Origin: Candidatus Calditenuis fumarioli
GTDB taxonomy: Archaea; Thermoproteota; Nitrososphaeria_A; Caldarchaeales; Calditenuaceae
Length of the DNA stretch: 64,000 nucleotides
Assembly: GCA_030059665.1 (NCBI GenBank)
Contig: JANVYR010000001.1
Span: 480,191 to 544,190 of the forward strand
Reading direction: 5' to 3'
Both the position numbers and the translations under genes were made by a program. Position 1 is the first letter of the stretch. The number at the start of each line of letters is the position of its first letter. Positions 1 through 64,000 of the stretch are shown piece after piece. A model generated the notes under the pieces. That model worked only from the letters and a program-made list of their open reading frames with translations, did no database searches and had not been told where the DNA came from.

Positions 1-116
1 CACCGACCCTGAGGCCCGACGACGTCATAGTGGTGAACCTGAGCGGCCGGGGAGACAAGGACCTCGAGACCGTTCTCGGGTGGTTGCGGGATGAGGGAGC
101 TGGAGGAGGCATTTGA
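1..116 (+). CDS. trpB: Tryptophan synthase beta chain, C-terminal end (partial)
   Basis: The window opens inside a gene read in frame 3 (codons from base 3), whose last 37 codons include VVNLSGRGDKD, the conserved C-terminal segment of the PLP-dependent beta chain that condenses indole with serine. The TGA stop is at 114-116. The gene overlaps the trpA start at 91 by 26 bp, the usual trpBA arrangement with translational coupling. Only the tail is visible, so a choice between TrpB1 and TrpB2 type cannot be made. Confidence 0.88.
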   Translation, partial: PTLRPDDVIVVNLSGRGDKDLETVLGWLRDEGAGGGI

Positions 117-891
117 TCGGGCGAGGTCAAGGAGGGCTGCCGCGTTCGTCGCCTACATGACCGGCGGCTTCCCGGACAGGGAGACCTCTCTGCAGGTCCT
201 GACGGCGCTGGCCGAGGAGGGCGCGGACGTCATAGAGGTGGGCGTCCCCTTCTCCGACCCGATCGCCGACGGCGTGACGATTCAGGAGGCCTCGCAGATA
301 GCCCTGAGCAAGGGCGCGACCCCGAGGAACGTGCTCGAGACGGTGGCTCGTTTGCGTAGAAAGGTCGACGTGCCCGTGGTGCTGATGTCGTACCTCAACG
401 TCGCGTTCAGGTACGGCCTCCAGAGGTTCGCCGAGGACGCGCGTTCCTGCGGCGTCTCAGCCGTCATCTTCCCCGACCTTCCGCTCGAGGAATTGGGACC
501 CATCGCGGAGGTGATGAGGGGGAGGGGGCTGGGCGTTGTTCTTCTGGGATCGCCGGTGACTAGGGACGAGAGGCTCGTGAGGATCCTCGATGCCAGCGAC
601 TGCTTCACCTACCTCGTCTCGGTTACCGGTGTCACCGGAGAGAGAAGCGAGGTCCCCAGGAGCGCGATCGACCTGCTCAGGAGGGCGAAGTCCTTGAGGC
701 CCAAGTCGAGGGTTGCCGTGGGGTTCGGGGTCTCCTCACCCGAGCACGGAGCGCTGCTCTCCAGAGAGGGCGCCGACGGCGTTGTGGTCGGCAGCAAGCT
801 CGTCTCAATCGTCAGGAGGGGAACGCTTGACGAGCTGAGGGACTTCGTGAGGGAGTTCCGGAATTCTCTCGTTAGATCCCACACACCCTAG
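91..891 (+). CDS. trpA: Tryptophan synthase alpha chain
   Basis: This 266-residue TIM-barrel protein is close to the usual family length of about 250-270. It cleaves indole-3-glycerol phosphate to indole and glyceraldehyde 3-phosphate in the alpha2beta2 complex. The catalytic pair is visible as Glu49 in EVGVPFSDP and Asp60 in PIADG, the same numbers as in the E. coli enzyme. The phosphate-binding end (VGFGVSSPEH and VVVGSKLV) and the flexible loop (VSVTGVTGER) are present. The ATG lies inside the 3' end of trpB. It is probably the last gene of a trp operon that starts to the left, since the next gene is on the other strand. Confidence 0.96.
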   Translation: MRELEEAFDRARSRRAAAFVAYMTGGFPDRETSLQVLTALAEEGADVIEVGVPFSDPIADGVTIQEASQIALSKGATPRNVLETVARLRRKVDVPVVLMSYLNVAFRYGLQRFAEDARSCGVSAVIFPDLPLEELGPIAEVMRGRGLGVVLLGSPVTRDERLVRILDASDCFTYLVSVTGVTGERSEVPRSAIDLLRRAKSLRPKSRVAVGFGVSSPEHGALLSREGADGVVVGSKLVSIVRRGTLDELRDFVREFRNSLVRSHTP

Positions 892-945
892 AAGGTCCGA
901 GGTATCGCAGAAGCCTGCGGACGCTCGGCTGTTCTCGGACTGTTT

Positions 946-1845
946 TCACAGCTGGACTCGTCCCGGTGAGAACGCCTCGAGGAAGACGTCCAGGTCCACG
1001 TCGATGAGGCCACCCGACTCCACGCCGCTCAGCAGCGCACGCCTCATCCGCACCCGCATCCTGTGCTCGTGGAGAAGGACCTCCGCCGACTCTCCTCCCG
1101 AGAGGACCGATTCCAGGACCTTCAGGCCCACAGTAGCCGACTCGAGTGCGTAATCGCCGGCCCATGGGGGCAATACGTCACCGGATGCCTCGCCAAGCTC
1201 GAGGACGCCCTCGGTCCTGCGATCCTGACCTGCCAGGAGCGGGGTCCTGGAGAACGTCCTGCGATGGCTCTGGGGGTTTCCTACCTCCACCACGGCCCTC
1301 GGAGAGAGGGGTGCTTTGAGCGTCAGGGAGCGCCTGCCCACCTCGAGCGAACACTCGATCGAGGAGTCGATGACGGACGCCCTGACCTCGCCGACCCCAA
1401 CCGGGTTGAGGGGTTGGGTGCTGACGAAGTGCTCCGCGGTCCCGGAGACCTCGCCGTGGGGCGTCTGGGCCCTGAAGGTGAACTCGCCCTGATCGGTACG
1501 GTGGAAGAGGGGCCTGCACCACGTGTGTACCTCGCAGCCTCCGAGCGTCAGGTGCTCCGCGAGCCTCCTCACGCCAATGACCCAGACCCTCTCGGAGGAC
1601 CCCCTCACCATCACCCGCTCGCCGAGACGGAGCTTCAGCGTCAGCTTGAAGGGACCGTGCAATAACGCCTCCTTCGGGACCCCTTCGGCCCTTATGGTCC
1701 CCTCCAGAACCGGCAGGTAAGGGTGCCTGCCGCCGAGCCGGGGGCCCTCCTCCAAGACCAGAACCCTGAACCCCTTGGAGTGGAGGCGGTTTGCGAGCCA
1801 AACTGCAGTCAGATCAGATCCGTGCACAACCGCGTCGTACCTCAA
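946..1845 (-). CDS. FAD/NAD(P)-binding oxidoreductase-like protein, divergent
   Basis: This 299-residue protein starts with a beta-strand, a Gly-containing turn and a helix (residues 4-33) that resemble an FAD-binding Rossmann motif followed by the acidic strand end VLVLEEG and a GPRLGG motif, as in amine-oxidase or phytoene-desaturase-like flavoproteins. The glycine motif is degenerate: the turn reads HGSDLT where GxGxxG is expected. The rest shows no clear catalytic signature and is shorter than typical family members. The start is TTG at 1845. It lies 3 bp downstream of the Trm112-like gene on the same strand. Substrate and activity are unknown, and loss of cofactor binding is possible. 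Confidence 0.55.
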   Translation of the reverse strand: MRYDAVVHGSDLTAVWLANRLHSKGFRVLVLEEGPRLGGRHPYLPVLEGTIRAEGVPKEALLHGPFKLTLKLRLGERVMVRGSSERVWVIGVRRLAEHLTLGGCEVHTWCRPLFHRTDQGEFTFRAQTPHGEVSGTAEHFVSTQPLNPVGVGEVRASVIDSSIECSLEVGRRSLTLKAPLSPRAVVEVGNPQSHRRTFSRTPLLAGQDRRTEGVLELGEASGDVLPPWAGDYALESATVGLKVLESVLSGGESAEVLLHEHRMRVRMRRALLSGVESGGLIDVDLDVFLEAFSPGRVQL

Positions 1846-1848
1846 GAT

Positions 1849-2211
1849 TCACCTGACCTGATCCCTCACGCTCGCGGGTATCCTGTCTCGCCAACGTTCC
1901 ACGAACTCGCGCTCCTTCCTCCTGTCCCTCAGGTCGTCCGGGAGCATCACGGGCACCTCGTCTATGACCGGGTACCAGCGGCCGCAACGCCTGCACGTGA
2001 GCAGCGCGTCGACTATCTCGAACCTCCAGCAGCTCCTGCAGTCCGGCTCCCTCCCGAGCTCGTTCAGCGCGGATCCGTGGTAGCCGCAGTAGAGCTCGCA
2101 TTTCCTCACCTCCTTCGGAGAGTACCGCTCCTCGACTGAGTAGACTTCGAGGTCGAGGGGGAAGTGCTTGCACATCGGGCACGCGAGCAGGTCCATGAGC
2201 CGGTACTTCAC
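1849..2211 (-). CDS. Trm112-family zinc-ribbon protein
   Basis: The N-terminus KYRLMDLLACPMCK is the hallmark of the Trm112/YcaR family, small proteins that activate methyltransferases acting on tRNA, rRNA and translation factors. A second CxxC (CRRCGRWYPVIDEVPVML) near residue 78 completes the zinc-binding and hydrophobic-strand signature. The middle holds extra cysteines (ELYCGYHG and DCRSCWRF), so the protein (about 120 residues) is longer than bacterial homologues of about 60. I chose the GTG at 2211 because it places VKYRL at the N-terminus. A GTG at 2229 would add six residues. It lies downstream of pyrI on the same strand. Confidence 0.75.
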   Translation of the reverse strand: MKYRLMDLLACPMCKHFPLDLEVYSVEERYSPKEVRKCELYCGYHGSALNELGREPDCRSCWRFEIVDALLTCRRCGRWYPVIDEVPVMLPDDLRDRRKEREFVERWRDRIPASVRDQVR

Positions 2212-2254
2212 GCCGCCACACGCCCGCACCAGTAGAAGAGCGTATTGCCCCAGC

Positions 2255-2737
2255 TCAGGCCACTGCGAGGTCCGGTATGCTCGAGAACTCCACGATGGCG
2301 TCGCAGTAGTAGCACTGGATGTAGCCGTCCTCCTTCAGGACCCTGAACCTCCTCACGACCGGGTCGCGCTTCGAGTTGGAGATGCACGTCACCTCCGGAC
2401 ACCTCACCCTCCCCTCGATCACGTCGGGGAGCTCGGGCTGGTACTTCTCGACCTTCCAGTCGCGGATGTAGTTCACGGTCACCGTGGGATAGATCAGCTT
2501 GACCAGCGCCGCGTCGGTCCTCGACATGTGGTGATGGTAGAGCTTGATGACGTCCTTCCTGCCGTACTTCCTGCTGGGAACGTTCTTCAGGACGATCACC
2601 GAGACCTCTGGGTCCTTCGCCAGCTGCTCGGCGTCGATCAAGCGGAGTACCCTGTCGGCCCTCCACGCCGGTATGTGATCTATCACGGTGCCCCAGTCGA
2701 TCTTCCTGACCAGCAGGCCCTCCTCCATCTCACCCAC
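2255..2737 (-). CDS. pyrI: Aspartate carbamoyltransferase regulatory chain
   Basis: This 160-residue protein has the two-domain layout of PyrI. The N-terminal allosteric nucleotide-binding domain contains VRKIDWGTVIDHIPAW and VSVIVLKNVPSRKYGRKD. The C-terminal zinc domain has four cysteines in the pattern C-x4-C...C-x2-C (CPEVTC, QCYYC) that hold the interface with the catalytic chain. It binds CTP/ATP to tune the first committed step of pyrimidine synthesis. It overlaps pyrB by 8 bp and follows it, so the two chains are likely made from one message. Confidence 0.96.
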   Translation of the reverse strand: MGEMEEGLLVRKIDWGTVIDHIPAWRADRVLRLIDAEQLAKDPEVSVIVLKNVPSRKYGRKDVIKLYHHHMSRTDAALVKLIYPTVTVNYIRDWKVEKYQPELPDVIEGRVRCPEVTCISNSKRDPVVRRFRVLKEDGYIQCYYCDAIVEFSSIPDLAVA

Positions 2738-3677
2738 CCAGTATCAGGTGATACAGGGCCATCCTCACCGGCAGCCCGTACGAAGCCTGCTCGAAGTACC
2801 AGGCGTGCGGGGTTCCGTCCACCTCGGGGTCCAGCTCGTCCACCCTCGGGAGCGGGTGCATCACGCCCAGCGTGGGCCTCGCGTTGGAGAGCAGCTCCAT
2901 GTCGACCCTGTAGCTCCCCTTCAGCCTCTCGTACTCCGAGGGGTCCGGGAACCTCTCCTTCTGGAGCCTGGTCACGTACAGCACGTCGAGCTCTCCGACC
3001 ACCCTCGGGATCTCCGACTGCTTCTCGACCTTATCGTAGCTGACGCCTCGCTTCCGCAGGTGCAGCTCCACCTCTGGCCTCACCTGGAGAGCCGGGGGAG
3101 CGATGAAGTGCATCGTGACGTCCTTGAACAGCGAGAGCGTGTAGACCAGCGAGGGAACGGTCCTCGAGAACCTCAGGTCTCCGAGAAAACCTATCCTGAG
3201 CCCGTCGATCGAGCCCCTCTTCCTCCTTATCGTGTAGGCGTCGAGCAGCGACTGGGTTGGGTGCTCCTGGCTTCCGCTTCCGGCGTTGATCACCGGGACC
3301 CTCACCACGTCAGCCGCGTACCGGGCCGCCCCCCTCGCAGGGTGCCTCATGACGATGCAGTCGACACCGTAGCCCTCGATCATCTTCAGCGTGTCGTAGA
3401 GCGATTCGCCCTTCGTGAGCGAGGTCATCTCCGGGTCCACAAGGGGCAGCACGTCGGCGCCCATCTTCCTGGCGGCAACGTGGAAGCTCGAGTAGGTCCT
3501 GGTGGAGGGCTCCACGAAGAGCAGGGCCACCCTCTTCCCCGAGAGCGAGCCGCTGAACCTCTCCGGAGACCTCAGGGCCTCGTCCGCGACCTCGAAGACC
3601 CTCTCTACCATGGGCCTGGTGAAGTCCTTGGAGCTGACCACATCCGCACCTTTCAGAGAGACTAGGACCTCTCCCAC
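2730..3677 (-). CDS. pyrB: Aspartate carbamoyltransferase catalytic chain
   Basis: The 315-residue protein carries the carbamoyl-phosphate-binding motif STRT (residues 58-61, in VEPSTRTYSSF), the second-subunit loop SLTKGES, HPTQSLLD, and the late loop HPLPRVDE that contacts both substrates. It makes N-carbamoyl-L-aspartate from carbamoyl phosphate and aspartate in the pyrimidine pathway. The start is a GTG at 3677. pyrB-pyrI is an operon, and CTP synthase (43644-45269) further along the window supplies the end of the same pathway. Confidence 0.97.
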   Translation of the reverse strand: MGEVLVSLKGADVVSSKDFTRPMVERVFEVADEALRSPERFSGSLSGKRVALLFVEPSTRTYSSFHVAARKMGADVLPLVDPEMTSLTKGESLYDTLKMIEGYGVDCIVMRHPARGAARYAADVVRVPVINAGSGSQEHPTQSLLDAYTIRRKRGSIDGLRIGFLGDLRFSRTVPSLVYTLSLFKDVTMHFIAPPALQVRPEVELHLRKRGVSYDKVEKQSEIPRVVGELDVLYVTRLQKERFPDPSEYERLKGSYRVDMELLSNARPTLGVMHPLPRVDELDPEVDGTPHAWYFEQASYGLPVRMALYHLILGG

Positions 3678-3935
3678 CTGAACCCGCCCGTGGCCTCAGC
3701 CTCCGTCGATATCAAGGTTGAGCCGCTTTGCGGGCGGCCACGTCGTCCGATGATACGGAGGCCCTTTTTCGGTTCATTAGCCCGAAGCACGCGGAGGACG
3801 GAGTGTGCCTCAGCCCCCTGCGCTCCATGAGCAGCCTTGACCCATCACCTGATGCTCAACCGAGACCCCTTTTATCGTTCGGCCCCAGAGACGGGATACA
3901 CTTATGAAAACGCAGCGGATTAGCGAATGAGGGCT
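3678..3935. other. Intergenic region with likely tRNA promoter
   Basis: No open frame here looks coding. AT-rich stretches CCTTTTATCG (about 3868-3880) and CTTATGAAAA (about 3901-3910) before tRNA-Gly are plausible TATA boxes for the tRNA. The pyrBI promoter must also lie near 3690-3710 on the other strand. Confidence 0.4.
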
Positions 3936-4009
3936 GCGGCCGTAGTCTAGCCTGGTAGGACGTGGGCCTGCCACGCCCAAGGTCCCGGGTTCAAATCCCG
4001 GCGGCCGCA
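3936..4009 (+). tRNA. tRNA-Gly (anticodon GCC)
   Basis: The cloverleaf folds by eye. The acceptor arms GCGGCCG and CGGCCGC pair at 3936-3942 and 4002-4008. The anticodon stem TGGGC/GCCCA encloses the loop CTGCCAC with anticodon GCC. The T arm is CCGGG-TTCAAAT-CCCGG. The discriminator is A, CCA is not encoded, and no intron is seen. Confidence 0.95.
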
Positions 4010-4033
4010 CCGAACGGACGTCTCCGGATGGCT

Positions 4034-4600
4034 TCAGATCTCATCGGCCATCTTCCTGAACCTCTCGTGGACGCCGTGACCCACCTCGACCTCCTCGACG
4101 TTCTCGTAGCAGCGCCCGACCTCAGATGCGTCTCCCACCCGCGCAACCGACTCGCCCATCGGGAAGAGAACCAGGTTCTCCTTCCGGATGTGGTCCCTGA
4201 GCAGGTTGACGTACTCCTCGCAGGTCGCCAACACGCCCGCAGCGGCCCCACTATCCCCGGACTCCAGCGCCCGCAGCAGCCCCTCGAGCCGTGCCACAAG
4301 CTCCCTCCCAACCTGGTGCTCGTAGAGCATCACGCCTATCGGGCCGCCCTCCCTAGGTATCCCCCTCCTCTCGAGGCAGGGGAAGAGGCAGCGCTCCTCC
4401 TTTCCGTGGTGGCAGCGGTCGATGAAGGTTCTCGCGAAGCTGACGAACCTCCTCAGGGGTTCGGGGTCGACCCTTCCCGAGGCCCGCCACTCCCTCATCC
4501 TCTCCTCGAGGCGCTCAAGGGCCCTCAGGATCACCTCGTGGTCCTCCATCAGGGAACCAGTGAGCGGGTGCTCCTCACCGTGCATCGCGGTCATCGACAC
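4034..4600 (-). CDS. Hemerythrin-like HHE cation-binding domain protein
   Basis: The 188-residue, all-helical protein contains spaced His/Glu clusters typical of the HHE fold: MEDHEVIL near residue 20, the HHGKEE cluster near residue 65, LYEHQVGREL and the later HIRKENLVLFP. These residues normally hold a di-iron centre that binds oxygen or nitric oxide or stores metal. The start is GTG at 4600, or the ATG two codons later. It stands alone between tRNA-Gly and a divergent gene. A role in oxygen or NO sensing or protection is inferred only from the fold. Confidence 0.85.
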   Translation of the reverse strand: MSMTAMHGEEHPLTGSLMEDHEVILRALERLEERMREWRASGRVDPEPLRRFVSFARTFIDRCHHGKEERCLFPCLERRGIPREGGPIGVMLYEHQVGRELVARLEGLLRALESGDSGAAAGVLATCEEYVNLLRDHIRKENLVLFPMGESVARVGDASEVGRCYENVEEVEVGHGVHERFRKMADEI

Positions 4601-4664
4601 CGCTCAACGGACGTTTCTGAAAAGCAGTCGTCTAACCCGTTCGCTTCGGGGAGGTGCGGATCCT

Positions 4665-4671
4665 CTTAAAT
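4665..4671 (+). promoter_or_regulatory. TATA box for a leaderless transcript
   Basis: CTTAAAT is centred about 28 bp before the ATG at 4696. This spacing predicts transcription starting at or next to the start codon and decides against the GTG at 4654, which lies upstream of the box. Confidence 0.6.
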
Positions 4672-4695
4672 CGTGCTGGACGGATCTGCACCCGG

Positions 4696-5373
4696 ATGGC
4701 GCTGGAGGAGGTCGCGAACAGGTGCAGGTTCCCGAGGGAGGCGCTCTACGACCTCCAGAGGCTGACCTGGTACCTCCCGATGGACGGCGGGGCGCTAAAG
4801 GTCGGGACGCTCCCGATCACCGTCAAGGGCTGGGGGAAGGTGAGGAAGGTCGAGGTGAAGCAGGTGGGGACGACGGTGGAGAGGGACAGGTCCCTGGCCT
4901 ACGTCGAGGCCCAGAGGTACGTCGGCCACGTCCGGGCTTCCTTCGCCTGCAGGGTAGTGGAGGTCAACGACCAGCTGGCCGCTGAGCCCCACCTGATCCA
5001 GTCGGACCCCTACGGAAGGGGATGGCTGGCGACGGTGGTGCCGTTGAACGCTGGCGACGTCTCGGCGCTGAAGGGGTTCGAGGAGGTCAGGGACGAGCTG
5101 AGGAGGGAGATCACGGAGAGGGGGATCGTGTGCTTCAGGGAGGTGCCGGACCTCACGATACCGGCGATCGGGGTGGAGTGCAGCATGGCCCTGATGGTCC
5201 TGAAGGACCAGATCGATCAGGTCCCAGTGGGCACGCTGATACACCTCGTCGCGGAGGGGGACGAGTCGTCGGAGCAGGAGGTGATGAAGTGGTCCTCCAT
5301 AACCGGACACGAGGTCGTCGACCTCTTCAGGGAGGGGAGGTTGGTGCACGTCCTCGTCAGGAGAACGAGGTGA
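4696..5373 (+). CDS. GcvH-like domain fused to a TusA-like domain, lipoyl lysine replaced
   Basis: Residues about 10-120 align without gaps to glycine-cleavage H protein (LAYVEAQRYVGHVRASF, VVEVNDQLAAEP, SDPYGRGWL), but the lysine that carries lipoate is Arg74 (motif EAQR in place of ESVK). Residues about 150-225 resemble a TusA/SirA sulfur-carrier fold: Cys162 in IGVECSMALMVLKDQ, then an acidic strand end, EVMKWSSITGHEV, and a final strand. The CPxP proline motif of TusA is missing. The ATG at 4696 is supported by the TATA spacing. The gene sits 6 bp before an ABC-exporter pair. A sulfur or acyl carrier role is speculative. The fusion and the lost lysine are seen directly. Confidence 0.6.
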   Translation: MALEEVANRCRFPREALYDLQRLTWYLPMDGGALKVGTLPITVKGWGKVRKVEVKQVGTTVERDRSLAYVEAQRYVGHVRASFACRVVEVNDQLAAEPHLIQSDPYGRGWLATVVPLNAGDVSALKGFEEVRDELRREITERGIVCFREVPDLTIPAIGVECSMALMVLKDQIDQVPVGTLIHLVAEGDESSEQEVMKWSSITGHEVVDLFREGRLVHVLVRRTR

Positions 5374-5379
5374 TGTCCG

Positions 5380-6291
5380 GTGTATGTGATAGAGTCGGAG
5401 GACCTCTGGAAGACCTACGACGGCCGGCGCTGGGCCCTCTCGGGCGTTGACCTGAGGGTCCGTGAGGGGGAGGTGCTCGCCCTCCTCGGGAGAAACGGCG
5501 CAGGGAAGACCACCTTCATCCGGATAGCCTGCAGCCTCCTCAAGCCCACCAGGGGATCGGTGAGGGTGCTGGGCATGGACGTCACCCAGGAGTCCTCGAG
5601 GGTGAGGGAGAGGATAGCGCTGGTGCCACAGGAGGGGAGGCCATCGAACCTGAACACGCCCTGGTCCCACGTCTACTACTACCTGATCGCGAGGGGCCTT
5701 CCGAGGTCCGAGGCCCGCGTCAGGGCGAGGAGGTACCTCCAGTCGCTGGAGCTCTGGGATGTCAGGGACGTGATCTGCGGCAACCTCTCAGGCGGGATGC
5801 GGCAGAGGGTGCTGGTGGCCATGGCGCTCGCGACCGAGGCGGACGTGCTCTTCCTCGACGAGCCGACGATAGGGCTCGACCCGCTCAGCAAGCAGACCGT
5901 CTGGGAGCAGATAAGGGACAGCGCCGCTGAGGGGAGGACTGTTGTGGTGACCACGCACAACATGGAGGAGGCTGAGACGATCGCGGACAGGGTGGCGATC
6001 ATCGACGAGGGCCGCATCGTGGCCTCCGGCACGCCCGAGGAGGTGAAAGCGAGGGTGGGTTACGAATACCGGGTTGACCTGAGGGGTGACGGGATCGAGG
6101 CGTCCGAGCTCAGCTCTTACGGGCTTGTCAGGAGGATAGGTGACCGGTACCGCGTCTACCTCTCCGATTCGACCGCACGGGAGCTGCTGGATCTGGCGAT
6201 AGCAAGGGGATGGACGGCCTCGCTCTCGAGGACCACGCTCGAGGACGCCTTCGTCCTGCTGGTGGGCGAGGTGGAGGAGCATGCGGGTTAG
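5380..6291 (+). CDS. ABC transporter ATP-binding protein (ABC-2 exporter type)
   Basis: The 303-residue ATPase has Walker A LLGRNGAGKTTF, the Q-loop in ALVPQEGRPS, the signature NLSGGMRQRVL, Walker B DVLFLDEPTIGLDPLS and the H-loop VVVTTHNMEEAE. A C-terminal extension of about 80 residues (DLRGDGIEAS onward) is typical of drug- or lipid-export ATPases that pair with ABC-2 permeases. The start is GTG, 6 bp after the preceding gene. The end overlaps the permease gene by 11 bp, so the pair forms one transporter. The substrate is unknown. Confidence 0.93.
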   Translation: MYVIESEDLWKTYDGRRWALSGVDLRVREGEVLALLGRNGAGKTTFIRIACSLLKPTRGSVRVLGMDVTQESSRVRERIALVPQEGRPSNLNTPWSHVYYYLIARGLPRSEARVRARRYLQSLELWDVRDVICGNLSGGMRQRVLVAMALATEADVLFLDEPTIGLDPLSKQTVWEQIRDSAAEGRTVVVTTHNMEEAETIADRVAIIDEGRIVASGTPEEVKARVGYEYRVDLRGDGIEASELSSYGLVRRIGDRYRVYLSDSTARELLDLAIARGWTASLSRTTLEDAFVLLVGEVEEHAG

Positions 6292-7042
6292 AGGCGCGCT
6301 CTCCGGTTTCCTCAGGTCCCTGTACGCCTCGACGATGCTCTTCGGCGTCCTGCCGTTCAAGCAGAACCCGTTCTGGGCCCTCTCGCCGGCCCTCGCGCCG
6401 TTCGCCTTCCTCCTCTTCCTCTCGATCTACAGGTTCCAGCAGGTCGTGCCGTTCGCCCTCATCGGCGGCCTCATCTCGATCGTCGTCGCCAACTCGATAT
6501 CGATGGAGAGCGATGCGGCGTTCAACAGGATCGTCCTAAGGCTCGACTCGATGTTCGCCCTGACGAAAGGAGGCCTGATCCCGTACGCAATTGGGCTGGC
6601 GCTCGGCAACCTGATCAACGCGGTTCCGGGCGTGGCCGTCTTCGCCGTGCTGCTCTGGACCATGGCAGGCATCACGTCACCGCAGGCATGGGCAACGATG
6701 CTCGGGGCCCTCACGCTGATCTGGGCTGTCGTCTCCCTCCTCGGCTACCTCATCAGCACCTACGCGAGGGACATAAGGGACCTCTGGGTCTACTCGCCGC
6801 TGATGACCGCGCTCCTCGGCTACCTGCCGCCGGTCTACTACCCGCTCGAGCTGCTGCCGGACCCGTTCCTCAGGGCCATCGCGTTCATCTCTCCCACTAC
6901 CTCCGCAGCGAGGCTGATGCACAGCGCCGCCGGCCTCGTCAAGCTCGGCCCGGGGGAGTTCGCCGTCCTCTGGGCGATCCCTGCGGCCCACGCGGTCGTC
7001 TTCGCAGCGCTTCTGTACAGGAGGGTCAGGCGGCCCATCTGA
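6281..7042 (+). CDS. ABC-2 type transporter permease
   Basis: The 253-residue membrane protein shows about six hydrophobic segments (for example SPALAPFAFLLFLSIY, VPFALIGGLISIVVANS, ATMLGALTLIWAVVSLLGYL and a last segment near the C-terminus). The arrangement matches ABC-2 family permeases, which export drugs, lipids or polysaccharides together with a separate ATPase. It overlaps the ATPase gene by 11 bp. No further subunit follows, so the functional unit is probably a homodimer of each chain. Confidence 0.88.
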   Translation: MRVRGALSGFLRSLYASTMLFGVLPFKQNPFWALSPALAPFAFLLFLSIYRFQQVVPFALIGGLISIVVANSISMESDAAFNRIVLRLDSMFALTKGGLIPYAIGLALGNLINAVPGVAVFAVLLWTMAGITSPQAWATMLGALTLIWAVVSLLGYLISTYARDIRDLWVYSPLMTALLGYLPPVYYPLELLPDPFLRAIAFISPTTSAARLMHSAAGLVKLGPGEFAVLWAIPAAHAVVFAALLYRRVRRPI

Positions 7043-7147
7043 CGTGCTCTTTAGCAACCGAGATGGGATCGTCGTAGGTTCCATGTCCAGGCGGTCGGTG
7101 GCAGGGTTATCACTTCGAGCACATCGCGTAAAACGGGAGGATCGCTT

Positions 7148-7618
7148 TTGGAGGTGAGGCTCAAACAGATAGGCGTCGTCAGGGTGAACGCGTCGGACGA
7201 TGAGGTCAGGGAGAAGTCCGGGCAGCTGGAGGGCTACATCGAGGTCTTCGAGGAGTTCGCGGAGGGCCTCGATGGCATCGAGGAGTACTCCCACCTCTTC
7301 GTGATCGCGTACCTCCACAGGTCCGAGTGGAGGGGGCTCCTGAAGGTCAGGCCGAGGAGGCTGCTCAAGAAGGGGTTCAGGGAGGACGAGCTTCCGGTGC
7401 TCGGGGTCTTCGCTACCGACTCCCCCGTCAGGCCCAACCCGATCGCGCTGACCCTCGTCAGACTGATCGGCAGGGAGGGGAACAGGCTACGCGTCAGGGG
7501 CCTCGACCTCTTCGACGGGACCCCGGTGCTGGACATAAAACCGTACCGACCGGATTATAGGGCGGAGGACTTCAAGATACCTGCGTGGGTGCTGCACGAC
7601 ACGCGGGAAGGGGTTTAG
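7148..7618 (+). CDS. tRNA (N6-threonylcarbamoyladenosine(37)) methyltransferase, TsaA/TrmO family
   Basis: The 156-residue beta-barrel protein carries family signatures: the N-terminal strand KQIGVVRVN, the motif IEEYSHLFVIAYLHRS, the conserved FATDSPVRPNPIALT and LDLFDGTPVLDIKPYRP. TrmO uses S-adenosylmethionine to methylate t6A at tRNA position 37. Archaeal members are assigned by homology only, and some may act on other substrates. The start is TTG at 7148. It is a single gene with about 105 bp before it and convergent with the V-ATPase E gene. Confidence 0.9.
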   Translation: MEVRLKQIGVVRVNASDDEVREKSGQLEGYIEVFEEFAEGLDGIEEYSHLFVIAYLHRSEWRGLLKVRPRRLLKKGFREDELPVLGVFATDSPVRPNPIALTLVRLIGREGNRLRVRGLDLFDGTPVLDIKPYRPDYRAEDFKIPAWVLHDTREGV

Positions 7619-7637
7619 AGTCCACCGGGTTCAGGGA

Positions 7638-8255
7638 TCAACGGTTGCTTGACGTGAGGTGACGGACCACAATGGTCCTGAGCTGGTCCGAGAGCCTGCT
7701 CAACCTGTAATCGATGGTGGCGTCGTAGATCATGCTGCCGTCGGCCCTGCTGACCCGAACGCCGCCGATGACGTCGATCGTCTTGCTCGAGACCTTCACC
7801 TTCACGCCCTTCTCCTTCGCGAGCTCCGAGGCCACGGACTTGACGGCCTTCAGGTCCTCCTCGCAGGTCTCCACCACGACCTCCTCCGAGCCGAGCGACT
7901 CGATGGCCTCCGTCAGCGAACTCCTGAGGAATTCCCTGTAGAGCTCGGAATCTCGGGTGGACTTGATCCGCTCTATCGCGTTCGTGACCGCCTTCCTCAC
8001 GAGCTCCTCCAGAGTGTCGAGGTACTCGCGCCTCGCCTCGGCCTCCACCTGGCTGATCCTCCGCCTCCTCTCGGCGTCGACCTCCCTCCTGACGGTCTCG
8101 AGGCCCCTCCTGAGCTCCTGGAGCAGCTCCTCCCTGCTCCGCTCCAGCTCCTGACCGATCCTCTTCCGCGCCTCCTCGAGCCTCACCTCGTACTCGGCGA
8201 TCGCCTCCTGGACCACCTCGTCTATCAGGGACTCGAGCGTGACCGACAAATCCAC
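7638..8255 (-). CDS. atpE: V-type (A-type) ATP synthase subunit E
   Basis: The 205-residue protein has a long charged N-terminal coiled coil (about residues 10-110, rich in Glu, Arg and Leu heptads) and a globular end with VVVETCEEDLKAV, VIGGVRVSRADGSMIYDATIDYR and LSRLSDQLR, the usual subunit E signature. It forms the peripheral stalk with subunit H/G. The GTG start at 8255 has GAAATATC about 22 bp upstream. It is notable that no other ATP synthase subunit gene is next to it. Confidence 0.93.
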   Translation of the reverse strand: MDLSVTLESLIDEVVQEAIAEYEVRLEEARKRIGQELERSREELLQELRRGLETVRREVDAERRRRISQVEAEARREYLDTLEELVRKAVTNAIERIKSTRDSELYREFLRSSLTEAIESLGSEEVVVETCEEDLKAVKSVASELAKEKGVKVKVSSKTIDVIGGVRVSRADGSMIYDATIDYRLSRLSDQLRTIVVRHLTSSNR

Positions 8256-8283
8256 GCCGATCCGTCATGAGCGATATTTCAAT

Positions 8284-8598
8284 TCATCCGCATCCGGCCT
8301 CGAGGCTGATGAGGTAGGTCCTCCCCGAGTACCTTACCCTGATCGGCAGACCGTTTGAGCGGAGGAGCGCGGTGACCGCTTCCCCTCCCACCTCGACCAC
8401 CACCGGGTCGGGGAAGACGTGGGGATACTCCCGCCCGAACCTCCGGATCAGCTCCTTCCGCTCCGAGTACCTCCTGCTCGCTTCCGCGAAGGCCCTGGAG
8501 AGTCCCAACCCATCGGCGGAACGCTCGTCCAATTCCAGATCGGGCTCGACCCCCTCCACCTCCACGACCTTCAGCCTGTAGGTCCTCGCGATGTCCAC
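8284..8598 (-). CDS. Hypothetical protein, 104 residues
   Basis: I do not recognise this gene. It starts at GTG 8598, preceded by a GGTGGGGAG ribosome-binding site. Its stop lies 28 bp before the V-ATPase E start on the same strand. The sequence is soluble, acidic at first (VVEVEGVEPDLELDE), with a central helix rich in Arg and Glu (AEASRRYSERKELIRRFG) and a beta-rich end (VVVEVGGEAVTALL, IRVRYSGRTYLISLEAG). The position between a membrane protein and V-ATPase E suggests co-transcription, not function. Confidence 0.6.
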   Translation of the reverse strand: MDIARTYRLKVVEVEGVEPDLELDERSADGLGLSRAFAEASRRYSERKELIRRFGREYPHVFPDPVVVEVGGEAVTALLRSNGLPIRVRYSGRTYLISLEAGCG

Positions 8599-8622
8599 GA
8601 GCTCCCCACCGAGACTGACGCC

Positions 8623-9594
8623 TCACCGCCTCCTCAAAGCCCTGAAGGCCTTGGCAACGCAACCGACCCTCGAGCTGAGGGGGAGGGAGAAGGCGACGTT
8701 GGCGATAGAGAGGGCCAGCATCAGGAACGCGAAGAGGCCGGTCCTCCCCGTTGCGAGCAGGTACAAGGGCACCGCGAAGGGAGAGATCATGGAAGCCAGC
8801 GGACCCGCGAGGTACATCGCGAAGTACCCCAGCCTGCCGGCTTTGCTCCTCTCCCGGTCTATCTTGATCCCGAGGGCGACGACGAAGGGCCTTATCGATT
8901 TGGGGAACCACCCCGCCCGGACCATGTTGGAGAGGCCGACGTAGTAGTGGCTGAACCTGAGACCCGCGATCGCGCCGACGACGAGGTGGGCGAGGTCGTG
9001 CGTGAAGAACCAGAGGACGAACCAAGCGATCAGCTTCGCGATGTAATCGATGGGCCTCTCGAAGGTCCAGACGGTGAGGAAGAAGGCCGCCAGCAAAGCC
9101 AGGAGGCTGAGCGCGGTTCCGCGTGGAACCGATAGCTTGAGAGGGTCCCTGTAGACCGGCTTTCTTCCTCCTTCAAGGAGCGCCTTGATCGCCTCGACCC
9201 TGTACTCCAATGCTCGTTTGAGGACGAGCCTCGCTGCGGGCATGAGCAGAGGGTTAGCGCTGAGCACGAACTCCTCGACGACGCGCGTTCCACCACCGCT
9301 CGACTCCAACTTCTGGCTGTGTTCGAGCCTCGCCCCGAGGACGTCCTCGAGCACGTGAAGGCTCGTCGTATCGGTCTCCTCAAGCACCTTGAACCTGAGC
9401 GTCACAGGCTGCCCGAGCAATCTGCCTCCCACGGAGTACTCGGCACCCGCCTCGACCCTCTTGGGCCCCTCGACGACCCTCAGCGCGAACTCCTTGGGCC
9501 AGACCCGCTCGAGGTTGGAGACGTCCCTGAAGAACTCCTTGACCTTGCCTATTGGGACACCGACCTCGTACTCGAACCTCAACCTGCTCTGCAA
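8623..9594 (-). CDS. SRPBCC (START-like) domain fused to a membrane metalloprotease-like domain
   Basis: The N-terminal 150 residues resemble a polyketide-cyclase/START-like ligand-binding domain (RFEYEVGVPIGKVKEFFRD, SNLERVWP, then VVEEFVLSANPLLMP). The C-terminal half is a membrane domain with about five hydrophobic segments. One contains HDLAHLVVG (codons at 8986-9000), a variant of the zinc-binding HExxH of site-2 proteases, in which Asp replaces Glu. The TATA-like CTTATTATATC (about 9622-9635) favours a TTG start at 9594 or 9582 over the upstream frame. Substrates are unknown. The Asp substitution may mean altered or absent proteolysis. Confidence 0.6.
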   Translation of the reverse strand: MQSRLRFEYEVGVPIGKVKEFFRDVSNLERVWPKEFALRVVEGPKRVEAGAEYSVGGRLLGQPVTLRFKVLEETDTTSLHVLEDVLGARLEHSQKLESSGGGTRVVEEFVLSANPLLMPAARLVLKRALEYRVEAIKALLEGGRKPVYRDPLKLSVPRGTALSLLALLAAFFLTVWTFERPIDYIAKLIAWFVLWFFTHDLAHLVVGAIAGLRFSHYYVGLSNMVRAGWFPKSIRPFVVALGIKIDRERSKAGRLGYFAMYLAGPLASMISPFAVPLYLLATGRTGLFAFLMLALSIANVAFSLPLSSRVGCVAKAFRALRRR

Positions 9595-9648
9595 GTCACA
9601 GAGCGTTGCGGAATAACGCTGAGGATATAATAAGGATGAGACGTTCAC

Positions 9649-9914
9649 GCTACTTCATCCATGGGTAGCCTCCAAGCCTCTGTCGTGTTGCGGAACCGGT
9701 CAACAGCAGCTTCACAACGTCTTTGTGGACTTCAAGGCCACCGACCGAATTGCTTGTACCATGTCCCGAGCTGACTTTGGAATTAGGCCTGTCCCCACAT
9801 CGCATCGGTACCGACGGGTCGACGGAAAGGGGCGTCGCCATGGTATCCGCAAATTTCCAATCGCCCCCGCTTCGGTCTTCAAGCGCTCGTTAGTGCGAGG
9901 TTAGTGATGTCAAA
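9649..9914. other. Intergenic stretch before the CRISPR leader
   Basis: Short open frames exist on both strands, but none has family resemblance or convincing start signals. I see only the promoter side of the preceding leftward gene and the approach to the CRISPR leader. Confidence 0.4.
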
Positions 9915-10140
9915 AGGCAACTAAGGTAATACCATTTTTCAGCAACTGATAAGTGCTCTGAATTGAGTTGATATTGAGATTCAATTTTTCGCGCAACGAG
10001 CAGCATATATAAATCATCTATATGAAATTTTCTGAAGACTACCCCCATCATCTTAAAATAGAGGTCAAAAGATTCATCCGTGCGAAGGGGTGGCGCGGCG
10101 GGAAGTCGCGCAGAGCCCGAAAATCCCGGAATCGGGAACG
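9915..10140 (+). promoter_or_regulatory. CRISPR leader (copy 1)
   Basis: This 226-bp segment directly precedes the first CRISPR repeat. It is AT-rich in its first half and has a strong TATA box TATATAAAT at 10006-10014, which predicts a transcript start near 10035 running into the array. Its last 60 bp are GC-rich and hold two potential hairpins, 10093-10111 and 10124-10137. An equally long, nearly identical copy lies at 54534-54759. Confidence 0.88.
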
Positions 10141-10444
10141 GTGATCCCGAGAGAGGGAGTTGAAAGCTGCTACCGGGATCGGCACGTCAATCTCCTCTAC
10201 CCATGCCCACGTGATCCCGAGAGAGGGAGTTGAAAGGACGCGGAGCAGAAGATCAGAAGTGGTGCGGTCAAGAAAGTATGTGATCCCGAGAGAGGGAGTT
10301 GAAAGGATATCATTCGTGGCCATGGCCCAGATCCTTAACCTGTCCCGGGTTCTTGTGATCCCGAGAGAGGGAGTTGAAAGCGTCAGTCTGGAGGTGTCAA
10401 AAAATACGTTACCAAAAAGTGATCCCGAGAGAGGGAGTTGAAAG
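10141..10444 (+). CRISPR. CRISPR array, 5 repeats and 4 spacers
   Basis: Five identical 26-bp repeats, beginning GTGATCCCG and ending GAGTTGAAAG, lie at 10141-10166, 10211-10236, 10280-10305, 10355-10380 and 10419-10444. The four spacers are 44, 43, 49 and 38 bp. The leader on the left and the 3' end GTTGAAAG, the typical 8-nt crRNA 5' handle of archaeal arrays, fix transcription to the right. Inside the repeat, CCC and GGG arms could pair around GAGAGA. The array is short. Spacer length fits type I or III systems. The type III operon begins about 3.2 kb downstream. No adaptation genes are in the window. Confidence 0.97.
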
Positions 10445-10533
10445 TCATGGGTGGCGGCCGCGTCATCCACAGCGCTCGCTGAGTCGAACGGGCCCGTTGC
10501 ATCCGTAAATACTCGGACCGCAGGCCAGATCCG

Positions 10534-10695
10534 ATGAGCCCGCAGGATTCCGACCTCCGTTCGAGGGTCGAGAGGCTCGAGGCGGAGTTGTCCAGGTTAG
10601 CATCGAGGATGGAGCGGATCGAGTCCGAGCTCAGGGAGGTGAGGCTCGAGCTGGAGGACCTCATCTCGAAGGTCGAGGAGCTGGAGCGGAGATGA
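10534..10695 (+). CDS. Small coiled-coil protein, 53 residues
   Basis: An ATG at 10534 opens a 53-residue frame made almost wholly of heptads (for example SRVERLEAELSRLASRMER and VRLELEDLISKVEELERR), predicting one long coiled coil. A TATA-like GTAAATAC at about 10504-10511 lies 27 bp before the start, as expected for a leaderless message. Its stop overlaps the next ATG as ATGA (10692-10695), so it is coupled to the iron-transporter gene. The function is unknown. A partner or assembly role for the transporter is a guess from the coupling. Confidence 0.7.
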   Translation: MSPQDSDLRSRVERLEAELSRLASRMERIESELREVRLELEDLISKVEELERR

Positions 10696-11597
10696 GCCGC
10701 GCCAGCGAGGCCTACGACATCGAAACCGATGCGATGTTCTTCTGCGACGACGAGCACTTCGACCACAGGGTCTACAGGGAGCTCGCGAAAAGGGAGAGGA
10801 ACGGACAGCGAAGGGAGCTGCTCGAGCGTTTGGCGGAGATGGAGCGGAGGCACTACGAGTTCTGGCAGTCACTTGTCCCCTCCCACAGGCCGAAATCCAG
10901 GTCGCTCAGGTTCAGAACGATACTCCTGTTACGGGCCCTGCTGGGGTTGACGTTCGTGACGAAGCTCCTCGAGCGACACGAGTCCGAGGTCGTGAGGAGG
11001 TACAGGAGCGTGCTGGATAAGGTCGACGGTCAGGTCCGGGAGAAGGTCGAGGAGTTCCTGAGGGACGAGGAGGAGCACGAGAGGGCGCTGCTCTCGCAGA
11101 TCGATGAGCCGCTGCTCAGGTACATCGGCTTCGTAGCTCTCGGCCTCTCCGACTCGATGATCGAGGTCACAGGCGTCCATGCCGGGTTCCTCGGCGTCAC
11201 GGCGTCCACCGTTGTCGCTGGAGTCGCCGGCCTCATCGTCGGCTTCGCGGCTTCGATCTCGATGGGCGTCGCTGCCTACCTCAAGGCGAAGAGCGAGCTC
11301 AGGCAGAACCCAATTGCCTCCGGCCTCGTAACGGGCCTCGTTTACCTGCTCTCGACCGTTCTCCTCGCGCTGCCCTACTTCGCCACGCACGACATGCTCC
11401 TGGCCTTCTCGAGCTCCGTTGCGCTGGCGATCGCGATGGCGTCCTTCTTCACCTTCTACGTCGCGGTCGTCAACGACTCCAGCTTCGGGAGGGAGGTGCT
11501 GGAGAACGTGGCCCTGATAATGGGCACGGCGGCTGCGACCTTCTTCTTCGGCGAGTTCCTCGGCAACCTCTTCGGCATCCACGGATACTTCAGGTGA
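10692..11597 (+). CDS. VIT1/CCC1-family metal transporter with N-terminal ferritin-like domain
   Basis: The first 150 residues are a helical ferritin/rubrerythrin-like domain with spaced acidic and His residues (DDEHFDHRVYREL, LAEMERRHYEFW, FLRDEEEHERALL). The C-terminal half has five membrane segments of the VIT1/CCC1 family, including ALGLSDSMIEVTGVHAGFLG and IVGFAASISMGVAAYLKAKS. Such proteins move Fe(II) or Mn(II), and the ferritin-like part is thought to oxidise or sense iron, as in bacterial MbfA. It is coupled by ATGA to the preceding coiled-coil gene. Iron export or detoxification fits the peroxide-defence genes elsewhere in the window. Confidence 0.88.
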   Translation: MSRASEAYDIETDAMFFCDDEHFDHRVYRELAKRERNGQRRELLERLAEMERRHYEFWQSLVPSHRPKSRSLRFRTILLLRALLGLTFVTKLLERHESEVVRRYRSVLDKVDGQVREKVEEFLRDEEEHERALLSQIDEPLLRYIGFVALGLSDSMIEVTGVHAGFLGVTASTVVAGVAGLIVGFAASISMGVAAYLKAKSELRQNPIASGLVTGLVYLLSTVLLALPYFATHDMLLAFSSSVALAIAMASFFTFYVAVVNDSSFGREVLENVALIMGTAAATFFFGEFLGNLFGIHGYFR

Positions 11598-13065
11598 GGC
11601 CGAGTCTTTCGTTGGCTTCTTTCAGCTCCCGGAGCAGCTGCGCCCGCCACCTCGGGAAGTCTGCGCTCCTCTCCGGGTAGTTCAGGTAGTGTTTGATCAG
11701 CCTCCTGCTCTTGTTGGCGACGTAGGCCAGGGACCTGGCGAGCTTCGGCCTCTCCCTCACCCTCCTCCTCAGCTCAGCGTCCAGCAGCACCCTCAGGAAG
11801 TTCGTCAGCAGCGGGAACCTCGGGTGCTCCCGGCGCTTGATGCTCTCGATGTCGTCCTCGCTCAGGAAGTGCTTCATCCCGAAGGAGATGTCGTCGTTCG
11901 GCAGCGTCTGCAGGTACCTCCTCAGCACCTCGAACCCAGCCATCTGGTAACCGTAAACCCTCACGTACTCGACGTTGTAACCCCACAGACCGTCTTGGCT
12001 AACGTCGTTCTCCTCGATGGCCCTCACCACGTTCCTCCCGAGGATCACCGAGCCGTAAAGGGATGGACCGAGCCCACCGGCGTCGATCGGCCTCGGCATC
12101 CACGCGGCGTCGCCGACGACGACGTACCCGTTCGCGACCATGCAGTCGTTCTGCCTCCTGACGGGGACCTGCCATGTGCTGTAGGTGTTCCCCTGGTCCG
12201 GGTAACCCTCGGGCTCCCTCGGGTTCACGATCGCCCTGTTGGCCCTGACGTACTGGTCTATCAGCGAGGTCAGGTTGTCCCTCAGCCCGTATGCGGCGTT
12301 CCTCCGGTCCAGCGCGGTCTTCTGGACGCCGAGGCCTATGTTCACCTTGCTCTCCCCTTTTGGGAAGGTCCAGCAGTACCCGCCCGGCGCTAGAAACTGG
12401 TCGAGGTGGATGATGCAGTACCTCGGGTCGAACCAGGTCTCGTCCTCCACGACCCTGTCGAACTCCAAGATGTACCTGCCCGTCGCCTCCATGTCGTTCT
12501 CCTTGTCGATCTCCCTCTCCACGTAGCTCTCTATCGGGAGGTTCGACCTCAGGACGGAGGCCGAGCCCGAGGCGTCCACGACGACCTTCGCCCTCACCTC
12601 GACCGGTTCGCCGTCCCTGCTGGTCCCCTTGACGCCGACGATCCTGTTGTCCTCCGCGATGAGCTGCCTCGCGTCAACCCCGAAGAGAACCTCCACCCCG
12701 AACTTCTCCAGGTACTGGAGCTGCTTCTGAGGCCAGAGCTTCCTGTTCAGGAGGTACCCCTCTCCGTCGAAGAGGACCTTCGTCTCGTGGTCCGGCGATA
12801 TCACGAGGACCCCGTCGACCTCGTGCTCGATCTCCGGCCGCTCGTACATGATCCCCAGGTTCTCCATGACGAACTCGAGGCTCCTCTTGCTCACCGCGTC
12901 GCCGCACGTCCATCCCCTTCTGGTCTTCTTCCCGAACTCCGACCGCTCGTTCCTGTCGATCAGGACCACCCTAATGTTCTGCTTTGAGAACCTCGCGACC
13001 GCCATCGCGGTGTGCGATCCCGCTGGACCTCCTCCGACCACGACGACGTCGCAGTCGATCCGCAT
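11590..13065 (-). CDS. Geranylgeranyl reductase family flavoprotein
   Basis: The 491-residue protein opens with the FAD motif CDVVVVGGGPAGSHTAMAVA and has the later VVVDASGSASVLR and VVGDAAWMPRPIDAGGLG motifs of the geranylgeranyl reductase family. In archaea these enzymes saturate the isoprenoid chains of membrane lipids or of menaquinone. It is longer than typical members (about 400), with an extra C-terminal helical region rich in Arg. The TATA-like AGTTATTTCC about 28 bp upstream supports the ATG at 13065. The menaquinone side-chain or lipid substrate cannot be chosen from sequence. The tail overlaps the convergent transporter gene by 8 bp. Confidence 0.85.
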   Translation of the reverse strand: MRIDCDVVVVGGGPAGSHTAMAVARFSKQNIRVVLIDRNERSEFGKKTRRGWTCGDAVSKRSLEFVMENLGIMYERPEIEHEVDGVLVISPDHETKVLFDGEGYLLNRKLWPQKQLQYLEKFGVEVLFGVDARQLIAEDNRIVGVKGTSRDGEPVEVRAKVVVDASGSASVLRSNLPIESYVEREIDKENDMEATGRYILEFDRVVEDETWFDPRYCIIHLDQFLAPGGYCWTFPKGESKVNIGLGVQKTALDRRNAAYGLRDNLTSLIDQYVRANRAIVNPREPEGYPDQGNTYSTWQVPVRRQNDCMVANGYVVVGDAAWMPRPIDAGGLGPSLYGSVILGRNVVRAIEENDVSQDGLWGYNVEYVRVYGYQMAGFEVLRRYLQTLPNDDISFGMKHFLSEDDIESIKRREHPRFPLLTNFLRVLLDAELRRRVRERPKLARSLAYVANKSRRLIKHYLNYPERSADFPRWRAQLLRELKEANERLGLT

Positions 13066-13310
13066 CGTTCGCCCCTCGTCCTCGCATGGGAAATAACTTT
13101 TCCTCGATGCATGGGTGAGCGCGCTGCTATTCGTGCCTTCGTGAGAACAGAGGTAGATTCAGAAGGCGTACGTGCAATCCGATCGAGAACGCTGTCCGTG
13201 TCTGGAACGCGCGGTCTGGATGCCGACGACGTTTCCCTCGAACCTCACGCCAAGTTGATATCGAGGACCGAGGCACTCCTGTTGCCGGCGGACCGTCCAC
13301 CTCGGCGGTA

Positions 13311-13384
13311 GGGCCCGTAGCTCAGCCAGGTAGAGCGGCCGGCTCTTAACCGGTAGGTCGCGGGTTCGAATCCCGCCGGGCCCG
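13311..13384 (+). tRNA. tRNA-Lys (anticodon CTT)
   Basis: The acceptor stem GGGCCCG/CGGGCCC, anticodon stem GCCGG/CCGGT with loop CTCTTAA (anticodon CTT), and T arm GCGGG-TTCGAAT-CCCGC fold by eye. The discriminator is G. CCA is not encoded and no intron is seen. Outside the anticodon it is nearly identical to the CAT tRNA at 40799-40872. Confidence 0.94.
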
Positions 13385-13440
13385 CAATTATACCTGACTA
13401 AAGGACGGATTGACGCGTTCGAGCCCGCCAACTAGAACCA

Positions 13441-13530
13441 ACGTGTGTCGCACAGGGAGTTGAAAGTTCTCATCGACGCCCGTCGTGACTGCCTGACCAA
13501 GAATTCGGTATCTCGGAAACGGATTGAAAC
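13441..13530 (+). repeat. Degenerate CRISPR repeat pair (array remnant)
   Basis: At 13454-13466 the 13 bases AGGGAGTTGAAAG match the 3' half of the array repeat exactly. The 5' half has decayed. A second element ending CGGATTGAAAC stops at 13530. The distance between the two ends is 64 bp, equal to one repeat-spacer unit of the intact array (64-75 bp). The remnant lies immediately before the type III operon, and its second repeat ends in ATTGAAAC, so it may derive from a different repeat family. Confidence 0.5.
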
Positions 13531-13620
13531 TTGGGGAACGGCAGCGTGTGTTTCGACAGGCAGACTGGTTCGACCGGTATACTCCGATATGAGCTGTTGA
13601 GGGAATCACCAGATCCTATT

Positions 13621-14112
13621 ATGAAATTGATGGCTAAACGACAAAAACCGCATCCCCTCACTGTCAACGGTTATCTATTGGATGGGAAATTCTTTGATGC
13701 CGTGACTCAGGTGAGACCTGGGTCTGGAGGCCCCACTCTGGACGTGGACGAAACTATGCTGGATTATGCGGTAAGGATCGGCACAACCGCGCAAATTAGA
13801 GGGATCAAAGGTCATCAAATGGAGCAGCTGATGGTTTCGCTCGACTCGATCCCAGACAAAAGACTAGCTCTGCTCGTCACCGCGATCTTTGCCATGAGGC
13901 AGGCGGAGAGGAAGCAATTCAACGCAGAAGCCGCTAGGATAGTGTCGGAGGCGATGAAATACCTGTACGAGACCAATAGGGACGTTGATTCAGCGAGGGT
14001 GCTCCTCGGCTTAGCCAAGTGGGTGTACGAGGCGTCAGAGGGCCTTCAACTGAACAGGCCCGTAGGATCCGCCAAGGAATTCGTGAACCTTCTCACGGGG
14101 ACGAGGCGTTGA
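13621..14112 (+). CDS. Type III CRISPR small subunit (Cas11/Csm2-Cmr5-like)
   Basis: This 163-residue protein (ATG 13621) is helical in its C-terminal two thirds (MEQLMVSLDSIPDKRLALL, ARIVSEAMKYLYETN, ARVLLGLAKWVYEASEG), like the small Cas11 subunits that line the crRNA-target duplex in type III complexes. Sequence conservation in this family is poor, so the call rests on size, helix content and position as first gene of the operon. The frame is open further upstream to 13531, but that part lies in the CRISPR remnant and is less likely to be translated. Its stop overlaps the next TTG start as TTGA. Confidence 0.6.
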   Translation: MKLMAKRQKPHPLTVNGYLLDGKFFDAVTQVRPGSGGPTLDVDETMLDYAVRIGTTAQIRGIKGHQMEQLMVSLDSIPDKRLALLVTAIFAMRQAERKQFNAEAARIVSEAMKYLYETNRDVDSARVLLGLAKWVYEASEGLQLNRPVGSAKEFVNLLTGTRR

Positions 14113-14831
14113 CGACCAACCTACGGCCTGAGGAGGTGCTCGACCTCGACGTGCTGAAGAGGCTGACGGTCATCAGGGGAAGGCTCAGGAACGAGACGCC
14201 GCTCAGGGTAGGGATTGGTCGCGAAGGTAGGCTCGGGTCGACGTCGGACATAACCGTCATTAGAACCAAAAGTCTGTGGGGCGAGGAGGTCCCCTACATA
14301 CCAGGGTCGAGCCTGAAGGGGGTCTTCAGGTCCTTCGTCGAGCAGCTCGCGAGGTCCGGGGGTTTGCAGGTTCACGACCCATGGGACTTCGAAGCGATGG
14401 AGCGGGAGGAGCGCGGGGGCTTCTGCGTCGTCTGTGCGCTGTTCGGCAGCACAAGAGTCGCCTCGCACGTCAGGATCTACGACGCCTTTCCGCCGGAGGG
14501 CAAAGTGCCAACTATCGTTTACAAGACCGGCGTGGGCATAGACAGAGACTTCCTCGGTGCCAAGCCGAACATCCTATACACGGAGGAGTTCGTGGAGCCG
14601 GGTAACGAATGGGAGTTCAGGATGGACGTGATCAACGTTCCCTTCCCTGACGGCGAAGATCCGCGGACGAGGTACCTGAAGGAGCTCCTAGACTCTCTGA
14701 AAACGATGGGGCTCCAGGTTGGTGCCAGGAAGAGCGTCGGAATGGGCCTGGTCAAACTGGTCGGGGGTACCTACGAAGTGTACGCGGTCGAGGGAGGGTC
14801 CGTCAGTAAGGTCTCGGAGGGGACGATCTGA
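14109..14831 (+). CDS. Cas7-like RAMP protein (Csm3 family), catalytic Asp present
   Basis: The 240-residue RAMP has the Csm3 pattern: strand GRLRNETPLRVGIG, then GSTSDITVIR, where the Asp aligns with the target-RNA-cleaving Asp of Csm3, then the signature YIPGSSLKGVFRS. A CVVCALFGS motif follows, likely zinc-binding and shared with its neighbours, then IDRDFLGAKP and VGARKSVGMGLVKL. It would form backbone subunits holding crRNA and cut target RNA. The TTG start at 14109 overlaps the small-subunit stop. Confidence 0.85.
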   Translation: MTTNLRPEEVLDLDVLKRLTVIRGRLRNETPLRVGIGREGRLGSTSDITVIRTKSLWGEEVPYIPGSSLKGVFRSFVEQLARSGGLQVHDPWDFEAMEREERGGFCVVCALFGSTRVASHVRIYDAFPPEGKVPTIVYKTGVGIDRDFLGAKPNILYTEEFVEPGNEWEFRMDVINVPFPDGEDPRTRYLKELLDSLKTMGLQVGARKSVGMGLVKLVGGTYEVYAVEGGSVSKVSEGTI

Positions 14832-14832
14832 G

Positions 14833-15726
14833 TTGAACGTCTACTGGACATCAGGAAGGCTGCTTCTGCGCGAGGTCGTCTTCGAGGCCGAGATGGTCAA
14901 CACGGCCCCGCTCAGGGTCGGCGTCGGAAGAACTGCACCCCTCAAAGCACCCGTTGACCTCGCGGTCATCCGGATCAGACGAAACGGAAATGCTGAGGAG
15001 CCCTACGTCCCAGGATCTTCGCTCAAGGGGGTCTTCAGGACCAACGCCGAATTACTACTTCGCTTCAAGCGTCCCCGCGTCGCGCCCTGCAGCGGCCTCT
15101 CTAAGAACACATGCATGAACGTCAAGACCATAGGCGACAAGAAATTAATGGACGCGGTACAGGATTTGCAGCAAGAGGGGAAGAGCGAGGATGCGATGAA
15201 GCTCTTCTTCGAGAACGCCTGCCTACTCTGCAAGGTCTTCGGTGCTCCCTCCTACGCGGGCAGGGTCGTCTTCCAAGACGCTTATGTCAAGGGCCCCTTC
15301 AGGCTGGGGTTCCGGACGGGCATCGCGATAGACCGGAGGACGGGTGCCGTCTTCGAAAGACAGCTCTACCAAGTGGAGTACGTCGAGCCAGGTGCCAGGT
15401 TCGGGCTCGTAGTCTCGGCGAGGAACCTCCCGAACTACGCCATAGGCCTGCTGGCGAGGGTGCTTTTCATGCTGCACCAGGGCGAGATCCGGATCGGCGG
15501 CTTCAAGACGAGGGGCTTCGGCACCGTCAGGCTGGAGAGCCCCATCTTGAGGGTGAAGAACTACGCCGGCGGACAGGACCTCGAGCCGCTGGAGGACGTC
15601 GACGCTCCCGTGAGGCTGGGCGACATCTTCTCGGTAGAGGACGGACAGCACGTCGCCCGCGGTGACCGGGCGTGGGAGGCCCTCCGGAGGTTCGCGGAGG
15701 TGTGGGACGCTGTCAAGCTCAGTTAG
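14833..15726 (+). CDS. Cas7-like RAMP protein, second paralogue
   Basis: The 297-residue protein repeats the RAMP plan: FEAEMVNTAPLRVGVGR, APVDLAVIR with the putative catalytic Asp, YVPGSSLKGVFRT, a cysteine motif CLLCKVFGAPSYAGRV and IRIGGFKTRGFGTVRL, the glycine-rich loop. It carries an insertion of about 60 residues after the PGSS motif with two more cysteines (APCSGLSKNTCMNV). The TTG start at 14833 follows the preceding stop by 1 bp. Together with its neighbours it would build the crRNA-binding filament. Confidence 0.83.
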   Translation: MNVYWTSGRLLLREVVFEAEMVNTAPLRVGVGRTAPLKAPVDLAVIRIRRNGNAEEPYVPGSSLKGVFRTNAELLLRFKRPRVAPCSGLSKNTCMNVKTIGDKKLMDAVQDLQQEGKSEDAMKLFFENACLLCKVFGAPSYAGRVVFQDAYVKGPFRLGFRTGIAIDRRTGAVFERQLYQVEYVEPGARFGLVVSARNLPNYAIGLLARVLFMLHQGEIRIGGFKTRGFGTVRLESPILRVKNYAGGQDLEPLEDVDAPVRLGDIFSVEDGQHVARGDRAWEALRRFAEVWDAVKLS

Positions 15727-15727
15727 A

Positions 15728-16660
15728 ATGATGGTCAGAAGGGATAGGCCGCGGGACAGGAGCCAGCTTTCTGGCGTACGGGGACTCCTCCGAATGAGGA
15801 TCAGGACGGAGGGCTACCTCCACGTCGGAAGCGGGCTAGAGCGGCTTGAGATCCCTCCCGCGGACAGGTTGAAGGAAGAGCTGAGGAGGTACGGATGGAA
15901 CGCTGCGGTCGAGCGATTGTCCCGTGAGATCTCGAGGGGCTTCATGGAGATGGTCCTCGTGAACGGGAGGCCGTGCGTTCCTGGCTCGAGCGTGAAGGGG
16001 AACGTCAGGTCCCGGATAGAGCTCAGCATCGTTGCGAGGAACGGCGCGGTCAGGTCCTGCTACGTCAGGGCGTCGCCACCGCAGCTCGCGTCTGACAGGA
16101 GGGCGTGGCGTCACAGGGCGATCTGGGGCAATGAGGTGCTGAGGGAGGACAGGGGACCACCATGCGACCTGACGAGAGGGAGCAGCGTCTGCCTGGTATG
16201 TGACCTCTTCGGAACCGCAGGGTTGAAGGGGCTGATCGAGTTCGGCGACTTCGTCGGCGAGGACGTCGAGCTGGAACCCGTCGAGGGACAGTTCGGGCTG
16301 AAGCTCATGGCCGCCAAACCGGGCTCTCAGTTCATCGGGAACGTGTCGTTCACCAACCTCAGGCCCTGGGAGCTGGGCTTGCTTCTCTTCGGCATGGGCA
16401 TCAGGAACGGGCCTGTGGGCGAGCAGGTCCTTCTTGGTCGGCTCAAGTACGTCGGCGCAATCGGAAACAGGCCCATCGGCAGGGTGAGGTACGTACTCGA
16501 CGCCATCGAGCTCTCGCAGTACTCGGAACCGCTCTTCGACCTGAAACCCGGTCAGGTGCGGAGCGGCGAGAGCCTGAGCGGTGTCATCGTGAAACTGATG
16601 GAGGAGCTGAGGAAAGAGATGGGAGAGGAGCTGAGGTGGTCTGTGAAGGAGGTCAGGTGA
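15728..16660 (+). CDS. Cas7-like RAMP protein, third paralogue
   Basis: The 310-residue protein shows RIRTEGYLHVGSG, CVPGSSVKGNVRS, CLVCDLFGTAGLKGLIEF and the glycine-rich segment VLLGRLKYVGAIGN. Between the first strand and the PGSS motif lies an insertion (ERLEIPPADRLKEEL and onward) in place of the compact xxxD segment of Csm3, so the catalytic Asp is not evident. It starts at ATG 15728, 1 bp after the previous stop. The longer insert may be a capping (Csm5-like) or specialised subunit. This is inference. Confidence 0.78.
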   Translation: MMVRRDRPRDRSQLSGVRGLLRMRIRTEGYLHVGSGLERLEIPPADRLKEELRRYGWNAAVERLSREISRGFMEMVLVNGRPCVPGSSVKGNVRSRIELSIVARNGAVRSCYVRASPPQLASDRRAWRHRAIWGNEVLREDRGPPCDLTRGSSVCLVCDLFGTAGLKGLIEFGDFVGEDVELEPVEGQFGLKLMAAKPGSQFIGNVSFTNLRPWELGLLLFGMGIRNGPVGEQVLLGRLKYVGAIGNRPIGRVRYVLDAIELSQYSEPLFDLKPGQVRSGESLSGVIVKLMEELRKEMGEELRWSVKEVR

Positions 16661-16661
16661 G

Positions 16662-19352
16662 ATGCCGCTGGAGTTCAGGTCCCCCGGCTTCCCGGTGTTC
16701 AAGGCACACGTCGTCCCTTTGCGCGGAGGCCACCACTCTGCCGAGATGACGGAGCAGGACGTGCGAGATTGGGAAAGGGTTCTGTACTTGATGAACCAGT
16801 TCCTCCGGTTGCTGACAGGAATCTCCGAGAAGATGAAGGTTGATCGCACCAAGCACGAGAGGTACGAGTTCATCGGCGACGCGATAACGTGGTTCCTCAG
16901 GATACCTCTGATGAGGGCTCCGCTGATGGGCCTTGTTCCTCACCCCTTCACCTACTACATGGTGTTCAGGCTCATGCACCCGAGGACGGGGAAGGAAGTC
17001 GAGACCGACACGTTGACCTTCGTTGAGAGGTGCTTTGAGTACAGCGAAACAGCGGAAAGGTTGAGCGAGACAGTCCACGAAGTTACGAAATTGCTCGGCA
17101 GGCTCTGGTTCAGGTTGCCGGCGGACACTAGACCCGTGTACAACACCTCTGGACTCATACCGCACATGCTCCTGACATCGGCGATAGCCTGGGGTATGGT
17201 GGCCGACAGGGGCTTGAGCCGGGAAGACGCTGGGAAGCTGAGGCTCTCGGCCGTCTTCCACGACGCCTCGAAGCCCTTCGACTTCGAGCGACATTATTGT
17301 TTGGCGCCCGACGTCATCCGCATCGCTCTGGACGGTGTACTGGCAGAAAAGGACATCGCTGAGCTTGAGTCATTCGTGAGGACTCACCACCTCCAGTCGG
17401 AGACCGAGCTGGGCAAGGTGCTGCATCAGGCGGACGTCATCGCAGCGGCATCCGACAGGCTGAGCTCGATCGCAAGGGAAGTGATCTATCCGAAGATCAG
17501 GGAGATGGGGGAAAACCCAGAGGTGGGATATGGCTCCGGGTCCTCAGCCTGGGAGTTCTGGAGGCAGCTGGAGCGCAAGAGGCCGGGGACGATGCTCGAG
17601 CTCACCGAGGAGGGCGCTAGGGCGGTCCTGAGTTCCGGGGTGAAGTCGCTCAGGAGAAGCGCTGCTGCAGAGAATCACGAGACCAACCTTGACGTCTGCC
17701 TCATCGATGTTGGCTCCATACAGGACTTCGTCATGGGGAGCAGCGATTTAAGGTCGGTTGCAGCCGCGAGCCTCGCCGTCGACTTCGCGACGCTGGCACA
17801 CATACCGCTTCTGATCCAGTTCACGCTCTCAGACGAGAACGTCTGGGTACCGCTCGAGGCCTTCATGGTGGTCTCCGGCGGAACCATAACCGCCCTCCTT
17901 CCGCGCCGTGTGGCGGATCGGCTCAGGAGGGAATGGAGGGAGAGGATCGCACGGCACCTGGACGAGATCGAGCTCCGGACCTACTTCGCATCCTCGCCGT
18001 TCACCGGGAACTACGTGAGGGACTCGGCAGAATTGGCAAAAAGGACGTACATCGAGAAGCTGGTTTCGGAGCCAGCGTCGATCAAGGTCCAGGTTCCCGA
18101 GGTGAGGGGGTTCGCGCCGAGGCTGTGCGTCAGCTGCCACACGAGGCCAGCCACAGATGAGGAGGGAAGGTGCCACGTCTGTGCGAAGCTCCGCAGGATC
18201 GGGACCGAATTTCACTTCGGTAAAAAGTGGAATTCAGGATTCGAGCTGACGGTCGACGGTCGGACCGAGCAGATCGTCCCGCGCAAGTGTTACGAGATGG
18301 AGTGGGAAAGGGCGAGGGAGGGCGACGTGATGTACGTGATTGCCGGTCACGATGGCCCGTTCCTCGAACCCGGCGAGAGGGAGCGGAACTACGCAGTCGT
18401 GAAGGTCGACGGTAACCTGATGGGCCCCTTCTTCGCGGAGACAGTCTCGCCAACAGACCTCCTCGAGCGGAGCGCGAGGGTCGACATCGCCCTGAAGTCC
18501 GCGATCGAGATGGCCTTAGCTGAGCTCTTCAGCGAGGTGAGCGGGATCTCGCAGGACGATGCGAGGAAAGCGGTGGCAGCCTGCTTCCTCGGGACGCTCT
18601 ACGCAGGCGGTGACGACGCCCTCATCCTGTGTCCGAGCTGGTGCGCCATCCACCTCGCTTCCAGGGTCTCTCAGCACTTCTCGGAGGAGCTCGGTGGTGT
18701 GAGGGCGCTTAGCGCAGGTGTTGCTGCCGCACCTGCGGAGCACAGCGTCTGGGCGCTGATCGAGGCTGCCTCCTGGCTGCTCGAGGTGGCTAAGAAAAAG
18801 GTGGGACGCGAACAGCCATCGGTTGGCGGCATAGCGTTCGACTTCGTCGAGGGTGGAATCCTCTCAGGTTCGTCGGCCGCGGCGAGACACGCGAAGGCCG
18901 AGGAGGCAGGGATCACCCTCCAACCTTACGCGATTTGGGACTCCGGTTCGAGGCCGAACCTCTCAGAGCTGATGGGGACGTTGCTGAATGACACAGGTTT
19001 CGGTTACGCGTACAAGGCATCCCGCGTCAAAGGAGGAAGTGAATACGAGGAGGTGAGGAAGTACCTCAAGAGGCTGAGGGAGGCTGCGGTCGAATCGATC
19101 GGCGTCTCCCGGAACTTCGCGGGCATCTCGTCCGGATCCGAGGTACTCGTGATACACGTAAGCAGGATGGCTGCTAGGGAAGGGAGCGAATCGGCTGAGC
19201 AGTCCGAACGTCTATCGGCTAAGCGGTACGAACGTCTGATGGAACTCGTGAGGTGGTCGATCTCCCGCGCAATGGTCGAAGGTGGCAGGCTGGCGGTCCC
19301 GCTCGCAGACGTCCTCACCCTGATCAAGTTCCTGGGAGGTGGAACGATGTGA
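16662..19352 (+). CDS. cas10: Cas10, large subunit of a type III CRISPR complex
   Basis: The 896-residue protein has an N-terminal HD nuclease domain (His200-Asp201 in AVFHDASKPFD, with THH near residue 242 and HQAD near 255), a first Palm domain, a zinc motif with Cys489, Cys492, Cys504 and Cys507 (CVSCHTRP, CHVC), and a second Palm with GGDD at residues 649-652 (TLYAGGDDALIL). HD predicts single-stranded DNA cleavage. GGDD predicts synthesis of cyclic oligoadenylate on target RNA binding. Both look intact. It lies in mid-operon and its stop overlaps the next GTG start. Confidence 0.95.
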   Translation: MPLEFRSPGFPVFKAHVVPLRGGHHSAEMTEQDVRDWERVLYLMNQFLRLLTGISEKMKVDRTKHERYEFIGDAITWFLRIPLMRAPLMGLVPHPFTYYMVFRLMHPRTGKEVETDTLTFVERCFEYSETAERLSETVHEVTKLLGRLWFRLPADTRPVYNTSGLIPHMLLTSAIAWGMVADRGLSREDAGKLRLSAVFHDASKPFDFERHYCLAPDVIRIALDGVLAEKDIAELESFVRTHHLQSETELGKVLHQADVIAAASDRLSSIAREVIYPKIREMGENPEVGYGSGSSAWEFWRQLERKRPGTMLELTEEGARAVLSSGVKSLRRSAAAENHETNLDVCLIDVGSIQDFVMGSSDLRSVAAASLAVDFATLAHIPLLIQFTLSDENVWVPLEAFMVVSGGTITALLPRRVADRLRREWRERIARHLDEIELRTYFASSPFTGNYVRDSAELAKRTYIEKLVSEPASIKVQVPEVRGFAPRLCVSCHTRPATDEEGRCHVCAKLRRIGTEFHFGKKWNSGFELTVDGRTEQIVPRKCYEMEWERAREGDVMYVIAGHDGPFLEPGERERNYAVVKVDGNLMGPFFAETVSPTDLLERSARVDIALKSAIEMALAELFSEVSGISQDDARKAVAACFLGTLYAGGDDALILCPSWCAIHLASRVSQHFSEELGGVRALSAGVAAAPAEHSVWALIEAASWLLEVAKKKVGREQPSVGGIAFDFVEGGILSGSSAAARHAKAEEAGITLQPYAIWDSGSRPNLSELMGTLLNDTGFGYAYKASRVKGGSEYEEVRKYLKRLREAAVESIGVSRNFAGISSGSEVLVIHVSRMAAREGSESAEQSERLSAKRYERLMELVRWSISRAMVEGGRLAVPLADVLTLIKFLGGGTM

Positions 19353-19996
19353 GGAGGTTCACCGTGAGGCTAAGGCCGATCGGGCTCCTGACGGTCGGAG
19401 GCTCTCATCCGGAGCTGGCCGGCGCTGACATCGCGTTCGTCACCACATCGGTGGACGGCCGGGAGGTGGTCTACGTTCCGGCGTCGAGCTTCAAGGGCGC
19501 GCTCAGGTCGTCCGCCAGCAGGGTAGCCGAGAGGTACGGATTCAGGTCGTGCGGCCAGACGAGCCCAGAGCTGATGCAGAGGGCCCACGCGGGATCCGGG
19601 ACGTGCGACGTCTGCAGGCTCTTCGGCGTCCCCTCGAGGAACCCGAGCCAGCACCTGTTCTTCGACGACCTGCTTCCGGATGGGAGCCTGACGTCTCGTC
19701 AGCTGATAACGCGGGTCAGGATAAACGACCGCTCGATGAGGGCCGAGGATGGCGGACTTTACACATCGGAGGCCGTCTATTCCGGCGAGTTCACAGGTCA
19801 GGTGAGGTACAGCGAGGAAGTCGTTGAGCTGCTTCCGCTCCTGCTGCTGGGCCTCGCGGAGCTGAGGATGGACCGCTTCGGTCGGAGGTCATCGGTGGAC
19901 CTGAGGCTGGAGGGGACTGACCAGCTGAGGCAGGACCTCGGGCGTGAGTGGCACCCGCTGCTGGACGCTCTGGAGGGATGGCTTTGGCAGCCCTGA
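19349..19996 (+). CDS. Cas7-like RAMP protein, fourth paralogue
   Basis: The short 215-residue RAMP has RLRPIGLLTVGGS, LAGADIAFVTT with an Asp at the catalytic position of Csm3, YVPASSFKGALRSS and CDVCRLFGVPSRN. A later MDRFGRRSSVDLRL segment takes the place of the glycine-rich loop. The GTG start at 19349 overlaps the cas10 stop by 4 bp. It is the smallest Cas7-like unit of the operon, and its Asp makes it a candidate RNA-cutting subunit. Confidence 0.8.
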   Translation: MRRFTVRLRPIGLLTVGGSHPELAGADIAFVTTSVDGREVVYVPASSFKGALRSSASRVAERYGFRSCGQTSPELMQRAHAGSGTCDVCRLFGVPSRNPSQHLFFDDLLPDGSLTSRQLITRVRINDRSMRAEDGGLYTSEAVYSGEFTGQVRYSEEVVELLPLLLLGLAELRMDRFGRRSSVDLRLEGTDQLRQDLGREWHPLLDALEGWLWQP

Positions 19997-21105
19997 GGGT
20001 TTACGAGGTGAGGGTGAGGATCCTGAGCCCGACGATAATCACAAGGCGTAGGACGGAGAACGGCTTCCTCGGGCCCCTCGACTACATACCGGCCCAGACG
20101 TTGAGGGGTGCGGTCGTCAGCTCGCTCTTCATGGAAGGGCTGATGGACCGAAACAGGATGAGGGCAGAGGAGGAGGTGCCGACGGTCTTCTCGAGCCCAG
20201 CCTATCCTGTCATCGGTGGAGCGAGGACCTACCCCGCTCATCCGTTCGCGATGGAGTGCAAGGTCTGCGCTGAGAAGGGAGAGGCGACGCTCGTTGGCGA
20301 GCTGGACCCGACGAAGCTGGAGGATTCCCTTGCGGAGCAGCGCGATCTCGAGCTCGTTCCGGTCGAGTGCGGGAGCGGCCACAGGGCCCTCAAACCCCTC
20401 CACCCGAACAAGTTCCTGGTGCTCGAGGGAGGGAAGTTCTCGGCTCCGAAGGAGAGAAGGGGAGGCGCGAGGGCTGAGGGTGGGGGCCGTGCCAGCGCGG
20501 AGAAATCCCACTCGGTCTCTGTCGCGATCAGCAGGGGCAGGGCCGCGGGCATCAAGGGCATGCTCTACCACTACGAGTTCCTGATGCCGGGGAAGGAGTT
20601 CTGGGCGACGCTGGTCCTCCCAGCGGAGCTGAGCATTCCGGGAAACGGTCTCCAGCTAATGATCGGACGCGGCGTCTCGAGGGGCTTCGGGAGGGCGAGG
20701 ATGCACGTCGTGGGTGAGGTGACCTCCTCCTTCAGCGGAACCGTTAAGGTCCTCTACGCTCTCTCGCCAACGCTTGGAGCCTCCGACGGTAATTCCACTT
20801 ATCCTTCCACAATAGAACTGCGTGATGTTGCCCGCAGGTTCGGGCTTGAGGCGGAAAGGACCGTTCGCGTATCGAGGGCCTACGGCAGGACGGTTTGGGT
20901 CAGCGCGGGCTGGAGCATGGTCCGAGGGGAGCCGAGGCCCAGAGTCCTTTGCAGGGCGCAGGGATCGCTACTGGTTTTGGAAGAACAGGTGGAGGGCGAG
21001 GCGTCGAAAGCGTTATCGCTGCTGAGGTACACGGGAACGGTGACCGAACTGAATGGCCGGAAGGTCTTCGGCTTCAATCACCTGGTGCCCCTGGGGTGTA
21101 TGTGA
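19978..21105 (+). CDS. Csx10-like RAMP protein (Cas5 group, type III-D)
   Basis: This 375-residue protein starts with YEVRVRILSPTIITRRRTEN, followed by LDYIPAQTLRGAVVSSLF, the variant RAMP motif common in Csx10/Cmr3-type Cas5 proteins. It ends its core with the glycine-rich loop IGRGVSRGFGRARM. A cysteine pair (CKVCAEKG) and a further cysteine in VPVECGSGH suggest a zinc-binding insert. A Cas5-like subunit binds the crRNA 5' handle and contacts Cas10. This gene is the main reason for calling the operon III-D-like. It overlaps the preceding gene by 19 bp (ATG 19978). Confidence 0.75.
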   Translation: MALAALRVYEVRVRILSPTIITRRRTENGFLGPLDYIPAQTLRGAVVSSLFMEGLMDRNRMRAEEEVPTVFSSPAYPVIGGARTYPAHPFAMECKVCAEKGEATLVGELDPTKLEDSLAEQRDLELVPVECGSGHRALKPLHPNKFLVLEGGKFSAPKERRGGARAEGGGRASAEKSHSVSVAISRGRAAGIKGMLYHYEFLMPGKEFWATLVLPAELSIPGNGLQLMIGRGVSRGFGRARMHVVGEVTSSFSGTVKVLYALSPTLGASDGNSTYPSTIELRDVARRFGLEAERTVRVSRAYGRTVWVSAGWSMVRGEPRPRVLCRAQGSLLVLEEQVEGEASKALSLLRYTGTVTELNGRKVFGFNHLVPLGCM

Positions 21106-22082
21106 TGCACCTCAACTCCCTCCGGTACAAGACCGTGGCGGTCTTCACCTTCCGCGTCAGGAACCCCCTCCACATCGGGACAGGCGAGTTCGGAGCCGTC
21201 AAGAGGATACTGAGGATCGGCGACGGAGTCCTGATTCCCTCCTCAACGTGGAAGGGCGCCATCAGGAACGTGGCTGAGAAATTGGCTCGAGGCATGATAG
21301 CTCAGCTCGGTGGCCTCGAGAGGTTGGCGCTCGCATGCTACCGGGAGGAGTCCGGGGAAATCCGTTACGAACTCGACAGAGGACACCTGGAGCGGCTCTT
21401 CGGGCATGAGCGGGCCGCGCTGATCGAGGAGGAGTACAGGAGGGCGAGGGAGGAGTTCAAGAGGATTCTGAGAGAGCAGCTGGAGATCTACTTTAGAGGG
21501 GACGGGCTGGACGGTATCGGGAATGAGCTGAGGACGCTTCTCGACATCGGTTACAGGCCGGAGGATCTGACCGACCACAGGAGGTTCCAGCTCGACGAGG
21601 CGTTCGCCGAGTACCTCGCCTACCACTGCCCGATCGGCCGCTTATTCGGCAATAGAGTGCTTTCGGGAAAGGTGAGACCCCAGGACACTCTCCTGATGCC
21701 CGAACGGATAGAGCTCAAGCCGGGCGTCGGGATCGATCGGAGGTCCGGAAAGGTCAGCGAGGGGCATCTGAGGTTCCTCGAGACGATACCGCCTGGAACA
21801 GAGGTGAAACTCACGCTCGTCGCGGACAACCTCTTCCCGGGCGATGCGGACTCGAGGCTGATGGCAGGGGTTCTCGAGTGGATCAAGGATTTGGGGCTTC
21901 AGATCGGCACTGGGAAGAGCACCGGACTGGGTCTGCTCGAGCTGGAGAGCGGCGAGGTCTGGCACTGGGAGCTCGGCGGGGACGCTGACTCAAGGGGAGC
22001 TGTCCTCGCGAACCCGTTCAGATCCGGCCTCAGGCCCATGGACGTCAAAGCCTTCGTCTCCCTGCTCAGGTCGGTAGGGTGA
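21105..22082 (+). CDS. Cas7-like RAMP protein, fifth paralogue, no catalytic Asp visible
   Basis: The 325-residue protein has FTFRVRNPLHIGTGE, then AVKRILRIGDG with no Asp at the Csm3 cleavage position, IPSSTWKGAIRN, CPIGRLFGN (only one cysteine of the motif kept), GVGIDRRSGKV and IGTGKSTGLGLLEL. A charged helical insert of about 120 residues follows the PSS motif. It starts at ATG 21105, sharing one base with the previous stop. A Csm5-like end-cap role fits the lost Asp and the insert but is inference. Confidence 0.78.
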   Translation: MHLNSLRYKTVAVFTFRVRNPLHIGTGEFGAVKRILRIGDGVLIPSSTWKGAIRNVAEKLARGMIAQLGGLERLALACYREESGEIRYELDRGHLERLFGHERAALIEEEYRRAREEFKRILREQLEIYFRGDGLDGIGNELRTLLDIGYRPEDLTDHRRFQLDEAFAEYLAYHCPIGRLFGNRVLSGKVRPQDTLLMPERIELKPGVGIDRRSGKVSEGHLRFLETIPPGTEVKLTLVADNLFPGDADSRLMAGVLEWIKDLGLQIGTGKSTGLGLLELESGEVWHWELGGDADSRGAVLANPFRSGLRPMDVKAFVSLLRSVG

Positions 22083-23581
22083 TGACAGCGGCCCAGGCGT
22101 CGGGCGTCCGACCCAAGAGGCTCATCGTCTATCAGCTCCTGGGGAAACTAGAGACCTACAGGGTGACCCGGTACAGAGTGGGGGGCAGTGGTCGTGAGGT
22201 GGAGAGCTGTTTCTCCTCCGTCGCGATAGCAGATCACTACGCATTTGATCAGGGGATATCCGAATGCGAGATCAGGTTCTTCGCGCCCATAAGCCTCATC
22301 TCCCCGCGGACGGACTCGAACGGCTTCCTGGACCTGGAGGTCTTCAGGGAAAAGATAGATGCATGGATCAGGCGGGTTGAGAAGGACGTTCGCTGGAGAG
22401 CTGAGATCGTCCCGCTACCCGCCTTCGGGAGCTACAAACCTGAGGACGGCGATCAGACCGTCTGGACCTACAACGCGACTCTCGGTTCCGTCGCAGCTGC
22501 TGCGCTGGTGGACATGTTGCGGTCGACGCACCTCATCAGGGAAAGGGACCAGGAGGTGCATCTGGTGCTAAACGTCTCGACCGGTCACAACTCCTACATA
22601 CCGTCGCTGATCGAGGCCCTCAAGGCTTTGCTGGTGCTTGACGGCGCTCTGTCGCTCGGAAAGGGGGGCGTCGTGGTCGATGCCTGCTATGCAGCGGTGG
22701 ACGCGATGCGGCAAGAACCCGGATCGGTGCTGAACGTCTACCTGCTCAAGACCTCGGCGAAGTTCTTCATCGACTATCCCTTCGAATGGAAGGACATTGG
22801 GGGGAAGAACTATACGCTCAAAGAGCTTTGCCGTGAGTCGGCAAATGTTCTACCCGAGACTCTTAAGATCGAGGCCAGACCTGTTCTGAAGCGAACGAAT
22901 AAAGTCCTAGTCAAGGGGTTAAAGGCCTTTAACGCGTTCAGGTACGGAGCTCCTCTGGCGCTGCTGGACCGGAGACTGATCTCACTGGACTCACAGGAGG
23001 CCCTCGGATGCGCGGAGGAGGTCTTGAGCTTGGTCGATAAGATCCTGAGACCGACCGTCTCCGGGACGGTGATCTCGGTCCCCTATGTGGACTTCAACCA
23101 GCTGAGGTCGCTTCTGATCGCGTTCGCCATCGCTGCAGCCATATCGAGCAAGGTCTCGGAGCTGGGTGACTTTGATCCCCAGAGAGGTGTTCCGCTGGAA
23201 ACGTTAGAAAGGTTCTCCCGCCTCTACGAGGATCTACCCGAGCTGAAGATCAACTCGAGACTGCTTTCGAAGGAGCTGCTGGAGCTGAAAACGCTCTCGT
23301 CTGAGGTCTCTTCAACAAGTTGGCAGAAGCTGAAAACTCTTAGGGAGCAGCGCGAGGCGAAATCCAAGGAGGGGGCGCTGAGGAAGGAGAGGCCCTCTCG
23401 CGATGACGAGAAATCCGAAGGGAAGGGATATCCCCAGACAAGCGACGAGAAGAGGAACTTCTACGCCCACGCAGGCCTGTCGAGGAACGAGGTCGAGGTG
23501 ATGAAGGAGGGAGAGAAGATCCTTCTGAGATACAACGAGGACCGGATACCTGTGATAAAGAATTGGTTGCTGGAGCCCTAA
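22079..23581 (+). CDS. csx1: Csx1-type CARF-HEPN ribonuclease
   Basis: The 500-residue protein joins an N-terminal CARF domain (ligand loop in LVLNVSTGHNSYIPSL) to a C-terminal HEPN domain with the R-x4-H ribonuclease motif at Arg459-His464 (RNFYAH). Csx1 proteins bind cyclic oligoadenylate made by Cas10 and then cut RNA non-specifically. It follows the RAMP genes with a 4-bp overlap, so it is expressed with its activator source. A charged linker (about residues 415-455) separates the HEPN active site. It is somewhat longer than many Csx1 proteins. Confidence 0.88.
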   Translation: MMTAAQASGVRPKRLIVYQLLGKLETYRVTRYRVGGSGREVESCFSSVAIADHYAFDQGISECEIRFFAPISLISPRTDSNGFLDLEVFREKIDAWIRRVEKDVRWRAEIVPLPAFGSYKPEDGDQTVWTYNATLGSVAAAALVDMLRSTHLIRERDQEVHLVLNVSTGHNSYIPSLIEALKALLVLDGALSLGKGGVVVDACYAAVDAMRQEPGSVLNVYLLKTSAKFFIDYPFEWKDIGGKNYTLKELCRESANVLPETLKIEARPVLKRTNKVLVKGLKAFNAFRYGAPLALLDRRLISLDSQEALGCAEEVLSLVDKILRPTVSGTVISVPYVDFNQLRSLLIAFAIAAAISSKVSELGDFDPQRGVPLETLERFSRLYEDLPELKINSRLLSKELLELKTLSSEVSSTSWQKLKTLREQREAKSKEGALRKERPSRDDEKSEGKGYPQTSDEKRNFYAHAGLSRNEVEVMKEGEKILLRYNEDRIPVIKNWLLEP

Positions 23582-23636
23582 TGATCGCAATTCCCGATCT
23601 GGGTTAAGGCTGGTTTTTGGTGGCGAAGGAACCCTA

Positions 23637-24446
23637 TCATGGGTCAGAGAAGGCCACCCAGTAGATCACCCTGCCGAATTCGGTCATCTCGTACTTGCCG
23701 TCCCTCTCCCTGATCAGCATGAGGTCCTCGAGCATCCGCTCGGCGACCTCCTTACCGTACCTCCTCTCGAACTCTGACGCATCCATTGACCCCCTGCTGA
23801 GGTCCATCAGCGCAGACCTGTAAACCCTATCGAGGACGTCCTCCCTCCAATCGATCGGGAGCGGCGGGATGAAGACGGTGGTCCTGAAGTCCTCGTGCCT
23901 GTAGTAGACCGGCTTGCCCATGACGAATGCCAGGATGCTTAGGGCCGTCCCCTCGGGCTTGTATCCGCCGGTCGCGTTGACCAGGACCGCATCTTCCCTG
24001 TGCTTCTTGATGAGCTCGTGCGTCACGAGCAGGAGGTTCTGGAGGCCCCTCTCCCTGAATTCCTCCTCGTTCCTGAAGCCCTCGATCCTCCTCCTCTCGG
24101 CCCTGATGCCCGATCTGTTCAGGTGCCGCTCGAGAACCGTACCGCAGACCTCTCCCACCTCCGTGTCCGTGTGGAGGAGATAGACCAGATCCACGAGCCT
24201 CCTATCGATGTGCTCCGACATCGAGGTTAGCTCGGCGCATGCCGCGTTTCCTTTTCGTGAGACGTACGAGAGCAGCGCCTCGACCAGCTCCCTTCGAGTG
24301 GGCCTTCCGTCCCTGAGGGCGTTCTCGACGTCCCGCACGCTCGATGCGTTGGGGAGCAGCTGTTTGACGTTCTGGTCATCCCTCAAAGCGTTCGTCAGCA
24401 GGCTCGCGCCTACCGTGACTATGTGGACGCGAACCCTCCTCGGCAA
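23637..24446 (-). CDS. CARF-domain protein (APE2256-like), possible ring nuclease
   Basis: The protein has the CARF signatures VHIVTVGASLLTNALR near the N-terminus and AVLVNATGGYKPEGTAL, followed by a winged-helix-like end (YGKEVAERMLEDLMLIRERDG). This layout matches the APE2256-type family that includes ring nucleases of the Sso2081 (Crn1) kind, which degrade cyclic tetra-adenylate, though a transcription-factor role is also possible. I prefer the TTG at 24446, preceded by AAGGTGG and a TATA-like TTATAG. An ATG at 24527 would add 27 Arg-rich residues. It converges on csx1 with a 55-bp gap and has its own promoter. Confidence 0.75.
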   Translation of the reverse strand: MPRRVRVHIVTVGASLLTNALRDDQNVKQLLPNASSVRDVENALRDGRPTRRELVEALLSYVSRKGNAACAELTSMSEHIDRRLVDLVYLLHTDTEVGEVCGTVLERHLNRSGIRAERRRIEGFRNEEEFRERGLQNLLLVTHELIKKHREDAVLVNATGGYKPEGTALSILAFVMGKPVYYRHEDFRTTVFIPPLPIDWREDVLDRVYRSALMDLSRGSMDASEFERRYGKEVAERMLEDLMLIRERDGKYEMTEFGRVIYWVAFSDP

Positions 24447-24773
24447 GTCGGGCCACCTTCGGTTCAGGCGGATGGCCCGGCCTATAAGAGCGTTCCGAGA
24501 CTTTCTGACGTCACGGGGTGAGCGCATCTTCCTGAAGTTTTGATGTGTTATCGTGCTGCATTCATAGCCTCCAAATCCGCGAACTCCCTCACATCAACCT
24601 CCTGATGGAGATCCAACCCGATCCGCATCCCGTGCCGCCCTCTCTCCGAACGCATTACCCACGGCTCCTCCAGGGACTCATCGGGGTCCATTTTTCAAGC
24701 TGCGGGTGTGAGTTACGGGGATCGGCGAACAGCGCAATGGCGCTCCCTGCGATGACCTAGGGTTTCTCCGACG

Positions 24774-25523
24774 CTAAGGCTCGACTTGCGAGGGCGAGTT
24801 CAGCTCTATCAGCCTGTAGATCCTCTCCCTCATCACGTCTCTGTCCTGCAGGCCCTCCACCCTTATGTCTGCGAGGACCTTCGCGGGCCTCCCGAAGACT
24901 ATGATCCGGTCGGTGGACTCGAGGGCCTCCCTGAGGTTATGCGTCACGAATAGCGTCGTTATCCCCTCCTTCCTCACGAGCTCGAGGAAGTCAGCGCGGA
25001 GCTTGCTGGAGGTGACCTCGTCGAGGTGCCCGAAGGCCTCGTCCAGCAGAATGACCTCCGGCTCGAGCACCAGAGCTCTTGCCAGCGCCACCCTCTGCCG
25101 CATACCGCCGCTGAGCTGGTGTGGGTAGTAGTTGTAGAAGCTCCCGAGGCCGAGGGCGTCGAGCCATCTCTTTGCGCGTGAGATCTGCTCCGACTTCGGC
25201 ACGCCGAGGATCTCCAGCCCCAGCCTCACGTTGTCCAGCGCGGTCCTCCAGGGGAAGAGCCTGTCCTCCTGGAAGACGGCCGCTATCCTCCCCCGGAAGT
25301 GCATGAAGTCCCTGTAGGGCTCCCTGCCGTCTATCAGAACCCTCCCCGAGGTGGGGGTCTCTATGCCCATGACGATCCTGAGGAAGGTGGATTTGCCGCA
25401 CCCGGTCGACCCGACGATGCCCACGACCTCCCCGTCCCGAACGTCGAAGTCCAGGTGCTCTATCGCGACCGTGTAGCCACCCGATCCATGATAGACCTTC
25501 CTCAGGTTGTCGACCTCGATCAT
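24774..25523 (-). CDS. ABC transporter ATP-binding protein, nitrate/sulfonate/taurine type
   Basis: The 249-residue ATPase has Walker A IVGSTGCGKSTFLR, the Q-loop AAVFQEDRLFPW, the signature HQLSGGMRQRVALARALV, Walker B VILLDEAFGHLDEVT (Ala replaces the usual Pro of DEP) and the H-loop LFVTHNLREALE. QEDRLFPW is typical of the SsuB/TauB/NrtD group. The ATG at 25523 overlaps the permease stop by 4 bp. No periplasmic binding protein gene is adjacent, so the substrate is open. Confidence 0.92.
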   Translation of the reverse strand: MIEVDNLRKVYHGSGGYTVAIEHLDFDVRDGEVVGIVGSTGCGKSTFLRIVMGIETPTSGRVLIDGREPYRDFMHFRGRIAAVFQEDRLFPWRTALDNVRLGLEILGVPKSEQISRAKRWLDALGLGSFYNYYPHQLSGGMRQRVALARALVLEPEVILLDEAFGHLDEVTSSKLRADFLELVRKEGITTLFVTHNLREALESTDRIIVFGRPAKVLADIRVEGLQDRDVMRERIYRLIELNSPSQVEP

Positions 25524-26293
25524 CTCCTCCACCTCAGCGCCCACGACTCGATCAGGTACACGAGCCCCTGGAGGGCCAGCAGCGACGCGACGAGCACGAC
25601 GGTCCACGCCATGATCTCGCGTATGCTGAGGTTGCCGAGGGCGAAGTTGAGCGCGTACCCTACACCGGTCAGCGTCCCCACGAGCTCCGCCACGGTCACG
25701 ACCCTTATCCCAAGCCCGAGGTTCACCTTCCACGTGGTCAGGACGTTCGGTAGGATCGATGGGAAGATCAGCTTCCTCAGGAGCTGGTACCTGGTGGGTC
25801 TGAAGACGAGCATGACCTCTCTGAGCTGATACGGTACTGATTTGATCCCGTCGAGGATGTCGATGGTGTAGCCCGGCATGCAGACCGCGAAGAGGACGAA
25901 GAAGACCCTGAACTCCTGCTCCCTGAACCAGAGTATCGCGAACAGGACCCAGCAGATCGCGGGAACTGCCATGACCAGCGAGACGATCGGCATCAGGTAG
26001 CGCTCCGCGCGCTTGGAGAGGTACATGATCGTGGCCAGCGCGAGGCCCGCTGCGAACGACGCCAGAAGAGCGACCGCAACCCGCAGGAGCGTGACGTAAA
26101 CGTGGACGAAGTTGAGGTTCAGGATCGTCTCGAAGACCGCCTCCAGCGGGGGGAGCACGTATCCCGGCAGTACCCTGGAGAGCGCCTCCCAGATCACGAG
26201 CATCACGACGAGCGAGATGACGTAGTCCTTCCACGTCCCCACCCTCCTCATGAGCCGCTGGGCCGCCCTCTCGGAGGACTCGACGACAGCCAT
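25520..26293 (-). CDS. ABC transporter permease, nitrate/sulfonate/taurine type
   Basis: The 257-residue protein has about six membrane segments and the cytoplasmic EAA-like loop RYQLLRKLIFPSILPNVLT, which docks the ATPase, followed by NLGLGIRVVTVAELVG. This is the SsuC/TauC family pattern. The first gene of a two-gene operon, it has TTATAG about 28 bp before its ATG (rightward complement at 26316-26325), consistent with a leaderless message. The partner binding protein must be elsewhere, or the system does not use one. Confidence 0.9.
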   Translation of the reverse strand: MAVVESSERAAQRLMRRVGTWKDYVISLVVMLVIWEALSRVLPGYVLPPLEAVFETILNLNFVHVYVTLLRVAVALLASFAAGLALATIMYLSKRAERYLMPIVSLVMAVPAICWVLFAILWFREQEFRVFFVLFAVCMPGYTIDILDGIKSVPYQLREVMLVFRPTRYQLLRKLIFPSILPNVLTTWKVNLGLGIRVVTVAELVGTLTGVGYALNFALGNLSIREIMAWTVVLVASLLALQGLVYLIESWALRWRR

Positions 26294-26561
26294 CCCACCG
26301 GTCAGCGACGCGGGTCGCTATAATAGAGTTGACACCCTTCCCTCTTCTTTCATCTTTGCGCCCATTAGCACGGATTGTGCTGGAACTCCTCGGTCCGTCT
26401 TCAGCCCACGTGGCTGAGAAGCCTTCGCAACGACCACGAGCGGATCGGCGGGGTCGCCGACGAGGCGGTTCTGCTGGCGGTGAAGTACCGGGAGGACGCG
26501 GTCACCGACTTCATACCCGACGCCTTAAATAACCGGGTGGTGACGCACGGGCCGGTGGGGG

Positions 26562-26846
26562 GTGATGGCCTCCGCCCAAGGAACTTGGGAGGAGAGGAGG
26601 GCAAGGATAGCCCAGATCCTCGAGACGGTGGTGAACGACAACACCACGCCCAGGAACGTGAGGAAGGCGGTGAAGGAGGCCATGGACGAGCTCTTCAACG
26701 AGCGCTACTCTCCCTCCGTCAGGGCGGCCAACGCGATCGAGAAGATTGAGGAAGTCCTCTCGGACGGAAACATCCCCTCCTTCACCAGGACCCAGCTCTG
26801 GCTCGCGATCTCGCTGCTGGAGTCCATCAAGGCCGGTCAGTACTGA
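26562..26846 (+). CDS. UPF0147 family protein
   Basis: The roughly 93-residue helical protein matches the archaeal UPF0147 family: QILETVVNDNTTPRNVRKAV, EAMDELFNERYSPSVRAANA, IEEVLSDGNIPSFTRTQLW. The function is unknown. CTTAAATAA at 26524-26532 is the TATA box, and a GGTGGGGGG site sits directly before the start (GTG 26562 or ATG 26565), so this gene has a short leader with a strong ribosome-binding site. Confidence 0.88.
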   Translation: MMASAQGTWEERRARIAQILETVVNDNTTPRNVRKAVKEAMDELFNERYSPSVRAANAIEKIEEVLSDGNIPSFTRTQLWLAISLLESIKAGQY

Positions 26847-26896
26847 GGTGTCTCCGGGCTGTGGGGATCACGCCTCCCAGTAGCCTGAGGTTCGGT

Positions 26897-27070
26897 TCAG
26901 GACCCGCGACCGAGGGCGGAGACCAGTAGAGGTGCCGAGCTGATCACGATGGCCACCGCTCCCCAGCTCACCATCGAACTTTCTCCGGTGATCCAGCCTC
27001 CGAGTATCAGGCCAGTCCCTATCCCCGCCAGCAGGAAGAAGAGCAGCACCCCGAGGACCGAGTACCCCAT
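26897..27070 (-). CDS. Small two-helix membrane protein, 57 residues
   Basis: An ATG at 27070 opens a 57-residue frame with two hydrophobic segments: VLGVLLFFLLAGIGTGLILG and, after a short Ser/Glu turn, VSWGAVAIVISSAPLLVS. It ends with a TGA at 26897-26899. Hydrophobic pattern and GC-rich third positions support coding. I do not recognise a family. It is divergent from cdc48 and convergent with the UPF0147 gene. The two-helix hairpin resembles many uncharacterised archaeal small membrane proteins. Confidence 0.6.
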   Translation of the reverse strand: MGYSVLGVLLFFLLAGIGTGLILGGWITGESSMVSWGAVAIVISSAPLLVSALGRGS

Positions 27071-27235
27071 GCCGCCCCAAGGAGGAGAACCCCGGAGGTA
27101 TTTGTCGGTAACGCGCGGGTGACCCGTTGATCGCGAACTGCAGCGAGCCGGTGACCAGTCCAGCGGGACCGGAGCCGAACGCCAGGGTGTCTCAGCAATA
27201 GACCAATATACGGACCGGTGGTAGTTCGATCGGTC

Positions 27236-29440
27236 ATGACGCAGAAGAAGGGTGTGCAGCTCAGGGTCGCGGAGGCGAAGCAGCGGGACATCGGCATGAG
27301 GATCGCCAGGATCGACAACGCCGTCCTGAGGGAACTCAACCTATCTCCGGGGGACCTGATCGAGATAACCGGAAAGAAGTCGACGGTCGCGAAGTGCTGG
27401 CCCGCGTACAGGGACGACGAGGGCCAGAGGATGATCCGCATCGACAGCGAGATCCGGAGGAACGCGGGCGTCAACGTGGGAGATTACGTGACCGTCACGA
27501 AGGCCGAGAGCGTGAAGGGCGTGAAGGTCGTGCTGGCGCCGTATGAAAACCTCCCGATATACGGAGACATCTCGAGGATCGTGAAGCAGCAGTTGCTCAA
27601 CCTCCCCGTCGCGAGGGGTGACACCGTCATCATTCCGATCCTGGGGATGGGGCTTGAGCTGAAGGTGGTCCAGACCGTCCCGAAGAACTACGTCTTCGTC
27701 ACCGAGGACACGGTGGTCGAGGTCTCCACGACGCCCGTCGCAAGGACCGAGGAGGTCGGTGGGGTCACCTACGAGGACATAGGCGGCCTGGCGAACGAGC
27801 TGCAGCGGATCCGTGAGATGGTGGAGCTTCCGCTGAAGCACCCGGAGCTCTTCAGGCACCTGGGCATCGAGCCCCCGAAGGGCGTGATCCTCTACGGACC
27901 GCCGGGCACAGGCAAGACGCTGATCGCCAAGGCCCTAGCCAACGAGACCGGAGCGAGGTTCTTCAGCATCAACGGGCCCGAGATCATGAGCAAGTTCTAC
28001 GGCGAGAGCGAGGCGAGGCTCAGGGAGATCTTCGCGGAGGCTGAGCGGAACGCCCCGAGCATCATCTTCATCGACGAGCTCGACGCGATAGCACCGAAGA
28101 GGAGCGAGGTGACGGGTGAGGTAGAGCGGAGGGTTGTCTCGCAGCTTCTGACGCTGATGGACGGTCTGAAGTCCCGAGGTCAGGTGGTGGTGATAGGCGC
28201 TACCAACAGGCTGGACGCGATAGACCCGGCGCTGAGGAGACCGGGGAGGTTCGACAGGGAGATCAGGATCGGTGTGCCAGACAGGAACGGGAGGAAGGAG
28301 ATCCTCCAGATTCACACGAGGAGGATGCCTCTCGCGGAGGACGTGAACCTCGACGAGCTGGCCGACATCACGCACGGTTTCACCGGCGCTGACATTGCGG
28401 CACTGTGCAGGGAGGCGGCGATGAACGCGCTGAGGAGGTTCCTCCCGAAGATCGACCTGGAGAAGGACGTCATACCTGCGGAGGTGCTGGAGGAGCTGAA
28501 GGTCACCCGCGAAGACTTCATGGCGGCCCTCAAGCTGGTCCAGCCGTCGGCCCTGAGGGAGGTGGTCCTGGAGATACCCAACGTGACGTGGGACATGGTC
28601 GGCGACCTCGAGGAGGCGAAGCAGGAGCTGAGGGAGGCGGTGGAGTGGCCGCTGAAGTACCCCGAGCTCTTCAAGCGCCTCGGCATCAGGCCCGTCAAGG
28701 GCATACTGCTCTACGGCCCGCCGGGGACCGGGAAGACGCTCCTCGCCAAGGCCGTTGCCACCGAGAGCGAGGCCAACTTCATCAGCGTGAAGGGCCCCGA
28801 GATCCTCTCGAAGTGGGTGGGAGAGTCGGAGAAGGCGATCAGGGAGATCTTCAGGAAGGCCCGGGAGACGGCTCCGTGCATAGTGTTCTTCGACGAGCTC
28901 GACTCGATCGCAACCAGGAGGGGAGTCCACACCGACGCGGGTGTCACGGACAGGATCGTAAATCAGCTGCTGACCGAGATGGACGGCATCCAGCCGCTGA
29001 TGGGTGTCGTGGTGATAGGGGCCACCAACAGGCCCGACCTGCTGGATCCGGCCCTGCTCAGACCGGGAAGGTTCGACCGGATCATCAAGGTGCCGATACC
29101 GGACTTCAGGGCCAGGCTCGAAATCTTCAAGGTCCACACGAGGGAGATGCCGCTGGACGATGACGTGAACATAGAGAGGCTCGCACGGCTCACCGAGGGT
29201 TACACCGGTGCGGACATTGAGGCCCTCTGCAGGGAGGCCGCGCTGAACGCCGCGAGGGAGTTCACCAGCTCCGTCGCCGGCCGGAAGTTGACGGAGGAGG
29301 AGCTGAAGAACGTGAAGGTCAGCTGGAGGCACTTCGAGAAGGCGCTGGAGAAGGTGAAGCCGAGCATCACCGAGGAGACCAGGACGGCCTACGACAGGAT
29401 AGAGGAGCGGATGAAGACGTCGATGGCCTACATCAGCTGA
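27236..29440 (+). CDS. Cdc48/VAT family AAA+ ATPase
   Basis: The 734-residue protein has the N-terminal double-psi barrel ([19 protein letters not shown]) and two AAA modules. D1 has Walker [17 protein letters not shown] and Walker [16 protein letters not shown]2 has [16 protein letters not shown] and [14 protein letters not shown]. Arg fingers follow (RRPGRFD, LRPGRFD). It unfolds proteins for the proteasome and for complex remodelling. I chose the ATG at 27236 because CAATATACG lies about 28 bp before it. The family C-terminus (ending in IS here) lacks the HbYX motif, so direct proteasome docking is not supported by sequence. Confidence 0.96.
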
Positions 29441-29479
29441 CGGTGAGTTCGGAGTGAGGGCAGGTCAGGTGCGCGTGAC

Positions 29480-29764
29480 TTGGTCAGGGTGAGCTGGCAG
29501 GAGATCTCGAGGGCTCTCAGAGAGCTGCTCTTCGGTTTCTTCCTCTACTCCCTTTACCAGCAGGTCCTTCACACCAAGGCGAAGTACGAGGACATGTTCT
29601 ACGCGCTGCTGATGGCCGAGTTCCTCGGGTTCCCGATGACGACCAACTACTACACGCTCAGGTTGCTCCCCTTCGTGGTCGAGGAGCTGGAGCGGACGAG
29701 GCTTAAGCTCTTGCGTGAGGTGGACCTCTTGGAGCTGTTGCACGAGGGCCCGGGAGTTCACTGA
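29480..29764 (+). CDS. Hypothetical protein downstream of Cdc48, 94 residues
   Basis: I do not recognise this gene. It starts at TTG 29480 (GTG 29489 is an alternative), 39 bp after cdc48 on the same strand, so co-transcription is likely. The sequence is a helical, partly hydrophobic small protein with aromatic-rich stretches (LLFGFFLYSLYQQVL, MFYALLMAEFLGFPM, NYYTLRLLPFVVEELERTRL) and an acidic end. It overlaps the convergent mptE gene by 7 bp. A partner of Cdc48 is possible, but only by position. Confidence 0.6.
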   Translation: MVRVSWQEISRALRELLFGFFLYSLYQQVLHTKAKYEDMFYALLMAEFLGFPMTTNYYTLRLLPFVVEELERTRLKLLREVDLLELLHEGPGVH

Positions 29765-30552
29765 AGGAGCTCGCGGAGCGCCTCATCGAGGCCCATTGTT
29801 GGCAGGCCCTCAACTCCCGAGGGCATCGAGCCCGCATCAACGATCGGCACGTCCCTCCTCCACTCCGCCAATTTCTTGAGCGTCCTCGCAGCCACGAGGA
29901 GCTTCCGTGACTTCCTCTCCTCCCAGTTGCCCGACTTCGACTTCCCGATCGAGGAGAGCCTGCTGACGCCGCAGGTGAGGCACATGCCCAGCAGGACGAC
30001 TGCCCTGGCTCCGAGCGCGACCGAGACGTACGCTGCCCTGTCGCCGTCGGTGAAGCCGCCGAAGTTGTGAACGTGTCCAACAGGCCGGGGGACCTGGGTG
30101 GTGGGCTCGATCCTGTCTCCGAGCAGAGGCAGGGTTTCCCTGAGCGCGCCGATGTTGTCGCCGTGAGCGTGGACGAAGAGGAGGCTTCCGGACCTCGAGG
30201 CCCTCAGGAGCGCATCGACGGGGCCGTCCAGATCGGTCACGACGACGTCCGGGACTATCCCCCTTGAGAGGACGAGCGGTGTCGCGGTGTCGGCCACCAC
30301 GAGGAAGGCCCTCCCCTCCCAGAGGGTTTGAAGGGAGAACAGGTGTTCGAGGTCGCGGAGGACGCTCTCTGACGCTCCGATCACGATCGCCACTTTACCC
30401 CCGAACTTCCTCCTCGCGTCCGGAAGGAGGCAGGGCCTGTAACGGAAGGCCTCCAAGGGGAGATCCAGAGCCATCCTGTCGGCCGACTCATCGATCCCTA
30501 GGAACTCCGTTATCCAGCGGTACTCGTCGCTCCAGAAAGGGGGCTCATCCAT
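29758..30552 (-). CDS. mptE: 6-hydroxymethyl-7,8-dihydropterin pyrophosphokinase, archaeal type
   Basis: The 264-residue DUF115-type protein has GGKVAIVIGASESVL, a Rossmann-like start, then IVPDVVVTDLDGPV, LLFVHAHGDN and the late VHNFGGFTDGDRAAYVSVAL. This is the archaeal MptE family, which transfers pyrophosphate from ATP to 6-hydroxymethyl-dihydropterin in the methanopterin/folate pathway and is unrelated to bacterial FolK. It overlaps mptA by 8 bp, giving a two-step pterin operon. Confidence 0.9.
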   Translation of the reverse strand: MDEPPFWSDEYRWITEFLGIDESADRMALDLPLEAFRYRPCLLPDARRKFGGKVAIVIGASESVLRDLEHLFSLQTLWEGRAFLVVADTATPLVLSRGIVPDVVVTDLDGPVDALLRASRSGSLLFVHAHGDNIGALRETLPLLGDRIEPTTQVPRPVGHVHNFGGFTDGDRAAYVSVALGARAVVLLGMCLTCGVSRLSSIGKSKSGNWEERKSRKLLVAARTLKKLAEWRRDVPIVDAGSMPSGVEGLPTMGLDEALRELLQ

Positions 30553-31432
30553 TCCCCAGCAGGGCCCTCGCCTCGTGGAGGCGGCCCCTGTAAACCGCGA
30601 GCATGTCGTAGTCGTGCAGGCTCTCGACGCTCCTCATCCTGACCGTTACGCGGTCGTCCGGGTGGAGGTGACCGAGCTCCCTGACGATCGACGAGACGAC
30701 CTCCCGCACCGCGTCCTCGATGAAGACGGGTTTCGTGACGGCCCTCATGACCACCTCCGCCTCGTCGAGCCTCTTCAGTCCGGGGTAAGCGGGGGAGCTC
30801 ATGGAGTCGCGCAGCATCCGTGTGAGGGAGCTGAGCGGCACCGACTCTTCGGGCCTGAGCGAGACCGAGAGCTCGGCGATGGTCCGCTGCATGTGCGTCG
30901 CGGTGTAGTCCCTACCCTCCTCGCCGGTGAGGGCCTGGATGACGCTTTTGGCGCAGGGGCACGCGGTCACCCCAGCCACCCTGACGCTCACGACCTTACG
31001 GACGGGCCGAACGACACCGTCCCTCACGGAGGTCGCCGTAACCCTGACGCGCGAGGTCAGGTAGACGGCCCTTCCGGTGATCGGAGAGGTGGTCGGCTCG
31101 AAGAGCCTAGCGGTGATGACGACGTCGGACCTTTCGCACCCGAGGTCCCGCTCGAGGACCGCCACCGAGAGCTCCGTCGCCATCTGGTCTAGCCCCCAGG
31201 ACCTCCGATCGTTGGTGAGCTGGAGGATGGCTTCGTAGACCCTGCTCGCGTGGATCCCCCTCCTGTCCGGGGGGAGGCTGAGGAAGGCAGAAATCTTGAC
31301 GTCCTGGAGCACCTCGCCGTCGCCGCCCGTGCTCAGCAGGGGCACCGTGACGCCCTCGACCCCAACGAGGTTAATTCTGAGCCTTACGCGCGGCCTCTCC
31401 GACTGCGGGTCTGGGAGCCTCAACCTCCTCAA
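30545..31432 (-). CDS. mptA: GTP cyclohydrolase IV (MptA/FolE2 family)
   Basis: The 295-residue protein has the diagnostic RGIHASRVYEAI, with the metal-binding histidine, VAGVTACPCAKSVI, with the catalytic and metal cysteine, and a tunnelling-fold repeat. MptA converts GTP to 7,8-dihydroneopterin 2',3'-cyclic phosphate with Fe(II), the first step of archaeal pterin synthesis. The TTG start at 31432 is followed by an Arg-rich N-terminus. Whether the product ends as tetrahydromethanopterin or tetrahydrofolate cannot be told from here. Confidence 0.93.
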   Translation of the reverse strand: MRRLRLPDPQSERPRVRLRINLVGVEGVTVPLLSTGGDGEVLQDVKISAFLSLPPDRRGIHASRVYEAILQLTNDRRSWGLDQMATELSVAVLERDLGCERSDVVITARLFEPTTSPITGRAVYLTSRVRVTATSVRDGVVRPVRKVVSVRVAGVTACPCAKSVIQALTGEEGRDYTATHMQRTIAELSVSLRPEESVPLSSLTRMLRDSMSSPAYPGLKRLDEAEVVMRAVTKPVFIEDAVREVVSSIVRELGHLHPDDRVTVRMRSVESLHDYDMLAVYRGRLHEARALLGNG

Positions 31433-31535
31433 GCATCTGCGACCTATTCAAAAACGGTAGCCCAATTCAGCGGCCCGTAGGTCCGAGAAAACGCTAAAAT
31501 CACGGTATGATGCGATCCGGGGCCCAACTCCTCGA

Positions 31536-32825
31536 TCACGGGTAGGTCCTGCTGGGCGTGCGGGGGAAGAGGGATGCGACCCTTACACTCGGGAGGTCGA
31601 GTATCCACTTCAGGACCCGCTCGACGCCCATCCCGAATCCGGCGTGGGGGACGGATCCGTATCTCCTCAGGTCGAGGTACCAGGCGTAATCGTCCGGGTT
31701 GAGGCCGTTCTCCCTTATTCTCTGCATAAGCTCCTCCAGGTCGTCGATCCTCACGCCGGACCCGACGATCTCGCCGTTGCCCCTGGGAGCCAGAAGGTCG
31801 GCGCTCAGCGTCACCCTCGGGTCCTCCGGATCAAGCTTGTGGTAGAAGGCCTTCGCCTCGCGGGGGTAGTGCGTGACGAAGACGGGCCTGTCGAACTCGT
31901 TCGAGATCACCCTCTCCTCGTCGGCTCCGAGGTCCGAACCCCACGGAAGCTCCTTGCCCCTTTTCCTGAGGATCTCGAGCGCCTCGGAGTACCTGATCCT
32001 GTAGAAGGGCCCCTCCACCTCCTTGACCGGTATCCTCCTGCCGAGCACCCTGAGCTCCCGCTCCGACAGCTCCGCGGTGCGGATCACCGTATACCTGACC
32101 AGCTCCTCGATAGTCCTCAGAAGCGTCTCGAGGTCTGCGAAGGCCATCTCGGCCTCGACGTGCCAGAACTCGGTGAGGTGGCGGGGCGTCCTGCTCTTCT
32201 CGGCCCTGAAGCTCGGCTGGACGCTGTAGACCTTCTCCAGCGCGTATATCGCCGCCTCCTGGTAGAACTGCACGCTCTGGGTCAGGTAGACCTTCCGGCC
32301 GAAGTAGTTCACCTCGAAGAGCGTGGCGCCGCCCTCGACGGCCGCGGTGATGAAGGTCGGGCAGTGGATTTCCACGAACCCCCTGCTCCGGAAGTACTCG
32401 TGGACGGCCCAGACGAGGTTGGACCTGATCCTCATCAGCGCTGTTAGCCTCGGACTTCTGATGTGGAGGTGCCTGACGTCGTAGAGCGCCTTCGCCCCCA
32501 TCCCCTTCCTGACGGGGAAGTCTCCCATCGACTCGGAGACCTTCTCCGCCCTGAGGCACCGCACCTCGACGCCGAAGGGAGCCCTAGGGTCCCTCACCAC
32601 GAGCCCCCGCACCTTCACGACCGATTCCCTTCCGAGCTCCCTCAACAGCTCGAGGCTCTGCTGGTCGGTCGTTCCCGCCTTTGCGGCCACCTGGACCACG
32701 CCGGTCCCGTCGCGGAGGTCGACGAAGACGAGCTTTCCGTGCTCGCGCTTGTTCCATATCCAGCCCAGGAGCTCCACCTCCTCGCCCTCGGGAGCGTCGA
32801 GGACCTCCGTCACCGTCCTCCTCAT
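31536..32825 (-). CDS. asnS: Asparaginyl-tRNA synthetase
   Basis: The 429-residue class II enzyme has an N-terminal OB fold (VELLGWIWNKREHGKLVFVDLRD), motif 2 around VYSVQPSFRAEKSRTPRHLTEFW, and motif 3 GAGFGMGVERV-type HAGFGMGVERVLKW. The insert LTQSVQFYQEA and the SRTPRHLTEFWHVEAEMAF block fit AsnRS better than archaeal AspRS. It charges tRNA-Asn directly. Aspartyl-tRNA synthetase remains the close alternative, since both belong to class IIb. It is divergent from the amidotransferase gene. Confidence 0.87.
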   Translation of the reverse strand: MRRTVTEVLDAPEGEEVELLGWIWNKREHGKLVFVDLRDGTGVVQVAAKAGTTDQQSLELLRELGRESVVKVRGLVVRDPRAPFGVEVRCLRAEKVSESMGDFPVRKGMGAKALYDVRHLHIRSPRLTALMRIRSNLVWAVHEYFRSRGFVEIHCPTFITAAVEGGATLFEVNYFGRKVYLTQSVQFYQEAAIYALEKVYSVQPSFRAEKSRTPRHLTEFWHVEAEMAFADLETLLRTIEELVRYTVIRTAELSERELRVLGRRIPVKEVEGPFYRIRYSEALEILRKRGKELPWGSDLGADEERVISNEFDRPVFVTHYPREAKAFYHKLDPEDPRVTLSADLLAPRGNGEIVGSGVRIDDLEELMQRIRENGLNPDDYAWYLDLRRYGSVPHAGFGMGVERVLKWILDLPSVRVASLFPRTPSRTYP

Positions 32826-32949
32826 CCGAGAGAGCCCCTGACGGTCAGGCTTTATTCTTGCAGTTCACGTGAGCCCGAAGGCCAGCGATCTGGAAAGGTC
32901 GTCCGGGAAACAGCTTTACGGACCCAACACGGGAACGAACGGGGCAGGA

Positions 32950-33834
32950 TTGTGCAGGATGGTGGCGCTGCGGTTCGACCGGAGGGCTGCAGGAGCCGCG
33001 AGGGCGCTGATCGGTGCGCTGTTCGAGGCATCCGCGGAGGACCCGTACCTCCGTAGGCTCATCGGCGACGGAAGGCACTGCCACGGGTTCGGCTACGCGC
33101 TCGCCGGGAAGAGGGGGTCCTCGTGGGAGGTGAGCTGGGCGAGGTACGACGCTCAGGACGGGCGAAGGGACGAGCAGGAGGCCTGCGAGGCCAACCTCAG
33201 GGAGCTGGCCCGGGCCGTGAGGTCGCTCGAGTCCGCGATCGAGGGTTACGGTGAGGTCGCGCTCACCCTTCACAGCAGAAGGACGCTCGGTGAGCCGAGG
33301 GGGACGACCGATGCCCATCCGTTCAGGGCCGAGCTGCCCCTCTCCGTTAACGGCGTTGCCGAGCCATTCGAGCTCTACCTCTCGCACAACGGAGGCGTCG
33401 ACAAGCTGCCGCTGGCCGAGGAGATCGGGCTTCCAGCTGCGGAGAGGATGACGGACTCCCACGTGCTCACCCATTACGTCGCGTGGCACCTCCGCGGAAC
33501 TGATGTGGTGGACCTCCCGGCGAGGATTGCGGAGTTAGCCCGGTCCATCGAGCGCCACGTCCGGTCCTCCCTCGACCTGAACCTGCTCTTCTTCGGCAGG
33601 TCAACAGGACCCCTTCTGCTCGCGGTCGGGTACGTGGTCTCTAAGGACGAGAACAAGGTGCGCTACTACGAGCCGGTGCTCGTCAGGGGAGACGGCATAT
33701 CCGGATACGTCTCGAGCACGGTCAGGGACCTCGTCGAGGAGAGGCTTAAGGAGCTGGAGTTCAGGAGCTTCAGGGACCGGTTCGTCGCGGTGCTGGGACC
33801 CGGATTTTACGAACTCCTCGAGATCGGTGGGTGA
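32950..33834 (+). CDS. Class II glutamine amidotransferase-like protein
   Basis: The 294-residue protein starts MCRMVALRFDRR if the TTG at 32950 is used. Cys2 would then be the N-terminal nucleophile of class II amidotransferases after removal of Met. It also has THGH-type motifs of the YafJ group: LTLHSRRTLGEPRGTTDAHPFRAELPL and YLSHNGGVDKLPLAEEI, with the HNG turn. Later VLTHYVAWHL follows. Upstream in-frame codons would hide the cysteine, so the TTG is preferred. It overlaps the next gene by 4 bp (GTGA). The ammonia acceptor is unknown. Confidence 0.75.
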   Translation: MCRMVALRFDRRAAGAARALIGALFEASAEDPYLRRLIGDGRHCHGFGYALAGKRGSSWEVSWARYDAQDGRRDEQEACEANLRELARAVRSLESAIEGYGEVALTLHSRRTLGEPRGTTDAHPFRAELPLSVNGVAEPFELYLSHNGGVDKLPLAEEIGLPAAERMTDSHVLTHYVAWHLRGTDVVDLPARIAELARSIERHVRSSLDLNLLFFGRSTGPLLLAVGYVVSKDENKVRYYEPVLVRGDGISGYVSSTVRDLVEERLKELEFRSFRDRFVAVLGPGFYELLEIGG

Positions 33835-34829
33835 TCCGTGGGTTGGAGCTGAGGAGGGGAACGAAGGGGCCGGTCCTGGTGCTCGACGACGGAAGGCAGC
33901 TCACGCTCGACTCGGACGAGGAGTCCATCGTCGCATGCGTCTCGCACGCCCACATGGACCACCTCTCCGGGATGAGCTCGGGAGTTGCGCTGATGACCGA
34001 GGAGACGAGGCTGATCTTCTCCGCGAGGGGTGCCAGGTACCGGAACCACATGCCCCTTCAGCTCGGAGGGAGCGTGAGGCTGCTTGGGGGTGACGTGACC
34101 TTCTCGGCCAGGTCGTCCGGTCACATGCTCGGCTCCGCGGTCTTCTCGGTCGACCTCGACGGCCTGAGGCTCACCTACACCGGCGACATGAACACGTATC
34201 CGAGCGTCCTCCACGACCCAGCAGAGGTGGTGAGCGGGACCGATGTCCTCGTTATCGAGTCCACCTACGGATCTCCGGTCTACAGGTTCGCGGAGAGGGA
34301 GCAGGTCTACGCCTCGATCGTCGGTTGGATCAGGAGGGTCCTCGAGGAGGGAAAGGTTCCGGCCTTCGAGGTTTACGCCGCCGGGAAGGCGCAGGAGGTG
34401 ATAGCGCTCGTCAACACCTCGCTCGAGGTGCCGGTTGTGGTCAGCAGGGCCGTCGGGCGCGTTGCAGAGGTGTACAGGAGGACCTATCCGTGGCTCGACT
34501 TCGTGGTGGAGGGGACGAGGGAGGCGGGCGAGGTCGTGAGGGGAGGAGGGTTCGTCTACGTCTCGAACCGTAGAGCGCCGACCGCGTGGAGGTCCGAGTG
34601 GGCCGTCGCCACCGGATGGGCTCTCACCCGCACCTTCCCCGGTTACGACGCAGCCTTCCCCCTCAGCAGCCACGCCGATTTCCACGGTCTGCTCGAGTAC
34701 GTCCGCTCGACGGAGCCGAAGCTGGTCGTTACAGTCTACGGCCACTCGGCGACCTTCGCCAGGTTCCTGAACAGGACTGGAGTTAAGGCGATATCCCTTG
34801 ACGAGAAACCCCTCATCAGGATGATCTGA
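33831..34829 (+). CDS. Metallo-beta-lactamase fold protein, beta-CASP/Ysh1-like
   Basis: The 332-residue protein has the metal motif SHAHMDHLSGM (HxHxDH), then SSGHMLGSAVFSVD, TYTGDMN and a late PLSSHADFHGLLEYV that carries the histidine of the beta-CASP nuclease group. This pattern fits archaeal RNA- or DNA-processing exonucleases of the Ysh1/artemis type. It is shorter than typical beta-CASP proteins (about 420-640), with no KH domain. The GTG at 33831 overlaps the upstream stop. Nucleic-acid cleavage is the best guess. Confidence 0.82.
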   Translation: MIRGLELRRGTKGPVLVLDDGRQLTLDSDEESIVACVSHAHMDHLSGMSSGVALMTEETRLIFSARGARYRNHMPLQLGGSVRLLGGDVTFSARSSGHMLGSAVFSVDLDGLRLTYTGDMNTYPSVLHDPAEVVSGTDVLVIESTYGSPVYRFAEREQVYASIVGWIRRVLEEGKVPAFEVYAAGKAQEVIALVNTSLEVPVVVSRAVGRVAEVYRRTYPWLDFVVEGTREAGEVVRGGGFVYVSNRRAPTAWRSEWAVATGWALTRTFPGYDAAFPLSSHADFHGLLEYVRSTEPKLVVTVYGHSATFARFLNRTGVKAISLDEKPLIRMI

Positions 34830-34904
34830 GGCGACCCGTCTCGGACAGCATCTCCTAATCCCAGAAGCGATTGCACCAAAAAGTGATCAATAGGTGACGG
34901 AGGC

Positions 34905-35801
34905 TCAGAGCTGGATGCCGAGCTTCTTGGCTATGCGCTCGAAGTCGTCCTTATAGAGTCCCGGCGCGAACTCCTCGGGGACCTCTGGGAGGACTGGGAC
35001 TGGGCCGCCCTCTGGGGGACCTTGAACCACCTCGAGCTCGCCGTCGCCGGTCGGAGACATCCCCCTCCAGATCAACTCTATGTCCTTGTAGTCGGCTTGG
35101 CTGAACCTGTAGAGCTTCCTGTGCACTCCCTGAGCCATGTACTTCTTCGCCTCCGGGAACTTGTCGTTCTCTATTTTTGGGATCGGTAGCATCTTCCAGA
35201 CCTCAACGCCCGTCACTATCTCCAGCGCCTTCCCGTATGCGAGTGCGTGGACCCCGCCCCTGACCAGCAGATACCCTATCATCTCCCTCGCCACCGGGTT
35301 GTCGGTCATCTCGTAGACCCTGATCTTGGCGAGGCGGGCGCCGCATTCGAGGAAGAAGTTGTGCAGAAGGTCAAGGGTGAGGTTTCCGCTGGAGAAGACG
35401 TAGCCGCCGTTCCAGAAGGCTCCCATGCTGTCGCCCACGAAGGAGGAGATTGCGGTGTTGATGAAGTGGAATGTGTTCCTTGCCGACTTGCCGCGCTCCA
35501 ACGGTTTCCGGTCCGGCGGGACGTTCTTGGTCGATCCCTGCAGCAACGCGTTGACTGTGGCCGCCACAAGCTCGATGTGTCCGAGCTCTTCTGTTGCTAT
35601 GTTGGCGATCAAATCTCTGAACGGCCTTAACGCTGGGTTGTTGTGTGCCCTGAAGTTGAACGATTGGTACGTGTAGTTCATCAGGGTCGACATCTCGCCG
35701 AACCTACCTCCGAGAAGTTCCTGAACCGCGGCAGCTGCGTCCGGATCAGGTTCCGTAGGTGCGGGGAGCTGTATTTGGAGCCGATCGATCCTAAGCCACA
35801 T
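34905..35801 (-). CDS. Manganese catalase
   Basis: The 298-residue protein has the four-helix ligand sets of Mn-catalase: RFGEMSTLMNYTYQSF with a ligand Glu, NIATEELGHIELVAATV with the ExxH pair, the second bundle FFLECGARLAKIRVYE and LLVRGGVHALAYGKALE with ligand Glu and His. It disproportionates hydrogen peroxide using a di-manganese centre. Its codon use looks less GC-rich than neighbours, which may hint at transfer. The TATA box CTTAATTA about 28 bp before the ATG sits within a palindrome next to a PerR-type gene. Confidence 0.95.
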   Translation of the reverse strand: MWLRIDRLQIQLPAPTEPDPDAAAAVQELLGGRFGEMSTLMNYTYQSFNFRAHNNPALRPFRDLIANIATEELGHIELVAATVNALLQGSTKNVPPDRKPLERGKSARNTFHFINTAISSFVGDSMGAFWNGGYVFSSGNLTLDLLHNFFLECGARLAKIRVYEMTDNPVAREMIGYLLVRGGVHALAYGKALEIVTGVEVWKMLPIPKIENDKFPEAKKYMAQGVHRKLYRFSQADYKDIELIWRGMSPTGDGELEVVQGPPEGGPVPVLPEVPEEFAPGLYKDDFERIAKKLGIQL

Positions 35802-35827
35802 GGCATAGGTTCACCCGATCGGGAGTA

Positions 35828-35846
35828 ATTAAGAGTCATTCTCAAT
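35828..35846. promoter_or_regulatory. Probable PerR/Fur operator over the catalase promoter
   Basis: The 19-bp imperfect palindrome ATTAAGAGTCATTCTCAAT matches itself at 14 of 19 positions on the opposite strand. It overlaps the TATA-like TTAATTA of the catalase gene and lies about 30 bp downstream of the stop of the PerR-like gene, resembling Fur/PerR boxes. Binding would block transcription until the regulator senses peroxide. Confidence 0.55.
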
Positions 35847-35876
35847 TGATAACAACTGTTAAGTGCACTGTGCAGC

Positions 35877-36302
35877 TCAACGTCGTTCCCGACAATGCCT
35901 GCAGACGACCAAGACGTCGCATCCCACCGGGTTCAAACCAATTCTCGATAGGTATCTCAGAATCTTACGCGAACGGTGGGCCTCCATGTCCCAAATTCGT
36001 CCGCAGTTCACACACATGACGTTGACGTGGGGCTCTGTTCGCAACTCAAACCTCGTCGAGTTCTTTAGGTCTGTCAACTCCCGAATTATGCCCGCTTTCT
36101 TGAAAAGGGAGATCGTTCGGTAGACGGTGGCGAGGCCTATCGTCGGCATTTTCCTGCTGACGTACCTGTAGACGTCAACAGCAACCGGATGGTCCAGCGC
36201 TGATATTGCTTCCGCTATCAGAATCCTTTGAGCGGTTATCTTGAGTCCCCTCGATTTGAGCAGCCTCGTCAGGTCTTCGGCCTCCGGAGCTTTCCCCCTC
36301 AA
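35877..36302 (-). CDS. Fur family regulator, PerR-like
   Basis: The 141-residue protein has the Fur winged helix (LKSRGLKITAQRILIAEAIS, TIGLATVYRTISLFKKAGII), a metal site near PHVNVMCVNCGRIWDM, and two structural CxxC pairs (CVNC, CRHC). It lies just upstream of Mn-catalase on the same strand. The neighbour and the operator-like palindrome favour peroxide sensing (PerR) over iron sensing. The TTG start at 36302 is supported by family alignment, since earlier codons give no conserved residues. Confidence 0.9.
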   Translation of the reverse strand: MRGKAPEAEDLTRLLKSRGLKITAQRILIAEAISALDHPVAVDVYRYVSRKMPTIGLATVYRTISLFKKAGIIRELTDLKNSTRFELRTEPHVNVMCVNCGRIWDMEAHRSRKILRYLSRIGLNPVGCDVLVVCRHCRERR

Positions 36303-36366
36303 GCCGCGACCTTCCCCGCAAACGATACGCGCATCAGGCTGTAAATAATTGTGGTGAAGCAGGCCC

Positions 36367-37422
36367 TCAGACCGGCCTCAGCGGCGGGTAGTTCAGGCCG
36401 GTCCTCTCGTCGATTCCGAGGACGATGTTCATGCACTGGACCGCCTGACCGGCGGCACCCTTCATCAGGTTGTCGATAGCCGCGAACAGTGCGGCCCTCC
36501 CCAGCCTCTGCTCCACAGCGACGCCGACGTCCGTGAAGTTGGAGCCGATGACGTACTTGGGATCCGGATACCTGCCCCTAACGATCCTGACGAAGGGTTC
36601 GTTGCCGTACCTCTTGGCGTAGGTCCTCCAGAGGGCCAGCTCGTCGAGCGAGCCGTCGGTGAGCCAGACGTGCGAGGTAGCCAGTGCGCCCCTCACAGCA
36701 CCTACTGCATGGGGAACTAGGGCCACCCTCACCTCCTTTCCCGCGACCCTCCTCAGCTCCTGCTCCACCTCAGCCACGTGCCTGTGGCCTGATGCCTCAT
36801 ACGGCCTCATCACGTTGGCCCGCTCGGGGTGGTGCGTGCCGATCGAGGGCTTCATCCCGGCCTCGCTGCTCCCGACCTTCACGTCCACCGCTATGTGCTC
36901 GGGATCGATGGCTCCGGCCTCGACCGCTGGGATCAGTGACAGGAGGGCGGCCGTGGCGTTGCATCCGGGGTTGGCGACCAGCTTGGCGCTCCTCAGCTCC
37001 TCCCTGTGGAGCTCCGGGAGGCCGTAAACCGCTTTCTCGAGGAGGTCCGGTGCGGGGTGCTCGAACTCGTACCAGACCTCGTACTGCCGCGGGTCCTTCA
37101 GCCTGAAGTCGGGGCTCAGGTCGATCACCGATAGGCCGTGCTCCAGGAGCTTGGGCGTGAGGTCCTTCGAGACGCCGGCGGGCGTGCTCATGAAGACCAG
37201 GTCGCACTTCTCCAGCAGCAGGTCTATTGAGAGCGGAGAGAACTTCAGGTTACCGACGAAGCCCCGGAGGTGGAAGTGTACCGAGGTGATCGGCTGGCCG
37301 GCGTACTCCCTTGATGTGGCCACGGTGACCTCGACCTCTGGGTGAAGGGCCAGAAGCCTGAGCAGCTCGCCTCCCGTGTATCCTGATGCGCCAACGATCC
37401 CGACGCGCCTCTTCGCGCTCAC
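36367..37422 (-). CDS. argC: N-acetyl-gamma-glutamyl-phosphate / LysW-aminoadipyl-phosphate reductase
   Basis: The 351-residue NADP-dependent reductase has the Rossmann start VGIVGASGYTGGELLRLL, catalytic Cys in LVANPGCNATAALL, SSEAGMKPSIGTHH and SHVWLTDGSLDEL. In archaea this family (LysY/ArgC) reduces acyl phosphates carried on LysW in lysine and/or arginine synthesis. No LysW, LysX or LysZ gene is adjacent, so the carrier and final product cannot be fixed. The start is ATG at 37422. Confidence 0.92.
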   Translation of the reverse strand: MSAKRRVGIVGASGYTGGELLRLLALHPEVEVTVATSREYAGQPITSVHFHLRGFVGNLKFSPLSIDLLLEKCDLVFMSTPAGVSKDLTPKLLEHGLSVIDLSPDFRLKDPRQYEVWYEFEHPAPDLLEKAVYGLPELHREELRSAKLVANPGCNATAALLSLIPAVEAGAIDPEHIAVDVKVGSSEAGMKPSIGTHHPERANVMRPYEASGHRHVAEVEQELRRVAGKEVRVALVPHAVGAVRGALATSHVWLTDGSLDELALWRTYAKRYGNEPFVRIVRGRYPDPKYVIGSNFTDVGVAVEQRLGRAALFAAIDNLMKGAAGQAVQCMNIVLGIDERTGLNYPPLRPV

Positions 37423-37568
37423 CTGTCGACCCCGAGTCGGGTCACCTATAACGATGACCGGGCCGGTTCGGGCGTCGACTGATAATTCCCCTTCCTTCTG
37501 GGGGTGAGCTTAAATTGAGAGTCCGGCTGGATGCTGGAGGTGCGCGGAACGTTGAGCGGGTGGTCGAG

Positions 37569-38285
37569 ATGCACCTGAAGAGGTTGGCGGCACCGGTAGT
37601 CTTCGACATACCGCCGAAGGGGAAGAAGTTCGCTCCACGTCCGAGCCCAGGGCCCCATCCCATCGACTACTCGGTACCGCTGCTGGTGATAGTCCGGGAC
37701 TGGTTGAGGTACGCGTCGACCGCGAGGGAGGCGGAGAAGATCGTCCACCAGGGAAAGCTGCTCGTCGACGGCAGGGCCGTCCGGGACCCGAGGTTCCCCG
37801 TCGGGCTGATGGACGTCCTCTCGGTACCGGAGACGGGCGAGATCTACAGGATGCTGCCGGTTTACAGGAGGGGGCTCAGGCTCGTGGAGATCGACAAGTC
37901 CGAAGCCGGCTTCAAGATCGGCCTCATCGTCAGGAAGCAGCACGTCAAGGGCGGAGCTCTTCAGTTCACCCTCCACGACGGAAGGAACGTCCTCGTCAAG
38001 CATCCGACCGAGAAGGACCTCTCGATCGGCACCTGGGACTCCTTCCAGATCAGCGTACCTGAGAACAAGGTGCTCGCCCACCTTTCGTTCGACGTTGGCA
38101 AGTACGCCCTGATCTACAGGGGTTCCAGGGCAGGCCTTCACGGCCCGGTCGTCGACTACGAGAGGGTCAGACGCTATCCCGCGAAGCAGCTCGTCACGAT
38201 CCAGACCTCTGAGGGCGACATATCCACCATACTGGACTACGTCATGGTGGTGGGTGACGAGAGGCCATGGCTGAAGCTGCCGTGA
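37569..38285 (+). CDS. rps4e: Ribosomal protein S4e
   Basis: The protein starts MHLKRLAAPVVFDIP, the usual S4e N-terminus, when the ATG at 37569 is chosen. GGTGGT lies just upstream, and CTTAAATTG near 37510 is the TATA box. It has an S4 RNA-binding domain (AREAEKIVHQGKLLVDG), a central S4e domain and a C-terminal KOW-like segment. It is a small-subunit rRNA-binding protein present in archaea and eukaryotes. It overlaps rpl5 by 19 bp, reflecting the ribosomal gene order seen in other archaea. Confidence 0.96.
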   Translation: MHLKRLAAPVVFDIPPKGKKFAPRPSPGPHPIDYSVPLLVIVRDWLRYASTAREAEKIVHQGKLLVDGRAVRDPRFPVGLMDVLSVPETGEIYRMLPVYRRGLRLVEIDKSEAGFKIGLIVRKQHVKGGALQFTLHDGRNVLVKHPTEKDLSIGTWDSFQISVPENKVLAHLSFDVGKYALIYRGSRAGLHGPVVDYERVRRYPAKQLVTIQTSEGDISTILDYVMVVGDERPWLKLP

Positions 38286-38812
38286 GGGAGCAGGTCGAGC
38301 GGAAGGAGAACCCGATGAGGAGGCTCAGGATAGAGAAGGTCGTGGTCAACTGCAGCGTCGGCGAGGCCGGCGCGAGGCTGGAGAGGGCTGTTAAGATCCT
38401 GGAGCAGCTCACCGGTCAGAAGCCGTCGATCAGGAAGGCGAAGAAGACGATCAAGGGCTTCGGGATACACAAGGGAGAGCCCATCGCCGCGATGGTGACC
38501 CTCCGGAAGGAGAAGGCAGTTGAGTTCCTTCGAAGGGCCTTCGAGGCGGTGAGGAACACGATACGCGCGGAGAACTTCGACGAGTACGGGAACTTCGCCT
38601 TCGGCGTCAAGGAGCACCTCGACATGCCGGGGACCAAGTACGATCCGGAGCTGGGCATCATCGGGTTCGACGTGATAGTTCACATCTCGAGGCCCGGGCT
38701 GAGGGTGACGAGGAGGAGGATCAGGAGGTCGCGTATCCCGAGGGGCCACAGGCCCACAAAAGAGGAGGCGATTGAGTTCGTCCGCAGCACCTTCGGCGTC
38801 AACGTGGTCTGA
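38267..38812 (+). CDS. rpl5: Ribosomal protein L5 (uL5)
   Basis: The 181-residue protein has ENPMRRLRIEKVVVNCSVGE, QKPSIRKAKKTIKGFGIHKGEP and LGIIGFDVIVHISRPGLRV, all uL5 landmarks. It binds 5S rRNA at the central protuberance. The conserved ENPMR before the first strand supports the ATG at 38267 over that at 38315. In most archaea it is flanked by S14, S8 and L6. Here Rio1 follows, so the operon has been broken. Confidence 0.96.
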   Translation: MAEAAVREQVERKENPMRRLRIEKVVVNCSVGEAGARLERAVKILEQLTGQKPSIRKAKKTIKGFGIHKGEPIAAMVTLRKEKAVEFLRRAFEAVRNTIRAENFDEYGNFAFGVKEHLDMPGTKYDPELGIIGFDVIVHISRPGLRVTRRRIRRSRIPRGHRPTKEEAIEFVRSTFGVNVV

Positions 38813-38901
38813 GCGATCGCCCGCTTTCTCACGGAAGACCTTGACCCGTGCAACGGGTTGACTTAATAGCGGCTGTTGTCGTCCGATGGCAGGAGGTCGA
38901 A

Positions 38902-39717
38902 TTGGAGGAGAGGTGGGCGAGGAGGCTCGAGAGGCAGGAGGCTATAGCCGAGGTCAGGAACCGATTCCTCGAGAAGGACAGGAGCCTCGACAGGGCGGCT
39001 TTCGAGGAGGTCTTCGACGCCCAGACGCTCCTCACGGTCTACAGGCTGATGAAGAGGGGACTGATCGAGGACTTCCACGGCGTCATCAGCGCAGGAAAGG
39101 AGTCGAGGATCTACCACGCCACGAGCAAGCAGAGAGAGGAGCTCGCGGTGAAGATCTACCTCGTCAACAACAGGGAGTTTCGGAGGGGCAGGCTCGAGTA
39201 CCTCCAGACCGACGTCAGGCTTGGAAGGATAGGAGGGTCTGTGAGGAAGCTGATCTACGCGTGGGCCAAGAGGGAGTTCCTGAACCTGAAGCAGGCACAC
39301 GAGGCGGGGGTTCCAGTACCTAAGCCCCACGCCGTCGCCAACAACGTTTTGGTGATGAGCTTCCTCGGTGAGAACGGACAGAGGTACCCGCTGCTCCGCG
39401 AGACCTCCCTTGGAGCCGACGAGTACGCTGTGATCTACCGCAGGGTGGTTGAGGGCATGAGGGCCCTCTACAGAGGAGCTGAGCTGATCCACGGCGACCT
39501 CAGCGAGTACAACGTCATGTGCGGCCCAGACCTCTCCGTCTACTTCATCGACCTCTCACAGGCGGTGCTGATCCACCATCCACGTGCCGACTTCTACCTG
39601 ATGAGGGACGTCCGGAACGTCAACAGGTTCTTCGCCTCGAAGGGGGTCGAGGTCCTCGGGGAGGAAGAGCTCTTCGAGCAGGTCGCCGGCCGGAAACCCT
39701 ACGAACCGGTCGCGTGA
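38902..39717 (+). CDS. RIO1-type serine/threonine protein kinase
   Basis: The 271-residue kinase has the RIO1 N-lobe (GVISAGKESRIYHATS, LAVKIYLVNNREFRRG) and the catalytic ELIHGDLSEYNVM followed by VYFIDLSQAVLIHHP, the RIO equivalents of HRD and DFG. It acts in late 40S/30S maturation. The TTG at 38902 is chosen because AGGAGGT lies 4 bp before it. CTTAATAG at about 38863-38870 is the TATA box. It follows rpl5 by 89 bp and precedes S8e. Confidence 0.94.
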   Translation: MEERWARRLERQEAIAEVRNRFLEKDRSLDRAAFEEVFDAQTLLTVYRLMKRGLIEDFHGVISAGKESRIYHATSKQREELAVKIYLVNNREFRRGRLEYLQTDVRLGRIGGSVRKLIYAWAKREFLNLKQAHEAGVPVPKPHAVANNVLVMSFLGENGQRYPLLRETSLGADEYAVIYRRVVEGMRALYRGAELIHGDLSEYNVMCGPDLSVYFIDLSQAVLIHHPRADFYLMRDVRNVNRFFASKGVEVLGEEELFEQVAGRKPYEPVA

Positions 39718-39799
39718 TGGGGGCGAGCCTCCGATCAAACAGGGCGACGTTCTCCCCGGTGCCTGATCCATAAATTTCAGCGGGTAGCAGGGATCCGGG

Positions 39800-40192
39800 A
39801 TGACCGTCTGGCACACCGACATCCACAAGAGGAAGAAGACCGGGGGAAGGAAGGGAGCCCATCGGAAGAAGCGGAGGTACGAGAGGGGCAGGGATCCGCT
39901 GCTGCCTGTTGTGGGTGAGCCCGAGAGGCTGGTCGAGCGCGTCAGGGGAGGCAACCTCAAGGTGAGGGTGAGGTACGACAAGTTCGCGAACGTGACCGAC
40001 CCGTCCACCGGTAAGACGTCTCGGGTCCAGATCCTGAAGGTCCTGCAGAACCCGGCGAACCCGGACTTCAGCAGGATGGGCGTGCTCACGAGGGGTGCGC
40101 TGATCGAGACGCCGCTCGGCGTCGCAAGGGTCACGTCGAAGCCCTCGTCAGACGGAGTGATCAACGCGGTTTTGGTGAAGGCTAAGGCGTGA
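39800..40192 (+). CDS. rps8e: Ribosomal protein S8e
   Basis: The 130-residue basic protein starts MTVWHTDIHKRKKTGGRKG and contains KKRRYERGRDP, VRVRYDKFANVTDPSTGKT and the C-terminal RVTSKPSSDGVINAVLVK, the archaeal/eukaryal S8e pattern. CATAAATTTC about 28 bp upstream is its TATA box. It is followed 1 bp later by the SRP19 gene. Confidence 0.96.
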   Translation: MTVWHTDIHKRKKTGGRKGAHRKKRRYERGRDPLLPVVGEPERLVERVRGGNLKVRVRYDKFANVTDPSTGKTSRVQILKVLQNPANPDFSRMGVLTRGALIETPLGVARVTSKPSSDGVINAVLVKAKA

Positions 40193-40193
40193 C

Positions 40194-40472
40194 ATGATCC
40201 GGAGGGACGGCTACGTCGTCTGGGTCCAGTACTTCAGCAGGGAGCTCTCCAGGTCCGAGGGGAGGAGGGTTCCCCTGAGGTTGGCGGTGAAGAACCCGAC
40301 GGCCGATGACGTGCTGAGGGCAGCGTCGAGGCTCGGGTGGGAGGCACGGAAGCTCGACCTGAGGTACCCTTCGCAGTGGTGGAGGCCAAGCTCCGCGGTC
40401 CTCGTCAGGCCCGACAGGCAGATGCGGAAGTCCCAGCTCTTGCTGCTCCTCGCGGAACGGATGAGGGGTTGA
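40194..40472 (+). CDS. srp19: Signal recognition particle 19 kDa protein
   Basis: The 92-residue protein has YVVWVQYFSRELSRSEGRRV, VKNPTADDVLRAASRLG and QWWRPSSAVLVRP, the SRP19 RNA-binding fold that lets SRP54 join 7S RNA. It starts 1 bp after S8e and its stop overlaps the Gar1 start (TTGA), so it belongs to a small ribosome/RNA-protein operon. Confidence 0.93.
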   Translation: MIRRDGYVVWVQYFSRELSRSEGRRVPLRLAVKNPTADDVLRAASRLGWEARKLDLRYPSQWWRPSSAVLVRPDRQMRKSQLLLLLAERMRG

Positions 40473-40741
40473 AAGGGGAGAGGGTGGTGGTTCTCGGAGG
40501 GGTCGTCAGGAGCTTCGGCGACTCGGTCCTGGTCGTCTCCCGGGAGCCCGTCCCCATCGGCGCCAAGGTCTACTCCGAGAAGGGCGAGGTCGGTCACGTC
40601 TCGGACGTCTTCGGACCCAAGGACGAGGTGTACGTCCTGGTCAGGCTGGAGCCGGGTAGGGAGCCCGGGAGGCGGCTCTACGTTGTTCTGCCGTCGAGGA
40701 AGAGGGACGTAGGAGGGGCTTCGCGCAAAGCCCGATCCTGA
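40469..40741 (+). CDS. H/ACA RNA-protein component Gar1
   Basis: The 90-residue protein has a beta-barrel core with VVRSFGDSVLVVSREPVPIG, KVYSEKGEVGHVSDVFGP and YVLVRLEPG, the Gar1 pattern. Gar1 binds the pseudouridine synthase Cbf5 in H/ACA guide RNPs. The TTG start at 40469 overlaps the SRP19 stop by 4 bp. An Arg/Lys-rich tail ends the protein. Confidence 0.9.
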   Translation: MKGERVVVLGGVVRSFGDSVLVVSREPVPIGAKVYSEKGEVGHVSDVFGPKDEVYVLVRLEPGREPGRRLYVVLPSRKRDVGGASRKARS

Positions 40742-40798
40742 GTCCGTTGAACTCAAGATTTTATGGACGCCAAGATTGGCTAAGTGTGGACTGGCCGC

Positions 40799-40872
40799 GG
40801 GCCCGTAGCTCAGCCTGGCAGAGCGGCCGGCTCATAACCGGTAGGTCGTGGGTTCGAATCCCACCGGGCCCA
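40799..40872 (+). tRNA. tRNA with CAT anticodon (tRNA-Ile2 or elongator tRNA-Met)
   Basis: The acceptor stem GGGCCCG/CGGGCCC, anticodon stem GCCGG/CCGGT with loop CTCATAA (anticodon CAT) and T arm GTGGG-TTCGAAT-CCCAC fold by eye. The discriminator is A. It is not initiator-like. The body resembles archaeal tRNA-Ile2, whose C34 is modified to agmatidine, more than typical elongator Met, but I cannot settle this without comparison. Confidence 0.9.
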
Positions 40873-41014
40873 CCTGTCTTTTCAAACCGAGGTTGTCGCG
40901 AGGCGGTGACGTGCGGAAGGACTTGCATCTACTCCAACATGTTGCGGTTGATTGGCGGTCGCATACTATCTAATCCGACTCCTCTAGCCATGGGGATTCT
41001 GACACGCCGTCTTT
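40873..41014. other. Spacer after tRNA
   Basis: This stretch has no recognisable gene. It is unusually AT-rich for the window, which continues into the two following leftward genes. Confidence 0.4.
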
Positions 41015-41410
41015 CTATCGCACGTTCTCCAACTTTTCCAATTCGTTCAACATTTCAGAGAGCATCGCGGTGTTCAACCTGAATCTACCACGTCCTGCGA
41101 AGACAACAAATGGATTAGATGTCAAGGCGTTCAACAGCTCGGTGCCTTTCAGCTGGGTGATCAACGATATTTCGCCCAAGTTGATAGTGTCATCCTCAAT
41201 GAAACCTAACGTCTTTGCCACGACCCTGCCCAACATGTAAGCCAAGAGAGTAGATATCCTGTTCGAAAACCGCCTTTTCAGAAGAACCACACCGTCTTCG
41301 GTCACCGCAACGATCTCACCAATCCGATCGATTTCTTTGATTATCTCAGCCTTTTCGTCAAAGACAAGCCTCTTCAGCTCTCCCGGGATCTCCTTCGGTG
41401 GGCCTGCCAT
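41015..41410 (-). CDS. Hypothetical winged-helix-like protein, paralogue 1
   Basis: I do not recognise a named family. The 131-residue protein has a helical N-terminus (IPGELKRLVFDEKAEIIKEI), a strand pair (GEIVAVTEDGVVLLKRR), a conserved mid-part AYMLGRVVAKTLGFIEDDTINLGEIS that looks like the start of a winged helix, and a helical end (LSEMLNELEKLE). It shares its plan with the gene just upstream and is probably in the same operon (6-bp gap). It is visibly less GC-rich than the window average. Confidence 0.65.
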   Translation of the reverse strand: MAGPPKEIPGELKRLVFDEKAEIIKEIDRIGEIVAVTEDGVVLLKRRFSNRISTLLAYMLGRVVAKTLGFIEDDTINLGEISLITQLKGTELLNALTSNPFVVFAGRGRFRLNTAMLSEMLNELEKLENVR

Positions 41411-41416
41411 GAGATG

Positions 41417-41842
41417 TTACCCCTCGGTTCTACTGCCGAGAGCTTTCTCAACTTTATCCAGAATTTCGTGAAGTCTGGCGAGCTGGACGATGTATCCACC
41501 TCGCTCCACCGTTTGAACGAGCTGCTGATCCTTGAGCTCCTTTAGGCGACCGGCTGTCGAGAAATAGTCAGCTCCGATCGCGGACGAAATCTCCTCTATC
41601 GTTGCCACGTCGTTCTCTATCAACCCGGCCTCTTTGGCGAGGCGCTTGCCTGCGAGGTACAGCAGCACCCGGGCCCAGATCGGCAGTTTCTCAAGCGGGA
41701 CCAAAAAGACGACCTTTCCGTCCCTAGTGAGCCGTATGAAACCCTTGACCCTGTCGATGAGGGCGGCCGTCAGCTCCTGCTCATCGATTATCAGCTCCCG
41801 CAACTTCGCCTTCAAATCCGCTTCTGACCCGGTTGAGGTCAT
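41417..41842 (-). CDS. Hypothetical winged-helix-like protein, paralogue 2
   Basis: This 141-residue protein is a divergent copy of its downstream neighbour. Matching blocks are GFIRLTRDGKVVFLVPLE, YLAGKRLAKEAGLIENDVATIEEISS and the C-terminal LHEILDKVEKALG. The middle block EISSAIGADYFSTAGRLKELKDQQLVQTV reads like a winged-helix DNA-binding domain. AAATTTATTAG about 27 bp before the ATG gives a leaderless promoter. DNA binding is inference. Confidence 0.68.
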   Translation of the reverse strand: MTSTGSEADLKAKLRELIIDEQELTAALIDRVKGFIRLTRDGKVVFLVPLEKLPIWARVLLYLAGKRLAKEAGLIENDVATIEEISSAIGADYFSTAGRLKELKDQQLVQTVERGGYIVQLARLHEILDKVEKALGSRTEG

Positions 41843-41886
41843 TTCTGGCAGACTGAGTTTTGCGAGACTAATAAATTTTACGAAAG

Positions 41887-42141
41887 ATGCAGGTTCCTGA
41901 ACCCGGCATTTCTGCGATCAAAAGCGCTATTTTCGTGAATTTCGCTCCGAGCGACCCGTTTACGCGCAAATGCAGCGACCTGTCGATGTGTGATCTCATA
42001 ACGGCGAGTGCTCGACCCTTGGTGCTGAAGTCGAAGCGTGTCATCAGCGAAGACCGCAGCACAGCAATTGTGGACACAATCGTCATCGAGCCTTCTGCGC
42101 GGAAAACCCTAATGAAACTGCTGGGAATGGCGGTGTCGTGA
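41887..42141 (+). CDS. Possible small protein before the carboxylase gene, 84 residues
   Basis: A frame from ATG 41887 ends with a stop overlapping the next GTG start as GTGA (42138-42141), a sign of translational coupling. Predicted order is strand, helix, two strands, helix (SAIFVNFAPSD, KCSDLSMCDLI, PLVLKSKRVIS, STAIVDTIVIEP, SARKTLMKLLGMA), the topology of the KEOPS subunit Pcc1, but sequence similarity is weak. No TATA box sits at a leaderless distance. A competing frame exists on the other strand, so coding is uncertain. Confidence 0.35.
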   Translation: MQVPEPGISAIKSAIFVNFAPSDPFTRKCSDLSMCDLITASARPLVLKSKRVISEDRSTAIVDTIVIEPSARKTLMKLLGMAVS

Positions 42142-43547
42142 CTGACCGTGACGTAGTTTACCGGGTGCGGGCGCTTCTTGACGAGGACGGGAAGTTCCTT
42201 CCGGTTCTGGGCGGGCGCGGCGAAGGCGTCCTCACAGGAATCGGCACCATTGGGGGGAGATGGGTCGCGGTCTGGGCGAACGACCCGTCGGAGCGCGCAG
42301 GGGCCTTGACCTCTCAGGGCATGAGGAAGGTGCTGAGGCTGACGGACCTGGCGGTGCGGTCAGGGATGCCAATCGTCTACCTCGCTGACTCCTCAGGTGC
42401 GGCGCTGCAGGAGGGGCCTGCCTCCCTCATCGCGGTGGGTGAGGTCTACAGGGCTCTGATCAAGGCTTCGAGGCGCGTTCCGAGGCTGGCGGCGGTGCTC
42501 GGAGGGTGCGTCGGCGGCAGCGTCTTCTTCGCGGCCTCGTCGGACGTCGTGGTGGGCAACCTCTCAGGAGGGTACGCGTTCGTCTCTGGTCCGAGGGCAG
42601 CCAGGTTCTTCACGGGAGAGGAGGTCGACGTGCAGGAGCTCGGCAACATCAGGAACTCCTTCAGCGCAGGGACCGTCCAGTTGGTAGGAGAGGACGAGGT
42701 CTCCTGTTTGAGGGTTCTGAGGAGGGTGCTCGGGTACCTCCCGTCCACGACCAGCGAGGTGCCTCCGAGGACAGGAGGGTGGAGCCCGCCGTCGTCGCGG
42801 CCCGAGGTCCCTGGGGGCGAGGACGAGCCCTACGACGTACGCGACGTGATAGCTGCGCTCGTCGACGAGGGGAGCTTCATCGAGCTCGATGCCGGCTACG
42901 GTGAGGCGGCGGTCGTGGGCCTCTCGAGGATCGCGGGGGAGGTTGTAGGGGTTGTTGCGAACCAGCCCTCGGAGAGAGGTGGCCTCATCGACTCGAGGTC
43001 GGCGGAGAAGATGGCCAGGTTCGTCAGCCTCTGCGACAGGTTCAACATACCGCTGCTCACGCTCGTCGACACCCCGGGGTTCCTGCCGTCGAGGTCCGAG
43101 GAGCTCTCGGGCCTTCCCAGACACGGATCGAAGCTCCTCCACGCATACGCGGTCTCCGAGGTCCCGAAGGTGGCCGTGATCCTCCGGCGGGCCTACGCAG
43201 GCGGTTACGTCTCGATGTGCAGCAGGGGCATCGGGGCCGACTACGTCATAGGGTTGCCCAACGCGATCGTCGCGGTCCAACCTCCTCGCCTCGCCGCCGA
43301 GATAATCCACAGAAGGGAACTCGAGCGAGCAGACCCGTCCGCCCGGGAGGAGCTTCTCCGGAGACTCTCCGAAGATTACGAGAGGACCTTCAGGGGCAAG
43401 GAGGCCCTCATCGCGAACGGGGTGGTGGACGAGGTCGTCGAGCCCGGCGCCCTGAGGGAGAGGATCGTGGGTGTGATGGGCGCGCTGGTTGAAAGCTACC
43501 GCAAAAGGCTCAAGAACAGATCCAAGTTCTACTTCATCCCCTACTGA
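42138..43547 (+). CDS. Acyl-CoA carboxylase carboxyltransferase subunit
   Basis: The 469-residue protein has both halves of the carboxyltransferase beta-type fold: the first with LADSSGAALQEG and LGGCVGGSVFFAASSDVV, the second with NQPSERGGLIDSRSAEKMA, LLTLVDTPGFLPS and AYAGGYVSMCSRGIGADYV. It moves a carboxyl group from biotin to acetyl- or propionyl-CoA, or serves in a decarboxylase. It is shorter than typical PccB (about 510). The biotin carboxylase and carrier genes are not next to it. Confidence 0.9.
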   Translation: MTDRDVVYRVRALLDEDGKFLPVLGGRGEGVLTGIGTIGGRWVAVWANDPSERAGALTSQGMRKVLRLTDLAVRSGMPIVYLADSSGAALQEGPASLIAVGEVYRALIKASRRVPRLAAVLGGCVGGSVFFAASSDVVVGNLSGGYAFVSGPRAARFFTGEEVDVQELGNIRNSFSAGTVQLVGEDEVSCLRVLRRVLGYLPSTTSEVPPRTGGWSPPSSRPEVPGGEDEPYDVRDVIAALVDEGSFIELDAGYGEAAVVGLSRIAGEVVGVVANQPSERGGLIDSRSAEKMARFVSLCDRFNIPLLTLVDTPGFLPSRSEELSGLPRHGSKLLHAYAVSEVPKVAVILRRAYAGGYVSMCSRGIGADYVIGLPNAIVAVQPPRLAAEIIHRRELERADPSAREELLRRLSEDYERTFRGKEALIANGVVDEVVEPGALRERIVGVMGALVESYRKRLKNRSKFYFIPY

Positions 43548-43640
43548 GCCCATCCCGTCGGCGATCGGAACGTCTGACCGGCGTCCTCATCTACGCTGCG
43601 GGCTCCGGCGAGGGCTTAAAATTGGGCTCCGTGAATGTAA

Positions 43641-45269
<1,629 letters not shown>

Positions 45270-45315
45270 CGGAGGAATGAAAGTCGAGAATCGCCGAACG
45301 GTCACCAGGTGAGGG

Positions 45316-46065
45316 TCACTCCTCCACGACCTCAGGACCGTGTCCCAGCGTCAGCACGTGGAACCCGTAGACGTTGCACAGCTCCTCCGATGCGATGACC
45401 TCACCCAACGTGCCGAAGAAGGACCGGTCCCTGTTGACGCAGAGGACCTTGCTGCTGCGGAACGCTGCCAACGCCGAGACGTCGTGGGTGACCGTGATGA
45501 CCGTCGTCCCCAGCTCCCTGTTCAGCCGTGTGATCAGTTTGAGGAAATCGGAGACGCCGGTGACGTCGATGTACGCGGTTGGCTCGTCGAGCAGAAGCAG
45601 CTCCGGTCCGTTGATCAGGGAGATGGCGAGTAGGACGCGCTGGAACTGTCCGCCGGAGAGGTGGAAGAGCGGCCTCTTCAATACCGACCCGGGGTCCTGG
45701 AAGCCCACCAACCTCAGGACCTCGTTCACGTCCATCGCCCTCCCCCGGATCCGGGACGCCCTCAGGACCTCCTCGACCGAGACGGAGGTCCTCGAGAGCT
45801 GGGACATCGCGTTCTGAGGGACGTATCCGATCCTCCACCACTCCTTGAAGCGCTCTATGGGCGTGCCGAAGAGCTCGATCGAGCCCGAGGCCGGTTTGAC
45901 GGCGCCGATCAGAGCCCTGAGGATGGTCGACTTCCCGGCACCGTTCGGTCCAAGGATGTAGAGCATGTCGCCGCGAGGTACCTCGAAGCTCACCCCTCTC
46001 ACCGCGTACTGACCCCTCGAGTACGAGACCGAGAGGTCCTTGACCCTGACTACCACCTCCCTCAA
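45316..46065 (-). CDS. Metal ABC transporter ATP-binding protein
   Basis: The 249-residue ATPase has Walker A ILGPNGAGKSTILRAL, IGYVPQNAMSQLS, the signature FHLSGGQFQRVLLA, Walker B LLLLDEPTAYIDVTG and VITVTHDVSALAAF, plus a C-terminal YGFHVLTLGHG segment as in zinc/manganese transporter ATPases. It overlaps the binding-protein gene by 4 bp. No ZnuB/MntB-type permease follows, since the CTP synthase gene ends 46 bp away on the other strand. Confidence 0.9.
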   Translation of the reverse strand: MREVVVRVKDLSVSYSRGQYAVRGVSFEVPRGDMLYILGPNGAGKSTILRALIGAVKPASGSIELFGTPIERFKEWWRIGYVPQNAMSQLSRTSVSVEEVLRASRIRGRAMDVNEVLRLVGFQDPGSVLKRPLFHLSGGQFQRVLLAISLINGPELLLLDEPTAYIDVTGVSDFLKLITRLNRELGTTVITVTHDVSALAAFRSSKVLCVNRDRSFFGTLGEVIASEELCNVYGFHVLTLGHGPEVVEE

Positions 46066-47009
46066 GCCTCGAACCCCTCCAGCAGCGCCTGCAGGTTCTC
46101 CCTCATCCGCTCAAGATATCCCCTGCCCGAGATGGCCTCCTCGAGGGTCATCGACTCCATGGTGTCCAGCCTCAGGACCTTCAGGCCGAGTTCCCGGGCG
46201 AACGACTCGACGGTCTTAGAAACGGCCGACGGGTTGTCGACGTAGATCGCCTTTATCCCCTGCTCCTCGACCAGCGACCTCAGCTCAACCAGGTGCCTCG
46301 GGTCGGGCTCCTGCTCCTCGACGCCCTTGACGGCCACGTTGGTCAGCCCGAATTCCCGTGCGAGGTACCTGAAGGCCAGGTGCTCGGTGAGGAAGGCCCG
46401 TCCGGCGTAGGGTTTCAGGCGTTCCCGGTATTCCGCAAGAAGGGAATCAGCCCTCCCCACCAGCGTCGCCTCGTTCCGGTCTATCACCTCCCTCAGCTCG
46501 GGGTAGAGGGCCCTGAGGCTTTCTGCGATGTTCCTAACGAGCGCCACGTAGTTCCTGAGGGAGAGCCAGAGGTGAGGATCGATTCGATAGCGCATTTGTC
46601 GATCCTCCATGCCAGACAACGGGATCGTCTCTACCCCTGGTGCCCTCTCGAGGATGACGATGGGCCCCCTGTAGCCTGAAGAAGCGACGAGGCCCCGCAT
46701 CCATCCCTCCAGCGCGTCGGTGAGGTAGATCACCAGGGTCGCCCTGCTGACCTCGGAGACTTCTTTCGCTGACGGTTCCCAGTCGTGAACCTCCGCGCCC
46801 GGCGGCAAGAGGACCCTCACGGGCACCCTTCCGTCTGTGAGTCGATACACGATCTCCCCGATCAAAGCCGTCGAGACGACCACGTTCCCCCCACGACCGG
46901 TTTCAACTGCGGAGTCCTGGGGGAAGAGGTTGAAGGCTATGGCAGCCGCAGCTGCAGCCGCAAGGACCGCGGCCACCAGAACGAGGGGCCGCAGAACGCT
47001 CACCTGCAT
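46062..47009 (-). CDS. Metal ABC transporter substrate-binding protein (ZnuA/MntC cluster A-1)
   Basis: The protein has an N-terminal membrane or lipoprotein-like signal (LRPLVLVAAVLAAAAAAAIAF) and the solute-binding fold with metal-ligand motifs PPGAEVHDWEPSAKE, DPHLWLSL, FLTEHLAFRYLAREFG and IYVDNPS. The cluster A-1 pattern predicts zinc or manganese. It is placed in an operon with a DtxR-type regulator in front, favouring manganese. The ATG at 47009 (315 residues) lies within the 3' end of the regulator gene. Confidence 0.88.
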   Translation of the reverse strand: MQVSVLRPLVLVAAVLAAAAAAAIAFNLFPQDSAVETGRGGNVVVSTALIGEIVYRLTDGRVPVRVLLPPGAEVHDWEPSAKEVSEVSRATLVIYLTDALEGWMRGLVASSGYRGPIVILERAPGVETIPLSGMEDRQMRYRIDPHLWLSLRNYVALVRNIAESLRALYPELREVIDRNEATLVGRADSLLAEYRERLKPYAGRAFLTEHLAFRYLAREFGLTNVAVKGVEEQEPDPRHLVELRSLVEEQGIKAIYVDNPSAVSKTVESFARELGLKVLRLDTMESMTLEEAISGRGYLERMRENLQALLEGFEA

Positions 47010-47434
47010 GACCAGTGAATCACCTCCTTGCCGTGGACGCAACGATCGGGCCAGTTGAGGGACCTGCACATGCTCGCGACGACGCGTTCTCCCACCAGAT
47101 GTCCGATCTTGGAGGCCTCCCTGCAGGCGTATTCGACGTCGAGCCCAAACGCGATCACGAAGTACGACTCGATGACGCGATGGTTGTGAAGGAGCGTTTC
47201 TGCGGCTCTCCTCCCACGTGCCGTCAGCTCGAACCTCCCCCAGCCAGTCCTCCTCACCATTCCCTTTCCCTCCAGCCGCTTCAGTACCTCCGAGACCGTC
47301 GGCGGCCTCACCCCAAGCCTCCTCGCCAGCTGAACCGTCCCCGGGCTTTCGCCCTCCTCGATCAACCGCTGCAGTTCCAGGAGGAACCTCGCATCCGAGC
47401 TGGACAGGTCCTGAAGCGAAACCTTAGGCATCAC
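47000..47434 (-). CDS. DtxR/MntR family metal-dependent regulator
   Basis: The 144-residue protein has a winged helix (GTVQLARRLGVRPPTVSEVLKRLEGKGMV) and a dimerisation/metal domain (HNHRVIESYFVIAFGLD, REASKIGHLVGERVV, HGKEVIHW), typical of DtxR-type repressors without the SH3 domain. It leads an operon with the metal ABC binding protein and ATPase. The start is GTG 47434 or ATG 47431. The promoter carries two palindromes at 47432-47463, so autoregulation by Mn or Fe is likely. Confidence 0.9.
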   Translation of the reverse strand: MMPKVSLQDLSSSDARFLLELQRLIEEGESPGTVQLARRLGVRPPTVSEVLKRLEGKGMVRRTGWGRFELTARGRRAAETLLHNHRVIESYFVIAFGLDVEYACREASKIGHLVGERVVASMCRSLNWPDRCVHGKEVIHWSCR

Positions 47435-47463
47435 CTAAATTAGGTGCATCCTAAATTTAGGAT
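47432..47463. promoter_or_regulatory. Double palindrome operator of the DtxR-type regulator
   Basis: CACCTAAATTAGGTG (47432-47446, near-perfect palindrome) and ATCCTAAATTTAGGAT (47448-47463, perfect) sit side by side. They share the core CCTAAATTAGG type of half-site, cover the likely TATA box and reach the start codon, so bound repressor would stop transcription. The divergent gene starts about 70 bp further right and may share control. Confidence 0.7.
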
Positions 47464-47531
47464 TCACCTCAATTTGCAACCCCTTGTGATATGCGCAACC
47501 TATAATTGGGGCGAGGTGACCCTGGACCCGA

Positions 47532-48239
47532 ATGGATAGGGCTGAAGCATCAGTTCTGATCCAGCACCTATTGCGTTGCCGGAGGCCGCCCGTTGCCATC
47601 CGGTTCATCTCTGAGGGAGAGGAGTTCCCGGAGCTCCCCCGATCGAACGAGTGGGTCCCCTCCAGCTGCGCCTTCTGGAACCTCGCGGCACAGCGCTCCT
47701 TCCTCACGTCACCCGAGCAGCACGTGAACTGCAGCATCGGTGCGGTGACGCACGGCGTGAGAGGTCACGAGGAGGTGATGCCGGGGTGCGGGTGCGCCGA
47801 CGTGGACGCCCTCATCGCGATGGGAAGGATCAGACCGGAGGATTTGACCTCCCTGCCCTCGGTACGGAGAAGACCTTCCTCGATCGCCTACGGGCCGCTC
47901 GAGGACTTCCCGGTGGAGCCCGACGTGGTCCTGATAGTGACTGAGGCGAGGGGCGCCCAGATGGTTTTCGAGGCCGCGAGGAGGGCTGGTCTGCCGGTGG
48001 AGGTGCAGGGGATGCCGACGTGCGCCGGCATACCGATCGCGCTCAACAACGGCTCGGTGGTGATAGGCCTCGGGTGCTCCACCAGCAGGCTCAGGGCTTC
48101 GTACGGAGACCACGAGCTCGTCGTCTTCGTGCCAGGAAGGGCCCTCGAGAGGCTCGTCTCAAGCCTCGAGGATGTTGTGATCGCCGACAGGGCCCTTGTC
48201 GAGGCCGAGCTGGGGAACCGGAACCCCGGAGTCCGGTAA
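47532..48239 (+). CDS. DUF169 family protein
   Basis: The 235-residue protein has RPPVAIRFISEGEEFPE, a cysteine-containing CAFWNLAAQRSF block and ALNNGSVVIGLGCSTSRLRASYGDHELVVFVPGR, which match the DUF169 (ArsC-like uncharacterised) family. The function is unknown. CCTATAATTG at about 47500-47509 is about 28 bp before the start, so the message should be leaderless. It is divergent from the DtxR-type gene across the operator region. Confidence 0.78.
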   Translation: MDRAEASVLIQHLLRCRRPPVAIRFISEGEEFPELPRSNEWVPSSCAFWNLAAQRSFLTSPEQHVNCSIGAVTHGVRGHEEVMPGCGCADVDALIAMGRIRPEDLTSLPSVRRRPSSIAYGPLEDFPVEPDVVLIVTEARGAQMVFEAARRAGLPVEVQGMPTCAGIPIALNNGSVVIGLGCSTSRLRASYGDHELVVFVPGRALERLVSSLEDVVIADRALVEAELGNRNPGVR

Positions 48240-48278
48240 GTCCGGGAGAGCTCAAATATTCGGTCGGGGCACCGCTGG

Positions 48279-48767
48279 GTGAGCATGGCGTCGCTCCCTC
48301 CCCACGTGGAGGACGTTTTCGAGCGGTCGCTGGTGGCCCTATTCACGACGGTCAACTCGCGGAACGAGCCGGTCACGCACCCGATGCTTCCGCTGTACGA
48401 GCGGGGATCCGGGAGGATCTACTTCACCTCGAGCGTCCTCTTCAGCCGCAAGCTCGAGCACATCAAGAGGAACCCGAAGGTCTCAGTGCTCTTCTCGGAG
48501 AGGGAGTTCACCCGCTGCGAGAGCGGTGACGCGGTCCTCGTGAAGGGAACGGCCCGGGTTGACGACTCGGACCCGAGCAACGGCTGGATGAGGTTTCTGC
48601 CGCTCTGGAGGAGGAAGGAGCCATACATCGACGCCTACCTGAAGCAGCGTTTCGCCTTCCCCCTCTTCTGGGAGCGCGCGGTCATCGAGGTGAGGCCGGA
48701 CGTGGTCTACGTGTGGCGGGGCGGCGACCTCGACGCCGAGCCGGAGGTGTACGATCTGAGGAGGTGA
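48279..48767 (+). CDS. Pyridoxamine 5'-phosphate oxidase-like FMN-binding protein
   Basis: The 162-residue split-barrel protein has ERSLVALFTTVNSRNEPVTHPML, RIYFTSSVLFSRKLEHIKRNPKVSVLF and GDAVLVKGTARVDD, the PNPOx-like pattern. Such proteins bind FMN or F420, and substrates vary. It is followed 5 bp later by a gene whose N-terminal part may have a related barrel fold and which encodes a MenA-type enzyme, so a quinone- or cofactor-linked role is possible. Confidence 0.82.
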   Translation: MSMASLPPHVEDVFERSLVALFTTVNSRNEPVTHPMLPLYERGSGRIYFTSSVLFSRKLEHIKRNPKVSVLFSEREFTRCESGDAVLVKGTARVDDSDPSNGWMRFLPLWRRKEPYIDAYLKQRFAFPLFWERAVIEVRPDVVYVWRGGDLDAEPEVYDLRR

Positions 48768-48772
48768 GGTGG

Positions 48773-50098
48773 ATGAGCGTCGCCACCGACCAGGAGCTTT
48801 ACGAGCAGAGGGCCATCTCGTTCGTCGACGACGACGGATACCCGGTCACGGTCCCGGCGCGCGTCAGCGTAGAGGACGGAGAGATCAAAGTGAGGCCCGC
48901 GAAGGGCTTCGATCCCCCGAAGATTGCGGGAAGGAGGGTGAACGTCGTCCTGAACCACATCACGCCTCTCCCCGGAGGGGGTTACACGGACCGGAGGTAC
49001 ATCGCCTTCACGGGGCAGGCCGCGGCGGAGGGCGACCAGCTGGTCGTGCGGCCCGAGCGGACGTACAGGTGGAACGAGCGCGAGGTCCCGTTCCCTGAGT
49101 ACGTCGAGGTCTCCACTCCCCGGGCGAGGAGGTACCTCGAGGCCCTCGGGAAGAGGCTGGGCGTGGACTTCAAGCCCGCGATCGGTGCGTTCTGGCGCTT
49201 CTTCAGGGTCGTCAGGTTCCCGTTCCTGATAGCGACGGCGGTTCCGGTGGCGATCGGTGGCGGCGTCGCCCTTTACCACGACTCGTTCGATGTAGCGCTC
49301 CTCCTGCTGACCTTCCTGGGACTGGCGCTGATCCACATGGGCCTCAACGTCGCCAACGACTACTTCGACACGGTCCTCGGCGCAGACCCTGCCAACAGGA
49401 GGCCCACGCCCTTCAGCGGCGGCTCCAGGTCGATCCTTTATGGCCTGATCTCCGAGTCCGGAGCTCGAGCCCTTTACGCCTCCCTCTTCGGCTCAGGGGT
49501 CGCGATCGGCCTCTACCTCGCCCTCACCCGGGGCCTCCTGCCGATACTTGGCCTCACGGCTCTCGGTCTCTTCCTGGCCTACTTCTACACCGCTCCGCCG
49601 ATCAAGCTGGCGTACAGGGGCCTAGGTGAGCTGGCGGTGGGCACGGGCTTCGGTCCGGTCATCGTGATGGGCACGTACTTCGTCCAGACCCAGAGGTTCT
49701 CGCTCGACGCGTTGGTCGCCTCTGTTCCGATCGGTCTGCTGATCATGCTGATCCTCTACGTGAACGAGATCCCAGACGCCGAGTTCGACCGCATCGCGGG
49801 CAAGAGGCAGCTCGTCACGCGGTTCTCGAGGGAGCAGGCGCTCGCTTTCCTAGCCGGGTCTTTGGCAGCCACGTACTCCGTCATCGCCCTGATCCCCGTT
49901 CTGAGGCTGGGGCCTCCGACGGTTCTCGTAGCGCTGGCCACGATACCGCTGGCCGTCAAGGTATACCAAGGAGCGCGGTCCAACTTCGGGAAGCAGTACG
50001 AGATGATACCCACCATGTCGCTGAACGTGAACAACGCCGCGATCACCGGGGCCCTCATCGCTGCTGGCTACTTCGTCGGAGCCCTCCTCGGCCTCTGA
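48773..50098 (+). CDS. N-terminal split-barrel-like domain fused to a UbiA/MenA prenyltransferase
   Basis: The roughly 440-residue protein has an N-terminal soluble domain (about residues 1-130) rich in strands (AISFVDDDGYPVTVPARVSV, RYIAFTGQAA) that resembles a PNPOx-type barrel, then a UbiA family membrane domain with eight or so segments. The first Asp motif is NVANDYFDTVLGAD, the second DAEFDRIAGKRQLVTR. MenA attaches a polyprenyl chain to 1,4-dihydroxy-2-naphthoate. The ATG at 48773 is preceded by GAGGTG. The fusion is seen in the sequence. The acceptor is inferred. Confidence 0.8.
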   Translation: MSVATDQELYEQRAISFVDDDGYPVTVPARVSVEDGEIKVRPAKGFDPPKIAGRRVNVVLNHITPLPGGGYTDRRYIAFTGQAAAEGDQLVVRPERTYRWNEREVPFPEYVEVSTPRARRYLEALGKRLGVDFKPAIGAFWRFFRVVRFPFLIATAVPVAIGGGVALYHDSFDVALLLLTFLGLALIHMGLNVANDYFDTVLGADPANRRPTPFSGGSRSILYGLISESGARALYASLFGSGVAIGLYLALTRGLLPILGLTALGLFLAYFYTAPPIKLAYRGLGELAVGTGFGPVIVMGTYFVQTQRFSLDALVASVPIGLLIMLILYVNEIPDAEFDRIAGKRQLVTRFSREQALAFLAGSLAATYSVIALIPVLRLGPPTVLVALATIPLAVKVYQGARSNFGKQYEMIPTMSLNVNNAAITGALIAAGYFVGALLGL

Positions 50099-50235
50099 TC
50101 TCGTCCGGCATCGCTCTTAGCTTTCTTGAACTCCGATCTCTCAGTTACAGTATCAGCACGTCATCAAATCACGACCCAACCGAAATCAAGCGGCCACCGA
50201 AGGACAGGTCTGCAGTAGATCGGACCTGTATCGGT
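50099..50235. other. Convergent intergenic region
   Basis: This is the spacer between two convergent genes, with no coding or repeat signal seen. It likely holds both transcription ends. Confidence 0.4.
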
Positions 50236-50664
50236 TCACCTCTTGGGCTTCTTCACCTTGCCCGTGATCAGAAGCTTCAGGGGAACGCCGTTCACCATGA
50301 AGACCTCGTACCTGACCCCGGGTAGGTCGCCGTAGGACTTGCCCAGCGTCCCTCCTATGCCCTGGACCAAGACCTCGTCGTGCTCGTCGATCACGTTCAG
50401 CGCTCCGTCGCCCGGGCAGAAGGCGGTGATCACCTTGCCGTTCTTGATCAGCTGTACCCTGACGGCCTTCCTGACGGCGCTGTTCGGCTGCCTCGACTCG
50501 ATCCCCTTCTTCTCCAGTACTATCCCCCTGGCCATGGGCGCACCCTCGAGCGGGTCGTACTTCTCCTTCAGCCTGAGCATCCTGATGCGGTAGGGTCGAT
50601 AGCTCCACCTGAACTTCTGACGCGTCTTGATCAGCGACCTCGCCGCGAACTCTCCGTTCCCCAT
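50236..50664 (-). CDS. rps12: Ribosomal protein S12 (uS12)
   Basis: The 142-residue protein contains [42 protein letters not shown] and [17 protein letters not shown], the universal S12 pattern in archaeal form with the extended N-terminus ([16 protein letters not shown]). It sits at the decoding centre. It is alone here. Elongation factor and S7 genes that usually follow are not next to it. Confidence 0.95.
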
Positions 50665-50836
50665 TCCCCGCTCCGGAGCCTCCGACGAGCTCTAAAATCT
50701 AACCCTCCAGCCTCCGGTCATCTGGCCCTCCATCGGTCGACCACGCATTGAACCTGCGAATTGCCCGCTTCGCTCGGCCTCTGGGTAGTCCCTCCCAAAT
50801 CCTAATTTACGACCCGAAGGTGCAGGAGTAGCGGAG

Positions 50837-51802
50837 ATGATCTCGCTGGTCCTCTCGGACCGGGAGCGTCCGGGTGTGAGGGAGCTCGAGAGTTACGGAC
50901 GCCTGGTCAGGCGCGGAACGACCGCGGTCAAGAGGGGGTTCGCGCACATGCTGAAGCACGGCGTGGTGATGGACGTCACCAACGTCGAGCAGGCCCAGAT
51001 AGCCGAGGAGGCCGGTGCGGTGGCCGTGATGGTTCTGGACAAGCTCCCCTACGACGTGAGGAAGGCGGGAGGGGTCGCCAGGACCGCCTCCATCAAGGCG
51101 ATAGAGGAGATCATGGACCACGTCACGATACCCGTGATGGCCAAGTGCAGGATAGGTCACACGTGGGAGGCGAGGGTGCTCGAGGAGGTGGGGGTGGACA
51201 TGATCGATGAGTCGGAGGTCCTTACTCCGGCTGACGAGGAGAGGCACATCTGGAAGTGGGACTTCACGACACCCTTCGTCTGCGGTGCCCGCGACCTCGG
51301 TGAGGCCCTCAGGAGGATCGAGGAGGGCGCATCCATGATCAGGACAAAGGGAGAGCCGGGTACCGGGAACGTCGCCGAGGCGGTGCGACACATGCGCATC
51401 GTCAAAGCCGAGATACGGAGGATCAGGGCCATCTACGAGGAGGGCGACGAGCAGGAGCTGATCAAGGCCGCGCGTGAGCTGAGGGTGTCGTACGAGCTGG
51501 TCGTCGAGACCGCGAGGCTGGGGAGGCTGCCGGTGGTGAACTTCGCTGCGGGAGGGATCGCAACGCCCGCCGACGCGGCGCTGATGATGAGCCTCGGCTG
51601 CGACGGAATCTTCGTCGGCTCCGGCATCTTCAAGTCGGCAGACCCCCTCGAGAGGGCTCAGGCGATCGTGCTGGCCACCACCTACTGGGACAGGCCCGAG
51701 AAGGTGCTGGAGGCCCAGAGGATGGTATCGGAGGCGAAGTCGATGACCGGGATGGACCTGAAGACGCTGGAGCTGAGGATGCAGGAGCGCGGCACCGGTT
51801 AG
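50837..51802 (+). CDS. pdxS: Pyridoxal 5'-phosphate synthase subunit PdxS
   Basis: The 321-residue TIM barrel has [35 protein letters not shown] with the Schiff-base Lys, [22 protein letters not shown] and [18 protein letters not shown]. PdxS makes PLP from ribose 5-phosphate, glyceraldehyde 3-phosphate and ammonia supplied by PdxT. No pdxT is adjacent. It has its own promoter region and meets the convergent nitrilase gene with no gap. Confidence 0.96.
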
Positions 51803-52579
51803 TCACAGAACGTAGGCCCCGACGTTCCTGTTGCTCAACCTCTCCCTCCTCTCCTGCTCGAGCCTCTTCGGATCCAGCTCGACCGTCAAAGTCCCCGGCT
51901 CCTCTCCAGCCTCGACCTCAGAGGTCCTCGCGACCCTGAATTCGTCCAGCTCAAGGTCGACCGCGATGGAGCGGCCGTTGAAGGCCCTTCCGAGCACCAC
52001 GTTGCACCCGATCACCTGGACCCTGTTCTCCAGAGCCCTTGCCCTGAGGTAGACGTGCCAGGGTTCGACGCCCTCCCTCCTGATCCGGGAGGGGTTCAGC
52101 AGCAGCTCCGCGCCCTTGAGGACGAGGGTCCTGGCGGACTCGGGGTAGACCACGTCGTGGCAGACCATCACGCCGAACCTCACACCTCCCGCCGAGAAGA
52201 CCTTGAATGCGTCTCCGGCTTTCAGGAAGTTCCTCTCCTCCCTGAACGGATGGACCTTCTCCTGGAATCCGACAATTTCGCCGCTCGGAGAGATGACCGG
52301 CACCGTCGCCGCGTAACCGTCCCGGAACCTGAGGTAGAGGGCGCCGCCGACGATGGTGGAGCCGAGGGAGGCCGCGAGTTCCCGCAGGACCGCGAGCGCT
52401 CTCTCTGAGGCCTGCACGGCGCCCGCGATGTCGAGGATCGGGGCATGATGGATCCAGGCCTCGGGAAGGACCACCAGGTCGGCCCTCGTCCCGAGCGAGG
52501 AGAGCGTCCTCGAGACCCACTCGACGTTCCTCATCGGATCCCCTTCTACTGGAACCTGGACGATCGCGACCCTTACCAT
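51803..52579 (-). CDS. Carbon-nitrogen hydrolase (nitrilase superfamily)
   Basis: The 258-residue enzyme has the catalytic Glu40 (VVLPEAWIHH), Lys in IVGFQEKVHPFREE and Cys in FGVMVCHDVVYPESA. These define the superfamily that hydrolyses amides and nitriles. Omega-amidase-type or N-carbamoyl activity is possible, and the exact substrate cannot be read. It lies convergent with pdxS. Confidence 0.9.
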   Translation of the reverse strand: MVRVAIVQVPVEGDPMRNVEWVSRTLSSLGTRADLVVLPEAWIHHAPILDIAGAVQASERALAVLRELAASLGSTIVGGALYLRFRDGYAATVPVISPSGEIVGFQEKVHPFREERNFLKAGDAFKVFSAGGVRFGVMVCHDVVYPESARTLVLKGAELLLNPSRIRREGVEPWHVYLRARALENRVQVIGCNVVLGRAFNGRSIAVDLELDEFRVARTSEVEAGEEPGTLTVELDPKRLEQERRERLSNRNVGAYVL

Positions 52580-52620
52580 CCCTCTGAACCCAAAAAAGGA
52601 GGGCCTGGCACGGGATATGG

Positions 52621-53163
52621 ATGACTCCCGACGACGCTGTTGGTGATGAGGGGCCTCGCGAGGGACCGGAAGGGCCCGGGCACGAAACCCCGCCCGAGGG
52701 CGAACGGGAGGAATCGGAGCTGAGAATGGAATTGGAGAGGCTGAGGGAGGAGCTGGTGGCGCTCAAGCAGGAGCGGATGAGGCTCGCCGGTGCGGTCGAG
52801 AGGCTCCTCCGTCACCTGATAGGCGTCTCGGAGACCGTCGAGCGGGTCGCAGGCCTCTACGAGCTCTCGGAGGACGCCAACGCGAGGGCCCTCTCCGAGG
52901 GGCTGAGGATGGTCTCGTCGGCGATCGAGCGCGCCTTGAGGGAGGAGGGGGTGGAGGTGATAGGTTTTGTCGGATCGAGGTTCGACCCGGCGCTGCACGA
53001 GGCCGTCGGCTTCGTCGAGTCCGAGGAGCACGAGGAGGGGACCGTCGTCTCGGTGGTGGAGAAGGGTTTCGCGTATGCTGGCAAGGTCCTCCGGCCTGCG
53101 AAGGTGCTCGTGGCGAAGAGGCCCCAGCCGGAAGGAGCGGGTGAGGCCGGACGGGTCACCTGA
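52621..53163 (+). CDS. grpE: GrpE nucleotide-exchange factor
   Basis: The 180-residue protein begins with an acidic, disordered stretch, then a long coiled coil (RMELERLREELVALKQERM) and the GrpE head (GVEVIGFVGSRFDPALHEAV, SVVEKGFAYAGKVLRPAKVLV). It releases ADP from DnaK. No dnaK or dnaJ lies next to it in this window. Its end overlaps the convergent amidohydrolase gene by 8 bp. Confidence 0.92.
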   Translation: MTPDDAVGDEGPREGPEGPGHETPPEGEREESELRMELERLREELVALKQERMRLAGAVERLLRHLIGVSETVERVAGLYELSEDANARALSEGLRMVSSAIERALREEGVEVIGFVGSRFDPALHEAVGFVESEEHEEGTVVSVVEKGFAYAGKVLRPAKVLVAKRPQPEGAGEAGRVT

Positions 53164-54007
53164 GGCCCAAGACCCTCTCCGCGTTCCTCCAGAGGATCAT
53201 CTCCTTCGTTTCGCGCTTCAGCTCGATCCTCTCGAAGTCAGCGAGCCACCTCGAAGGCCTGATCATCGGGTAGTCCGATCCGAACAGGACCTTCTCGGGG
53301 ATCAGGTTGTCGGCGTACCTCCAGACCACCTGCGGTATGTACCTGGGAGACCAGCCCGAGAGCTCGATGTACACGTTAGCCTTGTGCTGAGCGATCGCCA
53401 GCGCCTCCTCGTACCAGGGCCAGCCGAAGTGGGCCATCACGACCTTCAGGCGCGGGAACTGGGCGGCGACGTTGTCGACGTAGATCGGCCTGCCGTGGTC
53501 CAGCCTGATCCCACCTCCTCCTTCCAGGCCAGCCCCTATCCCGGAGGTGCCCGTGTGGAAGAGCACCGGTATCCCGAGGTCCTCCGCCATCTGGTAGACC
53601 TCGAAGCACCGCTCGTCGTCTGGCCGGAACCGCTGGAGCTGGGGGTGAAGCTTAAGGCCCCTGAGCCCTAGGTCCTTCACCGCCCTCTCCAGCTCGAGCA
53701 CCGACCTCTTCCCTCCGAGGGGGTCAACGGTTGCGAAGGCGATCACGCGTTCCGGGTCCACCCGCTGGAGCTCGGCCATCTGCTCGTTGCTGTCACCGGG
53801 GATGCCGGTGAGCCTCGACGCGTCGAGCGGCAGAAGCACCATCCTCCCCACACCAGCCTCCTCGTACTCCCTCAACGCCTCCTCGATACCTATCTGCCCG
53901 AAGTCGCTCCTGAAGTAGGACCTCATCTTCTCCACGAACGGGCCCAGGGTCCTGAAGAAGCCCGGAGTGGTGAGGTGGACGTGGAAGTCGATCGGTCTCC
54001 CGCTCAT
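53156..54007 (-). CDS. Amidohydrolase family protein (PF04909-like)
   Basis: The 283-residue TIM-barrel protein has the metal motif PIDFHVHLTTPG, LRGLKLHPQLQRF, VLFHTGTSG, VVMAHFGWPWYEEAL and the terminal VLFGSDYPMIRPSRW. It belongs to the amidohydrolase-2 group that includes decarboxylases and lactonases acting on aromatic or sugar acids. A function cannot be fixed from here. The start is ATG 54007. Confidence 0.88.
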   Translation of the reverse strand: MSGRPIDFHVHLTTPGFFRTLGPFVEKMRSYFRSDFGQIGIEEALREYEEAGVGRMVLLPLDASRLTGIPGDSNEQMAELQRVDPERVIAFATVDPLGGKRSVLELERAVKDLGLRGLKLHPQLQRFRPDDERCFEVYQMAEDLGIPVLFHTGTSGIGAGLEGGGGIRLDHGRPIYVDNVAAQFPRLKVVMAHFGWPWYEEALAIAQHKANVYIELSGWSPRYIPQVVWRYADNLIPEKVLFGSDYPMIRPSRWLADFERIELKRETKEMILWRNAERVLGLR

Positions 54008-54073
54008 GGGTCGTGTGGTGAACAGTCACAGATTAGAATTTGCTCGGTCGGAGCTTCCAGAAACGCAAATCCG

Positions 54074-54145
54074 TGGACCGGGCGGGACTCGAACCCGCGA
54101 CCTCCCGGGTGCGAACCGGGCGATCTGCCGCTGATCTACCGGCCC
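54074..54145 (-). tRNA. tRNA-Ala (anticodon CGC)
   Basis: On the minus strand, GGGCCGG pairs with CCGGTCC and includes the G3-U70 wobble, the Ala identity element. The anticodon stem CCCGG/CCGGG encloses TTCGCAC (anticodon CGC), and the T arm CGGG-TTCGAGT-CCCG follows. No intron is seen, and CCA is not encoded. Confidence 0.93.
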
Positions 54146-54203
54146 AAGCATCGACTATTTTCCATCTTAGCATTTAAACCTTAAGTAGAGGATGCCTTGT
54201 GGC

Positions 54204-54362
54204 TTATTTCATCGGCCTATTTCTGCTGGATATTGCGTAATCATAACTACTGGTAATTACCCACAGGCATTCGATTCTGAGGTCTTTCCTATCGAGGTTC
54301 AGGGGAGTAAGCAAGAGGTACCTCCAAGCATACCTATCGATCCTAGCGCTTCTGATCGACAT
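54204..54362 (-). CDS. Possible short protein or gene remnant, 52 residues
   Basis: An ATG at 54362 opens a 52-codon frame (SIRSARIDRYAWRYLLLT and DLRIECLWVITSSYDYA) ending at 54204. It is basic and not GC-biased like its neighbours, and the open frame continues upstream without a start until stops near 54455. It may be the end of a decayed gene, perhaps a mobile element. I do not recognise a family. Confidence 0.25.
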   Translation of the reverse strand: MSIRSARIDRYAWRYLLLTPLNLDRKDLRIECLWVITSSYDYAISSRNRPMK

Positions 54363-54533
54363 GCCTAGGAGTTGGTTCAGTCCGCTGCTATCCCTTTCGA
54401 TGCCGAGACGAGCGTTTGTAAAATTTTGGTTGACGGCGTGAACGGGAAGGGGACGTCGTTATCAGATCCGTAGATCTCCGGTCATCCCCTGCTCGGCCTC
54501 TACTCGTCGGTTTGGCGTACGGTCGATAGCAAG

Positions 54534-54785
54534 AGGCAACTAAGGTAATACCATTTTTCAGCAACTGATAAGTGCTCTGAATTGAGTTGATATTGAGATT
54601 CAACTTTTACCTCATCGAGCAGCATATATAAATCCCCTAAATGAATTTTGCTGAAGACAACCCCAATCATCTTAAAATAGAGGTCAAAAAATTCATCCGT
54701 GCGAAGGGGTGGCGCGGCGGGAAGCCGCGCAGAGCCCGAAAATCCCGGAATCGGGAACGGTGATCCCGAGAGAGGGAGTTGAAAG
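54534..54785 (+). CRISPR. Second CRISPR leader with a single repeat
   Basis: Bases 54534-54759 repeat the leader at 9915-10140 with exactly the same length and about 14 mismatches by eye, including the TATATAAAT box (54625-54633) and both hairpins (54712-54730 and 54743-54756). One 26-bp repeat identical to those of the array follows at 54760-54785. No second repeat follows; the sequence runs into the CoA-transferase gene end. It is either an array seed or an array that has lost all spacers. Confidence 0.88.
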
Positions 54786-54820
54786 TCCATATCAACGAAT
54801 CGCGTGGGGAGCGAGTAGGG

Positions 54821-55576
54821 TCAAGCCCTCGAGAAGGGCTTGGTCCTGAGGTTTTCGGGGTCGAGGCGCGCTATCACCTCCCTCTCCTCCCTCGTGGGCT
54901 CCCGCGTGGGCGGTGCATCCCTGCCTGTGACGTCGAAGCCGGTGGACGCGATCACCTCGTCGACGGATGACCAGGGATGGACCGACAGGAGCCTCCACGC
55001 CCTTTTCTCCCTCTCGTGCTCGAGGAGGCAGAGGTCTGTGCAGAGCAGGACCCTGTTGGACGCGTTCCTGGCGGTGGCGGTGACGAAGTCGACCCGCCTG
55101 ACGAGGCTTCTTGGACCGTGCCTGAAGTTCCACAGGACCGCCTTCCTGACGAGAGGGAGTATGAAGGCAGCAGCCGCGCCTCCGGGCAGCCTCACCTTCG
55201 GGCTCTCGAGCTGGCCGATGACGGAGACGTTGACGTTCGCATCGGAGTCGATCTGCGCCGGTCCTAGGAACATCACGTCCACCTTGCCCTTCTGGGCGAG
55301 GTCGAAGGCGTCGACCGTTGGCATGACGGCCCCCAGACCAGCCAGCTCAGGGTCACCGGTGGAGCGCTTGACCTGGATGTCCGCCAGCGACGGCTCGTAA
55401 CCCTCCGCGACCGTTGTGACCCTGATCCGCTTCCCGTGGACGAGCTTGGCGACGGCCGCCGCGAGCAGAGCGTGGTGCGAGTTGAGGCCCACGAAGACCA
55501 AGTCGCCGTCGGAGAGGAGGTCCGCCATGCAGGTCACTATCAGGTCCGCAGCGTAAGTGGGGTCCCGGAAGGCCAT
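54821..55576 (-). CDS. CoA-transferase beta subunit
   Basis: The 251-residue protein has DGDLVFVGLNSHHALLAAAVA, AVMPTVDAFDLAQKGKVDVMFLGPAQID, VRLPGGAAAAFILPL and STGFDVTGRDAPPT, which match the beta chains of glutaconate/IpdB-like or 3-oxoacid CoA-transferases. The matching alpha subunit is absent at this locus. It shares one base with the acetyl-CoA synthetase gene, suggesting one message. The single CRISPR repeat lies 36 bp beyond its stop. Confidence 0.8.
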   Translation of the reverse strand: MAFRDPTYAADLIVTCMADLLSDGDLVFVGLNSHHALLAAAVAKLVHGKRIRVTTVAEGYEPSLADIQVKRSTGDPELAGLGAVMPTVDAFDLAQKGKVDVMFLGPAQIDSDANVNVSVIGQLESPKVRLPGGAAAAFILPLVRKAVLWNFRHGPRSLVRRVDFVTATARNASNRVLLCTDLCLLEHEREKRAWRLLSVHPWSSVDEVIASTGFDVTGRDAPPTREPTREEREVIARLDPENLRTKPFSRA

Positions 55577-57510
55577 CAGCCTCCCCCACCCGCCTGTAGG
55601 GACCTTTTCAGCGACTCCACAGCGGCCCTAATTTCCTCAACGCTGGCCTCGTCCTCCAACGTCGACAGGTCTCCCGGCTGAGAACCCGTCAGCACTGCCC
55701 TCAGAACCCTCCGCATGATCTTTCCCGTCCTGGTCCTCGGAAGCCGGTCGACCAAGTACACCGCGCCGATGACCGCCACCGGCCCCACCTCCTTCCTGAC
55801 GATCTCCCTGACCTCCTCCTCGAGCTGCCGCGGATCGACCTCGTGACCCTTCCTCAGCGTTGCGAAGACCGCCAGCACCTCGCCCCTCACCGGATCCGGG
55901 ACCGAGACGACGGCCGCCTCAGCCACCGCGGGATGGCGCGCCACCGCGTTCTCCACGTCGGCCGGCGCAAGCCTGTGACCCGCCACCTTTACCACGTCGT
56001 CAACCCTGCCCAAGATGTAGACGTATCCCTCCTCGTCGACGTAGCCGTAATCGCCGGTGAGGTAGAGCCCCTCGAACCTGCTCCAGTAGGCCTTGACGTA
56101 CCGCTCGGGATCACCCCAGACGCTGTACATGAACGCGGGCGGGACCGGGGGCTCGATCACCACGTTCCCCCTCTCACCGGGGCCGAGCGGCTCACCGCTG
56201 TCGGAGAGGATCCTGATCTTGATGCCGGGATAGGGAAGGCCGACTGAGCCCTGCTTGTAACGGATGCCGCCGGCGATGCCGAACCCGAGGGGCGCGGCGA
56301 TGAAACCGGAGTTCTCCGTCTGGCCCCATGTCTCGATGACGTGGCAGTCCTCCCTCTCTCGGGCGACGTTCCTCTTCAACCACCTCCAGGCCTCGACACC
56401 GAGGATCTCGCCTGCGCTGACTATCAGCCTCAGCGAAGAGAGGTCGTACCGCTTCGGGACCTCGTCGCCGTACCGCATCAGGAGCCTCACCGCCGTGGGC
56501 GCGACCCACATCGAGCTCACCCTGAACCTCTCCACAATCTCCCACCAGATCCCCGGATGGGGGTGATCCGGTGCGTCCTCGTACCAGAGAACCGTGACGC
56601 CGTTCAGCAGCGGGCCGTAGGTGCTGTAGCTGTGACCGTTGATCCATCCAATATCGGGCGTGGAGAAGAAGACGTCGCTTTCTCCCCATCCGAAGAGCCA
56701 CTTGTTGTGGGCGCAGGCCCAGACGGTGTAGGGGCCGTGAAGGTGGACGACGCCCTTAGGCCTCCCGGTGGTCCCCGACGTGTAGAGGATGAAGAGCGGG
56801 TCCTCCGATCTGACCCTCTCCGGATCGGAGCTCGAACCCGGGGTTTGACGCTGGACTAGCTCGTGGTACCAGTGATCCCTCCCCTCCCTCATCGGCGTCC
56901 GATCGAGGCCGACGCGCCTCAGAACCACAACGCTCTCGACGGTTCCGGCGAGCTCGGCCGCCTCGTCAACGACCCGCTTCAGCTCGATCACCTTACCCCT
57001 CCTGAACATCCCGTCGGCGGTCACGACCAACCTCGACCCCGAGTCCCTGATCCTCTCCGCGAGAGCTCCGACGCCGAATCCGCTGAAGACGACGCTGTGG
57101 ACGGCTCCGATCCTCGCAACCGAGAGCATCGCCACCATCGCCTCGGGCACCATCGGCATGTAGATGGTTACCCTGTCTCCCTTTCTGACCCCGAGCTCCC
57201 TCAGGGCCGCCGAGAACCTCCTGACCTCTTCGAGCAGCTCAGAGTAGGTGAGCCTCTTCGTCTCGCCATTGCTGCCGCACCATATCAGCGCAGTCCTTCC
57301 TCCCCTGCCCTCTTTCACGTGTCTGTCGAGGCAGTTCTCGGTCACGTTGAGCTCGCCGCCGACGAACCACCTGTAGAAGGGAGGGTTCGAGCTGTCCAGC
57401 GTCACGTCCCACTTCCTGTACCAGCTCAGCTCCGACGCCACCCTGCTCCAGAAGCCCTCTGGATCCCGGATGGACTCCTCGTAGACCTCGCGGTAGAGCT
57501 CCAGCGACAT
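55576..57510 (-). CDS. acsA: AMP-forming acetyl-CoA synthetase
   Basis: The 644-residue enzyme has SEDPLFILYTSGTTGRPKGVVH, IETWGQTENSGF, YLTGDYGYVDEEGYVYILGR, VVKVAGHRLAPADVENAV and the acetylation-site lysine context RTRTGKIMRRVLR. It activates acetate (or propionate) to the CoA ester using ATP. It is close to the usual family length of about 650. Together with the CoA-transferase beta chain it may serve organic-acid use. Confidence 0.95.
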   Translation of the reverse strand: MSLELYREVYEESIRDPEGFWSRVASELSWYRKWDVTLDSSNPPFYRWFVGGELNVTENCLDRHVKEGRGGRTALIWCGSNGETKRLTYSELLEEVRRFSAALRELGVRKGDRVTIYMPMVPEAMVAMLSVARIGAVHSVVFSGFGVGALAERIRDSGSRLVVTADGMFRRGKVIELKRVVDEAAELAGTVESVVVLRRVGLDRTPMREGRDHWYHELVQRQTPGSSSDPERVRSEDPLFILYTSGTTGRPKGVVHLHGPYTVWACAHNKWLFGWGESDVFFSTPDIGWINGHSYSTYGPLLNGVTVLWYEDAPDHPHPGIWWEIVERFRVSSMWVAPTAVRLLMRYGDEVPKRYDLSSLRLIVSAGEILGVEAWRWLKRNVAREREDCHVIETWGQTENSGFIAAPLGFGIAGGIRYKQGSVGLPYPGIKIRILSDSGEPLGPGERGNVVIEPPVPPAFMYSVWGDPERYVKAYWSRFEGLYLTGDYGYVDEEGYVYILGRVDDVVKVAGHRLAPADVENAVARHPAVAEAAVVSVPDPVRGEVLAVFATLRKGHEVDPRQLEEEVREIVRKEVGPVAVIGAVYLVDRLPRTRTGKIMRRVLRAVLTGSQPGDLSTLEDEASVEEIRAAVESLKRSLQAGGGG

Positions 57511-57559
57511 TCGGGTCCCCTCTGATTCGACTACGCATAAGCGTTTTCAATGGGGGACG

Positions 57560-58081
57560 ATGAGGTCTCAGCGGATGATCAAGGCCTTCGTCCTCGGAGT
57601 GGTCGGCAGCAGGAGCGAGCTGGTCTCTTCGCTCAACGCGATCAGGAACCTTCCGAACGTCGAGGAGGCCTACCTGCTGTGGGGGACCTACGACGTGATC
57701 GCTAAGGTCGTGGTGCCGAGCCTGGAGGACCTGAACTCCGTCCTCGACGGGCTCTACAGGTCGGGCGTTGTGGACTCGAACACGCTGATCGTGAACCCTG
57801 GAGGCCTCTCCCTCGAGAAGCCGGAGAGCAGATCGAAGCGGAAGTGCGCCTACACCTTCATCAAGATCAGGAGGCCGGCCGCACCGAGGCTCTGGGGCAG
57901 GTTCCTCAGCGAGATAGACGCGGTGATGGAGGCGTACGAGATCTTCGGGATGTACGACGTGATCGTCGCCGTCTCAGAGGACGTCAGGACCGACTTCTTC
58001 GACTCCTACTTCCGGAAGCTCTGGATCCTCACCGAGATCAACATGAACAACACGACCACGATGTTCACCGTCGAGGTCTGA
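57560..58081 (+). CDS. Tandem RAM (Lrp/AsnC ligand-binding) domain protein without DNA-binding domain
   Basis: The 173-residue protein consists of two RAM-like repeats: MIKAFVLGVVGSRSELVSSL with NVEEAYLLWGTYDVIAKVVVP, and YTFIKIRRPAAPRLWGRFLS with AYEIFGMYDVIVAVSE. No helix-turn-helix is present. Such proteins bind amino acids or related ligands and may modulate partner regulators. It is divergent from acetyl-CoA synthetase with about 50 bp between, so coregulation is possible. Confidence 0.75.
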   Translation: MRSQRMIKAFVLGVVGSRSELVSSLNAIRNLPNVEEAYLLWGTYDVIAKVVVPSLEDLNSVLDGLYRSGVVDSNTLIVNPGGLSLEKPESRSKRKCAYTFIKIRRPAAPRLWGRFLSEIDAVMEAYEIFGMYDVIVAVSEDVRTDFFDSYFRKLWILTEINMNNTTTMFTVEV

Positions 58082-58179
58082 GGCCGCTGGACCCCCTTGC
58101 ATCGGGCAGTTTGGGGACAGCCCTGGCGATGGATATTAACCAAACCGCGCTGAATGGTTGAGCGGGCCGGCGTTCGGAG

Positions 58180-58268
58180 GGGCCCGTGGCCTAGCATGGA
58201 TATGGCGCCGGCCTCCGGACGGGAAGGGGGAGAGCCGGAGGTCCCGGGTTCGAGTCCCGGCGGGCCCG
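58180..58268 (+). tRNA. tRNA-Arg (anticodon CCG) with 14-nt intron
   Basis: The acceptor stem is GGGCCCG/CGGGCCC with discriminator G. The anticodon stem CCGGC/GCCGG encloses CTCCGG, then an insertion at 58219-58232, then A. The only reading with T at position 33 gives anticodon CCG. The extra 14 bases sit at the canonical 37/38 site, so the tRNA needs splicing endonuclease. The T arm CCGGG-TTCGAGT-CCCGG is intact. Confidence 0.9.
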
Positions 58269-58347
58269 ATCGTCCATTTCTTCCGCTCTCAGCTGCAAGG
58301 TGCACCCTGAAAGCCATCGGCGGAGCGATCGGTACCGATGCGCTGTT

Positions 58348-58713
58348 TCAGTGCTTGAAGTAAACCGAGAGGAGCATGTTGATGAAGCCGAGGTTGGGGT
58401 TAGGCTTGGTGATCGCGACGACGATGTCACCTCGATAGTGGAGCGCGAACATGTAACGCCTGTCCTCGAGCTCGACGTAGATCCTCTTGTAGTCGCCGAG
58501 CCTCATCATGTCAAGGACTGAGGTGACCACGCCCGAGACGGTCGAGACCGCGGCGGCCAGGAAGTCGGGCCTGAGGGAGATGGTGTTGGCGTAGGCGACC
58601 GGCGTTCCGTCGGGCTTCACCACCATCAGGACCTCCAGGGCTCCCCTGCTGACCCTGATTATCTCGTCGAGGTAGCTCTTGAGGGTCTCAGGGTCCTGGA
58701 CGTAGCTGCTCAC
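58348..58713 (-). CDS. Roadblock/LC7 domain protein
   Basis: The 121-residue protein has LDEIIRVSRGALEVLMVVKPDGTPVAYAN, SVLDMMRLGDYKRIYVELED and YMFALHYRGDIVVAIT, the Roadblock/LC7 (MglB) fold that binds small GTPases. The GTG at 58713 overlaps the previous stop as GTGA, so it is translated after the membrane protein gene. No Ras-like GTPase gene is adjacent. Confidence 0.82.
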   Translation of the reverse strand: MSSYVQDPETLKSYLDEIIRVSRGALEVLMVVKPDGTPVAYANTISLRPDFLAAAVSTVSGVVTSVLDMMRLGDYKRIYVELEDRRYMFALHYRGDIVVAITKPNPNLGFINMLLSVYFKH

Positions 58714-59411
58714 TCCCCCCTCACCCCCAGCATCGACCGGAGGAAGGAGGAGCACGAGCTGACGGCGTTCCTCAGCGTCTCCGCCGGAACCCTGCCGAAG
58801 GGCCTGACGTAGACGAAGACCTCCCTCTCAGCAACCGCCTCGAGCCGCGCAACGGCTTCCGTTACGTCGTCCTCGAGGAGGACCATCTTGACGCCCTCGT
58901 TGGACATGGAGATGACCGAGTAGGCCTCGGCGAGCAGGGCCGCGACCTTCTCCGCCTCCACGTCGCCAACGTAATCGATGACCTGACCGGCCGAGTCGAA
59001 GAGGACCACTCCCTGGAGGTTGAAGTGCCGCGCGATCTCCGCGAGAGATTCGAACTTCACCGGCTCGGCGGCGGTCACGGTCAGAGTCCTCTGAGCGGGT
59101 TGCTGGGGCTCGGGCGACAAGGGCCCTTCTACCTGCGACGTCTGGGTCTCGGGTCTCGCAGTTTCCTGGGAGCTCGGGGTGGAGGGTTCGGTTGGGGTCT
59201 CGGGGACTGGTCTCTCCTCCGCCGGCGTCTCCGGTCTCGTGGGCTGCGGCACCTCTCGCACGGTTATCTGGAGGGCCTCCCGCATCAGCTTCAGCTCGGT
59301 CGTCAGCCTCCTGACAGACCCGAGGACCTGAATTACGAAGACCAGCAGTATCGCCACCACCACGCCGATCGCCAGCAGCGTCGTGAGCTCCGCACCCACC
59401 AGCATCTCCAC
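58710..59411 (-). CDS. Membrane-anchored protein with Pro-rich linker and Roadblock-like domain
   Basis: The 233-residue protein starts with one membrane helix (LTTLLAIGVVVAILLVFVIQ), then a Pro/Thr/Glu-rich linker (about residues 55-110) and a C-terminal domain (FNLQGVVLFDSAGQVIDYVGD, NEGVKMVLLEDDVTEAVARL, EVFVYVRPFGRVP) that resembles the Roadblock fold. With the next gene it forms a pair likely to assemble on the membrane. The topology suggests the domain faces the cytoplasm if the N-terminus is outside. This is not proven. Confidence 0.65.
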   Translation of the reverse strand: MEMLVGAELTTLLAIGVVVAILLVFVIQVLGSVRRLTTELKLMREALQITVREVPQPTRPETPAEERPVPETPTEPSTPSSQETARPETQTSQVEGPLSPEPQQPAQRTLTVTAAEPVKFESLAEIARHFNLQGVVLFDSAGQVIDYVGDVEAEKVAALLAEAYSVISMSNEGVKMVLLEDDVTEAVARLEAVAEREVFVYVRPFGRVPAETLRNAVSSCSSFLRSMLGVRGE

Positions 59412-59517
59412 CGCTCCGAGCGCTTTGCGGAGTATAAAGGTCGATCTCCAGCATCAGGCCGATATCATCCCGCGAGGTTCAGGGGAATTCCGGGATAGAG
59501 GCCCTTGAATCCCAACG

Positions 59518-59745
59518 TCAGCGGGCGCCCGCCTCGATGGCCGAGAGCCTGATCCTCAGACGGGCCTCCTCCAGCAACACCTTCCTCATGTAGCAGAGGG
59601 CGCAGACCGGCCCGGAGGTGTGGAGGACCGTGCAGCTGACGCAGATCAGCCTGCCGCAGAGTCCGCATCTCCTCGGTGCGAACCTGTCCGGGTGGTAGTA
59701 GCACTTGAACGTCAGGCTCTCCGCCTCGGCAAGAGGGATCACCAT
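59518..59745 (-). CDS. Small B-box-like zinc-binding protein
   Basis: The 75-residue protein has cysteine/histidine pairs C-x2-H...C-x2-C...C-x2-C...C-x2-C (CYYH, CGLC, CVSC, CALC), as in B-box-like zinc-binding domains, followed by a basic helix. The ATG at 59745 has GAGGCGGG directly before it. In-frame stop TGA lies just upstream, fixing the start. Its TATA box is about 90 bp upstream, so the message carries a leader with a short open frame. Confidence 0.72.
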   Translation of the reverse strand: MVIPLAEAESLTFKCYYHPDRFAPRRCGLCGRLICVSCTVLHTSGPVCALCYMRKVLLEEARLRIRLSAIEAGAR

Positions 59746-59819
59746 CCCGCCTCAACGCAGTTGTCCTCCCTAATGTCCTCAGGACCCAGCGCCGATCGGA
59801 CCGTTTTCCACGTATCCAC
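59739..59819 (-). CDS. Possible 26-residue leader peptide before the zinc-binding protein
   Basis: A GTG at 59819 lies about 21-24 bp downstream of a TATA-like GTATTAAC (about 59833-59842), as expected for a leaderless start. The 26-codon frame (DTWKTVRSALGPEDIRED and on) ends TGA at 59739-59741, overlapping the zinc-protein ATG by 7 bp. It may be an upstream frame that couples translation, or chance. Confidence 0.35.
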   Translation of the reverse strand: MDTWKTVRSALGPEDIREDNCVEAGW

Positions 59820-59881
59820 GCCGACTGTCCACGTTAATACCCTCGGAATCCCTCAACCCGTGTTTCTGGAGTTCTCCCAGA

Positions 59882-60199
59882 TCAGCCTGACCTGCCGGAA
59901 TGCCCCTTGCCTCCACGAGGGTCGGGGCCGAGCAGGATGTATTTCCGCCTGTCGGAGAGGAGCTTGACCCCGTAGAGCCATCCGGACATGCAGGGCGCTG
60001 CGCCGAGGACTTCCACGCGAACGCCCGAGACGTCTATCACCAGGGTTCCGGGCCTGGTGACGTTCCCCGACCGCTCGAACCAGTGGACCACGATCAGCCT
60101 TCCCGGCAGAAGAAAGACGTGGCCCTCGATCACCTCCAACAGGTCCTTCCCCTCGAGACCCGGGCTCGTCGGGAGTCCTCTGCGATCGGAGCCGGTCAT
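59882..60199 (-). CDS. Hypothetical protein, 105 residues
   Basis: I do not recognise this gene. It starts at ATG 60199, overlapping the sugar-dehydrogenase stop as ATGA, so it is translated with it. The protein is beta-rich (VFLLPGRLIVVHWFERSG, TLVIDVSGVRVEVLG, LYGVKLLSDRRKYILLGP) with a Gly/Arg-rich end, suggesting a small barrel. It has no membrane segment. Confidence 0.6.
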   Translation of the reverse strand: MTGSDRRGLPTSPGLEGKDLLEVIEGHVFLLPGRLIVVHWFERSGNVTRPGTLVIDVSGVRVEVLGAAPCMSGWLYGVKLLSDRRKYILLGPDPRGGKGHSGRSG

Positions 60200-61326
60200 C
60201 TCCTCGTCCCGAGCACGAGCACCTTGTCGTCGCCGGTTCTCGGCGTCCCCCTCCCGTCCCGATTGCTGGTCAGGACGTAGATGGCACCGTCCGGTCCCTG
60301 CCTGACGTCCCTGAGCCTTCCGTAGGTCCCCCGGAGCGTCGTGAAGTGCTCCACAGGTGAGAGCTCGTCGCCGTCGAACCTTACCGCGTGGAGCGCACTA
60401 CCCCTCAAAGCGGCGAAGAGCAGGCAACCGCTGAGTTCCGGCGGGTCGGGAGAGGTTAGGAAGTCGCAGCCCGATGGCGCCCAGGTCTCGCTCCCGCTCT
60501 CCAGCACGGGATCGATGAACCTGGGGTCTCCCGCCCTTCCGATAGCGAGGGGCCAGCCGTAGTTCCCGCCCGGAACTATCAGGTTCAGCTCGTCGTGGGC
60601 GAACGCGCCGAACTCCCCGGTCGGCCCGTGCTCCGTCGCGAAGAGCCTCTTGTGCTTCGGGCTCCAGGCGAGTCCCTGGGGGTTCCGGTGGCCCAAGCTG
60701 TAGACCGGAGACCCGGGAAAGGGGTTGTCGCCGGGAGGAGATCCGTCGGGCCTGATCCTCAGGACCTTCCCCGCCATCGAGTCGAGCCTCTGGGCGAGCT
60801 CCGGCCTCCTCGCGTCTCCGGTGGTCACGTAGAGGTTGCCGTCCGGACCGAGCCTGACGCGGCCGCCGTCGTGGACGCTCGATCCCTCAATTGGCCCAAG
60901 CAAGTCCACACCGTCCTTCAGGGTGAGGTCGTCGTAGGACGTCACGACGTTGACGAGAGATCCGCCGGACGTCACGGTCCTGTAAAGGACGACCCGTGGA
61001 CCGGGCTTGACCACCTCGCACCCAAGCAGCCCTCCCTCGCCGACGTGGGACACCTGAACGGTCGCGAGCACCTCGGACCTTCCAGTCCCGAGATCGACCA
61101 GCCTGACCCTTCCAGGCCTCTCGGTGACCAGCGCCTCGTCGCCGGAGAGGAAGGCGATCGACCAGGGGATCTCGAGCCCCGTGACCAGCTCGTTCACCTC
61201 GAGCTTCTCGGGACCACCTGTGCCTCCGTTCCTCTCCCACGTCGAGCTCCTGCTCAACACCAGGTAGGCGGCCGCTAACCCTCCAGCTGCGATGGCGGCG
61301 ATGAAGGCCCTCCTCCCTAACCTCAA
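60196..61326 (-). CDS. PQQ-dependent aldose sugar dehydrogenase (sorbosone dehydrogenase family)
   Basis: The 376-residue protein has an Arg-Arg signal (RLGRRAFIAAIAAGGLAAAY) suggesting Tat export, then the six-bladed propeller start LEIPWSIAFLSGDEALVTERPGRV, HVGEGGLLGCEV, SSVHDGGRVRLGPDGNLYVTTGD, LGHRNPQGLAWSP, EHGPTGEFGAFAHDELNLI and YGWPLA, as in soluble glucose dehydrogenases that use PQQ and Ca. The TTG at 61326 is chosen to start at the signal. A TATA-like GATATTTTTT lies about 30 bp upstream. The natural sugar is unknown. Confidence 0.87.
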   Translation of the reverse strand: MRLGRRAFIAAIAAGGLAAAYLVLSRSSTWERNGGTGGPEKLEVNELVTGLEIPWSIAFLSGDEALVTERPGRVRLVDLGTGRSEVLATVQVSHVGEGGLLGCEVVKPGPRVVLYRTVTSGGSLVNVVTSYDDLTLKDGVDLLGPIEGSSVHDGGRVRLGPDGNLYVTTGDARRPELAQRLDSMAGKVLRIRPDGSPPGDNPFPGSPVYSLGHRNPQGLAWSPKHKRLFATEHGPTGEFGAFAHDELNLIVPGGNYGWPLAIGRAGDPRFIDPVLESGSETWAPSGCDFLTSPDPPELSGCLLFAALRGSALHAVRFDGDELSPVEHFTTLRGTYGRLRDVRQGPDGAIYVLTSNRDGRGTPRTGDDKVLVLGTRR

Positions 61327-61387
61327 TCCCCTCCACCCGAAAGTCCGGGAGCAAAAAATATCTGACGATTCCGAAGAGTAGAACGTC

Positions 61388-61843
61388 GTGACGCAGTACT
61401 GGATTCTGATCGCGAAGGACCACAGGGGGAGGCAGAAGGGGGCCCAGATACCCGCGCAGGCGGTGATCGAGCGGAGGGTGAGGTACGGCATCTGGTTCAT
61501 CAACCCGAGGAACCCCTACGCGAGGAGGGTCGAGCAGGGCGACAGGGGCCTGATGCTCGCGCTTGGGAAGGAGGGGAACCAGTTCATGGGGGAGCTGACG
61601 ATCAACAGCAGGCCCATCCCTGCGGACGCGGCGCTCGAGTCGCTCAAGGAGGGCGTTCCGTCGACGATGCTGACGCATTACCTCAAGGTCACCGCGATCC
61701 TCTGGCCTAAGCCGAAGCCCCTCGAGCGCTTCCTCCACAGGCTCGAGTTCGTCAAGAACAGGTCCAAGTGGTACGCCTACTTCCAGGGCTCGCTGAAGCC
61801 TATCTCGGAGGAGACCTTCAGGGCCATCGCCTCGGACCCCTGA
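61388..61843 (+). CDS. EVE domain-like protein
   Basis: The 151-residue protein has YWILIAKDHRGRQKGAQIP, VRYGIWFINPRNPYARRVEQGDRGLMLALG and later WYAYFQGSLKPISEETFRAIA, the EVE/PUA-like fold with aromatic residues suited to recognise a modified base. EVE proteins bind modified nucleotides in DNA or RNA and often sit near defence genes. The GTG start at 61388 is divergent from the sugar dehydrogenase by 61 bp. Its end lies 6 bp from the convergent moeA gene. Confidence 0.72.
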   Translation: MTQYWILIAKDHRGRQKGAQIPAQAVIERRVRYGIWFINPRNPYARRVEQGDRGLMLALGKEGNQFMGELTINSRPIPADAALESLKEGVPSTMLTHYLKVTAILWPKPKPLERFLHRLEFVKNRSKWYAYFQGSLKPISEETFRAIASDP

Positions 61844-61848
61844 GGACG

Positions 61849-63117
61849 TCACCTCGCCGGAACCGCGAAGACCCAGCTCGGTCTCCTCACGGTGACCACC
61901 TCACCGCGCTCGAGCACATCCTTGAAGGGAGGGACCTCCAGGTAACCGTCCGAGAGGGCTATGGTCGAGAAGGCCGAGGACTCCGATACCATGGGCCGGC
62001 AGAGCGTCCTCTCGCCGTCGCGCTCCAGCCTTACCCAGACGACCTTCCTGAAATCGACGTACTTGGTGAACCTGAGGCCCTCGGCGAGCACGGCCCGCGT
62101 CGTGTGGACGAGCTGCTCCGGGTCGAAGGACCCCAGCCTGCCCAGTATCGGGACGGCCAGGTAGTTGAAGACGTTCACGGTGGAGTGGATGAGGGCCGGG
62201 AGCATCACGACTGGTTTGCCGTTCATCACCGCGACTCCTCCGACCCTTCCGGGCTGGAGCTGTAGGCCCTGCACGAAGAACCAGTTGCCAGATCCGTGAA
62301 GGAGGGAAGTGACGTCGGTGTCGCCGACGCTGGATCCCCCTATCGTCAGCACCATGTCCGAGGAGGACAGGGCACGCTCGAGCGCCCCGGAGACCAGACC
62401 GAGGTCATCGGGGACGAGTCCGGCGTATCTGGGAACGCACGGGAGGGCAGAGAGGAAGGAGAGCACCATAGGTGCGTGGGTGTTGAGCGTCTTCCCGTCA
62501 CCCGCCTCCTCCGGGTCGTCCGTCAGCTCCGAGCCGATCGCGAGGACCGAGACGACTGGCCTCCTGAAGACCTCGATCCGCCTCACGCCGAGGGTCTCAA
62601 GGAGCGCCGCCTTCACCGGCCTCACAACCTCGCCTCTCCTGGCCACCAGCAGCCCCTCCACGACGTCAGACCCCTTCCGATCGACGTACTGGTACGGCGC
62701 TGCGGGCCTTTTCAGCGCGATCTCCTCCCCGACGACCTCCACCTCCTCCTGCGGGACCACCGCATCGGCGCCTTCCGGTAACAATCCCCCGGTCAGGATC
62801 CTCCTCGCCCTTCCGGGGGCCAGCGGCGGTCCTGAGACGTTGGGTAGGTTCACGTGGCCGTCGAGCCTCAGCCTGACGGGCCTCTCCTCCGAGGCGCCCT
62901 CGGTGTCCCGCGACCTGACGGCGTAACCGTCCATGTGGGACGCGTCGGCCGGCGGCCTCGAGACCGGCGAGAAGACGTCGGCCGCGAGAACCCTTCCGAT
63001 CGCGTCGAGCGGCCTGACCCTCTCCGTCTCGACGATGGGCGAGATCCTGGAGAAGACCTCCCTCAGGACCTCATCGACCGGATGGAAGCGCTCGATCGCC
63101 CGGTGCCTGTGGACCAT
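61849..63117 (-). CDS. moeA: Molybdopterin molybdenumtransferase
   Basis: The roughly 422-residue protein has HMDGYAVRSRD, RILTGGLLPEGADAVVPQEE, VSVLAIGSELTDD and VLTIGGSSVGDTDVTSLL, which is the MoeA pattern with its two domains. It inserts molybdate (or tungstate) into adenylylated molybdopterin. The ATG at 63117 (MVHRHRAIERFHPVDEVL) is preferred over upstream codons. It lies within the ogt gene end (55-bp overlap), so the two share a message. Confidence 0.92.
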   Translation of the reverse strand: MVHRHRAIERFHPVDEVLREVFSRISPIVETERVRPLDAIGRVLAADVFSPVSRPPADASHMDGYAVRSRDTEGASEERPVRLRLDGHVNLPNVSGPPLAPGRARRILTGGLLPEGADAVVPQEEVEVVGEEIALKRPAAPYQYVDRKGSDVVEGLLVARRGEVVRPVKAALLETLGVRRIEVFRRPVVSVLAIGSELTDDPEEAGDGKTLNTHAPMVLSFLSALPCVPRYAGLVPDDLGLVSGALERALSSSDMVLTIGGSSVGDTDVTSLLHGSGNWFFVQGLQLQPGRVGGVAVMNGKPVVMLPALIHSTVNVFNYLAVPILGRLGSFDPEQLVHTTRAVLAEGLRFTKYVDFRKVVWVRLERDGERTLCRPMVSESSAFSTIALSDGYLEVPPFKDVLERGEVVTVRRPSWVFAVPAR

Positions 63118-63638
63118 TCCTTCCCAGCGTTCTCCGCCTCGAACCTCAATAGCATTACCTTGAGGCGCGGATGTGGAGAGTAGCCTCCGGCCCCTCCGTC
63201 GGACCTGACCACCCTGTGGCACGGGATCAGAACGGGCAGCGGGTTCGCCGAGAGGGCTGAGCCGACGGCCCTCGCACCGCTTGGCACGCCGATGGACCGG
63301 GCGACCTCGGCGTACGTCCTCGTCTCGCCGTAGCGGATCGCTGAGGAGGCCCGCCAGACCCTGAGCTGGAACGGTGTGCCCACGGGTCGGACCGGCAGCA
63401 CGAAGGACCTCCTCGATCCCCGGAAGTACTCGTCCAGCTGGCGGAGCGCCTCCCTCAGCACCGGATCCGTCGAATTCGATCGAGCGCCCTCAAGGATCTC
63501 GGGTTCGTCGACGAGTGACACCAGCGTCACGTCGCCGCGCGACACGACCACGTACACCCTACCGATCCAGGTCTCGACGAAGCCGATCGAGACGGCTTCA
63601 GGTGGAGCGCCTTGCACCGGCCTCAAGGACCTCAGCAC
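63063..63638 (-). CDS. ogt: Methylated-DNA--protein-cysteine methyltransferase
   Basis: The 191-residue protein has the winged helix IRYGETRTYAEVARSIG, and NPLPVLIPCHRVVRSDG with the alkyl-acceptor Cys of the PCHR motif, then GGYSPHPRLK. It removes methyl groups from O6-methylguanine in a one-time reaction. The GTG start at 63638 is tentative, since later GTG or TTG codons occur. Extra C-terminal residues run into the moeA start. Confidence 0.9.
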   Translation of the reverse strand: MLRSLRPVQGAPPEAVSIGFVETWIGRVYVVVSRGDVTLVSLVDEPEILEGARSNSTDPVLREALRQLDEYFRGSRRSFVLPVRPVGTPFQLRVWRASSAIRYGETRTYAEVARSIGVPSGARAVGSALSANPLPVLIPCHRVVRSDGGAGGYSPHPRLKVMLLRFEAENAGKEWSTGTGRSSASIRSMRS

Positions 63639-64000
63639 CCGAATGTGTGCCGAGCCTACGCGTGACCTCCCGGTGGACCATCTCGGCTATCTCGACCGAG
63701 AGGCCAGTGTACGCCAACGGATCTTTTGGCATCACGTCCTCGACCCGCGCGCCGTATTTCCTGCAAAGCTCCCCGACTGCCTCCCTCAGCTTCAGGCCCG
63801 AGGCCAGAAGGGACCTGAGCTCGTCGATGGCGTCGATCCCCAGGCGCCTGAACCTCAGCTGGACCGCCTCCGCGAGGGCCTCCTCGTGGCGCATCAGGTC
63901 CTCCCTCATCCTCTCCGCGTCGAACCTCGCCCTCCTCAAGAACCTCCTCAGCTGCCGGACGCCGATGAGCAGATGTGCGATTCCCACGGAGACGTTCCTC
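63598..64000 (-). CDS. Hypothetical helical protein (start beyond window edge)
   Basis: The frame ends at 63598 and is open to the window edge with no stop (last codons read RNVSVGIAHLL), so it is probably partial, though a GTG at 63987 could start it. The sequence is helical, basic at first (LRRFLRRARFDAERMRED), with LMRHEEALAEAVQLRFRRLG and YTGLSVEIAEMVHREVTRRL. No family is recognised. It overlaps ogt by 41 bp. Confidence 0.5.
   Translation of the reverse strand, partial: RNVSVGIAHLLIGVRQLRRFLRRARFDAERMREDLMRHEEALAEAVQLRFRRLGIDAIDELRSLLASGLKLREAVGELCRKYGARVEDVMPKDPLAYTGLSVEIAEMVHREVTRRLGTHSGAEVLEAGARRST

Follow-up and report, generated by a model that had tools for sequence, protein, structure and literature searches.

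A CRISPR leader with a single repeat on an archaeal chromosome is probably a collapsed array

Positions 54530–54785 of the 64,000-nucleotide window (the whole stretch of DNA that was analysed, from Candidatus Calditenuis fumarioli) carry a CRISPR leader that ends in one repeat. This site, called locus B here, is probably an array that collapsed by recombination between its first and last repeats and kept the leader and exactly one repeat, with no spacer. Collapse of an array to one repeat was predicted and built in the laboratory before, with refilling being inferred, while here a chromosome seems to have been caught in the collapsed state. Locus B is ordinary in kind and a useful natural example, and no report of it was found in the open-access literature (titles, abstracts and passages). 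The graded loss of its sister arrays and a shortened cas1 allow one to ask if a memory family that lacks an integrase of its own can do no more than decay, or if a neighbouring system refills it.

Structure and neighbourhood of locus B

In a self-comparison of the window, the leader and first repeat of array A (9911–10166) recurred at 54530–54785 over 256 bp with 15 mismatches and no gap. All 15 mismatches fall in the leader and none in the repeat. The initial annotation had given the copy as 54534–54785 against 9915–10166 and had proposed a base-by-base alignment of both leaders; this was run and confirmed an ungapped copy with 14 mismatches in 252 bp on recount. Its further statement that no second repeat follows position 54785 held when both window strands were scanned and up to 7 substitutions allowed: the 26-nt repeat was found only at the five positions of array A (10141–10444) and at 54760–54785, all of them exact. 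The features of both sites are as follows.

9911–10140, plus strand: leader copy A
10141–10444, plus strand: array A with five exact repeats and spacers of 44, 43, 49 and 38 nt
54073–54145, minus strand: tRNA-Ala gene, upstream of leader B
54414–54512, plus strand: diverged upstream block, homologous to the stretch 5' of leaders A and C (local alignments)
54530–54785, plus strand: locus B with one repeat
54530–54759, plus strand: leader copy B, which aligns with leader A over 230 bp without gaps and with 15 mismatches
54623–54634, plus strand: TATA-like element CATATATAAATC, identical in leader A at 10004–10015, predicted promoter
54672–54680, plus strand: second AT-rich element TTAAAATAG, in the alignment the counterpart of TTTATATAC in the leaders of the 24-nt repeat family
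54760–54785, plus strand: single 26-nt repeat GTGATCCCGAGAGAGGGAGTTGAAAG, 0 mismatches to the family consensus (26/26)
54786–54820: the 35 bp that separate the repeat from the stop codon of the CoA-transferase gene
54816–54848, plus strand: predicted 14-bp hairpin over the CoA-transferase stop codon (RNA fold)
54821–55576, minus strand: CoA-transferase subunit gene (PF01144, 4.9e-22), full length and convergent with leader B

We take CATATATAAATC in leader B to be TATA-like by its resemblance to the familiar motif, and its function as promoter is predicted. With its one repeat, locus B is not a CRISPR array in the sense of at least two repeats parted by spacers. It is a leader-repeat unit of its own 26-nt family, as leader and repeat both match, and the leader with the lone repeat is joined directly to the trailer flank, as in a collapsed array. 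A spacer and a second repeat cannot fit 3' of the repeat because the stop codon of the CoA-transferase gene is too close. By eye, both repeat families (window 54748–54772 and the 24-nt leaders) allow pairing between the leader end and the 5' half of the first repeat, namely, CGGGA with TCCCG and GCGAGATTCC with GGAATCTCGC. These pairings recall the leader-repeat hairpins that type II-A and type VI systems have according to the available part of one source (PMC13187072).

Locus B is surrounded by tRNA-Ala, amidohydrolase, CoA-transferase and acetyl-CoA-synthetase-like genes, and no open frame of at least 100 aa was found between the tRNA-Ala gene and leader B. The CoA-transferase gene that had been noticed beside the repeat is real by its PF01144 match; it scored 51–55% to its four closest homologues over approx. 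residues 5–248 of 251. The gene upstream of it is of an AMP-binding, acetyl-CoA-synthetase-like kind and does not encode a second CoA-transferase subunit. The missing alpha partner of the initial annotation has no shown link with the repeat. Two further CoA_trans genes are present elsewhere in the genome (C2:383311–383910 and C2:239900–240493). Each of the three lies close to a CRISPR locus, with distances of 35 bp in the window, ~0.5 kb and ~0.3 kb, respectively. The chance that three random 750-bp genes all lie within 533 bp of CRISPR loci is ~5e-6 for this pattern, which was noticed post hoc, and the geometry is not alike in any of the three cases. At the CoA-transferase loci of nine relatives (2.7–3.8 kb each), none had three or more spaced exact 18-mers, a measure that one- and two-repeat loci would escape.

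The 26-nt repeat family in the genome

The whole genome (G000; 1,567,119 bases in three contigs, scored 91% complete) was searched with leader and repeat for further members, as had been suggested, and four more leader or leader-remnant places were found outside the window. The 1.57-Mb genome thereby has six places with the 26-nt repeat: five carry 8, 5, 3, 2 and 1 repeats and the sixth is a remnant. With at most 3 mismatches allowed, the repeat was matched 19 times and the reversed control not once, so that chance is excluded. The remnant, place F, is outside these 19 matches and was picked up by BLAST.

C1:307166: locus C with 8 repeats, the last four mutated
C2:384554: locus D with 2 repeats, both mutated
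C2:414626, minus strand: locus E with 3 repeats, all mutated
C2:174093: place F with a leader tail and one damaged repeat

Leader E lacks 57 bp, the TATA-like element included. Several near-identical, scattered leaders, some of them with very few repeats, are also found in the long and short repeat units of Methanocaldococcus jannaschii. The exact 26-nt repeat had no match in a named genome collection, which may omit the window's own genome. A mobile unit with a fixed right end was considered and dropped as unproven; D, E and F seemed to be shortened at their 5' side, but D and E share no upstream homology with the other copies.

A truncated cas1 and probable decay of the family

Directly 3' of an intact cas6 and beside array E, a cas1 fragment of 82 codons was found. 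It is 65–68% identical to Cas1 of three relatives and 31% identical to the type I-A Cas1. Apart from ~4 codons that do not align, its sequence runs up to the last repeat of array E. This array is on the opposite strand, antisense to cas6-cas1, and touches cas1 codon 82 with that repeat (G000 C2:414049–414448, corresponding to L051 6050–6449). In the relatives G014, G017 and G027, which belong to the same order as the window genome, cas6, cas1 and cas2 are consecutive and are followed downstream on the same strand by 42, 3 and 1 repeats of the 26-nt type, respectively, those of G017 and G027 sitting at contig ends. Given the antisense position of array E, a simple deletion in the arrangement of the relatives seems insufficient to explain it. 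The break of cas1 at array E could stem from a deletion ending in a spacer.

The search for cas1 and cas2 that had been proposed gave one complete Cas1 gene besides the 82-codon fragment and one Cas2 gene. The only complete Cas1-Cas2 pair found in the genome is that of the type I-A locus, and no cas2 matching the 26-nt family was found in the three contigs. A missed cas1-cas2 is possible because the three-contig assembly is 91% complete. These results weaken one of two earlier suggestions for locus B, a pre-array that still accepts spacers, while the other, an array stripped to its seed, fits best. The 26-nt family likely no longer refills through its own integrase.

The type I-A locus (~C2:266300–276900) encodes Csa3, Csa5, Cas7, Cas5, Cas8a, Cas3 helicase and nuclease, Cas6, Csa1, Cas1, Cas2 and Cas4, with Csa3 and Csa5 below the NCBIfam cut-off and a weak match for Cas8a. 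It has another repeat, GAATCTCGCGAAGAGAGTTGAAAG (24-nt family), which is present in five arrays of 12, 17, 18, 20 and 15 repeats. A lone repeat GAATCTCGCAGAGGGAGTTGAAAG with 3 mismatches to the 24-nt repeat was seen at C1:159299–159322 of G000 (L070 1800–1823); no second copy is listed near it and no leader was found in the preceding 400 bases.

Compared with the five 24-nt arrays of the same genome, the 26-nt arrays are significantly smaller (8, 5, 3, 2 and 1 repeats; Mann-Whitney p 0.008). Exact repeats make up 10/19 in the 26-nt family, where 9/19 are mutated, and 78/82 in the 24-nt family (Fisher p 2e-5). The first repeat is copied at each spacer gain; it is mutated in D and E and in 0/5 of the 24-nt arrays. 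At the array ends, C, D, E, N117, N362 and N265 have an altered last repeat, and A, N241 and N277 an intact one.

Spacer lengths point, though indirectly, to the lost integrase of the 26-nt family. With a mean of 43.4 nt (n = 14), the spacers in the genome's own 26-nt arrays exceed in length those in its 24-nt arrays (mean 39.9 nt; p 0.0018), for which n is 71 of 77 as one array was cut by the fetched stretch. They showed no difference in location to the 26-nt spacers of relatives (p 0.14; n = 54, with 41 from one of four G014 arrays and 13 from G017), which in turn differ from the own 24-nt spacers (p 2e-6). The variance of the just 14 own 26-nt spacers is higher than that of the relatives' spacers (Levene p 0.03). 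By these lengths, the spacers of the sister 26-nt arrays were probably inserted by the lost integrase and probably not by that of type I-A.

Probable collapse to a single repeat

We infer the following course. The truncated cas1 beside array E would have been the integrase of the 26-nt family, and as long as it worked, locus B would have held spacers like its sisters. Recombination between identical first and last repeats would have removed all of them. Without an own integrase, spacer loss would not be refilled and losses would accumulate. Since the integrase of the family is truncated, one repeat would be an end state that is unable to shrink further. The promoter of leader B is predicted to fire still and Cas6 may cut the lone repeat, which would give an RNA without foreign guide, and locus B would therefore add nothing to immunity now.

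Collapse is supported by the exact lone repeat with nothing after it and by sisters with 8, 5, 3 and 2 repeats and a remnant. It is opposed by the repeat of locus B, which equals the consensus and carries no last-repeat mutation, while the last repeat is altered in 3/4 of the other 26-nt loci with at least two repeats. Arrays of 2–10 repeats are also listed in G017 and G027, which have an intact cas1, although many of these are cut by contig ends; this likewise counts against collapse. In the near-complete G014, all 145 matches are in four arrays of 36, 15, 42 and 52 repeats (the last with 53 at up to 4 mismatches) and none is single. Groups of 1–10 repeats are among the matches listed for G017, G027 and G029, and the lone repeats in G029 C26 and G027 C300 are at contig ends and hence uninformative. 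As the short groups in these three genomes are often cut by contig ends, G014 is the sole clean comparison.

A single repeat is named as the product of recombination between first and last repeats in the available part of a review (PMC8047081). The Legionella experiments model a collapse to a single repeat, and a coincident related system could refill the locus, according to the accessible passages of that study (PMC7056967). This "catastrophic collapse" of type I-F and locus B are alike in the one repeat, in the recombination between first and last repeats, which is probable for locus B, and in the second system in the cell. As those passages have it, the Legionella collapse was built in the laboratory and inferred from refilled-looking arrays, with working cas genes (PMC7056967). 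Locus B, in contrast, shows the one-repeat state itself, on an archaeal chromosome and with a truncated cas1 of its kind.

Mini-CRISPR arrays borne by the viruses SPV1 and SPV2 resemble locus B in their host-like leader, very few repeats and lack of adjoining cas genes, but hold 1–2 spacers and lie in virus genomes, as far as the source is available (PMC6858448). A virus-borne mini-array was rejected for locus B, which is spacerless and lies between ordinary chromosomal genes. The stand-alone CRISPR repeats of archaeal viruses and plasmids are single as well, yet have no recognisable leader in the same excerpts (PMC6858448), whereas locus B has a full leader.

Alternative explanations

Collapsed and never-filled arrays look alike because no trace of a former spacer is present at locus B. 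The leader and first repeat could have been copied here as a seed that awaits its first spacer, likely to be inserted in trans by the type I-A Cas1-Cas2; we regard this as unlikely. The intact leader and the exact consensus repeat are in favour of it, and so are the private substitutions of leader B (8), which are no more than those of the array-bearing C (8) and D (13); A has 5 and E also 5, over 199 columns only. Judged by sequence, leader B shows no extra decay compared with its sister leaders. It is no less intact than the leaders of filled arrays and could therefore still be in use.

The age of the copy speaks against such a seed. In local alignments of ~100 bp, the upstream block is identical at 79/98 positions between B and C, 61/82 between A and B and 75/97 between A and C. 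The upstream flanks of A, B and C are 74–81% identical (19–26% different), values that local alignments flatter, compared with 92–94% (6–8% different) for leader and repeat. The contrast gave Fisher p values of 3e-6 (A-B), 1e-4 (A-C) and 4e-3 (B-C). Of 2000 draws from the window, true sites included, 2 to 5 reached the scores of the flank alignments; over 700 bp, the score was reached by 0/200 (B-C), 1/200 (A-B) and 1/200 (A-C). Since the upstream flank is far more diverged than leader and repeat, B is unlikely to be a recent copy, and yet it is spacerless. Recent duplication, one of two earlier suggestions for the near-identity of the leaders, is thus disfavoured. The other, strong selection on the leader, fits the contrast, as would gene conversion between copies, and the similarity of the leader sequences would be kept by either. 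Among 60 other genomes searched with the leader, of which three genus mates are 57–77% complete, two matched (G017 and G029), with the repeat part only. For G014 and G017, two array leaders each were aligned with the own 26-nt leader, and none scored above shuffles (the score was reached by 49 to 251 of 500).

Insertion in trans is favoured by a CCCGGAA motif beside the repeat and an AT-rich element, which both leader families carry. It is opposed by their lack of alignment above shuffles over 230 bp (137/500 reached the score; one 24-nt leader tried), by the truncated cas1 of the family with no second Cas2 found and by spacer lengths in the sister arrays that are unlike those of type I-A arrays.

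Quite doubtful is a standby memory site, for which leaders with one intact repeat would be kept by selection after the family lost its integrase, so that they could be refilled in trans by the type I-A Cas1-Cas2 and serve the type III-D effector. The effector concerned lies in the window.

13531–23581, plus strand: type III-D-like effector locus with Csm2-like, several Csm3-like Cas7, Cas10, Csx10-like Cas5 and Csx1

It is likely the user of the 26-nt crRNAs, as inferred from its place 3 kb from array A. Ten proteins were scanned at this locus and none was Cas1 or Cas6. A separate CARF protein is also present in the type III-D-like region (window 13531–24527).

It is very improbable that locus B is kept for its RNA, a leader transcript with one Cas6-cut repeat that would act as small regulatory or decoy RNA. 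The leader is conserved beside a diverged flank, which would suit such a role, but this is explained by the same leader preceding ordinary arrays. An intact cas6 lies beside array E and hairpins are predicted, with a 14-bp stem from 30 nt past the repeat and a z of -4.18 for the whole folded stretch (54675–54850, 176 nt). The hairpin at 54816–54848 is a possible end of the B transcript in this model. Compared with letter shuffles, however, the 75 nt 3' of the repeat alone had a z of -1.29; among ten locus ends only D was lower (-2.07), and the predicted hairpin is no outlier among them.

An assembly effect, with spacers lost or flanks swapped at near-identical leaders, would be conceivable for five leader copies that are >89% identical in every pair, but is hardly to be expected as the copies differ every ~10–22 bases on average, no spacer occurs twice and B is flanked by ordinary genes, a full-length CoA-transferase among them.

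Viral matches

The leader-repeat fragment and the 24-nt repeat had no viral match. The exact 26-nt repeat and a degenerate form of it matched one viral contig only, L091 (IMGVR_UViG_3300025067_000009). Its positions 14390–14616 hold the start of a D12-type DNA methyltransferase frame, then the exact 26-nt repeat and, up to the end of the contig, another 42 nt. A mini-array on this contig was rejected; the sequence resembles an assembly that passed from a virus into the array of a host. This probable chimera would mark the virus as target of a host with the 26-nt repeat. Spacer N241_9 of the 24-nt family in G000, the rest of which had no match, matches L091 594–616 exactly with the last 23 of its 41 nt.
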